From positions 1 to 59,597 of the forward strand of contig JAREWP010000044.1 in NCBI GenBank assembly GCA_029001845.1: DNA of 59,597 bases, given 5' to 3'. The position numbers and the translations under genes were made by a program. Shown here in pieces: positions 1 to 59,597 of the stretch. A model generated the notes under the pieces. The model had not been told where the DNA came from and searched no databases. It saw nothing but the letters and a program-made list of their open reading frames with translations. How positions within the stretch are numbered: position 1 is the first letter of the stretch; the number at the start of each line of letters is the position of its first letter. This DNA comes from Candidatus Magnetocorallium paracelense (GTDB taxonomy: Bacteria > Nitrospirota > Thermodesulfovibrionia > Thermodesulfovibrionales > Magnetobacteriaceae).

Positions 1-202
1 GGCTCAACACTCCTCTCCGATTCAATTCAGCCAATGCTTTTCGGCAACTGCCTTCCTGAAAACCTCCTTTGCTTGTTCGCCAATCAAGCCATTTACAGAC
101 TTCTCTCGACAACGCTCGTCTCGATATATCCGGTTTTTCTATTATTTTATTGTTTATTTGCTCTATTATATTATTCGTAAATTCTTGACCGCATACTCGC
201 AT
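1..202 (-). CDS. DUF4338/DruA-like or IS4-type transposase, N-terminal part (runs off the left edge)
   Basis: Reading the minus strand from an ATG at 202 gives 67 uninterrupted residues up to the window edge. They begin MRVCGQEFT, then a helical stretch, then SRRALSREVCKWLDWR and CRKALAELNRRGVLS. From memory this arrangement (CG-x-EF-T start, L-S-R-x-V-C, W-R, C-R-x-A-L, R-x-G-L/V) matches the N-terminal domain shared by DUF4338 proteins, named DruA in the Druantia anti-phage system, and by some IS4-like transposases. Only this domain is visible, so a transposase cannot be told from a defence protein. A strong promoter lies immediately upstream. Confidence 0.6.
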   Translation of the reverse strand, partial: MRVCGQEFTNNIIEQINNKIIEKPDISRRALSREVCKWLDWRTSKGGFQEGSCRKALAELNRRGVLS

Positions 203-237
203 CTCTTTAGTATACTGATTATCGATCGCGGAGTCAA
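203..237 (-). promoter_or_regulatory. Sigma-70-type promoter of the DUF4338 gene, probably leaderless
   Basis: On the minus strand TTGACT (237-232) is followed by a 17-bp spacer and TATACT (214-209). Only six bases separate the -10 box from the ATG at 202-200. Transcription would start at or within a base or two of the ATG, which predicts a leaderless mRNA. There is little room for a Shine-Dalgarno sequence; AAAGAG directly abuts the ATG. Confidence 0.6.
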
Positions 238-251
238 GTGTGTATTATGTT

Positions 252-396
252 CATCTTTGAAGGGGGAGAGGGTTGGGGTGAGGGGGTGCGATACAATCAT
301 CGATAGGGAAACGCTTCTCCGTCGTCACCCCTCACCTTGTCTCCTCTCCCCTCAGGGGGAGAGGTGACTTGAAGGGAATTTCTTCGAAATTCTCAA
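252..396. repeat. Palindromic repeat family B, copy 1
   Basis: A G-rich arm (gggttggggtgaggggg) is followed about 60 bp later by the complementary C-rich arm (cacccctcacctt, ctcctctcccctc). The same element recurs at about 33220 and 59120. A second small hairpin at 374-394 is also present in the 59-kb copy with a differing loop but a kept stem. The rest of 397-567 shows no gene; it is AT-rich and carries a weak trace of the family C ends near 515-560. Confidence 0.8.
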
Positions 397-567
397 GCGT
401 TACATCAAACCTTTTTGGTTTCGGCTAAGCCGAGATAAAGTATTGGGTATTAACCTGAAAATTCAATATCTCACATTAAATTAACTGCTCACCACAAAGA
501 TGAGCAAAATTACTGAAAACTCATTGCTAATAGATAACAGCTAATGCCTAACTGCTTTTTTATAGAA

Positions 568-1110
568 TTAATTCAGACTCACTGTTCCCAGTTCACCGCT
601 TATTCCATCCTCTTCGTCAACCTGCTCGATTTCGGCTCCCCATAACACGGTTAGACGGGAATTGTTATCCAACTCTGTCTCAATATAACAGCCTGTACAG
701 AAAATATACTCTCCGCCAACATTTAATCCCTGAAATTCAACACGTTCAGTGCATAATTCATAGAAACCGGATGGTGTCAGGTATTTAATCGTTATATCGT
801 ATACATTCGTTCCTGCCGCGGCTTCATCCATAAAGAAAACACTCACTGCGATTCTTGCTCCCCAGTTAAAATCACTTTTCTCCGTTGCATTGAAACAATA
901 GTTCTCCTTATCGGAAGATACATCAGAGGACTTACCATAAAAACTCGTTATAAAGCCTGACGGTGTTCCGGAACTTTCGAGCATATGATCTGCATAAAAA
1001 TCATCATATTCTCCTGCTGACGCATTGGTATTATGAAAAGTCAAAGTAAAAATACACAACAAAAGAATAACCAGGCACACAGACATTGCCATTCTTACAT
1101 TTAAAAGCAT
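568..1110 (-). CDS. Exported hypothetical protein
   Basis: This 180-residue protein has an N-terminal hydrophobic segment (about residues 8-28) that looks like a signal peptide or membrane anchor, with a small-residue cleavage-like site near ASAGEY. The rest is acidic and probably beta-rich. It has three cysteines that could pair outside the cytoplasm, in YCF, LCTER and CTGCY contexts. I do not recognise a family. It lies 10 bp downstream of the flavoprotein gene on the same strand, so the two are probably co-transcribed, but no functional link is evident. Confidence 0.6.
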   Translation of the reverse strand: MLLNVRMAMSVCLVILLLCIFTLTFHNTNASAGEYDDFYADHMLESSGTPSGFITSFYGKSSDVSSDKENYCFNATEKSDFNWGARIAVSVFFMDEAAAGTNVYDITIKYLTPSGFYELCTERVEFQGLNVGGEYIFCTGCYIETELDNNSRLTVLWGAEIEQVDEEDGISGELGTVSLN

Positions 1111-1120
1111 GATTCACTCC

Positions 1121-1696
1121 TTAGCTTTCCATAATCTTTTTTGCAATCGTCTCTGCCTGATCGAGGATATCCTTACCCGGGCCCGCACTGTCTGAAGAAC
1201 TCAAACCACAAGCTCTGATCAGATAAGAATTTTTAAAGCCATACCATTTAAAAAACATATCATACCGGGGAAAAATATCGTTAAAGTTATCTTCATTCGG
1301 ATCTCCCTGTGTTTGAATGAAAATAAGCGTTTTATCGCCATTTAGACGGCTTGGAACGGAATTTGTGAAAAAATCAGGAACCAGGTAGGAATAGGTTCTG
1401 TCTATAAACGCTTTCAATTGAGATGAGACCTCGCCATAGTATGTAGGTGTCGCCATGACAAGAACATCCGACTCCTTTACCGACTCCAACACATGGTCCA
1501 TATCATCATGGATAACACATTTGTCGGACTTCGTTTTGCAGGCCATACATGCCTGGCATCCTTTATAATCCAGCTTATTAAGGATATGCGTTTCGACTTT
1601 AGCGCCCCCGGCTTCAATACTTTCGCAAAAGCGCCTGGCAATAAAGGTGCTGTGACTCTTTTTTCTCGGACTTCCCAGCAAACATACGATTTTCAT
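1121..1696 (-). CDS. Iron-sulfur flavoprotein / NADPH-dependent FMN reductase family
   Basis: This 191-residue cytoplasmic protein has the flavodoxin-like fold signature of the FMN reductase superfamily. It opens MKIVCLLGSPRKKSHS (FMN phosphate loop) and has ATPTYYGEVSSQLKAFIDRT, the usual second FMN-binding segment. A compact cysteine cluster CQACMACKTKSDKC (C-x2-C-x2-C-x6-C), followed by VIHDDM, is typical of archaeal and anaerobe iron-sulfur flavoproteins that carry a 4Fe-4S cluster. These transfer electrons to quinones, O2 or peroxide in anaerobes; the substrate here is unknown. Its downstream partner is the exported protein at 568-1110. Confidence 0.85.
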   Translation of the reverse strand: MKIVCLLGSPRKKSHSTFIARRFCESIEAGGAKVETHILNKLDYKGCQACMACKTKSDKCVIHDDMDHVLESVKESDVLVMATPTYYGEVSSQLKAFIDRTYSYLVPDFFTNSVPSRLNGDKTLIFIQTQGDPNEDNFNDIFPRYDMFFKWYGFKNSYLIRACGLSSSDSAGPGKDILDQAETIAKKIMES

Positions 1697-1856
1697 TATT
1701 CAGCCTCCATAAATAAACATTTTATATGATTTTAACAAAAACAGAGCAATATCAGAAAGAGCTGTTATATGCTTTTATTTTCTTACATCCTTTATGTAGA
1801 ATTATATGATTACCAATTGAAGAATAACTTACGCTATACAAACAAATTAACTTATC

Positions 1857-3011
1857 GTGAATTATATACAAATTTTTACATCTATATCATACTGGATTCT
1901 CATTGTTCTATGGTCGATAATACTTGTTGTGTACATAAAATATCTGACCTACTCGGGCAAGAAAGTTGCTATCATTGTACCTTTGCTTGCAATCCTGTCG
2001 ATAGACGCGTTACGAACGCTTTTTGAAAGTCTTTTTTTCGGCCTCTATTTCACATCCAAGTTCGGGTTCATTTCCGAGACGATATACAACAGGCTCTCAG
2101 ACCCGGGTCTTATCATGATTCCTAAACTGGTGAATATTGTAACGGCGGCTCTGGTTCTTCTCATTATTTTTAAACGCTGGCTGCCACGTGAAATTGCTGA
2201 AATCGAAAAAAGAAATCAACAGGAAAAACTATTAATCCAACAATCTAAAATGGCAGCCATGGGTGAGATGATAGGGGTTGTAGCGCATCAATGGAGACAA
2301 CCGCTTAACGCTATCAATATAATTATTCAAGATATGAAAGACGCCCATGAGTATGGAGATTTGGACGATAAATATATATCCGAAACTGTTAAGGATACAA
2401 TGGATCAGGTTGCCTTTATGTCACAGACAATTGATGACTTCAGAGACTTCTTTAAACCAAGCAAGGAAAAGATACCCTTCAATTTAAACAGTGCAGTAAA
2501 AGACGTTCTCATTCTTATTTATACACAGCTTAAAAAGCTAGATATTGCAGTAGAGATGAAATGTACCTATGAAGGCGCGATTAAACAGCAGCCAACAGGT
2601 GACAATGGGGAGATATGTATATGTAAACCCGAACTTATTGCGATCGGTTATCCAAATGAATTAAAACAGGTCATACTTAATATAGTAACCAACGCCAAAG
2701 ACGCTATTATAAGAACAAGAAAACAAGGTGTAATAGAAGTAGAGGAAATGGGCCTGATCGTCATAGAGATAGCAAACGACAATGATACTGCCATCATCCG
2801 GATAAGAGACAATGGAGGAGGTATTTCCAAAGAAATCATAAATAAAATTTTTAATCCTTACTTCACGACAAAGGGAAATGAGGGCACAGGCATAGGATTA
2901 TATGTAAGCAGGGTTATTATAGAAAACAACATGGGTGGAAGGCTGGGAGTCGAAAATGCTGAAAAGGGCGCAATGTTCACAATAAAACTCCCAACTACTG
3001 AAGAGTCATGA
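1857..3011 (+). CDS. Membrane-bound sensor histidine kinase
   Basis: This 384-residue sensor kinase has three predicted membrane segments in the first 105 residues (about 9-30, 38-60 and 78-105), with very short loops and no large periplasmic domain. A short linker helix follows. Next are a HisKA-type dimerisation helix with the phospho-acceptor His144 in the sequence VAHQWRQPLN, an N-box (NIVTNAKDAI), a G1 box (DNGGGI) and a G2 box (GTGIGLYVSR). The VAHQWRQPL variant is common in epsilon- and deltaproteobacterial kinases. No response regulator is adjacent. The MFS exporter starts 4 bp downstream, so the two are likely one operon. Confidence 0.88.
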   Translation: MNYIQIFTSISYWILIVLWSIILVVYIKYLTYSGKKVAIIVPLLAILSIDALRTLFESLFFGLYFTSKFGFISETIYNRLSDPGLIMIPKLVNIVTAALVLLIIFKRWLPREIAEIEKRNQQEKLLIQQSKMAAMGEMIGVVAHQWRQPLNAINIIIQDMKDAHEYGDLDDKYISETVKDTMDQVAFMSQTIDDFRDFFKPSKEKIPFNLNSAVKDVLILIYTQLKKLDIAVEMKCTYEGAIKQQPTGDNGEICICKPELIAIGYPNELKQVILNIVTNAKDAIIRTRKQGVIEVEEMGLIVIEIANDNDTAIIRIRDNGGGISKEIINKIFNPYFTTKGNEGTGIGLYVSRVIIENNMGGRLGVENAEKGAMFTIKLPTTEES

Positions 3012-3015
3012 AAAT

Positions 3016-4233
3016 ATGACAACCTCAAAACGCTTTTCCGCTCTCTATAAAAGAGATTACAGATATTACTATTCAGCACAAATCATCTCCTTTACAGGAA
3101 CATGGCTTCAACATATCGGGATGAGCTGGCTGGTTTATACACTTACCGATTCTGCATTTTATCTGGGCGTCACAGGAATGTCTATGTCCGTTCCCATCCT
3201 TCTGTTTACTTTTTTTGGAGGACTCATTGCCGACAGATTTAACAAGAGAAAAATTTTGATCCTCACACATACGCTCCCTGTCTTTCCGGCCTTGCTGCTC
3301 TATATTTTAACTGTAACAGAGACTATAAACATCTGGGAGATTATAGCCATTGCCTTTACCATAGGTACGATTAACGCAATCGATTTACCTTGCAGACAGT
3401 CATTTTTAATTGAAATCGCAGGAAAGGAGTCACTTTTCAGTGCAATAGCCCTTAATACAACTGCCTTTAACGGCGCCCGGGTCATGGGCCCCCTTCTTGC
3501 CGGAATAATTATTCAATCACAGAGTGTTTCCGCCTGTTTTTTGTTAAATGCAGTGAGCTTTATGCCAATGGCTGTATTGCTTTCTCGTATACGAATTGCC
3601 GGAGAGAGTTCCTTGAAATCTTCGGAAAGTTTCAAACAACGGTGTCTGGAAGGTATCAGGTTTATAAGGGGGCACAACAGCATTTCAGGAATTATACTGA
3701 CAATAGGAACATTCAGCCTCTTTGGCATCCCCTTTAATCAGTTCCTGCCGTTATTCGCTGACAGGATATTCGACGTCGGTGCAAAGGGCTACAGCTATTT
3801 ATCCACGGCAATGGGAGCAGGCGCGCTGTTGGCGGGTCTTATGATCGCCTTTAAAAAAAGTATGGGGAACACGATGCGTTACCTCTCTATAGCAGGTTTT
3901 CTCTTTCCAATAACAATCATTCTTTTTTCCCATACCGAAAATTTTATTCTGGCTTTACTATTGCTGATTTTGTGTGGATGGAGCATCGTCAGCTTTATGG
4001 CGACATCGAACAATTACGTTCAACTTGAAGTAAAAAATTCCATACGGGGAAGGGTAATGAGCCTCTACTCGTTAACATTTCTTGGCATGGCGCCCATAGG
4101 TCATCTCGTAATAGGGTTCTTTGCAGATATGGTCGGAATAAAAACCGTAATGAATATATCGGCTTTACTTTGTATTGCAGGTTTTCTCTGTTTCAGACGT
4201 AAATGGATTAACTTAAAAACAGCAGTCAGCTAA
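3016..4233 (+). CDS. MFS transporter, EntS-like (MFS_3) family
   Basis: This 405-residue integral membrane protein has about 12 hydrophobic segments. It carries the MFS loop 2-3 motif GGLIADRFNKRK and an N-terminus (YRYYYSAQIISFTGTWLQ) characteristic of the MFS_3 subgroup, which includes the enterobactin exporter EntS and many drug or siderophore exporters. The substrate is unknown. It follows the histidine kinase gene with a 4-bp gap, so expression is probably coupled, suggesting a sensed compound that is then exported. The 3' end enters repeat C1, which separates it from the convergent kinase gene. Confidence 0.85.
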   Translation: MTTSKRFSALYKRDYRYYYSAQIISFTGTWLQHIGMSWLVYTLTDSAFYLGVTGMSMSVPILLFTFFGGLIADRFNKRKILILTHTLPVFPALLLYILTVTETINIWEIIAIAFTIGTINAIDLPCRQSFLIEIAGKESLFSAIALNTTAFNGARVMGPLLAGIIIQSQSVSACFLLNAVSFMPMAVLLSRIRIAGESSLKSSESFKQRCLEGIRFIRGHNSISGIILTIGTFSLFGIPFNQFLPLFADRIFDVGAKGYSYLSTAMGAGALLAGLMIAFKKSMGNTMRYLSIAGFLFPITIILFSHTENFILALLLLILCGWSIVSFMATSNNYVQLEVKNSIRGRVMSLYSLTFLGMAPIGHLVIGFFADMVGIKTVMNISALLCIAGFLCFRRKWINLKTAVS

Positions 4234-4343
4234 GGAATGAATTGATGTTATGCCAAAATAAGCTTCACCTTACGGGTGAATCTGTTTTAAACCATGAAGT
4301 GTTGCAATTAAAGAGCTGATGGCTGACTGCTAAATGTTTTTTT
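4217..4343. repeat. Palindromic repeat family C, copy 1
   Basis: The ends are AGCAGTCAGCTAAGG on the left and GAGCTGATGGCTGACTGCT on the right, an imperfect terminal inverted repeat of the CAGTCAGCT kind. The core ATTGATGTTATGCC, AAGCTTCACC and GTGTTGCAATTAA is shared with copies near 16.4, 30.3 and, in part, 35.6 and 57.7 kb. It lies between two convergent genes and overlaps the end of the MFS gene, so it could serve as a bidirectional terminator. Confidence 0.8.
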
Positions 4344-4345
4344 AG

Positions 4346-5452
4346 TTAAATTTCCTTAGCTGTCACTTTTTTGAAGAAAGAGCATCTTTTGCAATTCTCA
4401 ATTTTCTGGGCATAAGTACCCTGCACCTTGCCCTCGCAATATGTACCCGCCACTACCCAACAAAGCCTTCCGTAATTCGGATAGGCCGGACAGCTTGTAT
4501 CGGTGCTGCAGTCCCTGTTACACTTGGAGAACTCCCAACATTGAATCTTACCTGCTTCCTCATCGCTTTGATAAGGGAAATAGAGATCAAAAGAGGAACC
4601 CTCTCCGGCTCTGCTCCTGACCTTTATAAAACCGCAGTGCTCCTCCATGATTTTTCTGCTGATTGAGAGTCCCAAACCTGTCCCGTGACCAATCTCCTTT
4701 GTCGTGCAAAAGGGCTCGAAAATTTTATCCAGTTTCTCCTCGGATATACCTTCACCGTTGTCCGTCACATTTACAACGATATAGGTTATATTATGAAGAA
4801 ACTCCGTAAAAGACCTGACGCTAAGCATGCCACCATCAGGCATAGAATCTATGGCATTTGATAAAAGATTGTCAAAAACCTGCCTCACCTGATCGCTGTC
4901 TATCTTTACAGGAGGCAGATCGCCAAGTGTTTTTTCTACCTTTATGGAAGACTCGCCGCAGATAGCAGAGAAAAACACTAAAGCACTTTCAAGGATAGTG
5001 TTAATATTTTGCTCTTTGATAGAGAACTTAATGTCACTTGAAAAAGTAAGAACATTCTTCAATATCTTCTCAAGTCTCTGCACTTCATAGACAATAACGT
5101 CGGAATACTCTTTTTCTCTGGAACCTTCGTCAAGTTTTTTCTGCAGCCTCCTGGCGAAACCGCCTATTGCAGTGAGGGGATTTCTGATTTCATGAGCGAC
5201 ATCAGCTGTGAATCTTCCAAGGGCCGAAAGCTTTTCATATTGAATCAATTTCTCTCTTGTATGTTTAAGTCCGTCTATAATATCGTTCAGATCGTCGACA
5301 CTGCTCTTGTACTCCTCTATCTCGAGGAGCAGAGATTCAATTTTCCTGTCTTTGTCGGAAAGCAACGCCTGTAAAGCCGGAAGTCCGTTATCTATATTAT
5401 TGCTGTTGCTTCCTGTCTGAGAAGTTTTTTTATTAGCTTCCGATCCGATCAC
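4346..5452 (-). CDS. Soluble sensor histidine kinase with C-terminal two-CW cysteine-rich domain
   Basis: This 368-residue kinase has no membrane segment. Residues 25-75 form a probable coiled coil. The H-box is ADVAHEIRNPL with His87, followed by an N-box (NLLSNAIDSM), G1 (DNGEGI) and G2 (GHGTGLGLSISRKI). After the ATPase domain, at about 306-368, is a compact cysteine-rich module that begins CWEFSKC, continues CPAYPNYGRLCWVVAGTYC and ends NCKRCSFFK. This spacing fits the small two-CW domain found in many deltaproteobacterial regulators. It probably binds a metal or an iron-sulfur cluster and could make the kinase redox-responsive (inference). It starts 11 bp after lysC and is probably co-transcribed. 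Confidence 0.85.
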   Translation of the reverse strand: MIGSEANKKTSQTGSNSNNIDNGLPALQALLSDKDRKIESLLLEIEEYKSSVDDLNDIIDGLKHTREKLIQYEKLSALGRFTADVAHEIRNPLTAIGGFARRLQKKLDEGSREKEYSDVIVYEVQRLEKILKNVLTFSSDIKFSIKEQNINTILESALVFFSAICGESSIKVEKTLGDLPPVKIDSDQVRQVFDNLLSNAIDSMPDGGMLSVRSFTEFLHNITYIVVNVTDNGEGISEEKLDKIFEPFCTTKEIGHGTGLGLSISRKIMEEHCGFIKVRSRAGEGSSFDLYFPYQSDEEAGKIQCWEFSKCNRDCSTDTSCPAYPNYGRLCWVVAGTYCEGKVQGTYAQKIENCKRCSFFKKVTAKEI

Positions 5453-5463
5453 AAGCCTATTGT

Positions 5464-6684
5464 TTACTCCTTTTCAAGCTCAAAGATATCGTGCAACACT
5501 CTTACGGCAAGTTCTGTATATTTTAGAGAGATGATACAGGATATTTTAATCTCCGATGTGCTTATCATCATTATATTAATACTGTTATCCGATAAAGTCT
5601 TAAACATTTTGGCTGCCACACCGGAGTGAGTCCTCATTCCTACGCCCACGATGGATATTTTTGCAATATCCTCCAGTACCGTAGCTTCCCCTGCTCCCAA
5701 TTCTCCGGTGATTTGCTTCGTTATATTCAATGCAGACTTGGCGTCTGTCTTTGGAACAGTAAAAGAGATATCCGTAAATTTACCATCACTGCTGATATTT
5801 TGTACAATCATATCGACGACAATATTATTGGAAGCAACTGACTGAAAAAGTCCGGCAGCGATTCCGGGTCTGTCAGGCACATCGCGAATTGTTATTTTTG
5901 CCTGATTTTTATCGCAGGCCACACCGGAGACAACAACTTTCTCCATATCACTATCCTCCTTTACGACAAGAGTACCGGGTGAATAATTAAAGCTCGACCT
6001 TACTACAATCGGAACCTCGTACTTTTTGGCGAATTCGACTGACCTTGCCTGTAAAACTTTGGCGCCCAGGCTTGCCAGCTCCAGCATCTCGTCATAGGAA
6101 ATTTTTTCCAGTTTTCTGGCTTTATCGACAATACCCGGATCAGTCGTGTACACGCCGTCTACATCAGTATATATCTCGCAAATATCGGCCTTTAAAAAAG
6201 AAGCGATAGCAACAGCCGTGAGATCGGAACCTCCCCTGCCGAGAGTGGTGATGTCGGAAAAATCTTCGGTTATACCCTGAAAACCTGCAATCACGGGAAT
6301 ATATCCTGAATCTACCGCCTCTTTGACACGTCCTGCCCTGATATCCTCGATTTTTGCTTTTGTATGAGAAGTATTGGTAATTATACCTGCCTGCATACCG
6401 GTTAAAGCAATTGCATTATAACCCATGGAATTAATGGCAATAGAGAGAAGAGAAGCGCTGACGATCTCCCCTGATGAGAGAAGCATATCCATATCCCGCT
6501 CATTTGGTTTGCCTGTCAGTTCTCCTGCAATATCAATAAATCTGTCTGTCTCACCCGCCATAGCCGAGACGACGATAACAATGCCGTGTCTCTCCTCTCT
6601 CCTTTTTACTACTCTCTCTGCTACGGCCCTGATCCTGTCAATGTTGCCGACAGAAGTACCGCCGTATTTCTGTACTATTAACAT
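5464..6684 (-). CDS. lysC: Aspartate kinase
   Basis: This 406-residue enzyme phosphorylates L-aspartate, the first step to lysine, threonine and methionine. It opens [14 protein letters not shown] with the KYGGTS kinase signature. The amino-acid kinase fold covers about 1-245 (including [11 protein letters not shown] and [12 protein letters not shown]). Two ACT domains follow (about 265-335 and 345-400), the feedback-regulatory part. The length is that of monofunctional alpha/beta-type bacterial aspartokinases. It belongs to the minus-strand threonine/sulfur cluster, separated from the apgM-like gene by a 317-bp gap that contains MITE copy A1. Confidence 0.95.
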
Positions 6685-6840
6685 TTCATCAGCCTCTGTT
6701 TTACTTGTTCACAGTGGTCAGGGATTGGTTAACTGTTAAAATGACTTAACAGAGTGCTCTTGGTAATGAACTCTGTCATACCTCTCTTTTATATTAAACC
6801 AATCTCAGATCACTGTGAACAAAATATATATTATACCCTT

Positions 6841-6974
6841 CAATACCATCAACTTAAGGTGTGAAGCACCTTCCGACGGAAGCGGGTCATGTTTGAGAAG
6901 GCGCAGCGAAGCGGAGCCTTCGAGTTTAGCCGCTGAAGGCGGATGGTGCTTTGCTCCTTAAGTTAATGACATTG
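6841..6974 (+). mobile_element. MITE-like element family A, copy 1
   Basis: This 134-bp palindromic element runs from CAATACCATCAACTTAAGG to CCTTAAGTTAATGACATTG. The outer ends form an imperfect terminal inverted repeat, and internal stems surround GCGCAGCGAAGCGGAGCC. It is flanked by TTATACCCTT (6831-6840) and TTATACTCTT (6975-6984), a 10-bp target duplication with one mismatch. It sits between the apgM-like gene and lysC inside the threonine cluster. No coding capacity is visible. Confidence 0.9.
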
Positions 6975-7001
6975 TTATACTCTTTAAAAACTATCCTTAG
7001 C

Positions 7002-8210
7002 TCACTTGTGATTAATCAGAAAACCCATTATTTCATAACCATTCCGAAAATGAATTGCGTCCTCTCTCTTTACTATATGCTCGTTGTAAGCGCACTCTTT
7101 ATTCTGAACTTTCCTGCTGTCATAAATTGCAAAAGGTACGGGATCGGATGAATGCGTCTTGATTTCAAGAGGGGTTGCATGATCCGGCATTAAAAGGACC
7201 CTGAAGTCTCCGAATGCTTTTAAGCCCTCAAAGACTCCTCCAACAACGAATTTATCGAAATCCTCTATAGCTCTGATCTTATCTTCCAGGTTACCGGAAT
7301 GTCCGGCTTCATCAGGGGCTTCGACATGAATATAAACAAAATCCCGCTCCTTTAGGGAGGCCAGTGCATATTCCGCTTTACCTTTGTAATTTGTATCTAT
7401 ATAACCAGTTGCACCGGGAACATTAATTATATCAAGCCCTGCATATATTCCAAGTCCCTTTGTAAGATCAACGGCGCTGATAAGAGAACCGGAGACTCCG
7501 TATTTATCACTGAATAAAGATAAATCGGGTTTCTTTCCCTGACCCCAAAGCCATATACTGTTACCGGGAAGCTTTCCCGCTTTGATTCTTTCTTTATTGA
7601 CATCCTGTGATTCGAGAAGAGCGACGGAATCTTTCATCAGTGTTTTGAGCAACTCCTCTCCTTTACCGGCAGGGAGATAAGGCGCTATGTCCTTTCCGGC
7701 GATATCGTGCGGCGGGGTGCAATCGACATCGACTTCTCCGTTATTCCATAACATAAGGTGGCGATAGCTGACACCGGGATAAAATGTGACAGACTTTTCT
7801 GCAAGACCTTCATTAACGGCTGTTATAAGTATCCTTGCCTCTTCAGTCGTTATATGACCTGCGCTATAATCTTTCATCGTAACCGGGTCTCCATTACCGC
7901 CTTTGTCAAGACAAACAATATTGCATCTGAAGGCCACATCGTTTTCATTAAGAGACAATCCCATACTTGCAGCCTCCAGAGGTGCTCTTCCTGAATAAAA
8001 ACGAGCCGGATCGTAACCCATAATACTCAGGTTCGCCACATCGGACCCGGGAGGAAATCCTTCAGGTATTGTATTAACACTGCCGACAGAGCCCTTTGAA
8101 GCAAGCATGTCCATGTAAGGAGTGTGAGCCTTTTCAAGGGGAGTCAGCCCCCTCAACACATCGAGCGGCCAGTCCGCCATACCGTCGCCTATGAGAACTA
8201 CATATTTCAT
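7002..8210 (-). CDS. ApgM-type phosphoglycerate mutase-like enzyme, probable homoserine kinase
   Basis: This 402-residue alkaline-phosphatase-superfamily protein is related to archaeal cofactor-independent phosphoglycerate mutase. Visible signatures are GDGMADWP at the N-terminus (metal Asp9), PPGSDVANLS (candidate nucleophile Ser56), SGRAPLEAASMG, VHVEAPDEAGHSGN and MPDHATP (metal ligands). A bacterial subfamily of ApgM was proposed to be a non-orthologous homoserine kinase because it occurs beside threonine genes. Here it sits between thrC and lysC with no classical thrB in view, so I favour ATP-dependent phosphorylation of homoserine over glycolysis. It starts 1 bp after the NIL gene. Confidence 0.85.
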   Translation of the reverse strand: MKYVVLIGDGMADWPLDVLRGLTPLEKAHTPYMDMLASKGSVGSVNTIPEGFPPGSDVANLSIMGYDPARFYSGRAPLEAASMGLSLNENDVAFRCNIVCLDKGGNGDPVTMKDYSAGHITTEEARILITAVNEGLAEKSVTFYPGVSYRHLMLWNNGEVDVDCTPPHDIAGKDIAPYLPAGKGEELLKTLMKDSVALLESQDVNKERIKAGKLPGNSIWLWGQGKKPDLSLFSDKYGVSGSLISAVDLTKGLGIYAGLDIINVPGATGYIDTNYKGKAEYALASLKERDFVYIHVEAPDEAGHSGNLEDKIRAIEDFDKFVVGGVFEGLKAFGDFRVLLMPDHATPLEIKTHSSDPVPFAIYDSRKVQNKECAYNEHIVKREDAIHFRNGYEIMGFLINHK

Positions 8211-8211
8211 A

Positions 8212-8448
8212 TCACTCTATCACATCCCCCTCCGCCATCTCGACATCGACTCCCTTCTCTTCCAACATTCTGATCCCCTTATCCAGGTTGCTTTCTTCAC
8301 CGATGAGCTCCAGTATCATCTCTCCTGCATCCTCGGCGATTCTGGCTCTCCTTATATTGGGAATAATGTCACACTCTTTAGCCATGGTAAATAAAACAGG
8401 CTCTTTAATAAGCTCCTGTGGAAACATCAACTTAATTCTCCTGTTCAT
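8212..8448 (-). CDS. NIL domain protein
   Basis: This 78-residue protein consists of a single NIL domain, a ferredoxin-like (beta-alpha-beta) fold best known from the C-terminus of the methionine ABC ATPase MetN. It starts MNRRIKLMFP and contains NIRRARIAEDAGEMILELIG, the typical core. Free-standing NIL proteins occur with sulfur-assimilation and homocysteine-forming genes in anaerobes and methanogens. Here it lies between the sulfur-carrier gene (15 bp) and the apgM-like gene (1 bp), suggesting a role in a homoserine or aspartate-semialdehyde to homocysteine route. It could bind a small ligand such as methionine; that is not proven by the sequence. Confidence 0.85.
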   Translation of the reverse strand: MNRRIKLMFPQELIKEPVLFTMAKECDIIPNIRRARIAEDAGEMILELIGEESNLDKGIRMLEEKGVDVEMAEGDVIE

Positions 8449-8463
8449 TCCCCCTCCAAAGAA

Positions 8464-8742
8464 CTATGCATGTCCGCCTGCAATAGCAGGTACGATAGAA
8501 AGCTCATCACCGTCCTTAGCAGCAGTATTCTCGCTTTCAAGAAATCTAATATCCTCTTCATTAAGATAGATATTTACGAATCTCCTTATCTTGTCATTTT
8601 CGGAAATCCTCTCCTTCAGACCCGGATATTTTCCATCGAGTTCATTTATGATTTCCATAATCGTACCGGTACCTGCGTCAACTACATCACTACCCTGAGT
8701 CAGACTCTGCAATGGAGTAGGAATCCTAACCTTTACTGCCAT
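8464..8742 (-). CDS. ThiS/MoaD family sulfur-carrier protein with C-terminal GG-His-Ala
   Basis: This 92-residue ubiquitin-like protein (MAVKVRIPTPLQ start; RFVNIYLNEEDIRFL; GDELSIVPAIAGG) matches the MoaD/ThiS family. Such proteins carry sulfur as a thiocarboxylate on a terminal Gly-Gly. Here the double glycine (residues 89-90) is followed by His-Ala, so the protein would have to be trimmed first, as described for CysO and HcyS which need a JAMM-type protease. No such protease or ThiF-like activator is in this window. Its position between thrC and the NIL gene favours sulfur donation for cysteine or homocysteine synthesis over molybdopterin or thiamin. Confidence 0.88.
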   Translation of the reverse strand: MAVKVRIPTPLQSLTQGSDVVDAGTGTIMEIINELDGKYPGLKERISENDKIRRFVNIYLNEEDIRFLESENTAAKDGDELSIVPAIAGGHA

Positions 8743-8866
8743 TTAAACCTCCATAACTTTATAAATAATATTAATAATTCAAAATTACCAATTTACGATT
8801 TAAAAAACAAGAAACTGTACACCGGGACCGGGGATTGATGGTCTGTTTAATGCAATTTGCTTTATT

Positions 8867-10102
8867 CTATCCTCTAATCCTCTCCAGCACTTCTTCAAAA
8901 GAGCTCATATTCGTACTTATATGATAAGGCTCACTGGTGTGTCCCTGCAACGCTTCCTTTGTCTTCAGACCGTTTCCGGTAACGCAAACGACAGTTGTCT
9001 CGTCCTTTCCGATAGCTCCCTGTTCAATTAGTTTTTTTGTAACCGCCACTGTCACTCCGCCTGCTGTTTCCGCAAAAATGCCCTCTGTCCTGGCAAGTAG
9101 TTTCATTGCATCTATAATTTCCTGATCCGTTGCTTCTTCTCCGCCTCCGCCTGTCTCCTGAGTAACCTTTACAGCATAATAGCCGTCGGCGGGATTACCT
9201 ATAGCCAAAGATTTTGCTACCGTATCAGGCTTTACCGGTCTTATCACATCAGTATGGTGCTTAACAGCGGTAACTATTGGTCCGCAACCTGTAGCCTGCG
9301 CCGCAAATACACGTGTATTGAGCTTTTTCAGAATACCGACTTCCTCGAATTCCTTGAAGCTTTTCCAAACCTTTGTAAGTAAAGAACCGCTGGCGCAGGG
9401 CACTACGACATTATCAGGTGCGTGCCAGCCCAGTTGTTCGACTATTTCAAATCCGATTGTTTTGGAACCTTCGGCATAAAAAGGCCTTATATTAATATTA
9501 ACAAATGCCCAATTGTACTTATTCGCTATCTCGCTGCAAAGTCTGTTTACATCGTCATAATTTCCGTCTACCGCTATAAGATGAGGATCGTAAACAAGGG
9601 AGGCTACAATTTTACTCAGCTCCAGTGAAGCGGGAATAAAAATAAATCTGTTAAAACCGGCCTTGGCGCCGTGGGCGGACACTGAATGCGCCAGATTACC
9701 TGTGGATGCGCATGATACGGTATCGAAACCGAATTCTTTTGCCTTCGTAAGGGCAACGGCGACAACTCTGTCTTTAAATGAAAGCGTCGGATGCACCACA
9801 GTATCATCTTTAATATATAAGCGCTTTACGCCAAGTTCTTCAGCCAGATTCTTCGCTTCCACAAGAGGGGTATAACCTGAATACAACCCCACCTGAGGCT
9901 CTCCGTCGATTGGGAGAAGCTCCTTATATCGCCACAGATTCTTTTCTCTCCTTTGAATTTCTTTTCTGGAAAGAACTGCGCTTATCCCTTTATAATCATA
10001 AACGCATTCGAGAGGGCCGAAGCAAAACTCGCATACATAAATTGGGTTCACAGGATACTCTCTGCTACACTCCCGACACTTTAAACCTCTCACATAACCC
10101 AT
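8867..10102 (-). CDS. thrC: Threonine synthase
   Basis: This 411-residue PLP enzyme converts O-phosphohomoserine to threonine. The N-terminus carries a zinc-ribbon (C9, C12, C24, C27) followed by the fold-II PLP core, with the PLP-binding Lys110 in LSFKDRVVAVAL and the phosphate-binding glycine/serine loops ASTGNLAHS and PCASGSLL. The C-terminal part contains VCVTGNGLKTK. It is the first gene of the minus-strand cluster that continues through the sulfur carrier, NIL, apgM-like and lysC genes. The ATG at 10102 is preceded by AAGGAGATATAT, a good ribosome-binding site. Confidence 0.95.
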   Translation of the reverse strand: MGYVRGLKCRECSREYPVNPIYVCEFCFGPLECVYDYKGISAVLSRKEIQRREKNLWRYKELLPIDGEPQVGLYSGYTPLVEAKNLAEELGVKRLYIKDDTVVHPTLSFKDRVVAVALTKAKEFGFDTVSCASTGNLAHSVSAHGAKAGFNRFIFIPASLELSKIVASLVYDPHLIAVDGNYDDVNRLCSEIANKYNWAFVNINIRPFYAEGSKTIGFEIVEQLGWHAPDNVVVPCASGSLLTKVWKSFKEFEEVGILKKLNTRVFAAQATGCGPIVTAVKHHTDVIRPVKPDTVAKSLAIGNPADGYYAVKVTQETGGGGEEATDQEIIDAMKLLARTEGIFAETAGGVTVAVTKKLIEQGAIGKDETTVVCVTGNGLKTKEALQGHTSEPYHISTNMSSFEEVLERIRG

Positions 10103-10206
10103 ATATATCTCCTTAAAAAATATTATTCAATCTAAAAAACAGCTTTTTTCACCTATTTTACTCTATTATATAAGAAATTTGAAAGATATATCTCTGAAAA
10201 AAATTA

Positions 10207-10285
10207 TTGACAAATCCTTGGTCATTCTGATAATATCGTAACTCGTTCTTCAGAGCGGATAAAATAACTTAAGGAAACGGAGGTG
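10207..10285 (+). promoter_or_regulatory. Sigma-70-type promoter and ribosome-binding site
   Basis: TTGACA at 10207-10212 and TAATAT at 10231-10236 are separated by 18 bp, a near-consensus promoter. GGAGGTG at 10279-10285 lies 5 bp before the ATG at 10291. It would drive the small exported protein. Confidence 0.65.
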
Positions 10286-10290
10286 AATCG

Positions 10291-10560
10291 ATGAAAAAGG
10301 TCATATCTTTAATTTTAGTAGCCCTCTTCATCTCGGCATCGCTAGTCAGCGTAGTAGCGGCAGAAAAAATTGTGGGTGAGATTAAATCCATAAAAGTTAC
10401 TCTGGCCGATGAAAAATCAGGGGCCGACAAGACTATAACATGTGGCGATGGCGGAGAAAAGTGTAAAATCAAGAAGGGTTCTCTTAAACCCGGCAACAAA
10501 GTTACGGTAGAACCTAAAGGCGGCAAGCTGGTTATCAGAAAAGCCGTAGCCGGTTGCTAA
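10291..10560 (+). CDS. Small exported hypothetical protein
   Basis: This 89-residue protein has a clear signal peptide (residues 1-24: MKKV, a hydrophobic core, then VVAAEK). The mature part of about 65 residues is lysine-rich and probably all beta: VGEIKSIKVTLADEK, a cysteine pair around ITCGDGGEKC, then KPGNKVTVEPKGGKLVIRK and a C-terminal cysteine. The last part resembles an OB-like or SH3-like small barrel, but I do not recognise a family. A strong promoter and SD precede it and a hairpin terminator follows at 10720, so it is likely a well-expressed single-gene unit. Confidence 0.75.
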   Translation: MKKVISLILVALFISASLVSVVAAEKIVGEIKSIKVTLADEKSGADKTITCGDGGEKCKIKKGSLKPGNKVTVEPKGGKLVIRKAVAGC

Positions 10561-10719
10561 CACAATAAATATTATTGCTGCAATAAGCAAAAAAGTTTTC
10601 TGCTTCACTTTTAATCGGCAGGAAATAATTGTCAGCCATTGACAGTGCCTGCAAATGAAATTATATTTTATGCGCTACTTTTAATGGCTCTATATTTTAA
10701 GGAAGTAATATAAAGAAAA

Positions 10720-10748
10720 GACAGGTACTTAGCCTGTCTTTTCTTATA
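10720..10748. terminator. Intrinsic terminator
   Basis: The stem AAGACAGG pairs with CCTGTCTT around a 7-nt loop (TACTTAG), followed by T-rich sequence. A-rich sequence on the left makes it usable in both directions. It lies about 160 bp after the small exported gene and before the TRL lipoprotein gene. Confidence 0.7.
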
Positions 10749-10823
10749 TTCAAGGCGCTATAGTATCTTAAAATATTATTTTAATTTTTTATTTTATTTA
10801 ATCTAAAAACGGAGGATCGCATA

Positions 10824-11147
10824 ATGTCAAAAAAGGGGTTTCTTTTTATTATTATTGCTCTATTTGCCTTAACTTCCATATCCGGTTGCGGTTTTGTTGC
10901 AGACGGACCCTTCGGATGGGTTTACACTGACACAAAAGGAGCTATCGCAATGGGAAACGCCGAGTCAGGAGATAAAGTCGGTAAGTCCTGCATTCACTCC
11001 TTTTTCGGAGGAATCGCAGTAGGTGACGCAAGCATAGAGGCGGCCATGAAAGATGCCGGCATTAAGAAAGTTTATACAGTTAACGAAGATAACCTGAGTA
11101 TCTTTGGCACTTACACAAGGCAATGCACGCTTGTTTCAGGTCTATAA
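10824..11147 (+). CDS. TRL-like family lipoprotein
   Basis: This 107-residue protein has a lipoprotein signal peptide with lipobox SISGC (Cys22). The mature part contains YTDTKGAIAMGN, GKSCIHSFFGGIAVGDAS, an alpha-helical AAMKDAGIKKVYTV and a short C-terminal strand. This order (KSCxxSxxGLxAxGDASxxxAxxxxGIxK) is typical of TRL-like proteins, small lipoproteins common in Leptospira and deltaproteobacteria. Their function is unknown. SD GGAGG at about 10811 precedes the ATG. Confidence 0.85.
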   Translation: MSKKGFLFIIIALFALTSISGCGFVADGPFGWVYTDTKGAIAMGNAESGDKVGKSCIHSFFGGIAVGDASIEAAMKDAGIKKVYTVNEDNLSIFGTYTRQCTLVSGL

Positions 11148-11240
11148 ACACAACCTGAGCCGATATGACATAGTTATGAACCCGTAAGTGAAAAGAGTAA
11201 GCAAAAGCACTTAAATATTTAAATCGTATTTAAAAAAATA

Positions 11241-11999
11241 ATGTCTGGTAAAAGTAAAAAAGGACTTTTTTTTATAATTATTTTTTTTATCGCTGCCATA
11301 GGTTTTATAACATCTTTGTATCTAAAGTCCTGGTGGCCGATTCTCACTGCATTAAGCCTTTTATTCATAATAACACCGAGATGGTGGACGATACTTATAC
11401 TTGGCACCGGATTTGCCTTTTACTTGCACAGCGGCTGGCCTTTAATCGCTTCAGTGGCTCTATTTTTCATAGGCAAACCAAAGAGATGGTGGCCGATTCC
11501 TACCGGTATCGCTTTTGCTTTAGTTGAGTTTTACTCTTTCTACCTCTCTGACAGACCTCTCGGTATCACAAGGGGTTACACGGTAACCGGCGCAATTATC
11601 GAATATCTGATAGCTCCTGACTACGTTGACGAAATGGCTTACTGGCAAATTTATGAGCCAATAATCGACTGGACAATTGCACTAATAACGGGAGTAGTAA
11701 TCGGCAGCTTCGTATCGTCACGATTTTCAGGCGATTTCAGACTTAATACAGTACCCGATACATGGAAGATGTCAATGGGACCTTCCACTGCCAAAAGATG
11801 GGCATGGGCTTTTATAGCCGGTATAATGATGGGTTTCGCAGCCAGAATTGCCGGCGGTTGCGTTAGCGGCCTGTTGATTTCAGGTGTAATACAACTGGCT
11901 CCATCGGGCTTTATTTTTATGATAGCACTCTGGATAGGGGGAGTTGTTACAACGCTTCTTTTTTACAGATCTAATGTTATAACCATAAAGAGAGAATAA
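11241..11999 (+). CDS. YeeE/YedE family (sulfur transport) membrane protein, first half
   Basis: This 252-residue membrane protein ends in a typical YeeE/YedE (DUF395) half: FAARIAGGCVSGLLISGVIQL and WIGGVVTTLL. The conserved GGC cysteine corresponds to thiosulfate-handling positions known from TsuA-type transporters. The first 95 residues are unusual, with four tandem helices each opening with a tryptophan-proline motif: KSWWPILTA, PRWWTILIL, SGWPLIASV and KRWWPIPTG. The start ATG has no obvious SD. The second half-transporter gene begins 2 bp downstream, so the two probably form one transporter for thiosulfate or a related sulfur compound (inference). Confidence 0.85.
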   Translation: MSGKSKKGLFFIIIFFIAAIGFITSLYLKSWWPILTALSLLFIITPRWWTILILGTGFAFYLHSGWPLIASVALFFIGKPKRWWPIPTGIAFALVEFYSFYLSDRPLGITRGYTVTGAIIEYLIAPDYVDEMAYWQIYEPIIDWTIALITGVVIGSFVSSRFSGDFRLNTVPDTWKMSMGPSTAKRWAWAFIAGIMMGFAARIAGGCVSGLLISGVIQLAPSGFIFMIALWIGGVVTTLLFYRSNVITIKRE

Positions 12000-12001
12000 T
12001 A

Positions 12002-12952
12002 ATGGAAGTTTTTCTGGAAAGACTTGTAGAGATATTCGATACCGACACTCTGGAATCCATTAGCGGACCGACAAGCCTGACAGGCGGCCTTATACTGGGT
12101 CTTATATTCGGCGTTGTATTACAAAAGGGAAGAATTTGTAAATACGATGTAGTGTCCGGATTATTCAGGTTACAGGATTTCACTATCTTTCGCCTGGGCA
12201 CGCCACTCTTAATGGTCAGCGTGGTATTGATTTATTTCTTTGCCGATCTTGGAACCATAGACCTCCATATACCTAAAACCGTCATTCTGCCACAGATCGT
12301 AGGCGGTCTCCTCTTTGGTGCGGCAATCGCCATACTCGGTTATTGTCCCGGTACTGCGGCTGGCGCCGTGGGAGAAGGCTCACTTGACGGGATACCCGGT
12401 ATTCTGGGCATGATTGCTGGCGCCGTTTTATATGCAGAGCTCTTTTACGAAGACTGGAGCAAATCATTCCAGACAATCGGAGACATTGGAAGAGTAACCT
12501 TTCCTGACATCCTCGGAATCAACCACTGGTTTATAATTGTACTCTTTTTACTGATGATGGCCATGTTTCTTGTGATGATGACAATGATGGACTGGTTCAT
12601 TATTTTCCTGAGGAAATTCTTCAACTACTTTATGGATTTTACTGAAGGACTTGAAAAAAACGTACCTTCCGGACTCAATCAGCCGGCATCAAAAACTGAC
12701 CCCAAAGAAGAAGAGAGGATCGCAAAAGAACAAATCGATTATCATCCTGAAGTAGTGCAAAAAGAAACAGAGATTATACAAAAATCCGATAACGATACAA
12801 AAAAAATCAACATCGCTCCGATACAAACCGATGAGCAAATAATCGAAGCACCTCAACCGGAAAAAACCTCTCAACAATCCGCAAACAACAACACTTCACA
12901 AGCTCTGCCTCATACTGATCCTGATAAATCACAGGAAAAAGAAAAGCCTTAA
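12002..12952 (+). CDS. YeeE/YedE family membrane protein, second half, with long hydrophilic tail
   Basis: In this 316-residue protein, residues 20-210 form a YeeE/YedE half with QKGRICKYDVVSG and the diagnostic AILGYCPGTAAGAVGEG, whose cysteines would line the path. About 95 residues at the C-terminus are hydrophilic, charged and low in complexity (rich in E, K, Q, P, T), probably disordered and cytoplasmic or periplasmic. Such a tail is not a usual part of the family and may recruit a partner. It starts 2 bp after the first half gene; a convergent radical SAM gene follows after 17 bp. Confidence 0.85.
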   Translation: MEVFLERLVEIFDTDTLESISGPTSLTGGLILGLIFGVVLQKGRICKYDVVSGLFRLQDFTIFRLGTPLLMVSVVLIYFFADLGTIDLHIPKTVILPQIVGGLLFGAAIAILGYCPGTAAGAVGEGSLDGIPGILGMIAGAVLYAELFYEDWSKSFQTIGDIGRVTFPDILGINHWFIIVLFLLMMAMFLVMMTMMDWFIIFLRKFFNYFMDFTEGLEKNVPSGLNQPASKTDPKEEERIAKEQIDYHPEVVQKETEIIQKSDNDTKKINIAPIQTDEQIIEAPQPEKTSQQSANNNTSQALPHTDPDKSQEKEKP

Positions 12953-12969
12953 CTTTGATCAGCTTAAAA

Positions 12970-14352
12970 TTAATGAAAAACAGCCAACCCGTTCTTTATA
13001 GTAACGACGAACTGTGTCATCGTCCTGATCTCTTTTATTCGTCGCCAAATGTAGGACGGTCTTAAAAAGAACGTTAAAATGGCTCTTCTTCTTATCCTCC
13101 TTAATTCTGTCTGATGAATAGGACTCACGCCTTTACTTGAAGAAATTCCGGACTGGTCATACTCACTTTCCAAACGCGCCGGAACGGCGCCGGTTTCAAC
13201 AAGCTCTTCTCTTGCTTTTGTGCCAAGTTTGGGCACAAAGAGATTAAAAGCCGCAAAGTCAACAGACTCTTTGGCAAAACGGATTGTATTATTAATCGTT
13301 TCCAATGTATCTTCAGGGAAGCCAAGTATAAAAGTCCCCACTATTCGAATATCGAATTTTTTCAAAATCTCTACAGCTCGCACTAATTTTGCTCTGGAAC
13401 AACCCTTTTTATATTTGGATAAGATCGCATCAGACCCGCTTTCAAATCCGATAATAACAGTGTGACAACCGCCTGAAGAAATATCCCGAACCAGTTCCTC
13501 ATCAATAATTTCCGCCCGCAAAAAACATGTCCACCCGAATTTTTCGTTTAGTGATGAAAGATAATCGCATAATCCTTTTCTCTGCTCTTTTGAATACCCG
13601 AAAGTTTGATCTTTAATAAAGAGCTCCCTCACTCCCAGGTCATGTAAATACTTCAACTCCTCTATCGTATTTTCGGCCCTTCTGATTTTTGAAGCTATCT
13701 TACTGTACACACAATATGTGCATGAATAGGGGCAACCGAAATCTGTCAGGATTGTAGCAAAAGGAAGAGACCTTACAAAGGGAAAGGTGTATTTTTTTGC
13801 AAGAAAAAATTTATGAATCGGAACAGGAATTTCAAACAGCTCACCGCTCTTTTTTTGTTTTATTACAGATGTAATCTCCCCCTCGTCGTTACGAAAAATC
13901 ATAGATTCCATTGAGTCGAAGGCATCCTCCATATAAGCGTTAATATCACCGTTGGAAAAATCCAGGGTAATCGCATCTAACCACGGATTTGAATAGAATA
14001 TTTCTTCGTTACGGAAAATATCGCCTGTACCGATAATTTTGCAACTCCGGTGACTTGCCTTAACTTTAGAAAGAAATTCAAAATCCTCTTTCCAGGAAAC
14101 AAGACCGCTTAAAGAAATCAGATAATCAGGTTTAAAGTAATCGATTCGACGAAGACACTCTTTAACAGATAAACCATCAACAACAGCATCGATAATAAGC
14201 ATGTCGTAATCGCTGTTTAAAAACCCCGATAACACAACCAGATCCATCGGTTGCTCTACGTAATTAGCCTTTGCAACCTTTGAACAATAATAATCCCGTG
14301 TATAACGATAACGCCCCGGAGGGTTGATAAGAACTACTTTTTTCTTCTTCAT
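12970..14352 (-). CDS. B12-binding-domain radical SAM protein
   Basis: In this 460-residue protein, residues 1-150 look like the N-terminal Rossmann-like cobalamin-type domain of this family (KVVLINPPGRYRYT start), but no DxHxxG cobalamin motif is apparent. The radical SAM barrel carries CPYSCTYCVYS (C-x3-C-x2-C), then TVIIGFESGSD and VGTFILGFPEDT. This is the class that includes hopanoid, bacteriochlorophyll and lipid or antibiotic modifying enzymes. Its substrate is unknown. The neighbour upstream on the same strand is a GT39-like membrane protein, so an envelope lipid or glycan substrate is possible (inference). Confidence 0.85.
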   Translation of the reverse strand: MKKKKVVLINPPGRYRYTRDYYCSKVAKANYVEQPMDLVVLSGFLNSDYDMLIIDAVVDGLSVKECLRRIDYFKPDYLISLSGLVSWKEDFEFLSKVKASHRSCKIIGTGDIFRNEEIFYSNPWLDAITLDFSNGDINAYMEDAFDSMESMIFRNDEGEITSVIKQKKSGELFEIPVPIHKFFLAKKYTFPFVRSLPFATILTDFGCPYSCTYCVYSKIASKIRRAENTIEELKYLHDLGVRELFIKDQTFGYSKEQRKGLCDYLSSLNEKFGWTCFLRAEIIDEELVRDISSGGCHTVIIGFESGSDAILSKYKKGCSRAKLVRAVEILKKFDIRIVGTFILGFPEDTLETINNTIRFAKESVDFAAFNLFVPKLGTKAREELVETGAVPARLESEYDQSGISSSKGVSPIHQTELRRIRRRAILTFFLRPSYIWRRIKEIRTMTQFVVTIKNGLAVFH

Positions 14353-14498
14353 ACCGATGTCATCGATTTTTTTCCTGAATATTTACTATAATTATCACAG
14401 CCTAACCCGGCAAACCTGAACCAAACATGAATCAAGGCAAATAGGCATAAGTAAAAAAAAATTATGACCTTTTTGCACACGATTTAACTTATAAGCGA

Positions 14499-16049
14499 CT
14501 AAGGTTCTCCCACAAAAACGGCAAAATGAGGATCATAGGAGTTGTCTCTCTCATATGTAATCTCTCCGTGAATGAACATTGCATCTCCAGGTGGTATCAC
14601 CTCTTTTTTTCGAACCAGGTTAACGCTGTTATAAAAAATAATTGCGCTTTTTTGAGTCAGCAGGCCCTGAATGTCATTAAGTTGTCTATATACAAATGTA
14701 TTTATCTTAGCGGAGCTTAAATCATAAACCTTTAATGGAGTAACAATAGAAAGGTCGCTAACCACCATTTGCACTCCTCTTTCCTTTAATTCATTATACA
14801 GCCTGTCGAATCTCACCCAACCATTACTTGTTTCAGACAACCTGTTGCCTATATTGAAAATGCTCAAAGAACCTCCTGTGTTGAGAAATGTGCGAAAATA
14901 GTTGATAGACAGATAAAACAGATTAAGAACGATAACAGAGGTCAAAATGACATGCCCTAACCTGCCTGCATATCCTTCCATTCGATTTAAAAGCGGTGTT
15001 GCAATCGCTGTCAATAAAAGGGGGTACATATAAAGAGGTATAAGGAAATAGTGCGGAGTAAAATTAGAGGAAATAAGTATTATGAACAGAATTACAAATA
15101 ACACAAAAAGAGTCATTAGTTTCTCAACATCTGAAAATCCTGTTTTTCTTAATAACAATAACCTGAAAATAATAATTAAAAAAGTAGCAATCGTTATATA
15201 TGGTATCACCTTGAATGCAACATCCCCCACATGACGTTGATAGAGAAGTTCGCCATTTAGCGTATCGTTCAAGATGAACGGCAGATTAGGTAAATCCATT
15301 AACAATGTCATCAACGAACTTTCAGATGCCTTTTCCGACCATTTTGATATCTCCTCAGTGAACAGAAACTGGTAAATTCTCACTCCTATTCCACCTGAAA
15401 AACCAACTCCCATAAACCAGACGAGAAGCTTTTTAAAAGGATTAAAGCGATAAACAATAACAGTTGACAACAGCAGAGCGGCAGGGATGGTAATGCCTAT
15501 AATATGATTATAGACGACAAGTCCGATGAAAAAACCGCCTGCACCGGCGACAAGAGCACCTAAAATCGGATTTTTCCCAGAATAGAGTCTTACAGATTTT
15601 GCTATAAACAAAAATCCTGTTAAAGTAAGAAAGAGATTCAGCGCCTGAATTTCAGCAGCAAATCTGGTCAATATGACAAATGCCGGAAGAGTGCATAATA
15701 GCATACCTGCATATCGATGTTTCTTCGATTCAGGATAGAAGTGTTTAAAGAGAATCATTGCAAGAATAACCGATAAGGTATTAAAAGCGGCTGAAGTCAG
15801 ACGCATCACCTCTATTTTATAACCAAAAACCTCAAAAAGAGGCCACATCAGATAATGAAAGATTGCCCCTATATAAGGCACCATGCCGTTTAGAGGCCTC
15901 AACCCTTTATCGATCATCCATGATTTAAGAATAGTAAGGGCTTCATCATAATGGAGACCTGTCACTTTGTCGGGATAAATAGAAAGCAGAGTCGCCGTAC
16001 ATAGCACGATTAAAACTTCAGGTATGTACTCTTTCAGTTTTATAGACAA
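14499..16049 (-). CDS. GT39-like (GT-C fold) membrane glycosyltransferase
   Basis: This 516-residue integral membrane protein has about 11-12 hydrophobic segments. After the first helix comes GLHYDEALTILK, a match to the acidic D-E motif of GT-C enzymes such as ArnT and protein O-mannosyltransferases. This is followed by NGMVPYIGAIFHYLMWPLFE and VMRLTSAAFNTLSV, typical of the PMT_2/GT39 core. The C-terminal 120 residues are soluble and probably periplasmic. Such enzymes use polyprenyl-phosphate sugars to glycosylate lipids or proteins; acceptor and donor are unknown. It stands 146 bp upstream of the radical SAM gene on the same strand. Confidence 0.8.
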   Translation of the reverse strand: MSIKLKEYIPEVLIVLCTATLLSIYPDKVTGLHYDEALTILKSWMIDKGLRPLNGMVPYIGAIFHYLMWPLFEVFGYKIEVMRLTSAAFNTLSVILAMILFKHFYPESKKHRYAGMLLCTLPAFVILTRFAAEIQALNLFLTLTGFLFIAKSVRLYSGKNPILGALVAGAGGFFIGLVVYNHIIGITIPAALLLSTVIVYRFNPFKKLLVWFMGVGFSGGIGVRIYQFLFTEEISKWSEKASESSLMTLLMDLPNLPFILNDTLNGELLYQRHVGDVAFKVIPYITIATFLIIIFRLLLLRKTGFSDVEKLMTLFVLFVILFIILISSNFTPHYFLIPLYMYPLLLTAIATPLLNRMEGYAGRLGHVILTSVIVLNLFYLSINYFRTFLNTGGSLSIFNIGNRLSETSNGWVRFDRLYNELKERGVQMVVSDLSIVTPLKVYDLSSAKINTFVYRQLNDIQGLLTQKSAIIFYNSVNLVRKKEVIPPGDAMFIHGEITYERDNSYDPHFAVFVGEP

Positions 16050-16371
16050 ATTGTTTTGACACCTTCCTATATTCTTACTTTAGCAAGAGGTGAAATGTAT
16101 CAGTAAAAAAAGCATGTTTATTCTACAGGACGGAAAAACAAAAATCAAATGCAAATCGAAAATATATAAAGTCAGGCACACTGAATTTATATGGGTCAAC
16201 CGGAACTGACGTGAAACTTTTCAGATATTTTAAACGCAGAGGACACAGAGCAGATTATTTTTTACTTATTCATTGACTGCTTCTTTTTAAATACTTCCTC
16301 TGCGACCTCTGAGCATCTCTGAGACCTCTACGTAAAATAGCACCACACCGGTCCCGGTGAGACAATTATCT

Positions 16372-16516
16372 AAAAACTGCATTTAGCTGTCAGCTTTTTA
16401 ATTGCAACACTTTATGTTTTAAAACAGATTTACCCGTAAGGCGAAGCTAATTCTTGGCATAACATCAATTCTTTCCTTAGCTGAAGGCTGACCGCTGATA
16501 GCTGACTGCTGTTTTT
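16372..16516. repeat. Palindromic repeat family C, copy 2 (within a 738-bp intergenic region)
   Basis: This copy is inverted relative to C1: TTTAGCTGTCAGC, AATTGCAACACTTTATG, GGCATAACATCAATT, CTTAGCTGAAGGC and AGCTGACTGCTG. The rest of 16050-16787 has no gene that I can support. It holds an imperfect inverted repeat at about 16236-16335 (cgcagaggacacagag against cctctgcgacctctgagc), AT-rich sequence, and a good SD (GAGAGGAAA) before the gene at 16788. Confidence 0.75.
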
Positions 16517-16787
16517 ATTATATTATGTAGTAACTTACATATAAATGGATAATCTTTGTTAGTATTACGGCCTGCTATATTTATTTCCTCACCTCCTCTC
16601 CGTTAAATACAAACATTTTTTAATAGGAAAAACCATGATATTCATCGACAAAATCTATTAAACAATAGAACTACGAGGATTTGGCGTATTATTTGCTAAA
16701 ATTAAAATATCTATATTTTTCTTTAGAAACATTAAAGATTACCTCTACAGACGTCCGATAAAAAATTAATTTAACAGAGAGGAAAAT

Positions 16788-18119
16788 ATGCCAATACAAC
16801 AGGTAAATATAAAGAACATATCCGATACAGATACCGAATCTTACAAGAACGCGATTATGTTTTCCAAAAAATTCTCTTCCAATACAAAAAAACCGAAACA
16901 GTACCACCCGATACTGAAACCTGCAATTAATCGGAGATATAAACCTGCTTATGAATTTAAACCCTCGCAACACAGCCTCTCATTTGATGTCACACGCCTG
17001 CTTACCGCCACGGCGCTTGCTGTCATTTCACTAAAATTCACAGGAGCCAGACGTGATAATTATCTTATAGAGGCATTACATGTGCTTGAAACACGTTCTG
17101 AGATACCAAAGGCGCTAAAGAGCGCCAATATTTTAAAGCTCTGCAAAACATACAAAGAGGAACGGGAAAAGTTTATTCTTGTCAGAAAAATGCCTGAATT
17201 ATACAGGTTAACGGATTATTGGAAGGCCGAGAGAAATTTAAAAAAAGAGATAAAAGATAAATATCCGAGATTATATGACTATTATTACGGTAGCGGAGGC
17301 ATATCGCACTCCCTTGAAGAGAAAGATTCTGTCCTGGGCGATCTTATTGCAGAATCCATAACGGCTCTCTATGCCCATACACTTGCCTTACGCGGCAATT
17401 ACAACGCATTGCTCAAACTTGCCACGATCCTGAATATGATGCCTGCAACATTAACAAATAAGATTGAAAGACACAATTTTGTAATACTGACAAAAAATCT
17501 TAATAAAGATCAATTATACAAAATAAGAGATTTAAATTGCCCCGGCATACATCTAAAAGAAAAAAGGCGAATTGACATAAAAGAGCTGGATAGTCTACTT
17601 AAAAAAGAGTGGGAAATGTACAGGCGTCTGGGTCTTATCTATTTTGCAGACAATGCTGAAAATACCTTTTTCGTGAATACAAAATGGCCTGAAAAGATGA
17701 CAGTAGAAAAATCAGGCAAGTCATTACGGTTTTACCCGTTTATTATGGATGCAATCGCTGACTTAAGAAAAATAGCAATGCCTTATCTGGGGCTTGAAGA
17801 TATTCAGAATAAAGAGATGTTGCTGGAGTATATAAGAAATATCGGCAGAGTCATAATCGGGGGCGCTACATATTATCCCAAAGACTTTATCGTCGCTTTA
17901 AATGATATAACCAGAGACGACATTCCCCTGCCCGGCATACCGATTATGGAAACAAAGGGCACAGCCTTCGACGCCTTATGGAAAAAGGCGTTGGGAGTGT
18001 TGAACGGAAACTTTAAATCCGATGTGAATTTTAAGGGAGTGACAAAAAAATCACTTCCATGCAAACTTCAGCTTACAGGAGAATTGGCGCCGGAGAGCCA
18101 TATTATTTCGATGTGTTAG
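16788..18119 (+). CDS. Unrecognised 443-residue cytoplasmic protein
   Basis: No family is recognised. The first 60 residues are basic and probably disordered (many K, N, P, Q, S and T residues). From about residue 62 the protein is mostly alpha-helical with no signal peptide. One moderately hydrophobic helix (about 66-84) contains DVTRLLTATALAVISLKF. Several segments are lysine- and tyrosine-rich, such as KDKYPRLYDYYYGSGG and KEEREKFILVRK. A later region (about 300-380) has YIRNIGRVIIGGATYYPKD. SD and ATG are good and codon use is ordinary, so it is likely real. Divergent from the GT39 gene and followed by brnTA. Confidence 0.7.
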   Translation: MPIQQVNIKNISDTDTESYKNAIMFSKKFSSNTKKPKQYHPILKPAINRRYKPAYEFKPSQHSLSFDVTRLLTATALAVISLKFTGARRDNYLIEALHVLETRSEIPKALKSANILKLCKTYKEEREKFILVRKMPELYRLTDYWKAERNLKKEIKDKYPRLYDYYYGSGGISHSLEEKDSVLGDLIAESITALYAHTLALRGNYNALLKLATILNMMPATLTNKIERHNFVILTKNLNKDQLYKIRDLNCPGIHLKEKRRIDIKELDSLLKKEWEMYRRLGLIYFADNAENTFFVNTKWPEKMTVEKSGKSLRFYPFIMDAIADLRKIAMPYLGLEDIQNKEMLLEYIRNIGRVIIGGATYYPKDFIVALNDITRDDIPLPGIPIMETKGTAFDALWKKALGVLNGNFKSDVNFKGVTKKSLPCKLQLTGELAPESHIISMC

Positions 18120-18173
18120 CCTGAAGCTCGGTTAAAAGCCGGGTGAATAGAACTAGAGTCTCCGGATTCACAC

Positions 18174-18384
18174 CTAATGGCGGTTCTCACAATTCCTCTT
18201 TCTAAAAGGCTCCTCAAGACCTACTGATCGTATCCTTGTAAAAATGGATGAAGCAATTTCAAACAACTGCTCAGCCTCCGTTTTGAAATAACCCCTTTTA
18301 AAAAGGTCGGGCAATACTTTGCTATGAGTAAAGACAGCGCCATTTATAGGAATACGAACTATGTTATAATAATCAAAATGATTA
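18174..18384 (-). pseudogene. Gene fragment, 3' part only, family unknown
   Basis: An open minus-strand frame of about 70 codons has no start codon. It reads NHFDYYNIVRIPINGAVF, then LPDLFKRGYFKTEAEQLFEI and SVGLEEPFRKRN before the stop. The composition looks coding and the reading begins abruptly after a stop, so it is probably the remaining C-terminal part of a disrupted gene. I do not recognise the family. It lies between the orphan gene and brnT. Confidence 0.35.
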
Positions 18385-18405
18385 CCTTATGTGATAGTGT
18401 ACTTG

Positions 18406-18675
18406 ATGGAATTTGAATGGGATATCAATAAGGCAAAAGTTAATCTGGATAAGCACGGTATTGACTTTGCAGATGCTGCGAGAATTTTTCTTGACTCTTA
18501 TAGACTGGAAACAGCATTACCTTATGATTTATATAGAGAGTCAAGGTACAAAACTACGGGTATTGTCGATAACAGGATTCTGGTTGTCATATATACTTTG
18601 CGTGGAAATAAAATTAGAATAATCTCTGCAAGAAAGGCTGAAAAATATGAAAGAAAACAATATCAAGAGTTTTAA
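18406..18675 (+). CDS. brnT: BrnT family toxin (ribonuclease)
   Basis: The 89-residue protein begins MEFEWDINKAKVNLDKHGID, the defining N-terminus of BrnT toxins. It contains FADAARIFLD, a central RESRYKTTG and the C-terminal VVIYTLRGNKIRIISARKAE with the conserved I-R-I-I-S-A-R-x-A segment. BrnT is a RelE-fold ribonuclease that arrests translation and is neutralised by BrnA. I chose the ATG at 18406, which gives the usual family start, over the in-frame GTG at 18391. The antitoxin gene overlaps its 3' end by 29 bp. Confidence 0.88.
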   Translation: MEFEWDINKAKVNLDKHGIDFADAARIFLDSYRLETALPYDLYRESRYKTTGIVDNRILVVIYTLRGNKIRIISARKAEKYERKQYQEF

Positions 18676-18868
18676 GCTGGTCCCGAATAAGGTTGAAAAG
18701 GGAAAGACCGACTGGGCGCGTGTAGACAGCATGACCGAAGATGAACTGCATAACAATGCTTTGTCCGATCCTGACAATCCGCCTCTGACAGATGAAGAAT
18801 TAAGGCTGCTCAGGCGTATTCATTTCGCCGAACCCGTAGCAGAGGAGATTGCTTTAAAACAGGCTTAA
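18647..18868 (+). CDS. brnA: BrnA-type antitoxin
   Basis: The 73-residue protein opens with a basic segment, then KTDWARVDSMTEDEL, the usual BrnA core TDWARVDAM, then an acidic, proline-containing part (DPDNPPLTDEEL) and a C-terminal helix. BrnA antitoxins bind the toxin and also repress the operon through a ribbon-helix-helix dimer. The overlap with brnT and the toxin-first order are typical of brnTA. The C-terminus is not a close textbook match, so the DNA-binding part may be divergent. Confidence 0.75.
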   Translation: MKENNIKSFKLVPNKVEKGKTDWARVDSMTEDELHNNALSDPDNPPLTDEELRLLRRIHFAEPVAEEIALKQA

Positions 18869-18894
18869 TTCGGATACAACAGTAAGTAAAAACA

Positions 18895-19028
18895 TAATAC
18901 CATTAACTTAAGGGGTGAAGGACCTTCCGACGGAAGCGGGTCATGTTTGAGAAGGCGCAGCGAAGCGGAGCCTTCGAGTTTAGCCGCTGAAGGCGGATGG
19001 TGCTTTGCTCCTTAAGTGAATGACAGTG
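18895..19028 (+). mobile_element. MITE-like element family A, copy 2
   Basis: A 134-bp copy in the same orientation as A1, with ends TAATACCATTAACTTAAGG and CCTTAAGTGAATGACAGTG. It is flanked by AGTAAAAACA (18885-18894) and AGTAAATACA (19029-19038), a 10-bp duplication with one mismatch. It sits between brnA and the receiver-CPBP gene. Confidence 0.88.
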
Positions 19029-19085
19029 AGTAAATACATATGACTCGGTCAAAAACGATTTTCTGCCGGATTATAAGATGGTGAT

Positions 19086-20780
19086 ATGATAGTTGGTTCG
19101 ATTTTGTTAATTGAAGATGTGCGGTTTACACGGGCAATTACCCGTAAAATGATTGAATCCCTGGTTAATTACGATATTCACGAGGTTGCGAGCGGGCAGG
19201 AAGCATTGGAGGCATTGCGTATATTTGATGACATCAACCTGATCGTCGCGGATATCTCGATGCCCGGGATGACCGGTCTTGAACTACTAAAGGAGATTCG
19301 CACCGACAAATCCGCCGCCAAAAGGAATATTCCCTTTATTATAATATCCGGCGCGATTACCAACGCCACGTTGAGTGTGTTGGAAAAGCTGGATGTTTCC
19401 GCTGTTATTGCAAAGCCTGTTCATAAGGACGATTTGCATGAAAAATTAAAGCAAATTATTGCGGAATCCTCGACAAATAAGCAGGCTGTAAGATCGATTG
19501 AAGAATATCGAAACGTTAACATCAATGACTTATTGAAACTCGAAACTCCGGAGACTTCACCGACTTACGGTAATCTCGACGATTACAATGACCGTGTTCG
19601 GTTCTTGGAGACAGTACCGGCCCTGGCCGGGGTGGATATGGACGCCCTGCGCCAATTAGCAAAGGGTGCAAATATCCTGCAATTCCCGGAAAACACCATA
19701 ATCGAACCATCTGAAATAGCAGGCAATCGTCTATTACTCATTGCCTGGGGCGAGGCTGAGGTTCTACAAACAACACGATCCCCCCGTCGCGGCGACATGG
19801 AACATCGTATCGACCTCATTGAAGCCGGAGGATTGCTTGGAATAACCGCATTTATGTCCTTGCCCGGTGAAGCGGATCATTCGCAAATTCGTACAACCCG
19901 TTCGACTGAAGTGATGACTTTTGATTTTACCGATGTTGAAAACAATCCTGAACTAAAAAAATTAAAAGACAAAGTGAAGCTGTCCGTAAGTCGCACCCTT
20001 GCCCAGCAACTGACACAAAGTGATAAAGCGATCGCGGAAAATCTTGCTCACCGTCTTGCCGAAACAAAGATTAAGCGTAGCGCCGGCGGATTTGTTATCA
20101 TGACAGCATGTTCGTTGGCCATTTATACGCTGACAATACGTGCGATGTTAGACCTTGACCTTCAGGGAAAGCACCGTGGCATAGCCTCGGTAGTTATGAT
20201 TCTGGTTGCCTTTCTGCCATTTATCATCAGCGTCCGCACCGGCCCTTTCAAGTTCGCCGACCTGGGCCTGACCTTTAAAGGCGCTCGTGAGGCCGCAGTA
20301 GATGCAATAGTTTTTTCTTCACTATTTCTGGCTGGAATGATCGGGATCAAATATCTGTTTGTAACGAGTATTCCTGCTTATAGGAGTCATACACTCTTTG
20401 AATTGGCTGAAACCTTTGTTCGTCCTGGAAATACAGGTGGAATCGACGTGAAATTCTACGTGATCAATATCTTCGTGTATGCCTTGTTCGTACCTGTCCA
20501 GGAGGTAGTCTCCCGTTGCGGGCTTCAATCTTTTATTAAGGAATTTCTTTACGGATCGGAGCGTTATCGTACGATTGTTGCTATCTTAGTGTCGAACATA
20601 ATCTTCGCAGCCGCCCATGCCCACTTGAATGTCGGTTTTGCTACGGCTACTTTTATCGGAGGATTGTTTTGGGGATGGCTGTTTCATCGCCGACGCTCCA
20701 TTGTCGGTGTTACTATTTCCCATTTAATGATCGGCGGATCGGCCCTATTTGCCCTTGGATTGGAAACTTTCCTAAAATAA
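19086..20780 (+). CDS. Receiver + cNMP-binding-like + CPBP intramembrane protease-like fusion
   Basis: This 564-residue protein has three modules. Residues 1-130 are a CheY-type receiver (SILLIEDVRF, phospho-acceptor Asp56 in VADISMPGMTG, Lys in AVIAKPVHK). Residues 175-330 resemble a cyclic-nucleotide-binding beta-roll with a helical tail. From about 340 there are roughly seven membrane helices with CPBP/Abi motifs: VQEVVSRCG (residues 471-479), FAAAHAH (His511) and ISHLMIGG (His546). CPBP proteases normally have EExxxR and HxxxN/D; here the first Glu is Gln472 and the last motif ends in Gly550, so catalysis may be weak or lost. The hybrid-kinase gene follows after 79 bp and is the obvious phospho-donor (inference). 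Confidence 0.85.
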   Translation: MIVGSILLIEDVRFTRAITRKMIESLVNYDIHEVASGQEALEALRIFDDINLIVADISMPGMTGLELLKEIRTDKSAAKRNIPFIIISGAITNATLSVLEKLDVSAVIAKPVHKDDLHEKLKQIIAESSTNKQAVRSIEEYRNVNINDLLKLETPETSPTYGNLDDYNDRVRFLETVPALAGVDMDALRQLAKGANILQFPENTIIEPSEIAGNRLLLIAWGEAEVLQTTRSPRRGDMEHRIDLIEAGGLLGITAFMSLPGEADHSQIRTTRSTEVMTFDFTDVENNPELKKLKDKVKLSVSRTLAQQLTQSDKAIAENLAHRLAETKIKRSAGGFVIMTACSLAIYTLTIRAMLDLDLQGKHRGIASVVMILVAFLPFIISVRTGPFKFADLGLTFKGAREAAVDAIVFSSLFLAGMIGIKYLFVTSIPAYRSHTLFELAETFVRPGNTGGIDVKFYVINIFVYALFVPVQEVVSRCGLQSFIKEFLYGSERYRTIVAILVSNIIFAAAHAHLNVGFATATFIGGLFWGWLFHRRRSIVGVTISHLMIGGSALFALGLETFLK

Positions 20781-20859
20781 TCTGCCACTATTGATAACCG
20801 TGAAAAAACAAATTCTTAACACCTACGTCGATGTTCACTCTTGGTATGAAGGACTTTTT

Positions 20860-23800
20860 ATGATAACATTTACTCAACATTCCTCCAGGAGGTGTTTTAT
20901 ACAATTTCCGTCATTCAAGCACTTCATCTGTTTGACACTCTTTCTGTATCTATGGGTTATGACTTTTCCTGTAACTGCACAAGAGCTCGGAAGCACAGTC
21001 GAACTGACAGCAGAGGAACGGGCCTTCATCCACACCCACCCAGTGATTCAGGTCCACAACGAGACCGACTGGCCGCCCTTCAACTTCGCGGAAGACGGCC
21101 GGCCCAAAGGGTTCTCCATTGATTTCATGAATCTGCTGGCGAAGAAGACCGGCCTGAAAGTTGATTATATCACCGGCCCCTCATGGAACGAATTCCTGGA
21201 GATGATGAAAACCGGTGATCTCGACGTCATGCTGAACATCGTCAAAACACCGGACCGCCAAAAGTACCTGCTCTACACACCGCCTATCGCCGACAACCCG
21301 AACACCATCCTGAGTCGGAGGGACACTCCCTATCACAGCCTGGATGAGCTTTTCGACAAAACCGTGTCCGTGCCCAAGGGGTTCTTCTACGAAGAAGTCC
21401 TTAAGCGCGATTTCCCGCAAATCAAGATCCTGGCGTTGAAAGACACCATCGATACCATGAAAGCAGTGAGCTTCGGCAAGGCCGACGCAGCATTGGGAGA
21501 GCTTGCGGTATTCAATCATCTTCTCGCTCAACACATGATGACCAATTTGACTGTATCTGGCGAAGTAAAGGTGGGCGATCACGAACTTAGCATCCTCAAT
21601 ATCGCGACTCGCAAGGACCTTCCGGTACTTGCTTCCATCCTGACTAAGGGTGTGAAAGCCATCGGCATTGAGGAACGACGGGAGATCCAGCGCAAGTGGC
21701 TTGAAATTACCCCTGCCCCCGTAAAAACCCGTAAGGTTGTCGAACTTTCCGACGAGGAAAGGGCTTGGCTGGCCAAACACAAAACGATCCGACTTGGCGT
21801 TGATCCCAGTTTTCCGCCCTTTGATTTTATTGACAAAAACGGTAACCACGCCGGCATGGGGGCTGACTACATGACACTTGTTGCCGAGCGTTTGGGCGTC
21901 AGCGTGAAACCGGTTCCGAATTTAAGCTGGTCCCAGGTACTGGAGGGAGCGAGAAGAAAGGAGATCGATCTCCTTCCTGTGGCCGGCGCATCGGAAGACC
22001 GTCGTTCCTATTTGGATTTCACGGATCCGTACATTCTGATGCCGCTGGTCATCGTGACCCGTAAGGAACATCCGCCTGTGAGCGGACTAAAGGATTTCGC
22101 CGGGAAGTCCATGGTCATGACCAAGGGCTACTACTACATCGACGAACTAACCCGCCTCTTTCCTGACATCAAGCCGGTCATGCTGAACACCCCGATGGAT
22201 GGTTTACGGGCTGTATCCACCGGCAAGCAGGACGCCGTGGTAGTGAATCTCGGTGTCGGCTATCACCTTATCCAAGAGGCCGGTCTCCTCAACCTGCGGG
22301 TGGCGGCGGAGGCGGAATTAACAATAGCCGCTATTAGCATGGGAGTGCGCAAGGACTGGCCGGAATTTACCGCCATCCTGAACAAGACCATCGATTCCAT
22401 TACTCAAGAGGAACACAAGGCCATCCGCGGCAAGTGGATTGCCGTTGAGGGTGAAATTCAGAAACGACGGACCGTGACACTCACCGCTGAAGAACGGGCT
22501 TGGCTTGCAAAACACAATACCATTCGATTAGGGGTTGATCACGAATATCCTCCCTTCGAATTCATCGCCGAAGATGGAATATATTCCGGCATGGCCTCGG
22601 ACTACGTCCGGCTGATAAGCGAGAGGCTCGGCGTCACCATGAATGTAGTTCCCGGTCTTACATGGGATGAAGTCTTAAAGAGCGCCAGAAACCTTACCTT
22701 GGATGTTCTGCCGGCAGCGGCTGTCTCACCTGAACGTATGGAGTATTTGAACTTTTCCAACGCTTACATGGAGTTTCCCGTTGTCATCGTGACACGGGAC
22801 GATTATCCCTTAGTTGCCGGATTGAACGACCTGAACGGCAAGATCGCCGCCCAGACCAAGGGATACGCAGTTACGAAACACATCGAGAAAAATTACCCCG
22901 AAATAACCCGCCACTTAGTCGACGGTCCGTTGGAAGCGCTCCGGTCTGTATCCGGGGGAAGAACCGAAGCAGCTGTGTTGAATCTCGCAGTCGCCACCTA
23001 TCTCATCAAGAAGCACATTCTTACAAACCTGAAGGTGGCGGCGCCCACTGACTTTGAGATTCCCGGCCTTGCTTTTGCAGTGCGCAAAGACTGGCCGGAA
23101 ATGGTGGGAATTATCAACAAGGCGTTGGCTTCCATAACCGCCGAGGAAAAGGCGGCGATCCGCTCTAAGTGGGTATCAGTGGAGTACCAGGCCGGAATCG
23201 ATGTCAAACTGGCTCTGCAGGTGAGCGGCGTGGCCGTCGTTATTCTAATCGTTATCGTAATCTGGAATCGACGCCTGCAGCGAGAAGTCAAACAAAGGAA
23301 AATCGCAGAACACAACATGGAGACAGCAAAAAACAAAGCGGAACAACTAACTCAGGCCAAGTCGGAATTTGTCGCCGTGATCAGCCACGAGGTGCGCACT
23401 CCCATGAACGGCGTTCTAGGAATGGCTCGCCTGCTGGAAGAGATGGAACTGACCAAAGAGCAAAAGGAGTGCGTGAATACTATCGTCAGCTCCGGCGAGA
23501 CCTTGTTGACCATCATTGATGACCTGCTGGACCTTTCTAAACTGGATGCCGGCAAACTTGAGATCGAACGGTTTCCCTTTGTCCCTGCTGATATGGTCGA
23601 GCAGACCATTGCTCTGATGAAGTCCCGCGCCGACGATAAGGGGCTGACCTTTAAAAGCATCAACGATTCCCGGATTCCTGCAGTCGTTGTCGGCGACTCC
23701 CACCGAGTCCGCCAAATCATCCTCAATCTGATCAGCAACGCCATCAAGTTCACTGATGATGGTTCAGTGACGATCGAGGCCAAGATGGAATCACAAACGG

Positions 23801-24906
23801 ACGAGACGGTATTGTTGTCCTTCACAGTCAAAGATACAGGAAGGGGCATTGCCCCTGACGCCCTAGACAAACTCTTCCACACCTATAGCCAGGGCTCGGC
23901 TGAGGTAGCGCGGAGGTACGGGGGGACCGGCCTGGGTCTTGCCATTTGCCGCCGCCTGGCCGACTTAATGGGAGGTAAAATCAGCGTGGAGAGCATCGTC
24001 GGGGTGGGAAGCTCTTTTCGCTTTGAGACCACTTTTGGCATCGACCAGACGACAGACGCAGCTTCGCTCAGGATAGCGATAAGCGCACCGGCGCCGGTGA
24101 AGAAGCAGGCAGCCCGACCTCTCCGTGTGCTGCAGGTGGAAGACAACAAGATTAACCGTAATGTCATTGAACGTATCCTGTCCCATGTCGGCCACACAGT
24201 GATCAGCGTCACGAACGGAGCCGATGCCCTGAAGGCTGTCCGGTTCGAAGAATTCGATATTGTTTTAATGGACCGCCACATGCCTGTCATGGATGGTATT
24301 GAAACAACGCATCGCATCCGCGCGATGGAGGGAACGATAGCCTCGATCCCAATAATCGGTATCACTGCCAGCGCAGCCCCAAGCGAGATTGACGCCTGCA
24401 TTGAGGCAGGCATGGACGACTGTCTCTCCAAACCGGTAGAGGCAGTACGACTAAGGGCGCTCCTGGAGGACTTATCCCTGGGTAACAAGCCCCACAGACA
24501 GATGCGACCGGTTACGAAGGACTACGCTTCTACAGTATCTGCCAAACCCGACGGATCGCCGATCGACCTGTCCACTCTCTCTAAAATCCTTGACGAGGAC
24601 AACTTGGACGAACTATTCTTGGTGCTTGACCTGTTTAGAGAGGAATTCCCGTCTCTGCTCGCCAACCTGGAAGCGGCGAACCGTGAACGTAATGTACAGT
24701 CAGTACACGATTGCGCCCATGCGGCAAAAGGTGCTGCGCGCAGCGCCGGCGCACTGTGGCTGGCAAGCACGCTGGAACATATGGAAAAGGAAGCCCACAT
24801 GGCGGACTGGAAGACAATAGAGAAACGTCTCGAAGAGGTAAAAACAGAACAGACCAGGATCGACCGTTTCTGTAATGAACGTAAAGGGAAAGAGAACTCG
24901 ACATGA
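20860..24906 (+). CDS. BvgS-like hybrid histidine kinase with three tandem periplasmic SBP_bac_3 domains
   Basis: With the ATG at 20860 (SD GAAGGA, spacing 7; better than the upstream TTG 20791 or GTG 20800) this has 1,348 residues. A signal peptide (about 1-43) is followed by three solute-binding domains beginning near 47, 300 and 545. Each is introduced by a repeated linker of the type TAEERAWLAKH-x-TIRLGVD. A membrane helix (about 780-804) precedes HisKA with His843 (ISHEVRTPMNG), a HATPase with DTGRGI and GTGLGLAI, a receiver with Asp1138 (LMDRHMPVMDG) and an Hpt domain with His1287 (HAAKGAARSAG). The His-Asp-His chain can pass phosphate to a separate receiver, best placed being the CPBP fusion upstream. 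GC content is visibly above that of its neighbours. Confidence 0.93.
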   Translation: MITFTQHSSRRCFIQFPSFKHFICLTLFLYLWVMTFPVTAQELGSTVELTAEERAFIHTHPVIQVHNETDWPPFNFAEDGRPKGFSIDFMNLLAKKTGLKVDYITGPSWNEFLEMMKTGDLDVMLNIVKTPDRQKYLLYTPPIADNPNTILSRRDTPYHSLDELFDKTVSVPKGFFYEEVLKRDFPQIKILALKDTIDTMKAVSFGKADAALGELAVFNHLLAQHMMTNLTVSGEVKVGDHELSILNIATRKDLPVLASILTKGVKAIGIEERREIQRKWLEITPAPVKTRKVVELSDEERAWLAKHKTIRLGVDPSFPPFDFIDKNGNHAGMGADYMTLVAERLGVSVKPVPNLSWSQVLEGARRKEIDLLPVAGASEDRRSYLDFTDPYILMPLVIVTRKEHPPVSGLKDFAGKSMVMTKGYYYIDELTRLFPDIKPVMLNTPMDGLRAVSTGKQDAVVVNLGVGYHLIQEAGLLNLRVAAEAELTIAAISMGVRKDWPEFTAILNKTIDSITQEEHKAIRGKWIAVEGEIQKRRTVTLTAEERAWLAKHNTIRLGVDHEYPPFEFIAEDGIYSGMASDYVRLISERLGVTMNVVPGLTWDEVLKSARNLTLDVLPAAAVSPERMEYLNFSNAYMEFPVVIVTRDDYPLVAGLNDLNGKIAAQTKGYAVTKHIEKNYPEITRHLVDGPLEALRSVSGGRTEAAVLNLAVATYLIKKHILTNLKVAAPTDFEIPGLAFAVRKDWPEMVGIINKALASITAEEKAAIRSKWVSVEYQAGIDVKLALQVSGVAVVILIVIVIWNRRLQREVKQRKIAEHNMETAKNKAEQLTQAKSEFVAVISHEVRTPMNGVLGMARLLEEMELTKEQKECVNTIVSSGETLLTIIDDLLDLSKLDAGKLEIERFPFVPADMVEQTIALMKSRADDKGLTFKSINDSRIPAVVVGDSHRVRQIILNLISNAIKFTDDGSVTIEAKMESQTDETVLLSFTVKDTGRGIAPDALDKLFHTYSQGSAEVARRYGGTGLGLAICRRLADLMGGKISVESIVGVGSSFRFETTFGIDQTTDAASLRIAISAPAPVKKQAARPLRVLQVEDNKINRNVIERILSHVGHTVISVTNGADALKAVRFEEFDIVLMDRHMPVMDGIETTHRIRAMEGTIASIPIIGITASAAPSEIDACIEAGMDDCLSKPVEAVRLRALLEDLSLGNKPHRQMRPVTKDYASTVSAKPDGSPIDLSTLSKILDEDNLDELFLVLDLFREEFPSLLANLEAANRERNVQSVHDCAHAAKGAARSAGALWLASTLEHMEKEAHMADWKTIEKRLEEVKTEQTRIDRFCNERKGKENST

Positions 24907-25998
24907 TGGAGGATATCCTCAAATCAGACAAAATGTTTTGATGATCAAACAGAAATCAGTTGTCCCGAATCGGGAGAAAATTTTTTTGGACAAGACGCCC
25001 AATACACAGGCATAAAACCTTCCTATACAGACAATGGCGACGGCACGATTACTGACAACATTACAGACTTGATGTGGATTCAGGATGCAGGAGAAAAAAC
25101 AAACTATGATGACGCCATCGCTGGTGTGAGCTCTTTTAAGTTTGCCGGTTATGACGATTGGAGAGTACCGACAATAAAAGAGTTATACACTCTAATCGAT
25201 TTCAACGGACTCGATCCGGATACCGGTGCTGACGACAGCTCGCACCTGATTCCCTTTATTGATGACAATGCTTTTGTATTCAAATACGGTGACACCTCTG
25301 CAGGAGAGAGAATCATCGATTCGCAGTGGATTACAAGTAACATCTATGAATCTTTTGTTATGGGAGGTGAAGAGTGTTTCTTTGGTGTTAATTTCGCTGA
25401 TGGAAGAATAAAGTGTTATCCCACATCAAATAGAAGTTCAGAAGCTTATTTTATCAGATACGTAAGAGGCGCTTCATATGGTGAAAACATTTTTGTGGAT
25501 CATGACGATAGTACGATAACAGATGCTTCCACAGGATTGATGTGGCAGCAAAGCGACACTTCTGAAGGCATGGAATGGGATGTGGCATTACGTTATTGCG
25601 AAAATTCAGATTTAGCCGGTTACGATGACTGGCGTCTTCCAAATGCCAAAGAATTGCAATACATTGTGGATTATACCAGAAGTCCGGATACAACGGATTC
25701 AGCGGCAATCAACTCTCTTTTCGAAGTAAGTGAAATTGTCAATGAAGCCGAAGATAAGGATTATCCCTTTTACTGGACAAGTACTACTCACGAGAGCACA
25801 AGAGGCGGTATGAATGCCGCATACATCTCATTTGGAAGAGCTTTGGGATATTTTAACAATGAGTGGATGGATGTTCACGGCGCCGGCGCTCAAAGATCGG
25901 ATCCGAAATCGGGTGATTCAGACGATTACCCCTCATACAGAGGGCCCCAGGGAGATGTCAGCAGAGTCTTTAATTATGCCCGATGTGTACGAGGGTAA
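24907..25998 (+). CDS. DUF1566 / Lcl_C domain protein, 5'-truncated
   Basis: The reading frame is open from the codon after the kinase stop to 25998. It holds two tandem DUF1566 (Lcl C-terminal-type) repeats: KCFDDQTEISCP, GQDAQYTG, YTDNGDGTITDN and LMWIQDAG, then YDDWRVPTIKELYTLID; the second has STGLMWQQSD and YDDWRLPNAKELQYIVDYTRS. Family members are exported adhesin-like proteins with a signal peptide and a YxxVDTGQ-type lead just before KCFDDQT. Here that N-terminus is missing: the homology starts within about ten codons of the kinase stop. The only in-frame starts are internal (TTG 25069), so this is probably a decapitated gene. Confidence 0.8.
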   Translation, partial: WRISSNQTKCFDDQTEISCPESGENFFGQDAQYTGIKPSYTDNGDGTITDNITDLMWIQDAGEKTNYDDAIAGVSSFKFAGYDDWRVPTIKELYTLIDFNGLDPDTGADDSSHLIPFIDDNAFVFKYGDTSAGERIIDSQWITSNIYESFVMGGEECFFGVNFADGRIKCYPTSNRSSEAYFIRYVRGASYGENIFVDHDDSTITDASTGLMWQQSDTSEGMEWDVALRYCENSDLAGYDDWRLPNAKELQYIVDYTRSPDTTDSAAINSLFEVSEIVNEAEDKDYPFYWTSTTHESTRGGMNAAYISFGRALGYFNNEWMDVHGAGAQRSDPKSGDSDDYPSYRGPQGDVSRVFNYARCVRG

Positions 25999-26319
25999 GC
26001 CGTTATCATCAGGAAAACAGACGCTAAGAGGCTGATTTTTCATATTTTGCGGCGATTCTGAAGATCATGGATGTTTATTCTGATAATCAGCCAGAACAGA
26101 TCGAGTTAACCGGACATCACACCACCACTGTATCGGATTTTTTCCAGTGAAACATTGAAGGAAACACGTTTTTTACTGAACGCCGGATATTGGCAATCTT
26201 TGAAGAAGATATAGAGAATCAGAGGGTTTTCTTGATCGTGAAGTAGCCGATATTGTATAATTTTACTGTGGCGGTACGGAAATAATTTTTATGTCACTAT
26301 ATTGAAATTTTGCAGTTAG
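25999..26319. other. Intergenic stretch with degraded sequence
   Basis: No intact gene is visible in these 320 bp. One short frame reads ILKIMDVYSDNQPEQIELTG before a stop at about 26150, and another reads ENQRVFLIVK before a stop. They look like decayed coding sequence, but I cannot assign a family. The stretch joins two genes that both lack their 5' ends. Confidence 0.3.
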
Positions 26320-26907
26320 CCATTTGTCTCTTCAGATGGTGCAAAAATCGTTTTCGGTTCGCAGCGAAATGGAGATTTCGATATCTACACTATGGATATA
26401 GACGGTGGCAATATAAAGAGATTGACAAATGAAATCGGTTACGACAGAGGCCCGTGGTTTTCTCCTGACAGCACAAAGATCGCCTGGAGAGCCTGGTATC
26501 CAAAGAACGAGGAAGAGCAGGCAAAATGGCGCGACTGTATGGAAAAGGATTATATTGTCCCCTTTCCTCTCGATATATGGGTGATGAATTCCGACTGTTC
26601 AAACAAAGTGCGCTTAACCGATAACGGCGCTACAAATTGGGCGCCCTCGTGGCATCCTGACGGTAAACGCCTCATTTTTTCAAGCAACATGGATGACTGG
26701 CGTGAAGACCTGAAACAGTTCGGACACAATTTCGAGCTCTACCTGATTAACATTGACGGAACCGGCCTTGAACGAATTACTTTCAACAATGTATTCGACA
26801 GCTTTCCCATGTTCTCGCCGGATGGGAAAAAACCGGTTTTCGCTTCGAACCGAAATCCTGAAAAGCCCCGTGCAACGGACATTTTTATTTCCGACTGGGT
26901 GGAGTAA
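26320..26907 (+). CDS. TolB-like beta-propeller protein, 5'-truncated
   Basis: The frame opens after a TAG at 26317 and encodes 195 residues of WD40-like/PD40 TolB repeats: SSDGAKIVFGSQRNGDFDIY, PWFSPDSTKIAW, APSWHPDGKRLIFSSN, ELYLINIDGTGLERIT and MFSPDGKKPVFASNR. Complete proteins of this type start with a signal peptide and have more blades; here both are missing, so the 5' part is lost. The first ATG is at 26392. Its TAA overlaps the ATG of the peptidase gene, so it may still serve for translational coupling. Secreted PD40 propellers commonly precede exported peptidases. Confidence 0.75.
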   Translation, partial: PFVSSDGAKIVFGSQRNGDFDIYTMDIDGGNIKRLTNEIGYDRGPWFSPDSTKIAWRAWYPKNEEEQAKWRDCMEKDYIVPFPLDIWVMNSDCSNKVRLTDNGATNWAPSWHPDGKRLIFSSNMDDWREDLKQFGHNFELYLINIDGTGLERITFNNVFDSFPMFSPDGKKPVFASNRNPEKPRATDIFISDWVE

Positions 26908-29900
26908 TGGTAAAAAAACTATTTTCAATGATTATCATACTCCTTCTTCTCCTTATGTTCTTTCACAGCCCCGCCATACAGGCTGCGCAAACCGTCCGTC
27001 ATGACCTGACTGTCACCCTGGATCCGGAGTCAGGTTTTATCGAGGCCCTGGATACTCTCACCGTACAGGATGGTTTCCCTGAAATATTCACCTTTTATTT
27101 GCATAAAGGCATGAAACCCTCTGTAACAACGGCAGGGGGGAAGCTGACTCAGGTCCCTGCCCCTTTTGATTCTCGATTTACCGAAAAATTTCGGATAACA
27201 CTTCCTCAGGGAAGCAAATCCTTTACTCTTCATTACAGCGGAAAAATTCATCACCCCCTTGAAGGATACGGAAAGGAGTATGCCCGTGGCTTTCGAAATA
27301 CGCCCGGTACTATATCACGGCAAGGGGTTTACCTCTCCGGCGCCACATATTGGTATCCACATATAAATGCAAATCGGCTGACTTTTTCTCTTCGCGTGAA
27401 TCTTCCCCCTCACTGGAATGCCGTCAGCCAGGGTTCGCGTGTAGACTACAAGAAAACCCCCTCTCAAACCATGGTCATGTGGGTGGATCCGACACCGCAG
27501 GAAGAAATATTCCTCCTTGCGGCGTTATTTCATGAGTATGGGAAGAAAGCAGGCGAAATTGAAGCAATGGTTTTCCTGCGAGAAGAAGATGAAAAGCTCT
27601 CGTCAAAATACATTGATGCAACCCGCCAATATATCCGTATGTATGAAAATCTCATCGGGCCCTATCCATACAGCAAATTCGCCCTGGTGGAAAACTTTTG
27701 GGAAACCGGTTTCGGCATGCCTTCATTTACCCTCCTGGGACCCAAGGTTATCCGTTTCCCCTTTATTTTACACTCTTCATACCCCCATGAAATCCTGCAC
27801 AACTGGTGGGGGAACAGCGTTTATCCGGACTACTCTTCAGGAAATTGGTCTGAAGGTCTGACTGCCTATTTATCGGACCATCTCATAAAGGAACAGCGTG
27901 GAAAAGGCGCAGCTTACCGCCAGGCGGTTCTGCAAAAATATTTGGATTATGTGGGCTCGGAAAAGGAGTTTCCCCTGACGGCATTCACATCCCGTCACGG
28001 CTCCCTGTCGGAGGCTGTCGGTTATGGCAAAGCGATGATGTTTTTTCATATGCTGCGCCGTGACTTGTCTGATGAAGTTTTTAAAAAAGGGCTGCAGCAC
28101 TTTTACAAAGATCATAAGTTTCGCAATGCATCGTATAACGATATCAAAACCTGTTTTGAAAAGGTTTCGGGCCGCGATCTAAAAGACTTTTTCAGTCAGT
28201 GGGTCGAAAATCCCGGTGCGCCGCAACTTGCCGTGAGCAACGGAGAGGTTAAAAAAGGAGATAATGAATACGTCTTGAACTTTGAGCTTTCCCAAACGCA
28301 GGAAGGCCCTCCCTATAACTTGAATGTCCCTGTCGCCATCACCATGGAAGGTCGGGATAAAGCAACGATGCGCATGGTCAACTTGAGTAAAAGGCGTCAG
28401 ATTTTTTCTTTTCCATTGAAGCACAAACCCATACGTTTAGACATCGATCCTCGGTTCGACCTTTTTCGACGGCTTGACCATGAAGAGATTCCCCCGGCCC
28501 TATCCCTGGCTTTTGGAGCGAAAAAAGCCTTTATTGTACTCCCTTCAAAAGCGGGCACGAAAACTCTTGATGCATATCGCGCACTGGCTGAAATATGGGG
28601 AAAATCCGGGCCTGAATCCATAGAAATCGTTTTTGATTCGGATATTGAAAATCTTCCTGAAGACCTCGCGCCGGTTCTGTTCGGATGGGAAAATCGATTC
28701 CGTGGCGATATGGAAAAAGCCCTTAAAAACTATGACGTGCAAATCAGCAAAAATGGAGCTACCATTGAAAAGACGACTATTCCACGAAGCAACCACTCGA
28801 TCGTTCTTTCAGGCCGTCGTCCCGGGAATCAGGAAGCGGCGATAACATGGGTTGCAATTGACGATGCCTCGGCTGCAGGGGGACTGGGACGAAAACTGCC
28901 CCATTACCACAAATACAGCTTTCTTGGATTCAAAGGCAAAGAGCCGACGAATATCTCCAAAGGACGATGGCCTGTTTTAAAGTCCCCCCTCACCGTATAT
29001 TTACAGGAAAAGCCGGTTCCAATGGCCGAACCGGTTAAGCCGCCCCCCCCCCTTGCCGAGCCGGCCCCTCCTTTTTCCAAAAATAAAATGCTTGAGACGA
29101 TACGGTTTCTTGCCGACGAAAGCCTTGAAGGCAGAGGTTTCGGCAGTCACGGTTTGGACAAAGCGGCGCTCTATATAGCCGGGGAATTCAAAAAAGTCGG
29201 CCTCGAACCGGCCGGAGATGAAGCTGACAGTTTTTTTCAAGAATGGGAAGAAAGAGGCGGCCCTCAAGGCGAAAAGGTAAAGATGAAAAATGTTCTCGCT
29301 TATTTACCCGGTACAAATCCACAGATGAAAAATCAAAGCATTGTCATAGGCGCGCATTATGACCATCTTGGTCGTGGCTGGCCGGATGCGCGTCGCCATG
29401 AAAAAGGGAAAATCCATTACGGTGCAGATGACAATGCCAGCGGAGTCTCTGTACTTATCGAACTGGCCCGTGTTCTGAGAAATACGATAAAACCGGAACG
29501 TAATATTGTTTTCGCCGCATTTACAGGGGAGGAAGCCGGCAGAAGAGGGTCCCTTCATTTTGTAAAAGAAAATGAAAGATTTCCTTTAGAAGAATGTATG
29601 GCCATGCTTAATCTTGATACTGTCGGTCGACTTTACGACAAAAAGCTTCTGGTTATCGGCGGGAATTCAGCCCGTGAGTGGGTTCACATTTTCAGAGGCG
29701 CAGGATATGTTACAGGAGTTAATGTTGCAATTGTCAATGAGGAGCTCGATTCCAGCGACCAGGTGAGCTTTTTGGAAAGAGGCGTCCCTGCTGTCCAGCT
29801 TTTCAGTGGTCCGCACCTCGATTACCACCGGCCTGGCGACAGGATCGATAAAATCGATGCAAAGGGTCTTGTCAAAGTTGCTTCCCTAAGCAAAGAGGTC

Positions 29901-30251
29901 ATTGAATATCTTGCCTTGCGGAAGGAATTTCTGAACGGCAATTTGCAGCATGCTCAGGCCGCCCCTTCCTTTGCCAACAAAAAAACACGCAAGGTTTTGC
30001 TCGGCGCCGTTCCGGACTTCTCTTTTCAGGGAACGGGTTGCCGTCTTAGTGGTGTGGCGCCAGGCTCTCCCATTGAAAAAGCAGGACTGCAAGACGGGGA
30101 TGTTCTTACAGGATTAAACAGGCAGACAATTACCGGCCTGCAGGATCTTTCCAGGATGTTAAAGGCCCTCAAACCCGGTGTTATTGCAGAACTGACCTAT
30201 CTGCGGGGCGGAGAAAAGCATTCTGTGCAGGTGCTACTGACTGAAAGATAA
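26907..30251 (+). CDS. Exported M1-like + M28 + PDZ metallopeptidase fusion
   Basis: This 1,114-residue protein has a signal peptide (1-27). Residues 28-450 are an M1-type aminopeptidase unit, with HEILHNWWGN (His294, H-E-x2-H) and the third ligand Glu after 18 residues (NWSEGLTAYLS). The exopeptidase GxMEN motif is replaced by GFGMPSF, so substrate-end recognition differs from classical M1 enzymes. Residues 740-1020 are an M28-type peptidase, with the zinc-binding series GAHYDHLG, GADDNASG, FTGEEAG and DTVG. Residues about 1035-1110 are a PDZ domain (APGSPIEKAGLQDGDVLTGL). Periplasmic or secreted peptide degradation is likely. It overlaps the TolB-like gene by 1 bp. Confidence 0.92.
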   Translation: MVKKLFSMIIILLLLLMFFHSPAIQAAQTVRHDLTVTLDPESGFIEALDTLTVQDGFPEIFTFYLHKGMKPSVTTAGGKLTQVPAPFDSRFTEKFRITLPQGSKSFTLHYSGKIHHPLEGYGKEYARGFRNTPGTISRQGVYLSGATYWYPHINANRLTFSLRVNLPPHWNAVSQGSRVDYKKTPSQTMVMWVDPTPQEEIFLLAALFHEYGKKAGEIEAMVFLREEDEKLSSKYIDATRQYIRMYENLIGPYPYSKFALVENFWETGFGMPSFTLLGPKVIRFPFILHSSYPHEILHNWWGNSVYPDYSSGNWSEGLTAYLSDHLIKEQRGKGAAYRQAVLQKYLDYVGSEKEFPLTAFTSRHGSLSEAVGYGKAMMFFHMLRRDLSDEVFKKGLQHFYKDHKFRNASYNDIKTCFEKVSGRDLKDFFSQWVENPGAPQLAVSNGEVKKGDNEYVLNFELSQTQEGPPYNLNVPVAITMEGRDKATMRMVNLSKRRQIFSFPLKHKPIRLDIDPRFDLFRRLDHEEIPPALSLAFGAKKAFIVLPSKAGTKTLDAYRALAEIWGKSGPESIEIVFDSDIENLPEDLAPVLFGWENRFRGDMEKALKNYDVQISKNGATIEKTTIPRSNHSIVLSGRRPGNQEAAITWVAIDDASAAGGLGRKLPHYHKYSFLGFKGKEPTNISKGRWPVLKSPLTVYLQEKPVPMAEPVKPPPPLAEPAPPFSKNKMLETIRFLADESLEGRGFGSHGLDKAALYIAGEFKKVGLEPAGDEADSFFQEWEERGGPQGEKVKMKNVLAYLPGTNPQMKNQSIVIGAHYDHLGRGWPDARRHEKGKIHYGADDNASGVSVLIELARVLRNTIKPERNIVFAAFTGEEAGRRGSLHFVKENERFPLEECMAMLNLDTVGRLYDKKLLVIGGNSAREWVHIFRGAGYVTGVNVAIVNEELDSSDQVSFLERGVPAVQLFSGPHLDYHRPGDRIDKIDAKGLVKVASLSKEVIEYLALRKEFLNGNLQHAQAAPSFANKKTRKVLLGAVPDFSFQGTGCRLSGVAPGSPIEKAGLQDGDVLTGLNRQTITGLQDLSRMLKALKPGVIAELTYLRGGEKHSVQVLLTER

Positions 30252-30397
30252 AAAAACGGTCAGCGGTCAGCCTTCAGCTAAAAAAATTGATGTTATGCCA
30301 ATAATAAGCTTCACCTGTAAGGTGAAGCTGTTTTTAACCATAAAGTGTTGCTATTAAAGAGCTGACAGCTGATGGCTGACTGCTTAATGCTGTTTTT
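30250..30397. repeat. Palindromic repeat family C, copy 3
   Basis: The ends are ACGGTCAGCGGTCAGC and GCTGATGGCTGACTGCT. The core ATTGATGTTATGCC, AAGCTTCACCTGTAAGGTGAAGCT and AAGTGTTGC matches C1. It lies exactly between the convergent peptidase and SNF2 genes and is followed by T-rich runs on both strands. The AGCTTCACCT/AGGTGAAGCT hairpin at its centre is perfect. Confidence 0.8.
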
Positions 30398-33082
30398 TTA
30401 AAACACCGGCAACTTAAATTTTAATGTCACCTCTCCGGTCTCTTTATCTATGCTTACAGCCTTTTCCTCCTTTTCGGAAACAAGGGGTTTACCTGTACTC
30501 ATCTCCATCAACCCGCTCAGGAATTGTATCCCCCTTTCAAGAACCTCCTCCATCTTTTCATGGGACCTCTCCTGTGTTTCCATGGCTTCCTCACTTTTCC
30601 CGGATTCGATTAAAACGTTACTCTTCTCATCCGATGCCTCCTCTACTTCCTCTTCCAAAGAGATATCGATCTCCCTCTCCGCCAATGCTTTGGGGTTGAG
30701 GAAGTGGGGAGTGGATTCGGGAATGTCCTCTTGCATGCCTCTCTCTTTAACAGGCATTATCAGCTCATCGTTCAACATTTCCCTGAGATTATTAATAAAC
30801 TGATTCTTCTTCTCCTGTGTAAACTCCACCTGGTCCGTTGTTCCGTCAAAGACACCGTTAAAAAGCTCCTGCTTAAGGTTAAGTCCTGCAAAGACCTTCT
30901 CCTCTATGGAACGTCTGGCTATGAAATTCACTACATTAATACACTTGCTCTTCTGGCCGATTCTCATTACTCTGCCTGTTCGCTGATTTAGTTTAGCCGG
31001 ATTCCAGGGAAGCTCGAAGTTAACGACACAGTCCGCTACCTGAAGATTAAGTCCGACTCCGCCTGCATCGGTTGAAAGAAAGACCATACATTCCGGGTTT
31101 TCGTTGAACTCCTTAATCAGTACGTCACGTTTTGCAACCGGCACTTTTCCTGTAAATTCAACAAATGGTATCCCCATCTCGGAAAGCACCTTTCCGATGA
31201 GAAAAGTCATGGTTGTCCATTCGCTGAATATAACTGTCTTTCGTCTGTTTTCAATCACCAGGTCGGACAGGACGCCTTCAAGCTCTCTAAGTTTAGGCGA
31301 TATATTCGTTTTTTTGTCTATAAGATATGTAGAGTCGCAAACCATACGCATGGAAAGAAGAATCTCCTGTATCCTTCTTAAATCAAGAGGCGTGAGAAAT
31401 TTTTTGTTAAGCAAAGGAAGAAGTGATGCCAGGTATCCCTGATGGATTTCTGTCTGTTCTTTGCTTAACTCTATAAAATAATTATTTTTCACCTCTTCGG
31501 GCAGGTCTTTCAGTACTTCCTCTTTTTTTCTCCTTATGACGATCGATTTTAATTTGTTATGTACGATATCTAAATTTTTATACCCCGCAATTTTACTCCT
31601 TTTGTCTCGCCTGATAATAAAGTGTTCAGCTGCAAACTCCCACAGAGGGGTCATCATGTCGTTATCTACAAACTGCATAATGGAGTAAAGATCCTCGAGC
31701 TTATTTTCAAGCGGTGTGCCTGTAATTACAAGGGATTGTTTATGCGGGATCGTTATAATCGCCTGATGTGTCTTTGTTTCGAAGTTTTTTATACGTTGCG
31801 CTTCATCGAGTATAACCAAATCGGGTCTGAAACGATCGATAGCGAGCTTGTCTCTGAGAACCGCTTCATAATTAGTAACCTTGAAAAAATCTTTATTCAA
31901 TGCATAAATATCCTGCCGCTGCTTTTTCGTTCCTGCAATAACGGTAACGCTTTCGTCGGTAAACTTCTCTATCTCTCTTTTCCACTGCTCCTTTAATGAG
32001 GCCGGAGCGATGATCAGTGTTTTCGTAAAATTAAAGAGTTCTTTTTTCATCAATGCAAGAGTGATGGCCTGAAGCGTCTTTCCCAATCCCATTTCATCGG
32101 CGATAACAGCGGATTTCTTAAAAACAGAGAAATTCACGCCCTCTTTTTGATAGGGATAGAGTTCCGTTTTTATGTTATCAAAAACAGGACGATAGTTATT
32201 CCCTATACTCTCGATCTCTCTTTGAAAAAGCGCCTTGTCCAATTGTTTTAAAACATGGCTGTCAATTTTAACTGCTTTTTCGCCTTTTGTACCTTCTATC
32301 AGGTCGTATATATCAATTATATTTTCTCTGTTAAACAAACAATCTTCATTAAAAAAATTTTCTACGATTTTAACTTCTTCCGGTATTACCCTGTCATAAA
32401 AAAAAACGGGGTTTTCTACCGATGAATCCCAATATATATGGACAAAGGGAAACTTCTCCTTTTCGACTCTTTTCTTAAAATCACCGTCCGATTTCAAATG
32501 CGAAACCAGATGGATGAGGTGTTTGCATGTACCAAGCCTGTTGGAGTTGAAGTCAGGGCACGTACAGTGACCGTTTCCCTTTTCCGGTTCATGAAGAGTT
32601 ACAATATACTCCCTGCCCTTTGTGTTTATAACCATGTGTTCACCTTTGAAGGTCTCTCCGCGAATCACCTTAAACTCTTCGGTCTTTGAGCTCTTTTTTC
32701 TGCTTTCCAAAGCCTGTTCTCTTATTTCTGTATAGGTAAGAAATTCAGGCTCCATTGAAGGCTCGATATCTATGATTTCCTGTTCCTGAGGCTCGATTTT
32801 CAATAGTCGCTCTATAATGTCCAGGCACACGGCGACCGTGTGTTTACAACCGTCACTGTGGTAAGGACAGTTACAGGAATAGTGAATATCTCCATTGTCG
32901 AACGTCACCTCGACATCATAGTCGCCGTAATTGCCGTCCACAAGATAGAGAAAAGACTTCTTTTCATTGTCCGCTTCTCTGAGGTAATAGCTCCCGAGTC
33001 GAAAGATACTCCTACCCCGTTCGAAGATAATTTCCGAATCGGCAATATTTTCTCTAATATAATCCTTAGTGATAGATACCAT
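30398..33082 (-). CDS. SNF2-family helicase with two SWIM zinc fingers
   Basis: This 894-residue protein has an N-terminal SWIM-type zinc motif CNCPYHSDGCKH (about 70-81) and a second CTCPDFNSNRLGTCKH near 175. The ATPase region has Walker A ADEMGLGKTLQ, DEAQRIKN (DEAH-like), TGTPLENKL and a C-terminal helicase half with QRTGRVMRIGQKSK. The C-terminal 140 residues are acidic and low in complexity. Bacterial SNF2 proteins translocate on double-stranded DNA and often couple to RNA polymerase (RapA) or restriction and defence systems; the specific partner is unknown. The ATG at 33082 has an AGGAGGTG SD. Confidence 0.92.
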   Translation of the reverse strand: MVSITKDYIRENIADSEIIFERGRSIFRLGSYYLREADNEKKSFLYLVDGNYGDYDVEVTFDNGDIHYSCNCPYHSDGCKHTVAVCLDIIERLLKIEPQEQEIIDIEPSMEPEFLTYTEIREQALESRKKSSKTEEFKVIRGETFKGEHMVINTKGREYIVTLHEPEKGNGHCTCPDFNSNRLGTCKHLIHLVSHLKSDGDFKKRVEKEKFPFVHIYWDSSVENPVFFYDRVIPEEVKIVENFFNEDCLFNRENIIDIYDLIEGTKGEKAVKIDSHVLKQLDKALFQREIESIGNNYRPVFDNIKTELYPYQKEGVNFSVFKKSAVIADEMGLGKTLQAITLALMKKELFNFTKTLIIAPASLKEQWKREIEKFTDESVTVIAGTKKQRQDIYALNKDFFKVTNYEAVLRDKLAIDRFRPDLVILDEAQRIKNFETKTHQAIITIPHKQSLVITGTPLENKLEDLYSIMQFVDNDMMTPLWEFAAEHFIIRRDKRSKIAGYKNLDIVHNKLKSIVIRRKKEEVLKDLPEEVKNNYFIELSKEQTEIHQGYLASLLPLLNKKFLTPLDLRRIQEILLSMRMVCDSTYLIDKKTNISPKLRELEGVLSDLVIENRRKTVIFSEWTTMTFLIGKVLSEMGIPFVEFTGKVPVAKRDVLIKEFNENPECMVFLSTDAGGVGLNLQVADCVVNFELPWNPAKLNQRTGRVMRIGQKSKCINVVNFIARRSIEEKVFAGLNLKQELFNGVFDGTTDQVEFTQEKKNQFINNLREMLNDELIMPVKERGMQEDIPESTPHFLNPKALAEREIDISLEEEVEEASDEKSNVLIESGKSEEAMETQERSHEKMEEVLERGIQFLSGLMEMSTGKPLVSEKEEKAVSIDKETGEVTLKFKLPVF

Positions 33083-33219
33083 TCACACCTCCTGAGAGAC
33101 ACCTTTTTTTACCACATATTATACCTCTTACAGGATTAGAAAATCTCTGCTTCAATAAACTTGATATGGCAGGGGTCTAAAATATGCTATAATTTTAAGA
33201 CATGAGAAATTTGTCTTTT

Positions 33220-33350
33220 ACTCCCTCTCCCCCTTTGAAGGGTGAGAGGGTTGGGGTGAGGGGGTTCGGTGCAGTACTCAATACGGTAACGCTTCTCCGC
33301 CTTCACCCCTCACCTTGTATCCTCTCCCCTCAAGGGGAGAGGAAGGTAAA
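33220..33350. repeat. Palindromic repeat family B, copy 2
   Basis: A G-rich arm (gagagggttggggtgaggggg) and a C-rich arm (ttcacccctcacc, ctctcccctc) as in B1, ending in caaggggagagg. It stands in the divergent region between the SNF2 gene (minus) and the DUF362 gene (plus). It differs from B1 by a few substitutions; the hairpin following B1 and B3 is absent. Confidence 0.8.
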
Positions 33351-33373
33351 ACATCCGTTAAGGAGGTAAAACA

Positions 33374-34441
33374 ATGGCTTCTAAAGTCTATTTTTCAACA
33401 TTAAAATGCGACAATGACGTCTCTCCCCTTAGTAAGATTAAGAAACTGGCAGAGAGATGCGGAATTAGAAACATTTTTACGAAAAAGGAGTTAATCGCCG
33501 TTAAAGTGCATTTCGGAGAACTTGGGAACACCGCTTTTTTGAGACCTGTATATCTCAGACCGGTGCTTGAAATCTTACGTGAAATGGAAACGAATCCCTA
33601 TCTTACGGACACGAATACACTATATCTTGGTATGAGAACAAACAGTGTCGATCATCTTCACAATGCCGCACTCAACGGGTTTAACTACTCCACCCTGCAA
33701 GCGCCGATAATCATAGCAGACGGACTGAGAGGTGAAAGTAATATATCTGTAGAAGTTAATCTCAAGCTACTGAAATCGGTAAACCTCGCCGCAGATATTG
33801 TGAATGCCGACGGTATGGTCGTGGTGTCTCATTTTAAAGGTCACGAAGTATCCGGTTTTGGCGGCGCCATAAAGAATGTTTCCATGGGGTGCGCAAGCCG
33901 TCAGGGTAAGATGGAGATGCATTCAGCGACAAGACCGACGATAAAAGAGGATAACTGTACCGGATGCGCTACCTGCGCTGAGCACTGTTTTTCCGAAGCC
34001 ATAGAGGTTTCCGAAAAGGCTTTTATAACCGACAAATGTGTGGGATGCGCAAAATGCATTGCCCTGTGTCCGGAAGGCGCCGTTAAAGTCAACTGGGATG
34101 AAACAACGGACAATGTGCAGAGAAAGATGGTAGAATACGCCTATGGTCTCGTAAAAACACTAAACTCAAAAATAATTTACATAAATATTATTACATCCGT
34201 CAGCCCTGCCTGCGATTGCCATCCCGGAAATGACGGACCCATTACCAATGACATCGGCTTCCTGTCGTCTACTGACCCTATAGCCATTGACAAAGCCTCT
34301 TTTGACCTGATAAAAAAGTCTCTTAAAGACGATGGGGATCCTTTTAAAAGAATATACGATTATCTTGACTCGAATATTCAGTTCAGGCACGCCGAGGAGA
34401 TCGGTTTCGGCTCTGCTGAATATGAGCTGTTGGAGATTTAG
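33374..34441 (+). CDS. DUF362 protein with two 4Fe-4S clusters
   Basis: This 355-residue protein has a DUF362 domain (about 1-190: VAVKVHFGELGNTAFLRP; VVVSHFKGHEVSGFGGAIKN). It is followed by a bacterial ferredoxin domain with CTGCATCAEHC and CVGCAKCIALCP, each a C-x2-C-x2-C-x3-C motif for one 4Fe-4S cluster. The C-terminal part has SPACDCHPGND. DUF362 proteins are oxygen-sensitive iron-sulfur proteins of anaerobes; their reactions are unknown and a redox or metabolite-handling role is likely. The SD AAGGAGG is 6-8 bp before the ATG. No partner is evident in the neighbourhood. Confidence 0.9.
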   Translation: MASKVYFSTLKCDNDVSPLSKIKKLAERCGIRNIFTKKELIAVKVHFGELGNTAFLRPVYLRPVLEILREMETNPYLTDTNTLYLGMRTNSVDHLHNAALNGFNYSTLQAPIIIADGLRGESNISVEVNLKLLKSVNLAADIVNADGMVVVSHFKGHEVSGFGGAIKNVSMGCASRQGKMEMHSATRPTIKEDNCTGCATCAEHCFSEAIEVSEKAFITDKCVGCAKCIALCPEGAVKVNWDETTDNVQRKMVEYAYGLVKTLNSKIIYINIITSVSPACDCHPGNDGPITNDIGFLSSTDPIAIDKASFDLIKKSLKDDGDPFKRIYDYLDSNIQFRHAEEIGFGSAEYELLEI

Positions 34442-34451
34442 AGTGTAAAAT

Positions 34452-34585
34452 CACTGTCATTAACTTAAGGAGCAAAGCACCATCCGCCTTCAGCGGCTAA
34501 ACTCAAAGGCTCCGCTTCGCTGCGCCTTCTCAAACATGACCCGCTTCCGTCGGAAGGTGCTTTACCCCTTAAGTTAATGGTATTG
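34452..34585 (-). mobile_element. MITE-like element family A, copy 3
   Basis: A 134-bp copy in inverted orientation. It is flanked by a perfect 10-bp duplication AGTGTAAAAT at 34442-34451 and 34586-34595. The right duplication contains the AT of the start codon of the next gene (ATG 34594), so the insertion target was directly at the start of the DUF1460 gene and the upstream region of that gene is now the element. Confidence 0.92.
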
Positions 34586-34593
34586 AGTGTAAA

Positions 34594-35517
34594 ATGAAAA
34601 AAAATACGTTAATACTTTTATTTATCCTTTTAACGACACTCCATGGACACTGCGAAGAATATGAGAGAGAGATCATCGAGTCAATGATAAAAGAAAGCTC
34701 AAGGCTTTCTACCGTTGAAAGGATTCACTTATTCAGTGAATATTTTCTTGGCAGGGATTATGGTTTTAACGGCCCCCTTGGCGAAGGCCGGCTGGGAATC
34801 TATGACAAAGACCCTCTATACAGGTTCGATCTTTTTGACTGCACGACTTATATGGAAACAATAATCGCACTTTCAGGGGCAAAAAATTTTTTCGATTTTA
34901 CGGATCGGATGAATCGAATCAGGTACAAAGAGGGAGAGATATCTTTTGTCACCAGGAATCATTTTACGAGCGCCGACTGGATACCAAACAACTCGAAGGC
35001 GGGATTTGTAAGGGACATAACCGAAAAAGTGGCAGGTACGTTTCCTGTTCATTCGGCAACTGCCGTTATAGATAAAAAAAGTTGGTACGAAAAGATGAAC
35101 GATACAACGATAAGGGGCAGCGAAAGCGATAAGGAGAATCTTCTTATTGCGCTTCGTAAAGAGGGGTCTGAAATGAAGCCCGAGAGGGTATCGATTCCTT
35201 ACATTCATTTAAACACGATTTTAAACGAAAAAGGAGTGAATCTTGAAATTATAAGTAATATACCCGATGGCGCCGTTATTAATATAGTAAGGCCGAACTG
35301 GGACCTTGTCAGGTATATAGGCACTCATCTTAACATTTCGCATCAGGGCTTTGCTGTCAAAAAGAGGGGAAAACTTTTTTTCAGGCATCCCACCTCTGTA
35401 GGAGAGAAAAAAGTGATCAACGTTTTGATGGAAGATTATCTGAGGAAATTTCTTGAAAGCCCCACCATTAAAGGGATAAATGTCCTGGAAGTAAACAACA
35501 ACTCAATAAATCGATGA
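34594..35517 (+). CDS. DUF1460 N-acetylmuramoyl-L-alanine amidase-like exported protein
   Basis: This 307-residue protein has a signal peptide of about 20 residues. The DUF1460 (NlpC/P60-related cysteine amidase) fold has Cys in RFDLFDCTTYMETI and the paired His in TRNHFTSADWIPNN. The downstream conserved part contains SHQGFAVKKRG and HPTS. The family cleaves the bond between muramic acid and L-alanine in peptidoglycan fragments, in the periplasm. MITE copy A3 sits directly upstream; its 10-bp duplication includes the bases around the start codon, so the native promoter and SD may have been separated from the gene. Confidence 0.85.
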   Translation: MKKNTLILLFILLTTLHGHCEEYEREIIESMIKESSRLSTVERIHLFSEYFLGRDYGFNGPLGEGRLGIYDKDPLYRFDLFDCTTYMETIIALSGAKNFFDFTDRMNRIRYKEGEISFVTRNHFTSADWIPNNSKAGFVRDITEKVAGTFPVHSATAVIDKKSWYEKMNDTTIRGSESDKENLLIALRKEGSEMKPERVSIPYIHLNTILNEKGVNLEIISNIPDGAVINIVRPNWDLVRYIGTHLNISHQGFAVKKRGKLFFRHPTSVGEKKVINVLMEDYLRKFLESPTIKGINVLEVNNNSINR

Positions 35518-35559
35518 GTCACGCAATATTGATTGATCCCATGCCACAGCCGGTTGACC

Positions 35560-35692
35560 TAAAACAGCATTTAGCTGTCAGCTTTAAAATTGCAACCACT
35601 CACACATTATACTCATCTGCCGGGTGATGTTTATTTTTTAGCATGATCTCAGGTATTCCTTAGCTGACCACTGATAACTGACTGTTTTTTCA
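35560..35692. repeat. Palindromic repeat family C, copy 4 (divergent core)
   Basis: The ends CAGCATTTAGCTGTCAGC and CTTAGCTGACCACTGATAACTGACTG match the family C ends, but the interior differs from copies 1-3 except for short matches. It again lies between convergent genes (DUF1460 and lipA) and could terminate both. Confidence 0.7.
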
Positions 35693-35799
35693 GGGCGAAA
35701 TTTTAGGATTCTTGATCCGGACGAAAATAATTTGACACCGGCTCGTCCAAAAAAACCGTCATTTCTATGAAAACCTGTATGCTACAAAGTGATAGCCGT

Positions 35800-36657
35800 T
35801 TACTCTTTTCCTTCCAGACTTTTCCCGACCATCTCTTCTGCATTCATGGAACTTCTTACCAGCGGAGCCGATGCAACAGAGGTAAAACCCATGTCAAGGG
35901 CTCTGTTTTTAATTTTTTCAAATACATCGGGATGTATATACTCCTTTACAGGCAGGTTGTTTCTTCCGGGCCTCAAATACTGCCCGATCGTAACAAAATC
36001 ACATCCCGCTTCTCTCAGATCTTTCAGTACGACAGTTATTTCGTCTTCCCTCTCGCCCAGCCCCAACATGAAACCGGATTTTCGTTGCATTTCAGGGAAC
36101 AGTTCAGATGCCCTTTGAATTATCAGCAGAGACGTTTTGTAGTGCGCCTGAGGTCTCACGGTACGATATAGCCTGGGTACGGTTTCCATATTGTGATTAA
36201 AAACATTGGGTAAAGCGCTAAGTGCGGTTTTTAAAGCGCCTATGTCTCCCCTGAAATCGGGCGTAAGAATTTCGATCGTCGCTTTGGGCAAACGATTTCT
36301 CACGGCTTTAACGGTATTAGCGAAATGTTCGGCGCCACCGTCGGCCAGATCGTCCCGCGTCACGGAAGTAATAACCACATGATTGAGAGCCATCGATTCT
36401 GCGGCGTCCGCCACCCTTTCAGGTTCTTTACTGTCAATCGGCCCGGGTTTATCGCTTTTTACCGAGCAAAAGCCGCAATGACGGGTGCAATTATCTCCCA
36501 GGATAAGAAAGGTAGCCGTAGGTTTGGAAAAGCAGTGCCCCTTATTGGGACAACGGGCCTCTTCACACACAGTAGAAAGACCATGACGTCTCAAAAGAGA
36601 CTTCGTATTTCGAGTCCCTCCAAATGTATTTGTCTTTAACCACTCAGGAAGTCTCAT
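35800..36657 (-). CDS. lipA: Lipoyl synthase
   Basis: This 285-residue radical SAM enzyme inserts sulfur into protein-bound octanoyl groups to form lipoyl cofactors. It shows the auxiliary cluster ligands CEEARCPNKGHC (C-x4-C-x5-C), the radical SAM cluster CTRHCGFC (C-x3-C-x2-C) and the C-terminal RSS motif (VRSSMNA) whose Ser ligates the auxiliary cluster. I chose the ATG giving MRLPEWLKT, with GGAG 13 bp upstream; a GTG at 36678 would add seven residues. No lipB is nearby. The gene is convergent with DUF1460 across repeat C4. Confidence 0.94.
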   Translation of the reverse strand: MRLPEWLKTNTFGGTRNTKSLLRRHGLSTVCEEARCPNKGHCFSKPTATFLILGDNCTRHCGFCSVKSDKPGPIDSKEPERVADAAESMALNHVVITSVTRDDLADGGAEHFANTVKAVRNRLPKATIEILTPDFRGDIGALKTALSALPNVFNHNMETVPRLYRTVRPQAHYKTSLLIIQRASELFPEMQRKSGFMLGLGEREDEITVVLKDLREAGCDFVTIGQYLRPGRNNLPVKEYIHPDVFEKIKNRALDMGFTSVASAPLVRSSMNAEEMVGKSLEGKE

Positions 36658-36816
36658 AAACTTGTAAAAACTCCACACTGTGAAATTCCGGATTCTGTTT
36701 TTTCACCGCAAAAACGCAAAGTTAGCAGAGTATCATTAAATTTATTTCTCATCAATCCCCAATTCTGATAATCTACCTGGACATATGAACTATAAACATC
36801 ATCTTTCCTTAATTCC

Positions 36817-37299
36817 TCAAATATCGGCCTTATATATATCGGATACAGGAAATCTAAAACCCGGCAGCAGCTTTGACTCAATTACTCCTCCATTGCTTTC
36901 TTCAATTCTGTCATAAAACCCCCTGTCATTCAATCCATAAAAGATAGTCTCTACTCCCCTGTCGTCTAAAATATAATATTCCTTCATCTTGCCTGACTCA
37001 TATTCTTGTTTTTTAACAACAGTGTCTCTTGTTATTTCGTTTTTTCTTGAATAGGAGAGAAACTCTATACATATATCATACTATACCCTTATAAGTGCTG
37101 TCTTTGTAATCCGGCTCTACCGGGTTACTGTTCAGCACTACAGCCAGGTCAGGTTTTCTTATCACTGTTTTATCGGGGAATGCCAGCCTGATTCAGAAAC
37201 AACCTTCCCGTGCTCACAACCTTCAGCCCAAAGTTTCAATAAGTCGTTACCTGTCACTTCTTTTCCGGACTTTGTCTCTATCGTATCAGTTCCATTCAT
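36817..37299 (-). pseudogene. Uma2 family protein (putative restriction-type nuclease fold), frameshifted
   Basis: An ATG at 37299 with a strong SD (GGAGGTAAAT) begins a reading frame that is broken at about 37190 and again at about 37085. Conceptual joining gives GKEVTGNDLLKLW, VIRKPDLAVVLNSNP, IEFLSYSRKNEITRDT, KMKEYYILDDRG and KLLPGFRFPVS, the order found in Uma2 (DUF820) proteins. Both shifts look like single-base events. Uma2 proteins have a PD-(D/E)xK-like fold and unknown function. The remaining 36658-36816 and 37300-37437 hold nothing recognisable. Confidence 0.7.
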
Positions 37300-37437
37300 A
37301 TTTACCTCCAGAACTAAAGGTTTAATATTAACCGGTTCCGGTTAAGGGAAAAAAATTGATCAGTTAATCAGTTTCCCGTTGACTGTAAAAAAACCGGTAA
37401 CCTGTCAACATTAAAACATATTCTTTTTTATCCTTAC

Positions 37438-38505
37438 TCAAACATATCCCTCTATCAAGTAATCTTTGCCAACTGCTCTCATCTTACAATCCCTCAAGTC
37501 CCATGCATCGAAGATACTCCTGAAAAATTTACCTCCCACAGCGGGAAAAGACTCTCTTCCCCCAAGTATCTTTGGCGCTATAAAAAACATCACTTTATCT
37601 ACAACCCCATCTTCCATTGCATGTCCCGCAAGCGATGCCCCGCCTTCTATCATGAGTGACAGTATATTTCTTCTTCCCAATTCTTCCATAAGCAGATTCA
37701 TATTAAGAGAGTCATCGTAAAAAAAACACTCAACTCCTGTATCAGACGACTCATATACCGTTTTATTTTTGGCTTTCGTTACAAACAATGTTATGGGAGG
37801 CGTTTTAAAAATGTGAGACTCCCGTGGCGTCTCAAAATTCGGATCGATCACCACCCTTAGAGGATTTCTCTTTCCTCTAATTCTGCAAGTCAGCCTGGGA
37901 TTGTCGGCTTTAACAGTACCGATGGCCGTAAGAATCGCATCCACCTCACCCCTGGTCTTATGGACAAGCCTGCGTGCCTTTTCTCCGGTTATCCACTTTG
38001 ATTCACCTTTCGGATCTGCTATTTTCCCGTCAAGAGTCATAGCTGTTTTTAAAATGACAAATGGTTGTCTTTTAGTTATAAACTTTATAAAGGCCTCATT
38101 CAGCCTTTCCGAGTCATCTTTCAAAAGGCCTTCTTCCACATCGATACCGCTGTTGCGTAAAATTTCTATACCTCTGCCCGATACTTTGGGATTGGGGTCC
38201 CTCATTCCGATTATAACCTCCTTTACTTTTGATCTGATTATAGCATCAGTACAGGGAGGTGTCCGTTTATCTCTATGACAACAGGGCTCGAGATTTACAA
38301 ATAAAGAGGCCCCCTGCGAATCGGCGCCTGCCTTGCTTAACACAAGGGCTTCGGCATGAGGGGTACCCGATTTTCTGTGGTAGTCCTCTGCAATAACCCT
38401 GCCTTCTTTATAAAGCAGCGCGCCGACCATGGGATTGGGGCTGGTAAAACCTGCCGCTTTTCTTGCAAGTGAGATGCAGCGTCTCATCAGAAGTTCTTTA
38501 TTCAT
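37438..38505 (-). CDS. ribD: Bifunctional riboflavin deaminase/reductase
   Basis: In this 355-residue protein, residues 1-145 are the pyrimidine deaminase with zinc site HAEA and PCCHRDKRTPPC. Residues 150-350 are the NADPH-dependent reductase with ILKTAMTLDGKIA, ITGEKARRLVHKTR, IGTVKADNPRLT and MIEGGASLAG. The enzyme performs the second and third steps of riboflavin synthesis. No other rib genes are adjacent. The motifs are complete, so both activities are expected. Confidence 0.95.
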   Translation of the reverse strand: MNKELLMRRCISLARKAAGFTSPNPMVGALLYKEGRVIAEDYHRKSGTPHAEALVLSKAGADSQGASLFVNLEPCCHRDKRTPPCTDAIIRSKVKEVIIGMRDPNPKVSGRGIEILRNSGIDVEEGLLKDDSERLNEAFIKFITKRQPFVILKTAMTLDGKIADPKGESKWITGEKARRLVHKTRGEVDAILTAIGTVKADNPRLTCRIRGKRNPLRVVIDPNFETPRESHIFKTPPITLFVTKAKNKTVYESSDTGVECFFYDDSLNMNLLMEELGRRNILSLMIEGGASLAGHAMEDGVVDKVMFFIAPKILGGRESFPAVGGKFFRSIFDAWDLRDCKMRAVGKDYLIEGYV

Positions 38506-38683
38506 TTAGCAATTCAGATTTAGCCGATTAAAAATTAGCGTCCTTCGGAGGGACTCTTAAAAGGATCACAATTTTTTACTTATACCTTGAGCCTGTCGCC
38601 TTATGCCTTAAAACGTGTTTGGCGACCACTTGCCGGGTTAAGAGACAGCTTTTCTTCCCGCTCTTTGTGGCGAAAAGTTACCG

Positions 38684-39691
38684 TTACGACTTTCTCGAAG
38701 GAACAGATGAGTTTCCCAGTCTCCCTCTGATATCACCGTAAATATCCTTGAATGAGATGTTCACAAATCCCATGCAAAGAAATCCCAACAGTACATTCAT
38801 CATAATGCCTAATATAAAATATACCATCGAAAAAGCAAAGGCGTCGCTTTTTGAAATATCGAAAAGAGCAAGAGCTAAAATACAGGCATACTGAAGGTTT
38901 CCCAGAAATCCGGGCGCCGTGGGCAGACTCACCCCGATTATCGTAATAATCAGTACAACAAAGGCAGCTGTCAAAGAGAGCTCGAAATTAAAAGAAAGCA
39001 TGATAAAGTATAGAGCAAGGCCGGCGAAAAACCAGACCAGGGAAGAGAGAAAAGTGATATACAGGAGCCTGACAGGACTTCCAATTATTTTAAATCCGTC
39101 TATAAAAGCTATTAAGAAATTCTCGATTTTTTCATGGAATTTAGGGGGCAGCTTTTTTAAAAGAGGTTTTATGATCGATAAAACCAGATCGGTTTTAAAG
39201 TAAAACAGAAGTATCATAAAGAGAAGAAGAAAAAAAGATACAAATATACTATAAGCTGATTTCACTATCCAGGAAGGGAGGTCGGAACTAACAATAACAA
39301 CAAAAAACATGAACAGTATAATCAGGACGTCGAGAAGCCTTTCTATTAATATAGTAGCGATTGCAGAGCTCAGAGAAACGTTTTTCTTAATACTGATCAG
39401 ATATGGTCTGACAAATTCTCCGATCCTCATGGGTATTAATACGACTGCCATATATCCTACACAAGTAATCGGGAAAAGACTTTTTTGCTCGATTTTTTTT
39501 ATGGGAGAGAGTACAACCTCCCACCTGAGAGACCTTATAACTGATGTTAAAAGAAAAAGGAACACCGCCGGAAACAGATAAAAATACTTCACACCGGAGA
39601 GGCTTTTAATAAAATCCTCATACTCGACTCCCCTTAGAGATAGATAGATGAAAAGGGCGCTAACCAGAAGCCCGAAAACTATTTTTTTCAT
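38684..39691 (-). CDS. Lysylphosphatidylglycerol synthase TM-region / flippase-like membrane protein
   Basis: About 335 residues starting at MKKIVFGLL (ATG 39691); the longer in-frame version to 39781 would run into the upstream HDOD gene and adds only a basic tail. About eight membrane helices, with the family signatures SVIRSLRWEVVLSP, IPMRIGEFVRPYLI, ERLLDVLIILFM and SLPTAPGFLGNLQYA. This is the UPF0104/LPG_synthase_TM family, which includes MprF flippase parts and hopanoid or glycolipid handling proteins. The transported or modified lipid is unknown. It follows the HDOD gene by 16 bp. Confidence 0.85.
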   Translation of the reverse strand: MKKIVFGLLVSALFIYLSLRGVEYEDFIKSLSGVKYFYLFPAVFLFLLTSVIRSLRWEVVLSPIKKIEQKSLFPITCVGYMAVVLIPMRIGEFVRPYLISIKKNVSLSSAIATILIERLLDVLIILFMFFVVIVSSDLPSWIVKSAYSIFVSFFLLLFMILLFYFKTDLVLSIIKPLLKKLPPKFHEKIENFLIAFIDGFKIIGSPVRLLYITFLSSLVWFFAGLALYFIMLSFNFELSLTAAFVVLIITIIGVSLPTAPGFLGNLQYACILALALFDISKSDAFAFSMVYFILGIMMNVLLGFLCMGFVNISFKDIYGDIRGRLGNSSVPSRKS

Positions 39692-39707
39692 TAACCGGGG
39701 ACCTGCT

Positions 39708-40532
39708 TCATTCTGTGTCTGATTCCGTCGTTTTTTCGATTGCCTTTTGAAATGGAGCTTTCTCGATTTTCGCTTCTTCAAAAAGTTTTAATGCTTTTTC
39801 AACGGACTCGTCGTCAATAAGACCGGAAGGTCGCACTGCGGCGCGTACAATTCTCAAAGCCATTCCGTATGGTCGCAATTCCTCCGGTGCTTTCTCGATG
39901 TTGTCGCTCGCTCTGATTGCATCGACCATATTCTTGTCCAATTGCCAGTGTTCGAACATATCTGCGCTAATCAGTTCATTGGAAAGGCCGACAAAACGCC
40001 TTTCTACTTCGCTGACATCTTCGGTGTCTTTCAGCTCCTTTAGAAACTCCTTGGCGTTACCATCTCTGATAACCTCTGCAGATATGATAATTTTACCGAC
40101 ACCGTCTACAAAGGACGCAGGAACCAGTATATTCGCCATCTCCCTGTCAATTCGCGCATACCAGTGAAACATCAGGGCGCTTTGTAACTGAGAAGATTCC
40201 GCGAATTCGGTAGCCGTAATACCATAGGGGGATAAATCAATTTTAAAACTGCTCCTCACTGCGCTGGCAAGAACAAAACCTGAAACAGTGGTCATTCCGA
40301 ACAACGTAAGGGCATGAGACAATGTCTTGATTTTCCCGGCATATCCATAAAAAGGAGAGTTCGCCATTCTCAGGAGATTGGCGGTAAGCATGGGATCCTT
40401 TTCCACGACAACAACAAGGTCATTGATACCGGAGTTGGAGTCGCTGCAAATCCGTTGTATCTGAGTCACGGAATTCGGAAGAGGCGGCAGTGACTTTACT
40501 CTGTTTATTATCGATTCATTTAATTTACTCAT
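39708..40532 (-). CDS. HDOD domain signalling protein
   Basis: 274 residues from the ATG at 40532 (MSKLNESI; GGGAG 13 bp upstream). It is an HDOD domain throughout: KSLPPLPNSVTQI, LTANLLRMANSPFYG, IKTLSHALTLFGM and SFVDGVGKIIIS. HDOD proteins are HD-like domains without phosphodiesterase metal ligands and act in signal transduction or chemotaxis and stress responses. An upstream in-frame ATG at 40595 would add 21 residues, but that start codon is supplied by the end of MITE copy A4, so I reject it as the native start. Confidence 0.88.
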   Translation of the reverse strand: MSKLNESIINRVKSLPPLPNSVTQIQRICSDSNSGINDLVVVVEKDPMLTANLLRMANSPFYGYAGKIKTLSHALTLFGMTTVSGFVLASAVRSSFKIDLSPYGITATEFAESSQLQSALMFHWYARIDREMANILVPASFVDGVGKIIISAEVIRDGNAKEFLKELKDTEDVSEVERRFVGLSNELISADMFEHWQLDKNMVDAIRASDNIEKAPEELRPYGMALRIVRAAVRPSGLIDDESVEKALKLFEEAKIEKAPFQKAIEKTTESDTE

Positions 40533-40582
40533 ACTGTCGAATTTTCTCCCTGTTCGATTTAAATACGTTGAGGTTATAATAT

Positions 40583-40716
40583 CAATGTCATTCACTTAAG
40601 GAGCAAAGCACCTTCCGCCTTCACCGGCTAAACTCGAAGGCTCCGCTTCGCTGCGCCTTCTCAAACATGACCCGCTTACGTCGGAAGGTCCTTCACCCCT
40701 TAAGTGAATGGTATTG
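40583..40716 (-). mobile_element. MITE-like element family A, copy 4
   Basis: A 134-bp inverted copy flanked by GTTATAATAT (40573-40582) and GTTAAAATAT (40717-40726), a 10-bp duplication with one mismatch. Its left end supplies an ATG in frame with the HDOD gene. Confidence 0.9.
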
Positions 40717-40900
40717 GTTAAAATATTTAAATTCTCATCAAGTTGAGGTACTCAATATTTTCATAATATAAGAGTCCCTTTGAGAGGAGAAATATGAATA
40801 TGTCAGACCTCAGCCTATTGAGAGCTTATCACAATATAACATAAATTGAGAAAACTTGGCTATTACTTATTCTCTGCCCTCTCTGCTTAGTCTACTGCTT

Positions 40901-41034
40901 CAATGTCATTAACTTAAGGAGCAAAGCAACTACAGCCTTCATTAGCGAAACTCGAAGGCTCCGCTTTGCTGCGCCTTATCAAACATGACCCGCTTCCGTA
41001 GGAAGTCGCTTCACCACTTAAGTTAATGGTACTG
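40901..41034 (-). mobile_element. MITE-like element family A, copy 5 (most divergent)
   Basis: A 134-bp inverted copy with more substitutions than the others (for example CTACAGCCTTCATTAGCG), so it is probably the oldest. It is flanked by TCTACTGCTT (40891-40900) and CCTACTGCTT (41035-41044), a 10-bp duplication with one mismatch. Between A4 and A5, at 40717-40900, I see only a 16-codon ORF at 40794-40844 (see rejected items). Confidence 0.88.
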
Positions 41035-41068
41035 CCTACTGCTTAGAATTGTCTTTAAATGGCGGCAG

Positions 41069-41224
41069 CTAAAATTCGGGATATTTTAGGCGGGGTTTTG
41101 TTCCGAACTCAAGAAGAAAACTATCAGGTCTTTGTATCACAATTTTTCCGGGGCCGGCGGATATTTCGTTAGAAGCCGTAATCGCCATTGCAGTGGCCTT
41201 ACCCGTATTTTTTAGATATTCAAG
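41069..41224 (-). pseudogene. Short open fragment, 3' part of an unrecognised gene
   Basis: A minus-strand frame of about 51 codons has no start codon and begins just after a stop. It reads EYLKNTGKATAMAITASNE, then PGKIVIQRPD and EFGTKPRLKYPEF to the stop at 41069. The coding-like composition suggests the tail of a lost gene, but I cannot assign a family. It sits beside the MITE copy A5, upstream of arsC. Confidence 0.3.
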
Positions 41225-41258
41225 TTACTTTTTGCGACAGTGAGCCGTGAAACGAGTT

Positions 41259-41687
41259 TTAGCCGATCTCCTTCACCCATTCCTCGATTTTGTGTTTTAT
41301 TTCGTCTCTAATAACTCTTATTTTGGCAAGCTTTTCATCACCCGCCCCCTTAACTGCAGAAGGATCGTTGAAGCTCCAGTGAATTCTCTGCGTAATTCCC
41401 GGAAAAAGAGGACAACGTTCAGCGCTTGTTTCGTCACATACGGTGATGACATAATGAAAGGTTTTACCCTCTTTAAACATATCGAATACGCTTTTGGTGT
41501 CATTACCGGAGATATCTATCCCGATCTCTTTCATTACTTCTACGACATTGGAATTAAGAACGCCCGGTTCCAGCCCGGCGCTCTGAGCCACGAATTTGTC
41601 TCCGGCAACATGATTTAAAAAAGCCTCTGACATCTGGCTCCTTGCACTATTATGAATACAAACGAACAAAACGGAAATCTTTTTCAT
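41259..41687 (-). CDS. arsC: Arsenate reductase, thioredoxin-coupled LMW-PTP type
   Basis: This 142-residue protein begins MKKISVLFVCIHNSARSQM, with the P-loop C-I-H-N-S-A-R (C-x5-R). It retains the second redox pair TVCDETSAERCP and GLEPGVLN. These are the features of thioredoxin-linked arsenate reductases of the low-molecular-weight phosphatase family. It would reduce arsenate to arsenite in the cytoplasm. No arsB, acr3, arsR or arsM is next to it. The ATG is preceded by AAAGGAGGCT, a strong SD. No arsR-like operator is apparent. Confidence 0.93.
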   Translation of the reverse strand: MKKISVLFVCIHNSARSQMSEAFLNHVAGDKFVAQSAGLEPGVLNSNVVEVMKEIGIDISGNDTKSVFDMFKEGKTFHYVITVCDETSAERCPLFPGITQRIHWSFNDPSAVKGAGDEKLAKIRVIRDEIKHKIEEWVKEIG

Positions 41688-41734
41688 ACATAGCCTCCTT
41701 TAAATTAGCTTCTCTCAGAGAGATTCTTAAAATA

Positions 41735-41756
41735 TAGCCGCAGGCTTCAGCTTGCG
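41735..41756. repeat. Small repeat E, copy 1, within a 310-bp gap
   Basis: TAGCCGCAGGCTTCAGCTTGCG recurs in inverted and slightly different form at 48365-48386. This palindrome-like GC-rich unit is a common type of interspersed repeat. The remainder of 41688-41998 holds no gene that I can support. Confidence 0.5.
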
Positions 41757-41998
41757 CCCGGGGTTAGGCGGACAAACGATTTGTGTAGGCTAAAAACTAA
41801 CAGATAAAACAAGATTTATCGAATAAATGTAAGCCATCTATCGGAGAGTTCATCTAAAGTGAATGATTTGTTGCTTCAATCTACGCCCTTAAGCTTACTT
41901 GCCTGAGTAATAATGAGATTAAATATTATGAGCTATAGATTGTTACAGGAATATAGACAGAGTGTTACATTTCGATGAATAAAAAAGAGACAGAAAGA

Positions 41999-42427
41999 CT
42001 AACTGCCTTTTTCTTTACTCTTCCACTCCTTTATCGCCTCAAAAAGAGCTCCAAAAAACTCGGCTTCGGAAATCGGCTTGCCTACAAAGCGGTTTACCTT
42101 CAGACCTTTTAGTTGCTCCAGGTAATGTCTCTCGTTAACGGCTGACATTACCAGCACAGGAGTATCCGGAGAGAGAGCTCGTATTTCAGTAATCATTTCA
42201 ACGCCGTTCATTTCAGGCATGACAATATCGGTTATCACTATATCGGGTTTGTGCGCCTTAAAAGCTTCCAGCCCGTCAATGCCGTTATCTGCCAAAAAGA
42301 CTTCATTAAATCTCCTTTTGAGCATCTCCAGCATTCCCATGGATATGACTACCTCATCGTCTACAAAGAGGGCGTTAAGATCTTTGTAACGCATACTCAT
42401 TATTGTTTCATGATTGCTTACATCCAT
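41999..42427 (-). CDS. Single-domain response regulator
   Basis: This 142-residue protein is a receiver domain with no output domain. It shows the acidic pair in NALFVDDEVV, the phospho-acceptor in IVITDIVMPEMNG (Asp about 62), the Ser switch in VLVMSAVNE and Lys in FVGKPISE. The short C-terminal tail is basic (EWKSKEKGS). Possible kinases in the window are those at 1857 and 4346; there is no evidence for pairing. MITE copy A6 lies between it and the Hsp70-DUF3731 gene. Confidence 0.9.
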   Translation of the reverse strand: MDVSNHETIMSMRYKDLNALFVDDEVVISMGMLEMLKRRFNEVFLADNGIDGLEAFKAHKPDIVITDIVMPEMNGVEMITEIRALSPDTPVLVMSAVNERHYLEQLKGLKVNRFVGKPISEAEFFGALFEAIKEWKSKEKGS

Positions 42428-42461
42428 ATTGTGTCCGTTCCTTCCTTCTTAAAGTTCAAAT

Positions 42462-42595
42462 CAATACCATTAACTTAAGGGGTGAAGCACCTTCCGACGG
42501 AAGCGGGTCATGTTTGAAAAGGCGCAGCGAAGCGGAGCCTTCGAGTTTAGCCGATGAAGACGGATGGTGCTTTGCTCCTTAAGTGAATGTCATTG
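42462..42595 (+). mobile_element. MITE-like element family A, copy 6
   Basis: A 134-bp copy in the A1 orientation, flanked by AAGTTCAAAT (42452-42461) and TGGTTCAAAT (42596-42605), a 10-bp duplication with two mismatches at its outer end. The right duplication overlaps the stop codon of the Hsp70-DUF3731 gene (42600-42602). Confidence 0.85.
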
Positions 42596-42599
42596 TGGT

Positions 42600-45443
42600 T
42601 CAAATATAAAGACCAATAGGCAAAGACTCTCCAAAGACCATCTTTTCGTCCTCCCATTGCAGGTTAACAACATCTCTCAGTTGGTTGATGTTGGGTTTGG
42701 CCCATTCATATAAGGAGAATCTCTCGATCAGCATATTTCTTAGCGATTCGTCTAAATCTCTTAATCGATCGCCTGTCAGTCTGGCCATTTGAGTTATTGC
42801 ATAAACGGAATCTCTCGGATTTATCCATTTAATCTCAAGGAGACTGCCAATCCACCTCTCCACAACCTCTCGGGATACAACATTTTCGATATTACCGTAA
42901 AAGGGAACTCTTGCACCAATCCTTGAGAGCGCCCAGTAGTAATGCTTCACATTGACTCCCTTGGGTCTTTCGATTATTTTAATCAGTTCGTTCCCAAGCT
43001 CTCTCCTTGTCTCTTCCGGCAAATGTTCAAGAGAAGCCGAAAGCATCCAAATCTCCGTCAACTCGGCGCCGGATAATTTTGAAACCCCCTTTTTTTTCTT
43101 GGAGGGAATCAGCCAGGGAGCAATTTTTTTAAAAAGTATATCCTGATGTTGCTCTGTAAGTCCGCCGGCTGCCCGTCTCCACATAATCCACCACTCGGAC
43201 CTGCATTGTCCGTCACGAGAAAATTTTACACCCTGAGGGAATAACTTCCACAACTCTCTGACTCTCCAGTCGTCCAGAGTCGTTCCAAAACCGGGACGAA
43301 GGAGGAATCCCGACAAATTCAGCCATCTTGCCTCATGCCTGGGAGTTGAATTCTTTGCCTCCTTTATGGTTACCAGATGATCCCACAAAGCTCTTACTGC
43401 AATAAGGGGCCATTCGTTTTTTTCTATACCCAGTTTTTCAATTAACTTTTTCATGAGATTGTCCAACGTGACGTCCCCGTCACTTCCCGGCGAACCCTTG
43501 AACGCACAATCGAGAATCCCTGCGGCTTCTTCTATAGTATTTTCATCCAGTGTATGCTCATCCGGAGCAGAACGACCAAGGGAATCTTCTCCCTCCAGCC
43601 TTGACTGAAATTCGAGTTTCCATCTGTGAGTAGTCTTTTTTGATTCGCACCATACATCGATAGTGCCGTACTCGTTTAATCTGACACGAATCGATACATT
43701 TAATTTTATTGAACCTGACTTTTTTCCAAAATGTAAAACTGTCTTTATCGGAGGGAGCTCAAAAAAAGCGTCTTTATCTGAAGATATAATGTCTCCGGAA
43801 CGGTCTCCCACTCTATAGCTTGATGAATAGACACTGAAACTCACAGGCATGTTTGTCATCACCTGAAATTCAGGTTCCGTTAAACTTATCTCCTCCCCTG
43901 TATCCATGTCCCTTGGGATTATGCAAACGGCCTTTATTTCTTTGACGTCGCTACTCACTCTCCCTGCATCCTTTTCTGTACTAAAAGACTGAACAGCAAT
44001 AAAATAAGCCTTACCCAGCCCACCCGATATCCGTACGCCCTCTCCTTTTAACACTGTACCGTAATATGCAGCACCTTTAGCCACTGCATGATCGAGCATA
44101 TCGTTTTCAAGTATCTTTAATGAATCGCCATCAGGAAACCACCTCTTTAAATTCTCACTCACTTTACTTCTAATTGCAGGAGACTTAAAAACACCGCCGT
44201 TAAAAAGGAGCACATCGGGTTTTACAAAAAAAAGACCGCTTCCCCGGTCTTCTGCCCGATTCAGCTCATCGTTAACGGAATGTCTCTTTAAAAAAGTGGA
44301 GAGATGTTTCATTACAAGGGTATCCGATACAAAGGGAAGACCCAGTTCCTGCAGTCCCCGTTTCTTTTCGCTCGTAAGTTCGTCGCCTATCCCTACAGTA
44401 CCGAAAAAACCGTTTATAATAATCTCTTCGATCTCCTCTTTCGTCAGTTCCGCTTTCATGGAACTGCCTACAACGCCGCGTCCCTTTCCAAGAATGGTAA
44501 TAGAAGCAGAGGACTCCTCGTCCCTGCTCAACAACCTCTCCTTTATATTACGGCATTGATGGGCAAGAGAGAGCCACTGCTGGTAGTCCACTCTTTTGTC
44601 GGCTCCCATGAATCTTTTTTCCACCTCGCCCGCCAGAGCAAGATCCATATTATCGCCTCCAAGCATTATATGGTCTCCTACTGCCACTCTCTCAAAAGAC
44701 TCGCCACCTTCTCTCTCCTTCAGCACTATGAGATTGAAATCAGTTGTTCCGCCGCCAATATCGAACACAAGAACCACTTCTCCGGGCCCTATAAACTCAT
44801 GTCTGTCCTCTTCATGCAAAGCCAGCCAGGAATAGAAAGCAGCCTGCGGCTCTTCGAGCAGTGTCAGCTCTTTAAAACCTGCGTTTTTGGCTGCCTTCAG
44901 TGTCAGCTCTCTTGCGGTCTCGTCAAAAGATGCGGGAATGGTCAATACGATCAGTTGCTCTTCCATTAGGGAGTCGGAATTTTTCGAGGCAATGGAGTAA
45001 TTCCACGATTCTCGAATGTGTCCGAGATAAAAAGAAGAAGCCTCAACAGGCGATATTTTGCGTTTTACCCCCTCACTGCCCCAAGGGAGTATTCCCGAAG
45101 TTCTGTCTACGCGGTTGTGACACAGCCAGGATTTAGCGGAAGACACAAGGTTGGCGGGTATTCTGGCGCCCTGTACTCTGGCGAACTCACCGGTAATGGC
45201 GGATACTTCAACATCCCATGGTAAAGAAATGGATTCCTCTGTAAGTTCATATTCCCCCGGCAGATAGAGAAAAGACGGAAGAGTCTTAAGAGATTTCATA
45301 TTACCCTCGTCAGTTAATTGAGGAATATCGAAGGTTCTGATCTTACCGGGTTCAACGCTTTGTGTATCGATGTATGCAACTGCCGAGTTGGTTGTACCGA
45401 GATCGATTCCTATTATGTATCTTGATTGCACAGGATTTTTCAT
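42600..45443 (-). CDS. Hsp70-like protein with long C-terminal (DUF3731-type) extension
   Basis: About 947 residues from the ATG at 45443 (MKNPVQSRYIIGID; an upstream ATG at 45500 would add 19 residues but also lacks an SD). The Hsp70 ATPase shows GIDLGTTNSAVAY, VLVFDIGGGTTDFNL, EEPQAAFYSW and LFNGGVFKSPAIR. The usual beta-sandwich and lid are replaced by a long helical region. This part is tryptophan-rich (LWKLFPQGVKFSRDGQ; WWIMWRRAAGGLTEQHQ) and corresponds to the DUF3731 region known only after Hsp70. It is the last gene of a three-gene set with the shorter Hsp70 and DUF2760. A substrate-remodelling ATPase of unknown client is likely. Confidence 0.88.
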   Translation of the reverse strand: MKNPVQSRYIIGIDLGTTNSAVAYIDTQSVEPGKIRTFDIPQLTDEGNMKSLKTLPSFLYLPGEYELTEESISLPWDVEVSAITGEFARVQGARIPANLVSSAKSWLCHNRVDRTSGILPWGSEGVKRKISPVEASSFYLGHIRESWNYSIASKNSDSLMEEQLIVLTIPASFDETARELTLKAAKNAGFKELTLLEEPQAAFYSWLALHEEDRHEFIGPGEVVLVFDIGGGTTDFNLIVLKEREGGESFERVAVGDHIMLGGDNMDLALAGEVEKRFMGADKRVDYQQWLSLAHQCRNIKERLLSRDEESSASITILGKGRGVVGSSMKAELTKEEIEEIIINGFFGTVGIGDELTSEKKRGLQELGLPFVSDTLVMKHLSTFLKRHSVNDELNRAEDRGSGLFFVKPDVLLFNGGVFKSPAIRSKVSENLKRWFPDGDSLKILENDMLDHAVAKGAAYYGTVLKGEGVRISGGLGKAYFIAVQSFSTEKDAGRVSSDVKEIKAVCIIPRDMDTGEEISLTEPEFQVMTNMPVSFSVYSSSYRVGDRSGDIISSDKDAFFELPPIKTVLHFGKKSGSIKLNVSIRVRLNEYGTIDVWCESKKTTHRWKLEFQSRLEGEDSLGRSAPDEHTLDENTIEEAAGILDCAFKGSPGSDGDVTLDNLMKKLIEKLGIEKNEWPLIAVRALWDHLVTIKEAKNSTPRHEARWLNLSGFLLRPGFGTTLDDWRVRELWKLFPQGVKFSRDGQCRSEWWIMWRRAAGGLTEQHQDILFKKIAPWLIPSKKKKGVSKLSGAELTEIWMLSASLEHLPEETRRELGNELIKIIERPKGVNVKHYYWALSRIGARVPFYGNIENVVSREVVERWIGSLLEIKWINPRDSVYAITQMARLTGDRLRDLDESLRNMLIERFSLYEWAKPNINQLRDVVNLQWEDEKMVFGESLPIGLYI

Positions 45444-45508
45444 TTTTTTATGCAGGTTTTCAGGCAGGCAATGCTCTGAAATTGTTTGCCATACAATCAT
45501 TTAAGAAC

Positions 45509-45544
45509 CATTGTAGGGGGTTAAATTCTTAACCCCCTACAATG
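45509..45544. repeat. Perfect 16-bp hairpin between the two Hsp70 genes
   Basis: CATTGTAGGGGGTTAA (45509-45524) is followed by a 4-nt loop and its exact complement (45529-45544). No T-run follows on either side, so it may be a mRNA-stabilising or attenuating hairpin between the two Hsp70-like coding regions, or a small repeat. Confidence 0.75.
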
Positions 45545-45561
45545 AATCAGAGATATGGCTT

Positions 45562-47391
45562 CTAACTATCTTCACGTACATTAAATTCCAACTTCCATCT
45601 CCTGTCGTCTTCTATCGATTCGCACCACAATTCCAGAGTCCCCAACTCGGTAATAAAACTGTGGAGCCTCACCGGTATCACATTTCCGTCAGCGCCTTCG
45701 CCGGAGAGAGTGGTTTCCAGGGGTGCAAGATCGCTGATCTCCTCCTCGTCCCAGTAGTCCAGAGTAATGCCCGGTTCGTCATCTTTACGTACAGAGGAAC
45801 ACATGAAGTGGAAAACAGCCTGTTCCCCGACAATGAGACCGAACTCCTGTCCCGGCAATTCTCTGTCCGTTCCCTCTTCCATGCCAAATGGAACCACGCA
45901 CATTGCCTTTAAAGGCGGAGGCATACCCGGTACGGCAGGCATGGAAGTCTCGATGCCTACATAATAAGCTCTGCCAACACCTCCTCTAATCCTTACGCCT
46001 TTTTCCTTTTTTGCAAATCCGTAATAAGCAGCGCCCCTGGCAACTGCACTGTCGGGATCATTGCCTTCAATGACCTCTACGGCATCGCCGCTCTCTGCAG
46101 TAAGCCAGTCGTTCAGAACATCTATAATTCGTTCTTGTATTGCAGATGCCTTTGTAACGCCACCGTTAAACAGAATTTTGGCGGGGTGTACAAATGTCCT
46201 GTTATCGTCGTCTCCTTCCTTCACATGCTGTCTGAGAAATTTCGACAAATATCTGGTAACAGCCGTATCGGCGGCGTAATGAAGTCCCAGTTCTTTAAAG
46301 CCGGAAGCTCTCTTTTCAACGGGATTTTCGTTGATATCGGTTTTTGGGAAAAAACCATCAAGTATCGTCTCTTCCACTTCGCTGCGAGCAAGCTCCTTTG
46401 TAAGCGCGCCGCCTATGACGCTCCTTCCTCTTCCCAGTATGGTTACCTGAAAATCATCGCATTCAGGATCATTAAGCATCGTCTCCTTGGCGTTTCTGCA
46501 ATTATAGATCAAACCCAGCATCTGCTGGGGATCGAGCTTAACGCCGTCGTCGATAAAGTGCTGTCTGACTCTGTAAGCAAGAGTCAGGTCTATATTATCT
46601 CCTCCCAGGAGGATGTGATTGCCTACGGCTATTCTGTTCAACACAAGATCTCCCTTTTCTTCTTTTGCCTCGATAAGACTGAAGTCCGTAGTGCCGCCGC
46701 CTATATCGCACACAAGCACCACATCACCCACTTTCACCTCTTTTCTCCACTCCCGTTTCCTGTTGTTGATCCAAGAATAAAAAGCAGCCTGAGGTTCTTC
46801 AAGGAGAGTGACATGATGCATTCCCGATTTTTCGGCGGCCTTTACGGTCAGATCTCTGGCCACCGCGTCGAACGAAGCCGGAACCGTTAGAAAAATATCC
46901 TGGTTTTCCAGGTTATACTCGCTATTGTCTTCAGCCATTATATGATTCCAGGCTTTACGTATATGTTCAAGATAGGCTGTGGAAACGTCAAGGGGAGACA
47001 TCTTTTCAATCCCTTCTCCGGCATTCCACGGAAGTATTGGAGACGATCTGTCTGCACCTGAATGACAAAGCCACGATTTCGCCGAAGATATCAATCGCCC
47101 CGGCACCTCTGCCCCTCTCTTTTTTGCAAAACTTCCTGTTGCATAGGTTATGTTATCACTCCATGGAAGGGAAAGACTCTCCTCCGGAAGTTCAGCGTTT
47201 CCCGGTATGTATAAGAAGGAAGGCAGGCTTTCCAACGCATCTACCGTTCCCGTATCTACGGTTTGAGGTACTTTGAAAATATGAGTTCTCGGATATTTCT
47301 CCGGCCCGTCCTCGATTTCCTCTTCTCTGTCTATGTATGCAATTAATGAGTTCGTTGTTCCAAGATCGATACCTATAATATATCTCGACAC
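45562..47391 (-). CDS. Hsp70 family protein (shorter paralogue)
   Basis: This 609-residue Hsp70-like ATPase has GTG start and SD AGGAGG spaced 10 bp. Features are GIDLGTTNSLIAYID, LVCDIGGGTTDFSL, EEPQAAFYSW, ILFNGGVTKASA and AVARGAAYYG. After the ATPase (about 1-420) comes a beta-rich domain ending at about 605, but no alpha-helical lid is recognised. It resembles the N-terminal 600 residues of the neighbouring 947-residue protein, so the pair arose by duplication. It is not DnaK: motifs differ and DnaJ or GrpE are absent. Confidence 0.88.
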   Translation of the reverse strand: MSRYIIGIDLGTTNSLIAYIDREEEIEDGPEKYPRTHIFKVPQTVDTGTVDALESLPSFLYIPGNAELPEESLSLPWSDNITYATGSFAKKRGAEVPGRLISSAKSWLCHSGADRSSPILPWNAGEGIEKMSPLDVSTAYLEHIRKAWNHIMAEDNSEYNLENQDIFLTVPASFDAVARDLTVKAAEKSGMHHVTLLEEPQAAFYSWINNRKREWRKEVKVGDVVLVCDIGGGTTDFSLIEAKEEKGDLVLNRIAVGNHILLGGDNIDLTLAYRVRQHFIDDGVKLDPQQMLGLIYNCRNAKETMLNDPECDDFQVTILGRGRSVIGGALTKELARSEVEETILDGFFPKTDINENPVEKRASGFKELGLHYAADTAVTRYLSKFLRQHVKEGDDDNRTFVHPAKILFNGGVTKASAIQERIIDVLNDWLTAESGDAVEVIEGNDPDSAVARGAAYYGFAKKEKGVRIRGGVGRAYYVGIETSMPAVPGMPPPLKAMCVVPFGMEEGTDRELPGQEFGLIVGEQAVFHFMCSSVRKDDEPGITLDYWDEEEISDLAPLETTLSGEGADGNVIPVRLHSFITELGTLELWCESIEDDRRWKLEFNVREDS

Positions 47392-47501
47392 TTTTAAAAC
47401 TCCTCCTTAGTAGTTACAAATTATCTTTACAAACATACATGCAAACCAAGCTGGTAATAGTATGTTTATGGTAAAAAAATAACTAAAAATTAGAACCTCT
47501 G

Positions 47502-48134
47502 TCAGGTGATCTCAACTTCTGCAGGCTCCAGAATGCTGAGATCGTGATTTCTCGGCAGCTCGGGCATTTTTGTAGCAGATGCACGCCAACCATGATGTCT
47601 CACAGTTCCTTTAAAAGGGGGATCTCCGATTACATTTCCGGTCAGGCGTATGGCTGAAGGATCAAAGCCGCTCTCTATGGTGACGGAAGCCTCTTCCTTT
47701 TCCGTTAAAACAGGTTCGATTGTAAGATACTCTTTCATTGTTTCTCTGCAATCGTTATGGATGTTTCTGACAGCGGAACCGATCTGTTTATCGTCAAAAG
47801 AGCTTATATCCTCAAGCAGAAAGTCCACCAGTCGTCCGTTTTTTTGAAAAATGGATAAAATCTGAACAACTCTTTCGTCAAAGGGGGAAGCCGGGAATTC
47901 TGCTTTCTCTGGCTCATCGGAAACAATGTCCCTGTTCTCAGGTTGCTGCTCTTCAGGTTTACGAAACAAAGGTGTAACAGCTGCTACAACAAATGACAAC
48001 AACAGGCCGAGACCACAAAAAATACCTGACAAGAGAAGAGTATTTCCGCTGTCAAGAACAGGTACGATAAAAGAAATGGCGGTAATATAACCGGTGATTA
48101 AAATAAACAAAAACATTTTACCCTTTGAGTTCAT
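47502..48134 (-). CDS. DUF2760 protein, membrane-anchored
   Basis: This 210-residue protein has two hydrophobic N-terminal helices (about 6-28 and 32-55). They are followed by an acidic linker and a conserved domain at about 85-205: RVVQILSIFQKNGRLVDFLL, DISSFDDKQIGSAVRNIH, EKEEASVTIESGFDP and GWRASATKMPELPRN. This is the DUF2760 signature. Family members are, to my knowledge, found beside Hsp70-type genes like those here. It may anchor the Hsp70 pair to the inner membrane. SD AGGAGGAAT lies 5 bp before the ATG. Confidence 0.88.
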   Translation of the reverse strand: MNSKGKMFLFILITGYITAISFIVPVLDSGNTLLLSGIFCGLGLLLSFVVAAVTPLFRKPEEQQPENRDIVSDEPEKAEFPASPFDERVVQILSIFQKNGRLVDFLLEDISSFDDKQIGSAVRNIHNDCRETMKEYLTIEPVLTEKEEASVTIESGFDPSAIRLTGNVIGDPPFKGTVRHHGWRASATKMPELPRNHDLSILEPAEVEIT

Positions 48135-48364
48135 ATATTCCTCCTAAAACAATATGATATTATTATCAGTCATAGTTTATATCAGGTATTACAGAATATT
48201 TTTTCATTATCCGGGAAATCCGGGGCTGCATTTATTTTTCGATTCAACTTTTGCAGGAGCAGATTATATTACAATACAGGTTTCAGGTACGGTGAATGCT
48301 ACATTAACGCCTTCGGCGAACGTCATAATGCAGCCGCCCCGGGATTCGGTTAACCAACGGCCCA

Positions 48365-48386
48365 CGCAGGCTAAAGCCGGCGGCTA
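48365..48386. repeat. Small repeat E, copy 2, in a 302-bp gap
   Basis: CGCAGGCTAAAGCCGGCGGCTA is the inverted counterpart of the unit at 41735. The wider gap 48135-48436 contains an 88-codon plus-strand open frame that I do not think is a gene. Nothing else is recognised. Confidence 0.45.
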
Positions 48387-48436
48387 CATTTTTTTATTAA
48401 TGGTTCGTAAACCTGCATAATAAAAAAACAATGCAA

Positions 48437-48832
48437 TTAAATTAATCCGTAATCGCGTATTAAATCCAACAGTTTATTGCTGTCTAAAGGTTTTACAAGA
48501 TAATCCGTACAACCGCCTCTGAAGTATGCGTCCAACACGTCTTTGGGAGTATCGAGCCCTGTGATCATAATAATCTTTACCTCTTCAAGGCTTGAAAACC
48601 CCATCTCCTTTTCCTTTTTCCGTATAGTCTTTAAAACCTCCAGGCCGTCCATTTCAGGCATCATAATATCCAGGCAAATGAGATCGTAAGGTTTGCCTTC
48701 ATCAAAAGCCAGAAAATACGCTTCCATAGCTTCGACACCGTTGACTGCCATATCGCACTCACTGTAAGGAGACAATATTCTCTCCAGCAAAATTCTGTTG
48801 TTTGCCTCATCGTCTACAATTAAAAATCTCAT
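48437..48832 (-). CDS. Single-domain response regulator
   Basis: 131 residues from the ATG at 48832 (MRFLIVDDEANN; GGAAG 6 bp upstream); the longer frame to 48907 would overlap the hemerythrin gene and only adds a non-conserved lead. It contains the acidic pair VDDEAN, phospho-acceptor LDIMMPEMDGLEVLK, Thr/Ser switch MITGLD and Lys in YLVKPLDS. A receiver with no output domain. The start is 22 bp past the stop of the hemerythrin-like gene. Confidence 0.9.
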   Translation of the reverse strand: MRFLIVDDEANNRILLERILSPYSECDMAVNGVEAMEAYFLAFDEGKPYDLICLDIMMPEMDGLEVLKTIRKKEKEMGFSSLEEVKIIMITGLDTPKDVLDAYFRGGCTDYLVKPLDSNKLLDLIRDYGLI

Positions 48833-48854
48833 GGCCTTCTTCCCGATCTGTAAT

Positions 48855-49280
48855 TTATAGCTCAACCTCTTTATCGAAAACTGAACAACATTTTTCATAC
48901 TCAGCAAAGAGCACCTTTTCTTCTCTTGCTATTCTCTCTTTTAAGGAAGCGTAAAAAGTGCCGTATTCAATATAGAGATCGCCGCCTTCCGGTTTCTTTT
49001 TGCATAATTGAAAAAACTTATCCGACTTCTTTGTTACAAGTTCCATATCGTTGGCGAAGACAGTCAAAATATATTTTAAAGCAGAGTCCTTTTTCGCTCT
49101 GCTCCTTAATAGAGGATAGAGCTTCTCATCCTCCTTGTTCAGGTGATCTGTCAACGTTCTTTCCAGAGTAATTATTTTTTCGAACCAGGAGCCGACGCCT
49201 ATATCGAGGTTATTGATTTCATTAAACATCGAAGTTAAATAAGCATGCTCTTCTTTAAGTTCCCTGATAAGTCCCTTCAT
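48855..49280 (-). CDS. Hemerythrin HHE-type four-helix protein (degenerate ligands)
   Basis: 141 residues from the ATG at 49280 (MKGLIRELKEEHA). The N-terminal His and the second helix DHLNKEDEKLYPLL (HxxxE-like) fit the HHE cation-binding fold. The second half has lysine or glutamate where canonical His ligands would be (MELVTKKSDKF, REEKVLFAEYEK), so a complete di-iron site is doubtful. The protein has only two histidines. It may act as a structural or signalling hemerythrin-like domain that feeds the adjoining receiver, or bind iron differently. Confidence 0.75.
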   Translation of the reverse strand: MKGLIRELKEEHAYLTSMFNEINNLDIGVGSWFEKIITLERTLTDHLNKEDEKLYPLLRSRAKKDSALKYILTVFANDMELVTKKSDKFFQLCKKKPEGGDLYIEYGTFYASLKERIAREEKVLFAEYEKCCSVFDKEVEL

Positions 49281-49522
49281 TAATAACGGCTCTCCGGTTT
49301 TAATCATCCTTTTCTTATAGAAAGGGAATGTATATTATCATAAGTATAACCTAAAATGTAAAATTTAAGTAACCTGTGCTCACAGGTTGGGGAAGCTCTT
49401 GCTTAACGGGCAAATAGTTGGAACAAGACATCCGACTATGTGGTATTTACATTCCCATACCCTATATGATAATGTTTATCTCGAAAACAGACAACAAAAA
49501 AAAGATTATGCTTTTAACATAA

Positions 49523-49704
49523 TACCTAAAAGTGACAATTAGATCGGGATTCGGCTGTAAAATCAAGCACTTATGCTGCGTCGGACATCACCGATTTAGT
49601 GCTCAACGCAGTTCTGCTACGCCTGCGCCTAAATCGGCTTGCCTCCTTGCCTAAGCACTTGCTTTTACACCCTCGGTCCTCGACCTAATTGTCACTTTTA
49701 GGTA
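49523..49704. repeat. 182-bp palindromic element (family D) in the leader of trmFO
   Basis: TACCTAAAAGTGACAATTA (49523-49541) is the exact complement of TAATTGTCACTTTTAGGTA (49686-49704). The inverted homology continues inward (TCGGGATTCGGCTGTAAAATCAAG against CTTGCTTTTACACCCTCGGTCCTCGA) with interruptions. Nothing in the body encodes a protein. It ends 9 bp before the trmFO ATG, so it forms the mRNA leader; only its terminal AGG could serve as SD. The rest of 49308-49713 has no gene; a small 8-bp hairpin AACCTGTG/CACAGGTT is at about 49370-49387. Confidence 0.8.
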
Positions 49705-49713
49705 ATATATAAA

Positions 49714-51018
49714 ATGGCTGATATAACAATTATAGGAGGCGGTCTTGCAGGGTCCGAAGCGGCTTATCAGGCTGCAATCAGAGGTTTATCTGTGGACCTC
49801 TGTGAAATGAGGCCGCATAAACTTACGGAGGCTCATAAAACAGGCTTTATGGCAGAGCTGGTCTGCTCGAACTCCCTTCGTTCAAATAATGACAACAGCG
49901 CTCCGGGGCTATTGAAAAACGAACTTTCCGCTGCAGGATCACTCATTATGGAGGCTGCCAGTTTATTCTCGGTGCCTGCAGGAGCCGCTCTTGCAGTCGA
50001 CAGAGAACAATTCGCAGCCTATATAACAAATAAGCTCGAATCCTCTCCCAATATAAATATTGTTCGCAGGGAAGTAACGGCGTTACCATCGGGAGTTGTA
50101 ATCATTGCAACGGGGCCTCTTACATCAAAGGCGCTTAGCAGCGAAATGGAAAAAATTATCGGAAAAGAGCACTTGCATTTTTATGATGCAATCGCCCCTA
50201 TAATTGACGGTGATTCGGTGAATCATGATATTGTATTTTTCGCATCCAGATACTCTAAAGGGGGCGAAGACTACCTCAACTGCCCTATGAACAAAGATGA
50301 ATACGAAAGCTTTTACAAAGCCCTGACAGAGGCTGACCGAGTACAGGCAAAGGAGTTCGAAAAGGAGAAATTCTTTGAAGGATGTATGCCCGTGGAAGTC
50401 ATGGCGATGAGGGGTCTCGATACATTGAGATTCGGCCCTTTGAAGCCGGTAGGACTGAGAGACAGGAGAAACGATAATAAATTCCATGCAGTCGTGCAAC
50501 TGCGAGCAGAAAATGTTGATAAATCAGCATACAATATGGTCGGTTTTCAGACTCGATTAAAACAGTCGGACCAGAAAAAAGTCTTCAGAATGATACCGGG
50601 CCTCGAAGATGCTGTCTTTTTACGATATGGAAGCATACACAGAAACACTTTTATTAATTCGCCCATTCTTCTGAATTCCGACCTGACTCTGAAAGCTGAC
50701 AAGAATATCCGCCTTGCAGGACAAATTACCGGAGTAGAAGGTTATATCGAATCTACAGCCATGGGGCTTCTTGCAGGCATCTTCGCTGTCGGACAGATAA
50801 AGGGACTCTCAGTCGTCCCCCTGTCTCCCTATACTGCCCATGGCGCATTAATCGGTCATATAACAGGCTCTCAACATGTTAATTTTCAACCGAGCAATAT
50901 AAATTTTGGTCTTATCCCTCCATTGAGCAGGAAAATAAAGGAAAAAGCATTAAAAAAAGAGATGATCTGCAAGAGAGCCATGGAAGAGTGGAAGGAGTTT
51001 CTTGAAAGAGTACATTGA
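49714..51018 (+). CDS. trmFO: Methylenetetrahydrofolate-tRNA (uracil-5-)-methyltransferase
   Basis: This 434-residue flavoenzyme makes ribothymidine at position 54 of tRNA, using methylenetetrahydrofolate and FADH2. It shows the FAD site GGGLAGSEAAYQAA, the catalytic cysteines in AELVCSNSLRSNN (Cys51) and FFEGCMPVEVMAMRG (Cys223), and the GVEGYIESTAMGLLAG loop. The length is that of bacterial TrmFO. xerC overlaps its end by 17 bp, a gene order shared by many Gram-positive and deltaproteobacterial genomes. The usual hslVU genes do not follow here. Confidence 0.96.
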   Translation: MADITIIGGGLAGSEAAYQAAIRGLSVDLCEMRPHKLTEAHKTGFMAELVCSNSLRSNNDNSAPGLLKNELSAAGSLIMEAASLFSVPAGAALAVDREQFAAYITNKLESSPNINIVRREVTALPSGVVIIATGPLTSKALSSEMEKIIGKEHLHFYDAIAPIIDGDSVNHDIVFFASRYSKGGEDYLNCPMNKDEYESFYKALTEADRVQAKEFEKEKFFEGCMPVEVMAMRGLDTLRFGPLKPVGLRDRRNDNKFHAVVQLRAENVDKSAYNMVGFQTRLKQSDQKKVFRMIPGLEDAVFLRYGSIHRNTFINSPILLNSDLTLKADKNIRLAGQITGVEGYIESTAMGLLAGIFAVGQIKGLSVVPLSPYTAHGALIGHITGSQHVNFQPSNINFGLIPPLSRKIKEKALKKEMICKRAMEEWKEFLERVH

Positions 51019-51892
51019 TAAATTCATTTATTATCTTAAGACAGAAAGAGGTGCTTCGGATCACACGATAAGGGCGTATAAAAGAGACTTGGAAGTGCTC
51101 GCCCTTATGACAGACAAGAATATCGAAGATGTAGACCTCTTCGATATACGGGCCTATGTGGCCGGACAGGCTCATAAAGGCCTGAAAAAGACAACTCTCA
51201 GGAGAAGGCTTGATACGGTCAGGTCGTTTTTCAGGTATCTCCACAGAGAGGGTGTCGTCAAGCTAAATCCTGCCAGACTTGTCTCTCCCCCAAAATTGCG
51301 GGAAGCCCTGCCAAAAACCCTCTCCGTGGACGACACTTTTCTCCTAATGGAAAAGGCGGAAGGATTCGGATTCGGCCATATACGAGATAAAGCGATACTT
51401 GAGCTTTTTTATTCCTGCGGCATAAGGGTAAGCGAACTGACCGGTCTTGATATGAACGATTTCAATATCAGGGAAGCCGTTATAAAAGTAAGGGGGAAAG
51501 GTAAAAAAGAGAGACTCCTGCCTGTAGGCTCTAAAGCGCACAATGCCGTTAAGTCTTATATAATTGAGAGGTTACTCTATAAAAAACAAAAATCCGACAT
51601 CGATTCGGAAGCATTATTTATAAGCAGACTGGGAAAGCGTATATCCAACAGGTCAGTAAGAAGGATTGTTGTGAAATATGCAAGAGAAACGGGAATCGAA
51701 AGCAGCATAGGACCACACTCGCTGCGACACACCTTTGCAAGCCATCTTTTGCAGGAAGGCGCAGATTTAAGGGTAATACAGGAGTTACTCGGCCACTCGT
51801 CCCTTTCTACGACTCAAAAATATACTCATCTGGACATCAAACATCTGATGGACGTCTATGACAAGAGCCACCCATTAGCCGAAAAGAAATAA
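51002..51892 (+). CDS. xerC: Tyrosine recombinase XerC-like
   Basis: This 296-residue protein has an N-terminal SAM-like DNA-binding domain (YLKTERGASDHTIRAYKRDL) and a catalytic domain with Arg in SCGIRVSELTGLD, HSLRHTF (His-x-x-Arg-His), HSS in ELLGHSSLSTTQ and Tyr in KYTHLD. This is the complete R-K-H-R-H-Y set, typical of chromosome-dimer recombinases XerC/XerD. The TTG start at 51002 lies 5-6 bp after GGAG within trmFO, supporting translational coupling. No dif-like site is identified. Confidence 0.93.
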   Translation: MKEYIDKFIYYLKTERGASDHTIRAYKRDLEVLALMTDKNIEDVDLFDIRAYVAGQAHKGLKKTTLRRRLDTVRSFFRYLHREGVVKLNPARLVSPPKLREALPKTLSVDDTFLLMEKAEGFGFGHIRDKAILELFYSCGIRVSELTGLDMNDFNIREAVIKVRGKGKKERLLPVGSKAHNAVKSYIIERLLYKKQKSDIDSEALFISRLGKRISNRSVRRIVVKYARETGIESSIGPHSLRHTFASHLLQEGADLRVIQELLGHSSLSTTQKYTHLDIKHLMDVYDKSHPLAEKK

Positions 51893-51912
51893 AACGAAAA
51901 ACAACAGTTTTA

Positions 51913-53340
51913 CTAAGAAGAGGCTGTATCCGGATACTCCTGATCGATTCGATCGAATTCATCAGTGAATTTTAAAAATATATTTACAATGGCGCCATCG
52001 AAACGGGTGTTTTTGTTATCCTCAAGGTATTTCAGGAGTTTATCTTTAGGCATGGCCTTTTGATAGCTTCGGTTATGTAATGCTCCGTCATGGGTATCGA
52101 TAACTCTGGTAATTCTCGCCAGAAAGGGAATCTCCTCTCCTTTAGAGCCTCTGGGATACCCTTTTCCGTCAAAATCCTCATGATGTCCGCCGGTGATATC
52201 TTCCAGAAAATTATAAATAAAAGAAAGGCGTTTCTCTATCTTTTCCGTGTCATCGAACTGACTCAAAAACTCGGTTAAATCCTCTCGCGCCGTTACTGCC
52301 ACAGCCTTACCTAACAGGGGGTGCTGTTTTATTATTTCATACTCCCCTTTACTGAGAGAATCGGTGTTATTCAAAATTTTATCGGGCAAACCGATTTTAC
52401 CTATGTCGTGTAGCATAATCAGAGCACTGACAATATCGGAACCTAAAAGTCTAATCCCCTCTTTCTCCTTTTCGCTCACCGCCAATCCCTTGAAATCTGT
52501 CGATATGACATAGTCTAAGATTGGTTTGGCCTTTATATAAGACCGCCAGCAGTGATCACCGGTTACCTGATGTTTAATCTGAGTCAGACTCGTTGTAAAT
52601 CTCATCCAATTACTGAATCCGATCTCGAATTCTCTCCCAAGCTTCTGTTTCAGAGCTTCTATTGCATCCTGCTTTACAAAAGCAGTCTTTAAAACGGAGA
52701 TAAGTATCTGTAACTTATTATATTTCAAGCTGTCAAGATTAAAAAAACTTCCCGATTCTCTGTTAGAAAGCTGCAACATATAGATTTTTTTATATGTTTT
52801 AAAAAAAATCCTCAAACACGATCTGTAGCCTGCTTTTAACAAAGCAATACCCGGAGATCTAATAAGATATTCAGCTCCATCGGCGGCGCCGGTTAAAATA
52901 CTGTCAAGTCTTTCGCGGTCAATGTTATGAGTACATACCACGAATTCCTTTAAGTCCGGGATCTCTCTGATTTCAAGGTCATCGCTTTTGTTATCCAATA
53001 TTTCGCAAACATTCAAAATCGCCCGACTTAGCTCGAAGTTCGATTGTTTGCCTGACCAGTGTTCCATCTCTTCTCCCTCTTGAAAACTTCTGGACATCAG
53101 AGCGCAGGCTTTGGCGCTCTTATCGGTCAAAAGCTCCATTAAAGAGAAGTGATCAAAGCTGAAATACTCTTTTAATTTCTCATTTATCAGGGCATATATC
53201 TCATCTACCGAAAGCAGGGAGGTTTGATTTAAAAGCTTGATTATCTCATTTTCGGAATGGAAGTGATACACAATCTCACTGCCATTATTGGATGTCGACT
53301 TAATAACGCTTTCTGTTGTATGTTCCGAGAGCTTAGCCAT
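51913..53340 (-). CDS. HD-GYP cyclic-di-GMP phosphodiesterase-like protein with GAF-like N-terminus
   Basis: In this 475-residue protein the N-terminal 220 residues are predicted as a GAF-like sensor (residues 30-190) and the C-terminus is an HD-GYP domain. It has the HD metal site MLHDIGKIGLPD, a HHEDFDGKGYPRG segment (the GYP loop) and TRVIDTHDGALHNRSYQKAMP. The HD-GYP hallmark residues are present, so cyclic-di-GMP hydrolysis is likely. There is no membrane segment. It is convergent with xerC, 20 bp apart, and its neighbour on the other side is the methyltransferase. Confidence 0.9.
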   Translation of the reverse strand: MAKLSEHTTESVIKSTSNNGSEIVYHFHSENEIIKLLNQTSLLSVDEIYALINEKLKEYFSFDHFSLMELLTDKSAKACALMSRSFQEGEEMEHWSGKQSNFELSRAILNVCEILDNKSDDLEIREIPDLKEFVVCTHNIDRERLDSILTGAADGAEYLIRSPGIALLKAGYRSCLRIFFKTYKKIYMLQLSNRESGSFFNLDSLKYNKLQILISVLKTAFVKQDAIEALKQKLGREFEIGFSNWMRFTTSLTQIKHQVTGDHCWRSYIKAKPILDYVISTDFKGLAVSEKEKEGIRLLGSDIVSALIMLHDIGKIGLPDKILNNTDSLSKGEYEIIKQHPLLGKAVAVTAREDLTEFLSQFDDTEKIEKRLSFIYNFLEDITGGHHEDFDGKGYPRGSKGEEIPFLARITRVIDTHDGALHNRSYQKAMPKDKLLKYLEDNKNTRFDGAIVNIFLKFTDEFDRIDQEYPDTASS

Positions 53341-53467
53341 AATGGTATTATTTCTTAAACCATTGATAATTTTCTGTTAAGAGAGGTAAATTGTATGTAA
53401 GCGATATGACCGGATTTTTTATTCTTATTCAGGTTGAGTGTCCCGTGACATTGACAGGAATAAGCCC

Positions 53468-53609
53468 TATATGATACATTTTTGTATCATACTGAGGCAG
53501 ACATAGAGTAATTATGCCGCGACGCGCAGGATTAGATAATGAGACTGAAAATCTGCTTGAAAAATCATCCGCCCTGCCTGTAACCGGCAAGAGTAATATT
53601 ATTAAATAA
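53468..53609 (+). other. Hairpin and 31-codon open frame, possible transposase remnant
   Basis: TATGATACA and TGTATCATA form a hairpin at about 53469-53492. Just after it an ATG at 53514 begins MPRRAGLDNETENLLEK, reading to a stop at 53609. The MPRRA-x-LD opening recalls the N-terminus of REP-associated (Y1-type) transposases, but nothing else of that family follows. Probably decayed. The remainder of 53341-53628 has no gene; a GGAG SD precedes the next ATG. Confidence 0.3.
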
Positions 53610-53628
53610 ATATTTATAAGGAGTCAAC

Positions 53629-54405
53629 ATGCTAACTGAAAAACTCAAAGAATTATTCAAAAAAAGCAACCTTACGACTCCTGACGAGTTAAAAGAAGGC
53701 GTTAACAAAGCTTATTCATCTGCAGCCAAATCACCCAAATCGCAAAGTCTTTTTCCGGTCGGGCGAAAGTTCGCCGAAAGTATTGGATACAGCGCTAACC
53801 TGCTTGACACGGTTCCCGAAGGCTCCGTGGAGTCCTTTGCAGGAGTTTCCAATGTTTCCGTATTCGCCGAAATAGAGGAGAGCGCCATTGTACTGGACAT
53901 AGGCTGCGGCGCCGGACTTGACTCGATAATAGCTTCACGAAAAACAGGTGTTTCAGGCAAAGTAACAGGCGTGGATTTCAGTTGCGAGATGATAGAGAGG
54001 GCAAGGAATTCCATAAAGGAGGCCAACATCTCAAATATTGAGTTTTTTTGTTCCGATGCAGAGACCATTCCTTTGGAAAATGAATCGGTGAATGTTATTC
54101 TTGCAAACGGAATATTCAATTTAAACCCGAATCGTGAAAAAATTTTCTCTGAAATGGCTCGCGTGCTTTGCAACAATGGAGTTGTCTTTGCATCTGAGCT
54201 TATACTTAAAGGACCGGCTCGCTCTGAAACTGTATGCAGCCTTAATAACTGGTTTGCCTGAATTGCCGGAGCAAAGGACGGGGTCGCCTTCCTTGAAGAA
54301 TTCAGAGCTGTTGGTTTTACAGAAGCAAGGATTTTAAGAACATATACAAATGACAGAGTTAAAAATAAAAAGATAACAGGCGCTGATGTATATGCAAAAA
54401 AGTAA
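53629..54405 (+). CDS. SAM-dependent methyltransferase, ArsM-like, probable selenoprotein (TGA at codon 211)
   Basis: A TGA at 54259-54261 stops the frame at 210 residues, but the frame stays open and homologous after it for 47 codons to a TAA at 54405. The class-I methyltransferase domain shows VLDIGCGAGLDS, VTGVDFSCEMI, SDAETIPL and NGIFNLNPNREKIFSEMARVL. At the TGA the context is NNWFA-(TGA)-IAGAKDGVAFLEEF, matching the ArsM-type W-x-x-C-I-x-G-A segment where a catalytic cysteine normally sits. The TGA is followed by a SECIS-like hairpin (54274-54294). Selenocysteine is therefore the best reading. The ArsM Cys174-equivalent is glycine here, so the substrate need not be arsenic. Confidence 0.85.
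54274..54294 (+). promoter_or_regulatory. Candidate bacterial SECIS element
   Basis: AAGGA (54274-54278), a C:U mismatch, GG, the 5-nt apical loop GGUCG, CC, then UCCUU (54290-54294). The loop begins 21 nt after the TGA and starts with GG, within the 16-37 nt range and G-first rule described for bacterial SECIS hairpins read by SelB. The hairpin is inside the coding region, as usual in bacteria. Confidence 0.7.
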
Positions 54406-54428
54406 GGTGAACATTCAGTTGATGAATA

Positions 54429-55064
54429 ATGGAAAATAAAGAGGAAAAAATACCTATAACCACTGTATTGTTTGCTTTTATCATCTTACGGATAGCAGGA
54501 GCAGGCATAAGCTTATTAACAACGACAGATACAAAGGAAAAAAAGATCGAAAAATTTCGTTCTCTTTACAATAATTTTATCGAAAACACCTTTCGTAAAA
54601 TCGATAACACCGGCTCAGGTATTCTATCAGGTGCGGCTTCCCTGTTTCGAGGATTAAACGATATTGTAAGTGACCCTGTTACAGGTATCGCAGCCAACCG
54701 TTTTATGAATGTCATCATTGAAAAAAAACTTGCCGAAGCCAAACGTTACAATACAGTTTTTTCTTTTTTAATTATGGCAATTCCGGGAATTACAATACAC
54801 AGCAAATGGAGAAAAATACAAAAAAGAATATCCGTAATATTATTCAAAGAATTGAGGAAAGCCGATTTTATTATTAAACACGATAAGAGAGAATTCTATA
54901 TCCTGCTCCAAAATACCGATAACAATGAAGCCCGGATAGTAGCCGAGAGGTTGCAAAAAAATATTGAAAGTAATCTTGACGTTATTGTACATATAGGACT
55001 TGTAACCTATAATAGGGATATTCAGGACAGGGAAGACTTAATCCGCCGGGCAAAGACAATCTGA
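54429..55064 (+). CDS. Membrane-anchored degenerate GGDEF-domain protein
   Basis: In this 211-residue protein one N-terminal hydrophobic segment (about 11-30) is followed by a coiled region and a GGDEF-fold domain (about 80-211). The fold is recognisable from DPVTGIAANRFMNVIIEKKL, AEAKRYNTVFSFLIM, ELRKADFIIKHD, AERLQKNIES and IVHIGLVTYN. The signature loop is HDKREF instead of GGDEF, and the metal-binding segment is MAIPG instead of DIDHFK, so diguanylate cyclase activity is not expected. The C-terminus ends just after RRAKTI, a little short. It may be a catalytically dead cyclic-di-GMP-related sensor. Its start lies 24 bp after the methyltransferase stop. Confidence 0.75.
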   Translation: MENKEEKIPITTVLFAFIILRIAGAGISLLTTTDTKEKKIEKFRSLYNNFIENTFRKIDNTGSGILSGAASLFRGLNDIVSDPVTGIAANRFMNVIIEKKLAEAKRYNTVFSFLIMAIPGITIHSKWRKIQKRISVILFKELRKADFIIKHDKREFYILLQNTDNNEARIVAERLQKNIESNLDVIVHIGLVTYNRDIQDREDLIRRAKTI

Positions 55065-55083
55065 CCTGTGAAGAGGTTTTAAA

Positions 55084-56295
55084 TCATCCCTCCCATACCC
55101 CTGCAATGCTCTCTCCGCATTCTCCACATCCGGACCCTTTGAGATTATTTTTTACTATAGTATATCCGGCTCTTACAATTACGGGCATTTTGCAATTGGG
55201 ACAAAAAGTGGTCTGACCCTCCATATAACCGGGGACATTGCCTACATAAACATATCTTAAGCCGATATCCATCGCCCTTCGCCTTGCCTCTTTAAGAAGC
55301 TCCACCGGAGTGGGCGGGAGGTATTTTACCTTATAGGCAGGATGAAATCTGGAAAAATGTAAAGGCGCATCCGGCCCCAGGTTATCGTAAATCCATCGGC
55401 ACATAAGAGATATCTCTTTCAAATCGTCACTAAGTACAGGAACGATAAGTCTGGTTACTTCGATCCAAACACCTTTGTCTTTTAATGTAACAAGAGTGTT
55501 AAGCACCGGCTCATAGCTTGCCTGACAGACCTTTCTGTAAAAATTATTATCGAATCCCTTAAGGTCAATATTGGCGGCATCCATGAAATCGCATGCCTCT
55601 CTCAAAGGCTTTTCATTTATATAACCTGCTGAAACCCAGACGTTTCTGAGTCCCCTCTCCTTGGCCGCCCTTGCCGTATCAGCTGCATATTCATAAAAAA
55701 CAACAGGTTCGGAGTAGGTGTATGCAATTGACAATGACCTGCTTTGGATTGATAACTCTACGACCCTGTCAGGCATAAGATCGTAATTCCTCGTATCCTC
55801 CGGCTTGAATTGAGAGATTGACCAGTTTTGGCAATTTAGACATCTCAAATTACAACCTGCCGCAGCAATCGAAAAGATAGCACTTCCGGGCAGGAAATGA
55901 AACAAAGGCTTTTTCTCTACGGGATCTACATGGGCGGCGCAGGCATTACCATATACTACTGTATAAAGCCTGCCATTCAGGTTAACTCTTGTTCTGCAAA
56001 ATCCCCTGTCATTCACTCCTATTCTGCACCGGTGAGGACAAAGAGTGCAGTCAACGGAGCCGTCACTTAAGGCTTCACTGTAGTCGGCTTCCCTTGACCA
56101 TTTCCAAAGATCGTCGGGAGCGTCATTTCTGAAAGACCTGCTAAACTCATTGAGATTGTCTTGGATATAGAAATCATTTACTGTATACCCGCATAAGGCA
56201 AACCCGGCAACACCTGTTATCGACCTCCTGATAAAATCGCGACGAGACCGGCCTTCATTTGTGGAGTCATCTCTGTCGTTATTGATATCCGCCAT
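55084..56295 (-). CDS. amrS: AmmeMemoRadiSam-type radical SAM enzyme (AmrS) with Tat-type leader
   Basis: This 403-residue radical SAM protein has CNLRCLNCQ (C-x3-C-x2-C) at about residue 147, preceded by CTLCPHRC and followed by IAYTYSEPVVFYEY, NIDLKGF and LHFSRFHPAYK, all typical of AmrS/PflA-like activators. The C-terminus has two cysteine pairs (CPNC and CGECG). The first 37 residues carry a twin-arginine sequence, SRRDFIRRSITGVAGFALCG, directing export by the Tat pathway or acting as an anchor, unusual for a radical SAM enzyme. The partner Memo/AMMECR1 proteins are not in the window. Confidence 0.88.
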   Translation of the reverse strand: MADINNDRDDSTNEGRSRRDFIRRSITGVAGFALCGYTVNDFYIQDNLNEFSRSFRNDAPDDLWKWSREADYSEALSDGSVDCTLCPHRCRIGVNDRGFCRTRVNLNGRLYTVVYGNACAAHVDPVEKKPLFHFLPGSAIFSIAAAGCNLRCLNCQNWSISQFKPEDTRNYDLMPDRVVELSIQSRSLSIAYTYSEPVVFYEYAADTARAAKERGLRNVWVSAGYINEKPLREACDFMDAANIDLKGFDNNFYRKVCQASYEPVLNTLVTLKDKGVWIEVTRLIVPVLSDDLKEISLMCRWIYDNLGPDAPLHFSRFHPAYKVKYLPPTPVELLKEARRRAMDIGLRYVYVGNVPGYMEGQTTFCPNCKMPVIVRAGYTIVKNNLKGSGCGECGESIAGVWEG

Positions 56296-56426
56296 TTATT
56301 TAATGAACCAATGCCCGGAATGACTGATTTAGCTGCAGATGGACGCAGATAGACACGAACGGTATTAGTAAAAGAAAAACGAATTGTTTTAAAAACCACA
56401 ATAAATTATCGGAATACACCCGGTTT

Positions 56427-57434
56427 TTAAATTCCGCCATATGGATATCCGTCAAATACTGTATTGTAAAAACTTTTATCTATTTGAAAGTCTATACTAA
56501 GGGCAAAGATATTTTTCTCGATCATCGAATATTTCCTCAGTTTAACCAAATCTTTCTCAGTTGTTATGATCATCTCCGCCTGTAATACCTCCGATTCATC
56601 GACTAATCTGTCTATATCCCGCTTATTATATTTATAATGATCCCTGAAACCAACGGCCTTCACAACTTTGGCGCCGATTCCGTTAAGTGTCAGTTCAAAT
56701 GACTTATTGTTCCCTAAAGCACTGAATGCAAAGACACGTTTACCTTTGATTATCTCTAACTTGTGTTTCTTACCATTTAAATCCTTGAGAAAAGAAGGCC
56801 TGTGTTCGGAATCGAATATTTGAAATGGAGTCTCCATCTCTTGTACATACTGACCTAATAAGTCATCGACCTCTCTATTACAGGAAACATTGCTTTTTGT
56901 CTTGACAACAATATCCGCCCTTTTAAGCGCAACAGGAGGCTCTCTCAAAATTCCCATAGGGAAGAGCCTTTTATTTCCAAGACCCCGAGTTACATCTACA
57001 AGCACGATATCAATATCTCGGTGGAGTCTCCAGTGTTGAAATCCGTCATCAATGATAAATATATCACCACAAAAGGACATCGTGCCGGCGTTGTATCTTT
57101 CCTTCCCCTTTATAATCTCAACATTACACAATCTTTCGGCAATTAACACAGGTTCATCACCTGCCTCTTCAGGACCTGAATAAAAACCGGTTCCACTATT
57201 CACAAACAGAGTATTCTTTGCTTTCCCCCTGTAACCCCTGGAAAGAATAACCGGCCTGAGCCCTCTGGATAGGGCTTCACCTGCCAGAGCGATAACAGCA
57301 GGTGTCTTGCCTGTCCCTCCGAGAGTCAGATTACCGACACTAATAACTTTTTTAGGAAGTTTTTTGCGTCGGTTGAAATCACGCTGCTTTTTAATCATGT
57401 AAGCTGTATAATAAACAGACTCTATAAAATTCAT
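56427..57434 (-). CDS. lpxK: Tetraacyldisaccharide 4'-kinase
   Basis: This 335-residue lipid A kinase phosphorylates the 4' position of the lipid A disaccharide at the inner membrane. It has an N-terminal membrane-associated helix, Walker A GGTGKTPA (in SVGNLTLGGTGKTPA), and the conserved IIDDGFQHWRLHRDIDI segment, then DVTRGLGN, LPMGILREP-type region and TTEKDLVKL. The family motifs are complete. It points to a Gram-negative outer membrane with lipopolysaccharide. Other lpx genes are not adjacent. Confidence 0.95.
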   Translation of the reverse strand: MNFIESVYYTAYMIKKQRDFNRRKKLPKKVISVGNLTLGGTGKTPAVIALAGEALSRGLRPVILSRGYRGKAKNTLFVNSGTGFYSGPEEAGDEPVLIAERLCNVEIIKGKERYNAGTMSFCGDIFIIDDGFQHWRLHRDIDIVLVDVTRGLGNKRLFPMGILREPPVALKRADIVVKTKSNVSCNREVDDLLGQYVQEMETPFQIFDSEHRPSFLKDLNGKKHKLEIIKGKRVFAFSALGNNKSFELTLNGIGAKVVKAVGFRDHYKYNKRDIDRLVDESEVLQAEMIITTEKDLVKLRKYSMIEKNIFALSIDFQIDKSFYNTVFDGYPYGGI

Positions 57435-57699
57435 ATATTGTAACTGCTTTTAGGCCCTTAAAGAGCCTTTCTTGTCGATCTTGTATCTATAAAGGTTCTT
57501 GGAACGTTATAGCGCAAAGAAAAGTGTTCTTCCCTCTGTCCACCTGAGTATTTACCGTATTTATATTATCCCTTGAAAATTTAAATATTATCTGGTATAT
57601 TGTAGTTAGTCAAAATAACAGGCTGAAAACGTTTTAACAACGAATTTGCTTTTAGTCCCCCTCTTCCGTCATCTACTGTCAAGGGAGAGAAATTTAGAT

Positions 57700-57773
57700 A
57701 CTTACTTTTGGCATAATGTCCGGTATTCCCTTAGCTGAAAGCTGACCGCTGAGAGCTGACTGCTGCTTTAATT
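57700..57773. repeat. Palindromic repeat family C, copy 5 (partial), in a 412-bp gap
   Basis: GGCATAATGTCCGG, CCTTAGCTGAAAGCTGACCGC and GAGAGCTGACTGCTGC match the right half of C2. The left half is missing. The rest of 57435-57846 shows no gene; GAGGAG at 57832-57837 is the SD for the next gene. The region is the divergent space between lpxK and the peptidase gene. Confidence 0.7.
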
Positions 57774-57846
57774 AATAAATCATTTATAAAAACCGATATA
57801 TCTATATGATATCACAGATATGTTATTTAATGAGGAGTAATTTTTT

Positions 57847-59094
57847 TTGGTTTTCAGGTTAATAAATTTCCTGTTTCTCTTTTTTCTGATTTCACTTTGC
57901 CCCGGTACTCTGACAGAAGTCTTGGCGCAAAGTGACGGAACTCGCCCCGATCTTCTTTCAAACGGACAGTTTGTGTATGGCCCCAATGTCAAAGGCTTTG
58001 ACCTCGAAGATTATATTAACACCAAGGCGCATCGTTTGAAACCTTTTTATAAGGAAATCTATTATAAATCCAGATATTACAGTGTCAACCCCAGAGTAAC
58101 TCTCACAATTCTTGAACTTATCGTAAAAAAATCGCCGGCCCTTAAAAAGCACTACTTTAACATCGATCATGTGAATGTAAACGAGTTCGGTGACAGACTT
58201 GAGAAAATATTGAAAGAGATGACTAAACTTTTCTACAAAAGGTTTTACTCAGACAAAACAATAAATGAAGATAATAAGTCCGGTAATGCTGCTACCTATG
58301 CGATTGTGACACTGTTCCCCGGTATAGATGATAAAGTAAAGCATAAGGGCGTAATAAAAGATATTTTCACTCATACCTTCAGTGAACTCTTTCCTGTTGT
58401 TGACCCCATGGACAGATCGAACAAAATATCCGCCGGAGCAGGACCGTCTGACTCTTTCTTTCAATTACCCTATCCTGAGGGAGAATCATGGAGTTTTAAC
58501 GGAGTACACGATTGGTCCGGCAACAGTGGCGGAGCTGACATGTCGTCGATCGATTACAGTGACGGTTGGCCGGCCTGGAATGTAGATGTAAGTAACACAT
58601 GGGTTGTGTCCGCTGCTTCGGGAACAGCTGAAAAAGTATCGGATTGCTGGGTCGATGTGAGTCACAGCGACGGTTGGTCCAGCAGATATTACCATCTGGA
58701 AAACGTACAGGTAAGTAACACGGCAGTCAGTAATAACGACAGGCTCGGTAATTACGCGAACACCTCTTCAGAGGCCCTGTGCAACGGAGGAAGTGCAACA
58801 GGCCCTCATCTTCACTTCTCCATACTATATAACGGCGCATATTATCCTATGAATGGAGTGAATTTTTCATACTGGACAGTCAATTCAGGGAGATTTCCAT
58901 ATGATTACGATTGTACGTATATGTTTCTTACGAGATCGAACGAACTGAAATGTCCTTACAGTGATACAGTCTATAACGCCGGTCTCTCCACCGAATCCAT
59001 ACCTGCCATGAATAACTTTGCTCTGGCCTTGATATCTCTTCTTCTTTTGTTTGCAGGGATTTGGAAGTTAAAGAATCTTAATCCATCAAGTTAA
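57847..59094 (+). CDS. Exported M23 beta-lytic-type metallopeptidase with C-terminal sorting-like tail
   Basis: This 415-residue protein starts at a TTG with GAGGAG spaced 9 bp. A signal peptide (residues 1-27) is followed by a helical region (about 55-170). The M23 domain (about 205-350) has HDWSGNSGGADMSSIDYS, the motif area of beta-lytic (LasA-type) enzymes, and the GPHLHFSI zinc site. These enzymes cleave peptidoglycan cross-links or glycine bridges. The last 30 residues are SIPAMNNFALALISLLLL then a basic end, similar to the IPTL-CTERM/PEP-CTERM style tripartite sorting signal. It is divergent from lpxK. Confidence 0.85.
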   Translation: MVFRLINFLFLFFLISLCPGTLTEVLAQSDGTRPDLLSNGQFVYGPNVKGFDLEDYINTKAHRLKPFYKEIYYKSRYYSVNPRVTLTILELIVKKSPALKKHYFNIDHVNVNEFGDRLEKILKEMTKLFYKRFYSDKTINEDNKSGNAATYAIVTLFPGIDDKVKHKGVIKDIFTHTFSELFPVVDPMDRSNKISAGAGPSDSFFQLPYPEGESWSFNGVHDWSGNSGGADMSSIDYSDGWPAWNVDVSNTWVVSAASGTAEKVSDCWVDVSHSDGWSSRYYHLENVQVSNTAVSNNDRLGNYANTSSEALCNGGSATGPHLHFSILYNGAYYPMNGVNFSYWTVNSGRFPYDYDCTYMFLTRSNELKCPYSDTVYNAGLSTESIPAMNNFALALISLLLLFAGIWKLKNLNPSS

Positions 59095-59119
59095 ACATCT
59101 TTTAGCAGCAACATCTTTT

Positions 59120-59269
59120 TTACTCCCTCTCCCCCTTTGAAGAGGGTTGGGGTGAGGGGGTACGATACAGTACTCGATAGGGTAACGCTTCTTCACCGTC
59201 ACCCCTCACCTTATCTCCTCTCCTCTCAAGGGGAGAGGAGACTACAAGGGAATTTTTTGTAAATTCCCC
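59120..59269. repeat. Palindromic repeat family B, copy 3
   Basis: Shares the G-rich and C-rich arms with B1 and B2, and the additional hairpin GGGAATTTTTTGTAAATTCCC (59248-59268) with B1. It abuts the stop codon of the last gene (59271-59273, minus) and lies downstream of the peptidase gene, so it stands between two convergent genes. Confidence 0.8.
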
Positions 59270-59270
59270 C

Positions 59271-59597
59271 TTACAAATCGAAGAGATAAAAGAGAGCCTC
59301 CTGGGCCATGAGGAGATCATCGGCTTTCAGGCGCAGCGCTTCCGTATCGACCTCTGTTATGGCTATGATACGGTTTATCGCCTTTATGATGTCTTTTATG
59401 TTCTTTTTGACATTCTTCTCTTTATCATTTCCCCTGTCAAGCACCTTTTCCAGATACTTCACCGCCTTATCGGCCTCTTTTTCCTCTTTGTCACTCAGGG
59501 AAAGCTCCTGCAGCCCGGCAATAATCTCCTCTGTCATTGCCTGCATATCCGCCCCTGTCTCCACATCCGCGGTCAGTGTATGGAGTATCTCTCCCCC
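59271..59597 (-). CDS. C-terminal part of an unidentified protein (runs off the right edge)
   Basis: The frame is open to the window edge (109 codons); the GTG at 59564 that could serve as a start lies inside a longer frame with GEILHTLTADVETG upstream, so the real start is beyond the window. What is seen is a charged, helical region: DKEEKEADKAVKYLEKVLDR, KNIKDIIKAINRII and TEALRLKADDLLMAQEALF. No family is recognised. Confidence 0.5.
   Translation of the reverse strand, partial: GGEILHTLTADVETGADMQAMTEEIIAGLQELSLSDKEEKEADKAVKYLEKVLDRGNDKEKNVKKNIKDIIKAINRIIAITEVDTEALRLKADDLLMAQEALFYLFDL

Follow-up and report, generated by a model that had tools for sequence, protein, structure and literature searches.

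An ArsM-like gene with an in-frame TGA

The window, which is the whole stretch of 59,597 nucleotides analysed here, is contig C37 of a genome of 6.0 Mb that is assembled in 103 contigs and is 99.6% complete. On its forward strand it contains an ArsM-like methyltransferase gene (53629–54405), which encodes 258 residues with Pfam methyltransferase domains when an in-frame TGA is read through. A ribosome-binding site (AAGGAG, 53618–53623) is located 5 nt 5' of the ATG. The TGA, codon 211 (54259–54261), is the only one in the open reading frame, which continues for 47 codons beyond it and ends in a TAA stop codon (54403–54405). These coordinates, the codon number and the length of the downstream stretch are as stated in the original prediction, which read the TGA as a selenocysteine (Sec) codon.

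The neighbouring genes in the window encode a XerC/D-type recombinase, HD-GYP-like and GGDEF-like proteins, and an AmmeMemoRadiSam radical SAM enzyme; neither a metal link nor arsenic genes were found among these neighbours. About 140 bp upstream of the gene there is a perfect palindrome, TATGATACA-TTTT-TGTATCATA (53470–53491), followed by a 31-codon ORF (MPRRAGLDNETENLLEKSS...). The two are possibly an operator and the remnant of another gene. The palindrome is absent upstream of the orthologs, and we have rejected it as a shared operator. Elsewhere in the window, a 1371-codon ORF (20791–24906) ends in TGA (24904–24906), and its frame stays open for 363 codons more, into the ORF at 25069–25998. 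The joining sequence has no Sec-like context, and the open frame probably reflects chance.

Conservation and decoding of the TGA

The same lineage is present in six further genomes of the same phylum, with 49–56% identity, and the TGA is found at the same codon in all six. Besides the window gene, the lineage comprises five complete genes (G001, G005, G010, G011 and G119; 52–56% identical to the window protein) and a sixth, G207, that is split over contigs. A search for related loci with the single protein yielded one true relative (G005) and one unrelated methyltransferase, and the ArsM proteins in plasmid records are only 30–35% identical to the window protein.

Over the 46 codons that follow the TGA, the seven sequences share 55% protein identity, with identities of 0.69, 0.67 and 0.35 at codon positions 1, 2 and 3, respectively. 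Codon pairs that specify the same amino acid differ by a synonymous change in 60% of cases. These 7 x 46 codons contain no in-frame stop, whereas 13 stops occur in one of the alternative frames and 20 in the other. Because the protein is conserved (55%) while the third codon positions drift (35%), these comparisons provide strong evidence that the stretch 3' of the TGA is translated and under strong purifying selection.

The machinery for Sec incorporation is complete in the genome, with a tRNA-Sec (74.6 bits, anticodon TCA) and with selA (613 bits), selB (363 bits) and selD (338 bits; L020, G000:C50:17721–18650), all four over their cut-offs. The selD gene has an in-frame TGA of its own at the usual Sec position (C-G-U-A-A-K), which is an internal control for Sec decoding.

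In more distant relatives position 211 is occupied by TGA or by a Cys codon, and the Sec/Cys column is invariant across the family. Nineteen sequences are Cys forms; the nearest of them, L053, belongs to another family of the phylum and branches as the sister of the Sec lineage (support 100/98). On a tree of 48 sequences, at least four changes between Sec and Cys have taken place. A separate observation concerns related Nitrospirota ArsM-like genes in which another in-frame TGA lies close to the N-terminus (L032, L033, L034, L035, L037, L038, L042, L057, L060, L065, L082 and L084). The second TGA is embedded in a conserved motif, for example S-U-P-P-S-G-G-A-G-G-C, and is often followed by a strong hairpin; these genes seem to encode double selenoproteins that stand alone and carry the additional Sec in a short tail.

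Downstream of the UGA, a SECIS-type hairpin is formed by positions 54274–54294 (21 nt, -8.1 kcal/mol). It comprises 8 bp and a bulged C, and its GUCG loop (54283–54286) begins 21 nt after the UGA. This best fold is the hairpin of the original prediction, where it was drawn with a C.U mismatch and a GGUCG loop. The hairpin satisfies a published bacterial SECIS model (loop of 3–9 nt, G in the first two loop positions, spacing of 16–37 nt, at most -7.5 kcal/mol; PMC13188914), which we applied with our own script and not with bSECISearch. Among synonymous recodings of the window sequence 27 of 100 pass the model as well, and relative to such recodings the hairpin has z = -1.1 (p = 0.15). The proposed SECIS-like fold is present, but taken alone it is weak evidence, no more than chance, and it becomes convincing only through comparison across relatives. 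The model is passed by 26 of 30 UGA genes and by 5 of 19 Cys homologues, and the mean hairpin z is -1.71 for the former and +0.50 for the latter; since the sequences are kin, P-values for these two comparisons are too small, but their direction is clear. One of the seven lineage members, G010, fails the model. With the helix at one place across the lineage, 90% of the cells are paired, versus 45–63% with one side slid (seven sequences only), and changes on both sides occur at two pairs. A search with Rfam SECIS_1 gave no match in the genome, and none in any of the control genomes either, which makes this negative uninformative.

On the basis of these comparisons, the window gene almost certainly encodes a selenoprotein. 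It is very improbable that the TGA is a true stop, which would imply that the 210-residue product works, that the gene has decayed to a pseudogene, or that the TGA is a sequencing error. Such a reading would fit the weakness of the window hairpin when taken alone, and most of the methyltransferase fold would be kept in a 210-residue product. Against it stand the TGA common to seven genomes, the purifying selection and the lack of in-frame stops after it, the Sec machinery and the invariant Sec/Cys column. An assembly or sequencing error at 54259–54261 is ruled out, since six other genomes have this TGA too, and the homologues continue past residue 210, where a true stop might have been expected to end them. 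Even more remote is a reassignment of TGA, or its read-through with insertion of some other amino acid, for instance tryptophan. We found nothing in its favour: TGA terminates 11 of 35 window genes and is thus not a reassigned codon, and the homologues have Cys, never Trp. Sec at codon 211, as the original prediction had it, is backed by the shared TGA, the Cys homologues and the genes selA, selB, selD and tRNA-Sec, any lack of which would have spoken against it. The continued homology after the TGA was correctly recognized, and the Cys-equivalent position is confirmed by the sequences of solved ArsM structures as well as by the Cys homologues. The W-x-x-C context that was proposed for this position is not general, as in canonical ArsM proteins the usual context is Y-x-x-C or Y-x-x-U.

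Fold and arsenic-site residues

ArsM enzymes bind As(III) through cysteines and methylate it with SAM. In the algal enzyme CmArsM, we take the arsenic-binding cysteines to be Cys72, Cys174 and Cys224, of which Cys224 is the last.

The AlphaFold2 model of the window protein (mean pLDDT 90) has the same fold as the algal arsenite methyltransferases CmArsM and CrArsM (4fr0, 5evj), which rank first among the fold matches (Z 24.9, rmsd 1.9, 200–203 residues; best other fold match 20.7). In the alignment Sec211 takes the position of Cys224. Sequence identity is 26–28%, and the algal enzymes have three cysteines and an extra C-terminal part that is absent from the window protein. The cysteines equivalent to Cys72 and Cys174 are lost, with Val at codon 73 (53845–53847) and Gly at codon 161 (54109–54111), respectively. 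Two or three conserved arsenic-binding cysteines are therefore not found in the window protein, in which only the Cys224 equivalent is left, as Sec211. Gly in place of Cys174 marks a sub-branch of 26 sequences, which is split from the Cys174-type ArsM proteins with support of 100/99. In four Nitrospirota ArsM-like proteins (L055, L056, L058 and L064) Cys takes the place of Sec and Gly that of the middle arsenic cysteine; they represent a Cys version of this reduced site.

Codon 203 (54235–54237), 8 residues before Sec211, encodes a Cys that is invariant in the six full-length lineage members. In the partial G207 the Cys is located three residues earlier, showing that the position is not strictly fixed, and we have rejected Cys203 as a universal partner of the Sec.

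The best-scoring NCBIfam models are ArsM/AhpD (NF041537, 183.8 bits), ArsM/DUF2284 (NF041536, 172 bits) and methyltransferase/UXPK-star (NF047649, 163 bits), and all scores are below cut-off. The match to NF041537, which has a cut-off of 510 bits, covers positions 12–229 of 345; the window gene ends at 258 residues and is not a member. The designation 'ArsM-like' should not be taken to mean a demonstrated arsenite methyltransferase, because two of the three arsenic cysteines are absent. With confidence barely below that in its being a selenoprotein, we classify the window protein as a stand-alone selenoprotein within the ArsM-like branch of the SAM-dependent methyltransferases.

Relation to known selenoproteins and possible function

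Arsenite methyltransferases with Sec have been on record since 2007 (Fomenko 2007; GOS selenoproteome 2008) and are catalogued with the motif UxxG, and the caution of the original prediction against claiming a new family was right. In these proteins (PRK11873/NF008823, for example WP_011987699.1), as in the window protein, Sec replaces the same last cysteine and is followed by x-x-G. In contrast to them, the window protein lacks the other two ArsM cysteines, and with 159.8 bits it does not reach the curated family score of 263 bits. The selenoproteins described by NF041537, NF041536 and NF047649, the methyltransferase part of which is the best-scoring model for the window protein, all have UxxG as well, but join the methyltransferase to a second domain that carries Sec, whereas the window protein is stand-alone and has one Sec. 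Sec in ArsM-type methyltransferases is thus already known, and the window gene adds one more member to them, divergent and stand-alone. It is distinctive in belonging to a stand-alone lineage that is without two of the ArsM cysteines (V73, G161), has kept the third as Sec211, and has a conserved Cys203 of its own.

We propose that SelB carrying Sec-tRNA(Sec) would decode UGA 211, guided by the hairpin just 3' of it. Sec211 occupies the place of the last arsenic-binding cysteine of ArsM, as the alignment shows and in agreement with the predicted fold, and would serve as a selenolate ligand or nucleophile beside SAM. Most likely the selenolate binds a soft metal(loid), with As(III) as the first candidate, and brings it up to the SAM methyl group. 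Cys203, a possible partner of Sec211, or an outside thiol may keep the Sec reduced.

The genomic context in the relatives bears on the substrate. In G001 and G010 the lineage gene directly adjoins an ArsR/SmtB gene, and in G119 it lies beside a gene for a heavy-metal P-type ATPase; a gene neighbourhood common to all lineage members was not found. Elsewhere in the window genome, the ArsR proteins of G001 and G010 find only a weak counterpart. A link to metal(loid)s is thus supported by the gene context in these three relatives, and not by the neighbours in the window. Methylation of a metal(loid) by the window protein appears somewhat more likely than not, while for arsenite in particular we would put the chance at slightly under even.

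The substrate of the selenoprotein may instead not be arsenic. The lineage may have moved to another soft element, such as Sb, Hg, Se or Te, or else to a small molecule or an organic thiol, and Sec would then act as nucleophile or redox residue; we regard this as a nearly even possibility. The loss of the Cys72 and Cys174 equivalents in the lineage, the latter being Gly in all 26 members of the sub-branch, points in this direction, as do the P-type ATPase in one relative and the lack of adjoining arsenic genes in the window; the ArsR/SmtB regulators in two relatives point away from it. Also against it is TtArsM from Thermus thermophilus, which methylates arsenite with a single conserved cysteine (PMC8649762), so that the loss of two cysteines leaves arsenite possible. 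TtArsM resembles the window protein in this single-cysteine working. It is, however, distant from other ArsM proteins and without Sec; its sole Cys is Cys77, and histidines have been proposed as further ligands. More tentatively, we speculate that Sec, perhaps with Cys203, has replaced the multi-cysteine arsenic site, either for metal(loid) methylation by one selenolate or for an undescribed substrate.

Under standard annotation the gene would be truncated to 210 residues, and the actual enzyme would be overlooked. Reading through the TGA extends the known selenoprotein methyltransferases by a lineage that stands alone. This lineage also offers a natural example of an ArsM arsenic site from which nothing but the Sec remains, and so makes it testable whether one selenolate can stand in for two or three cysteines.
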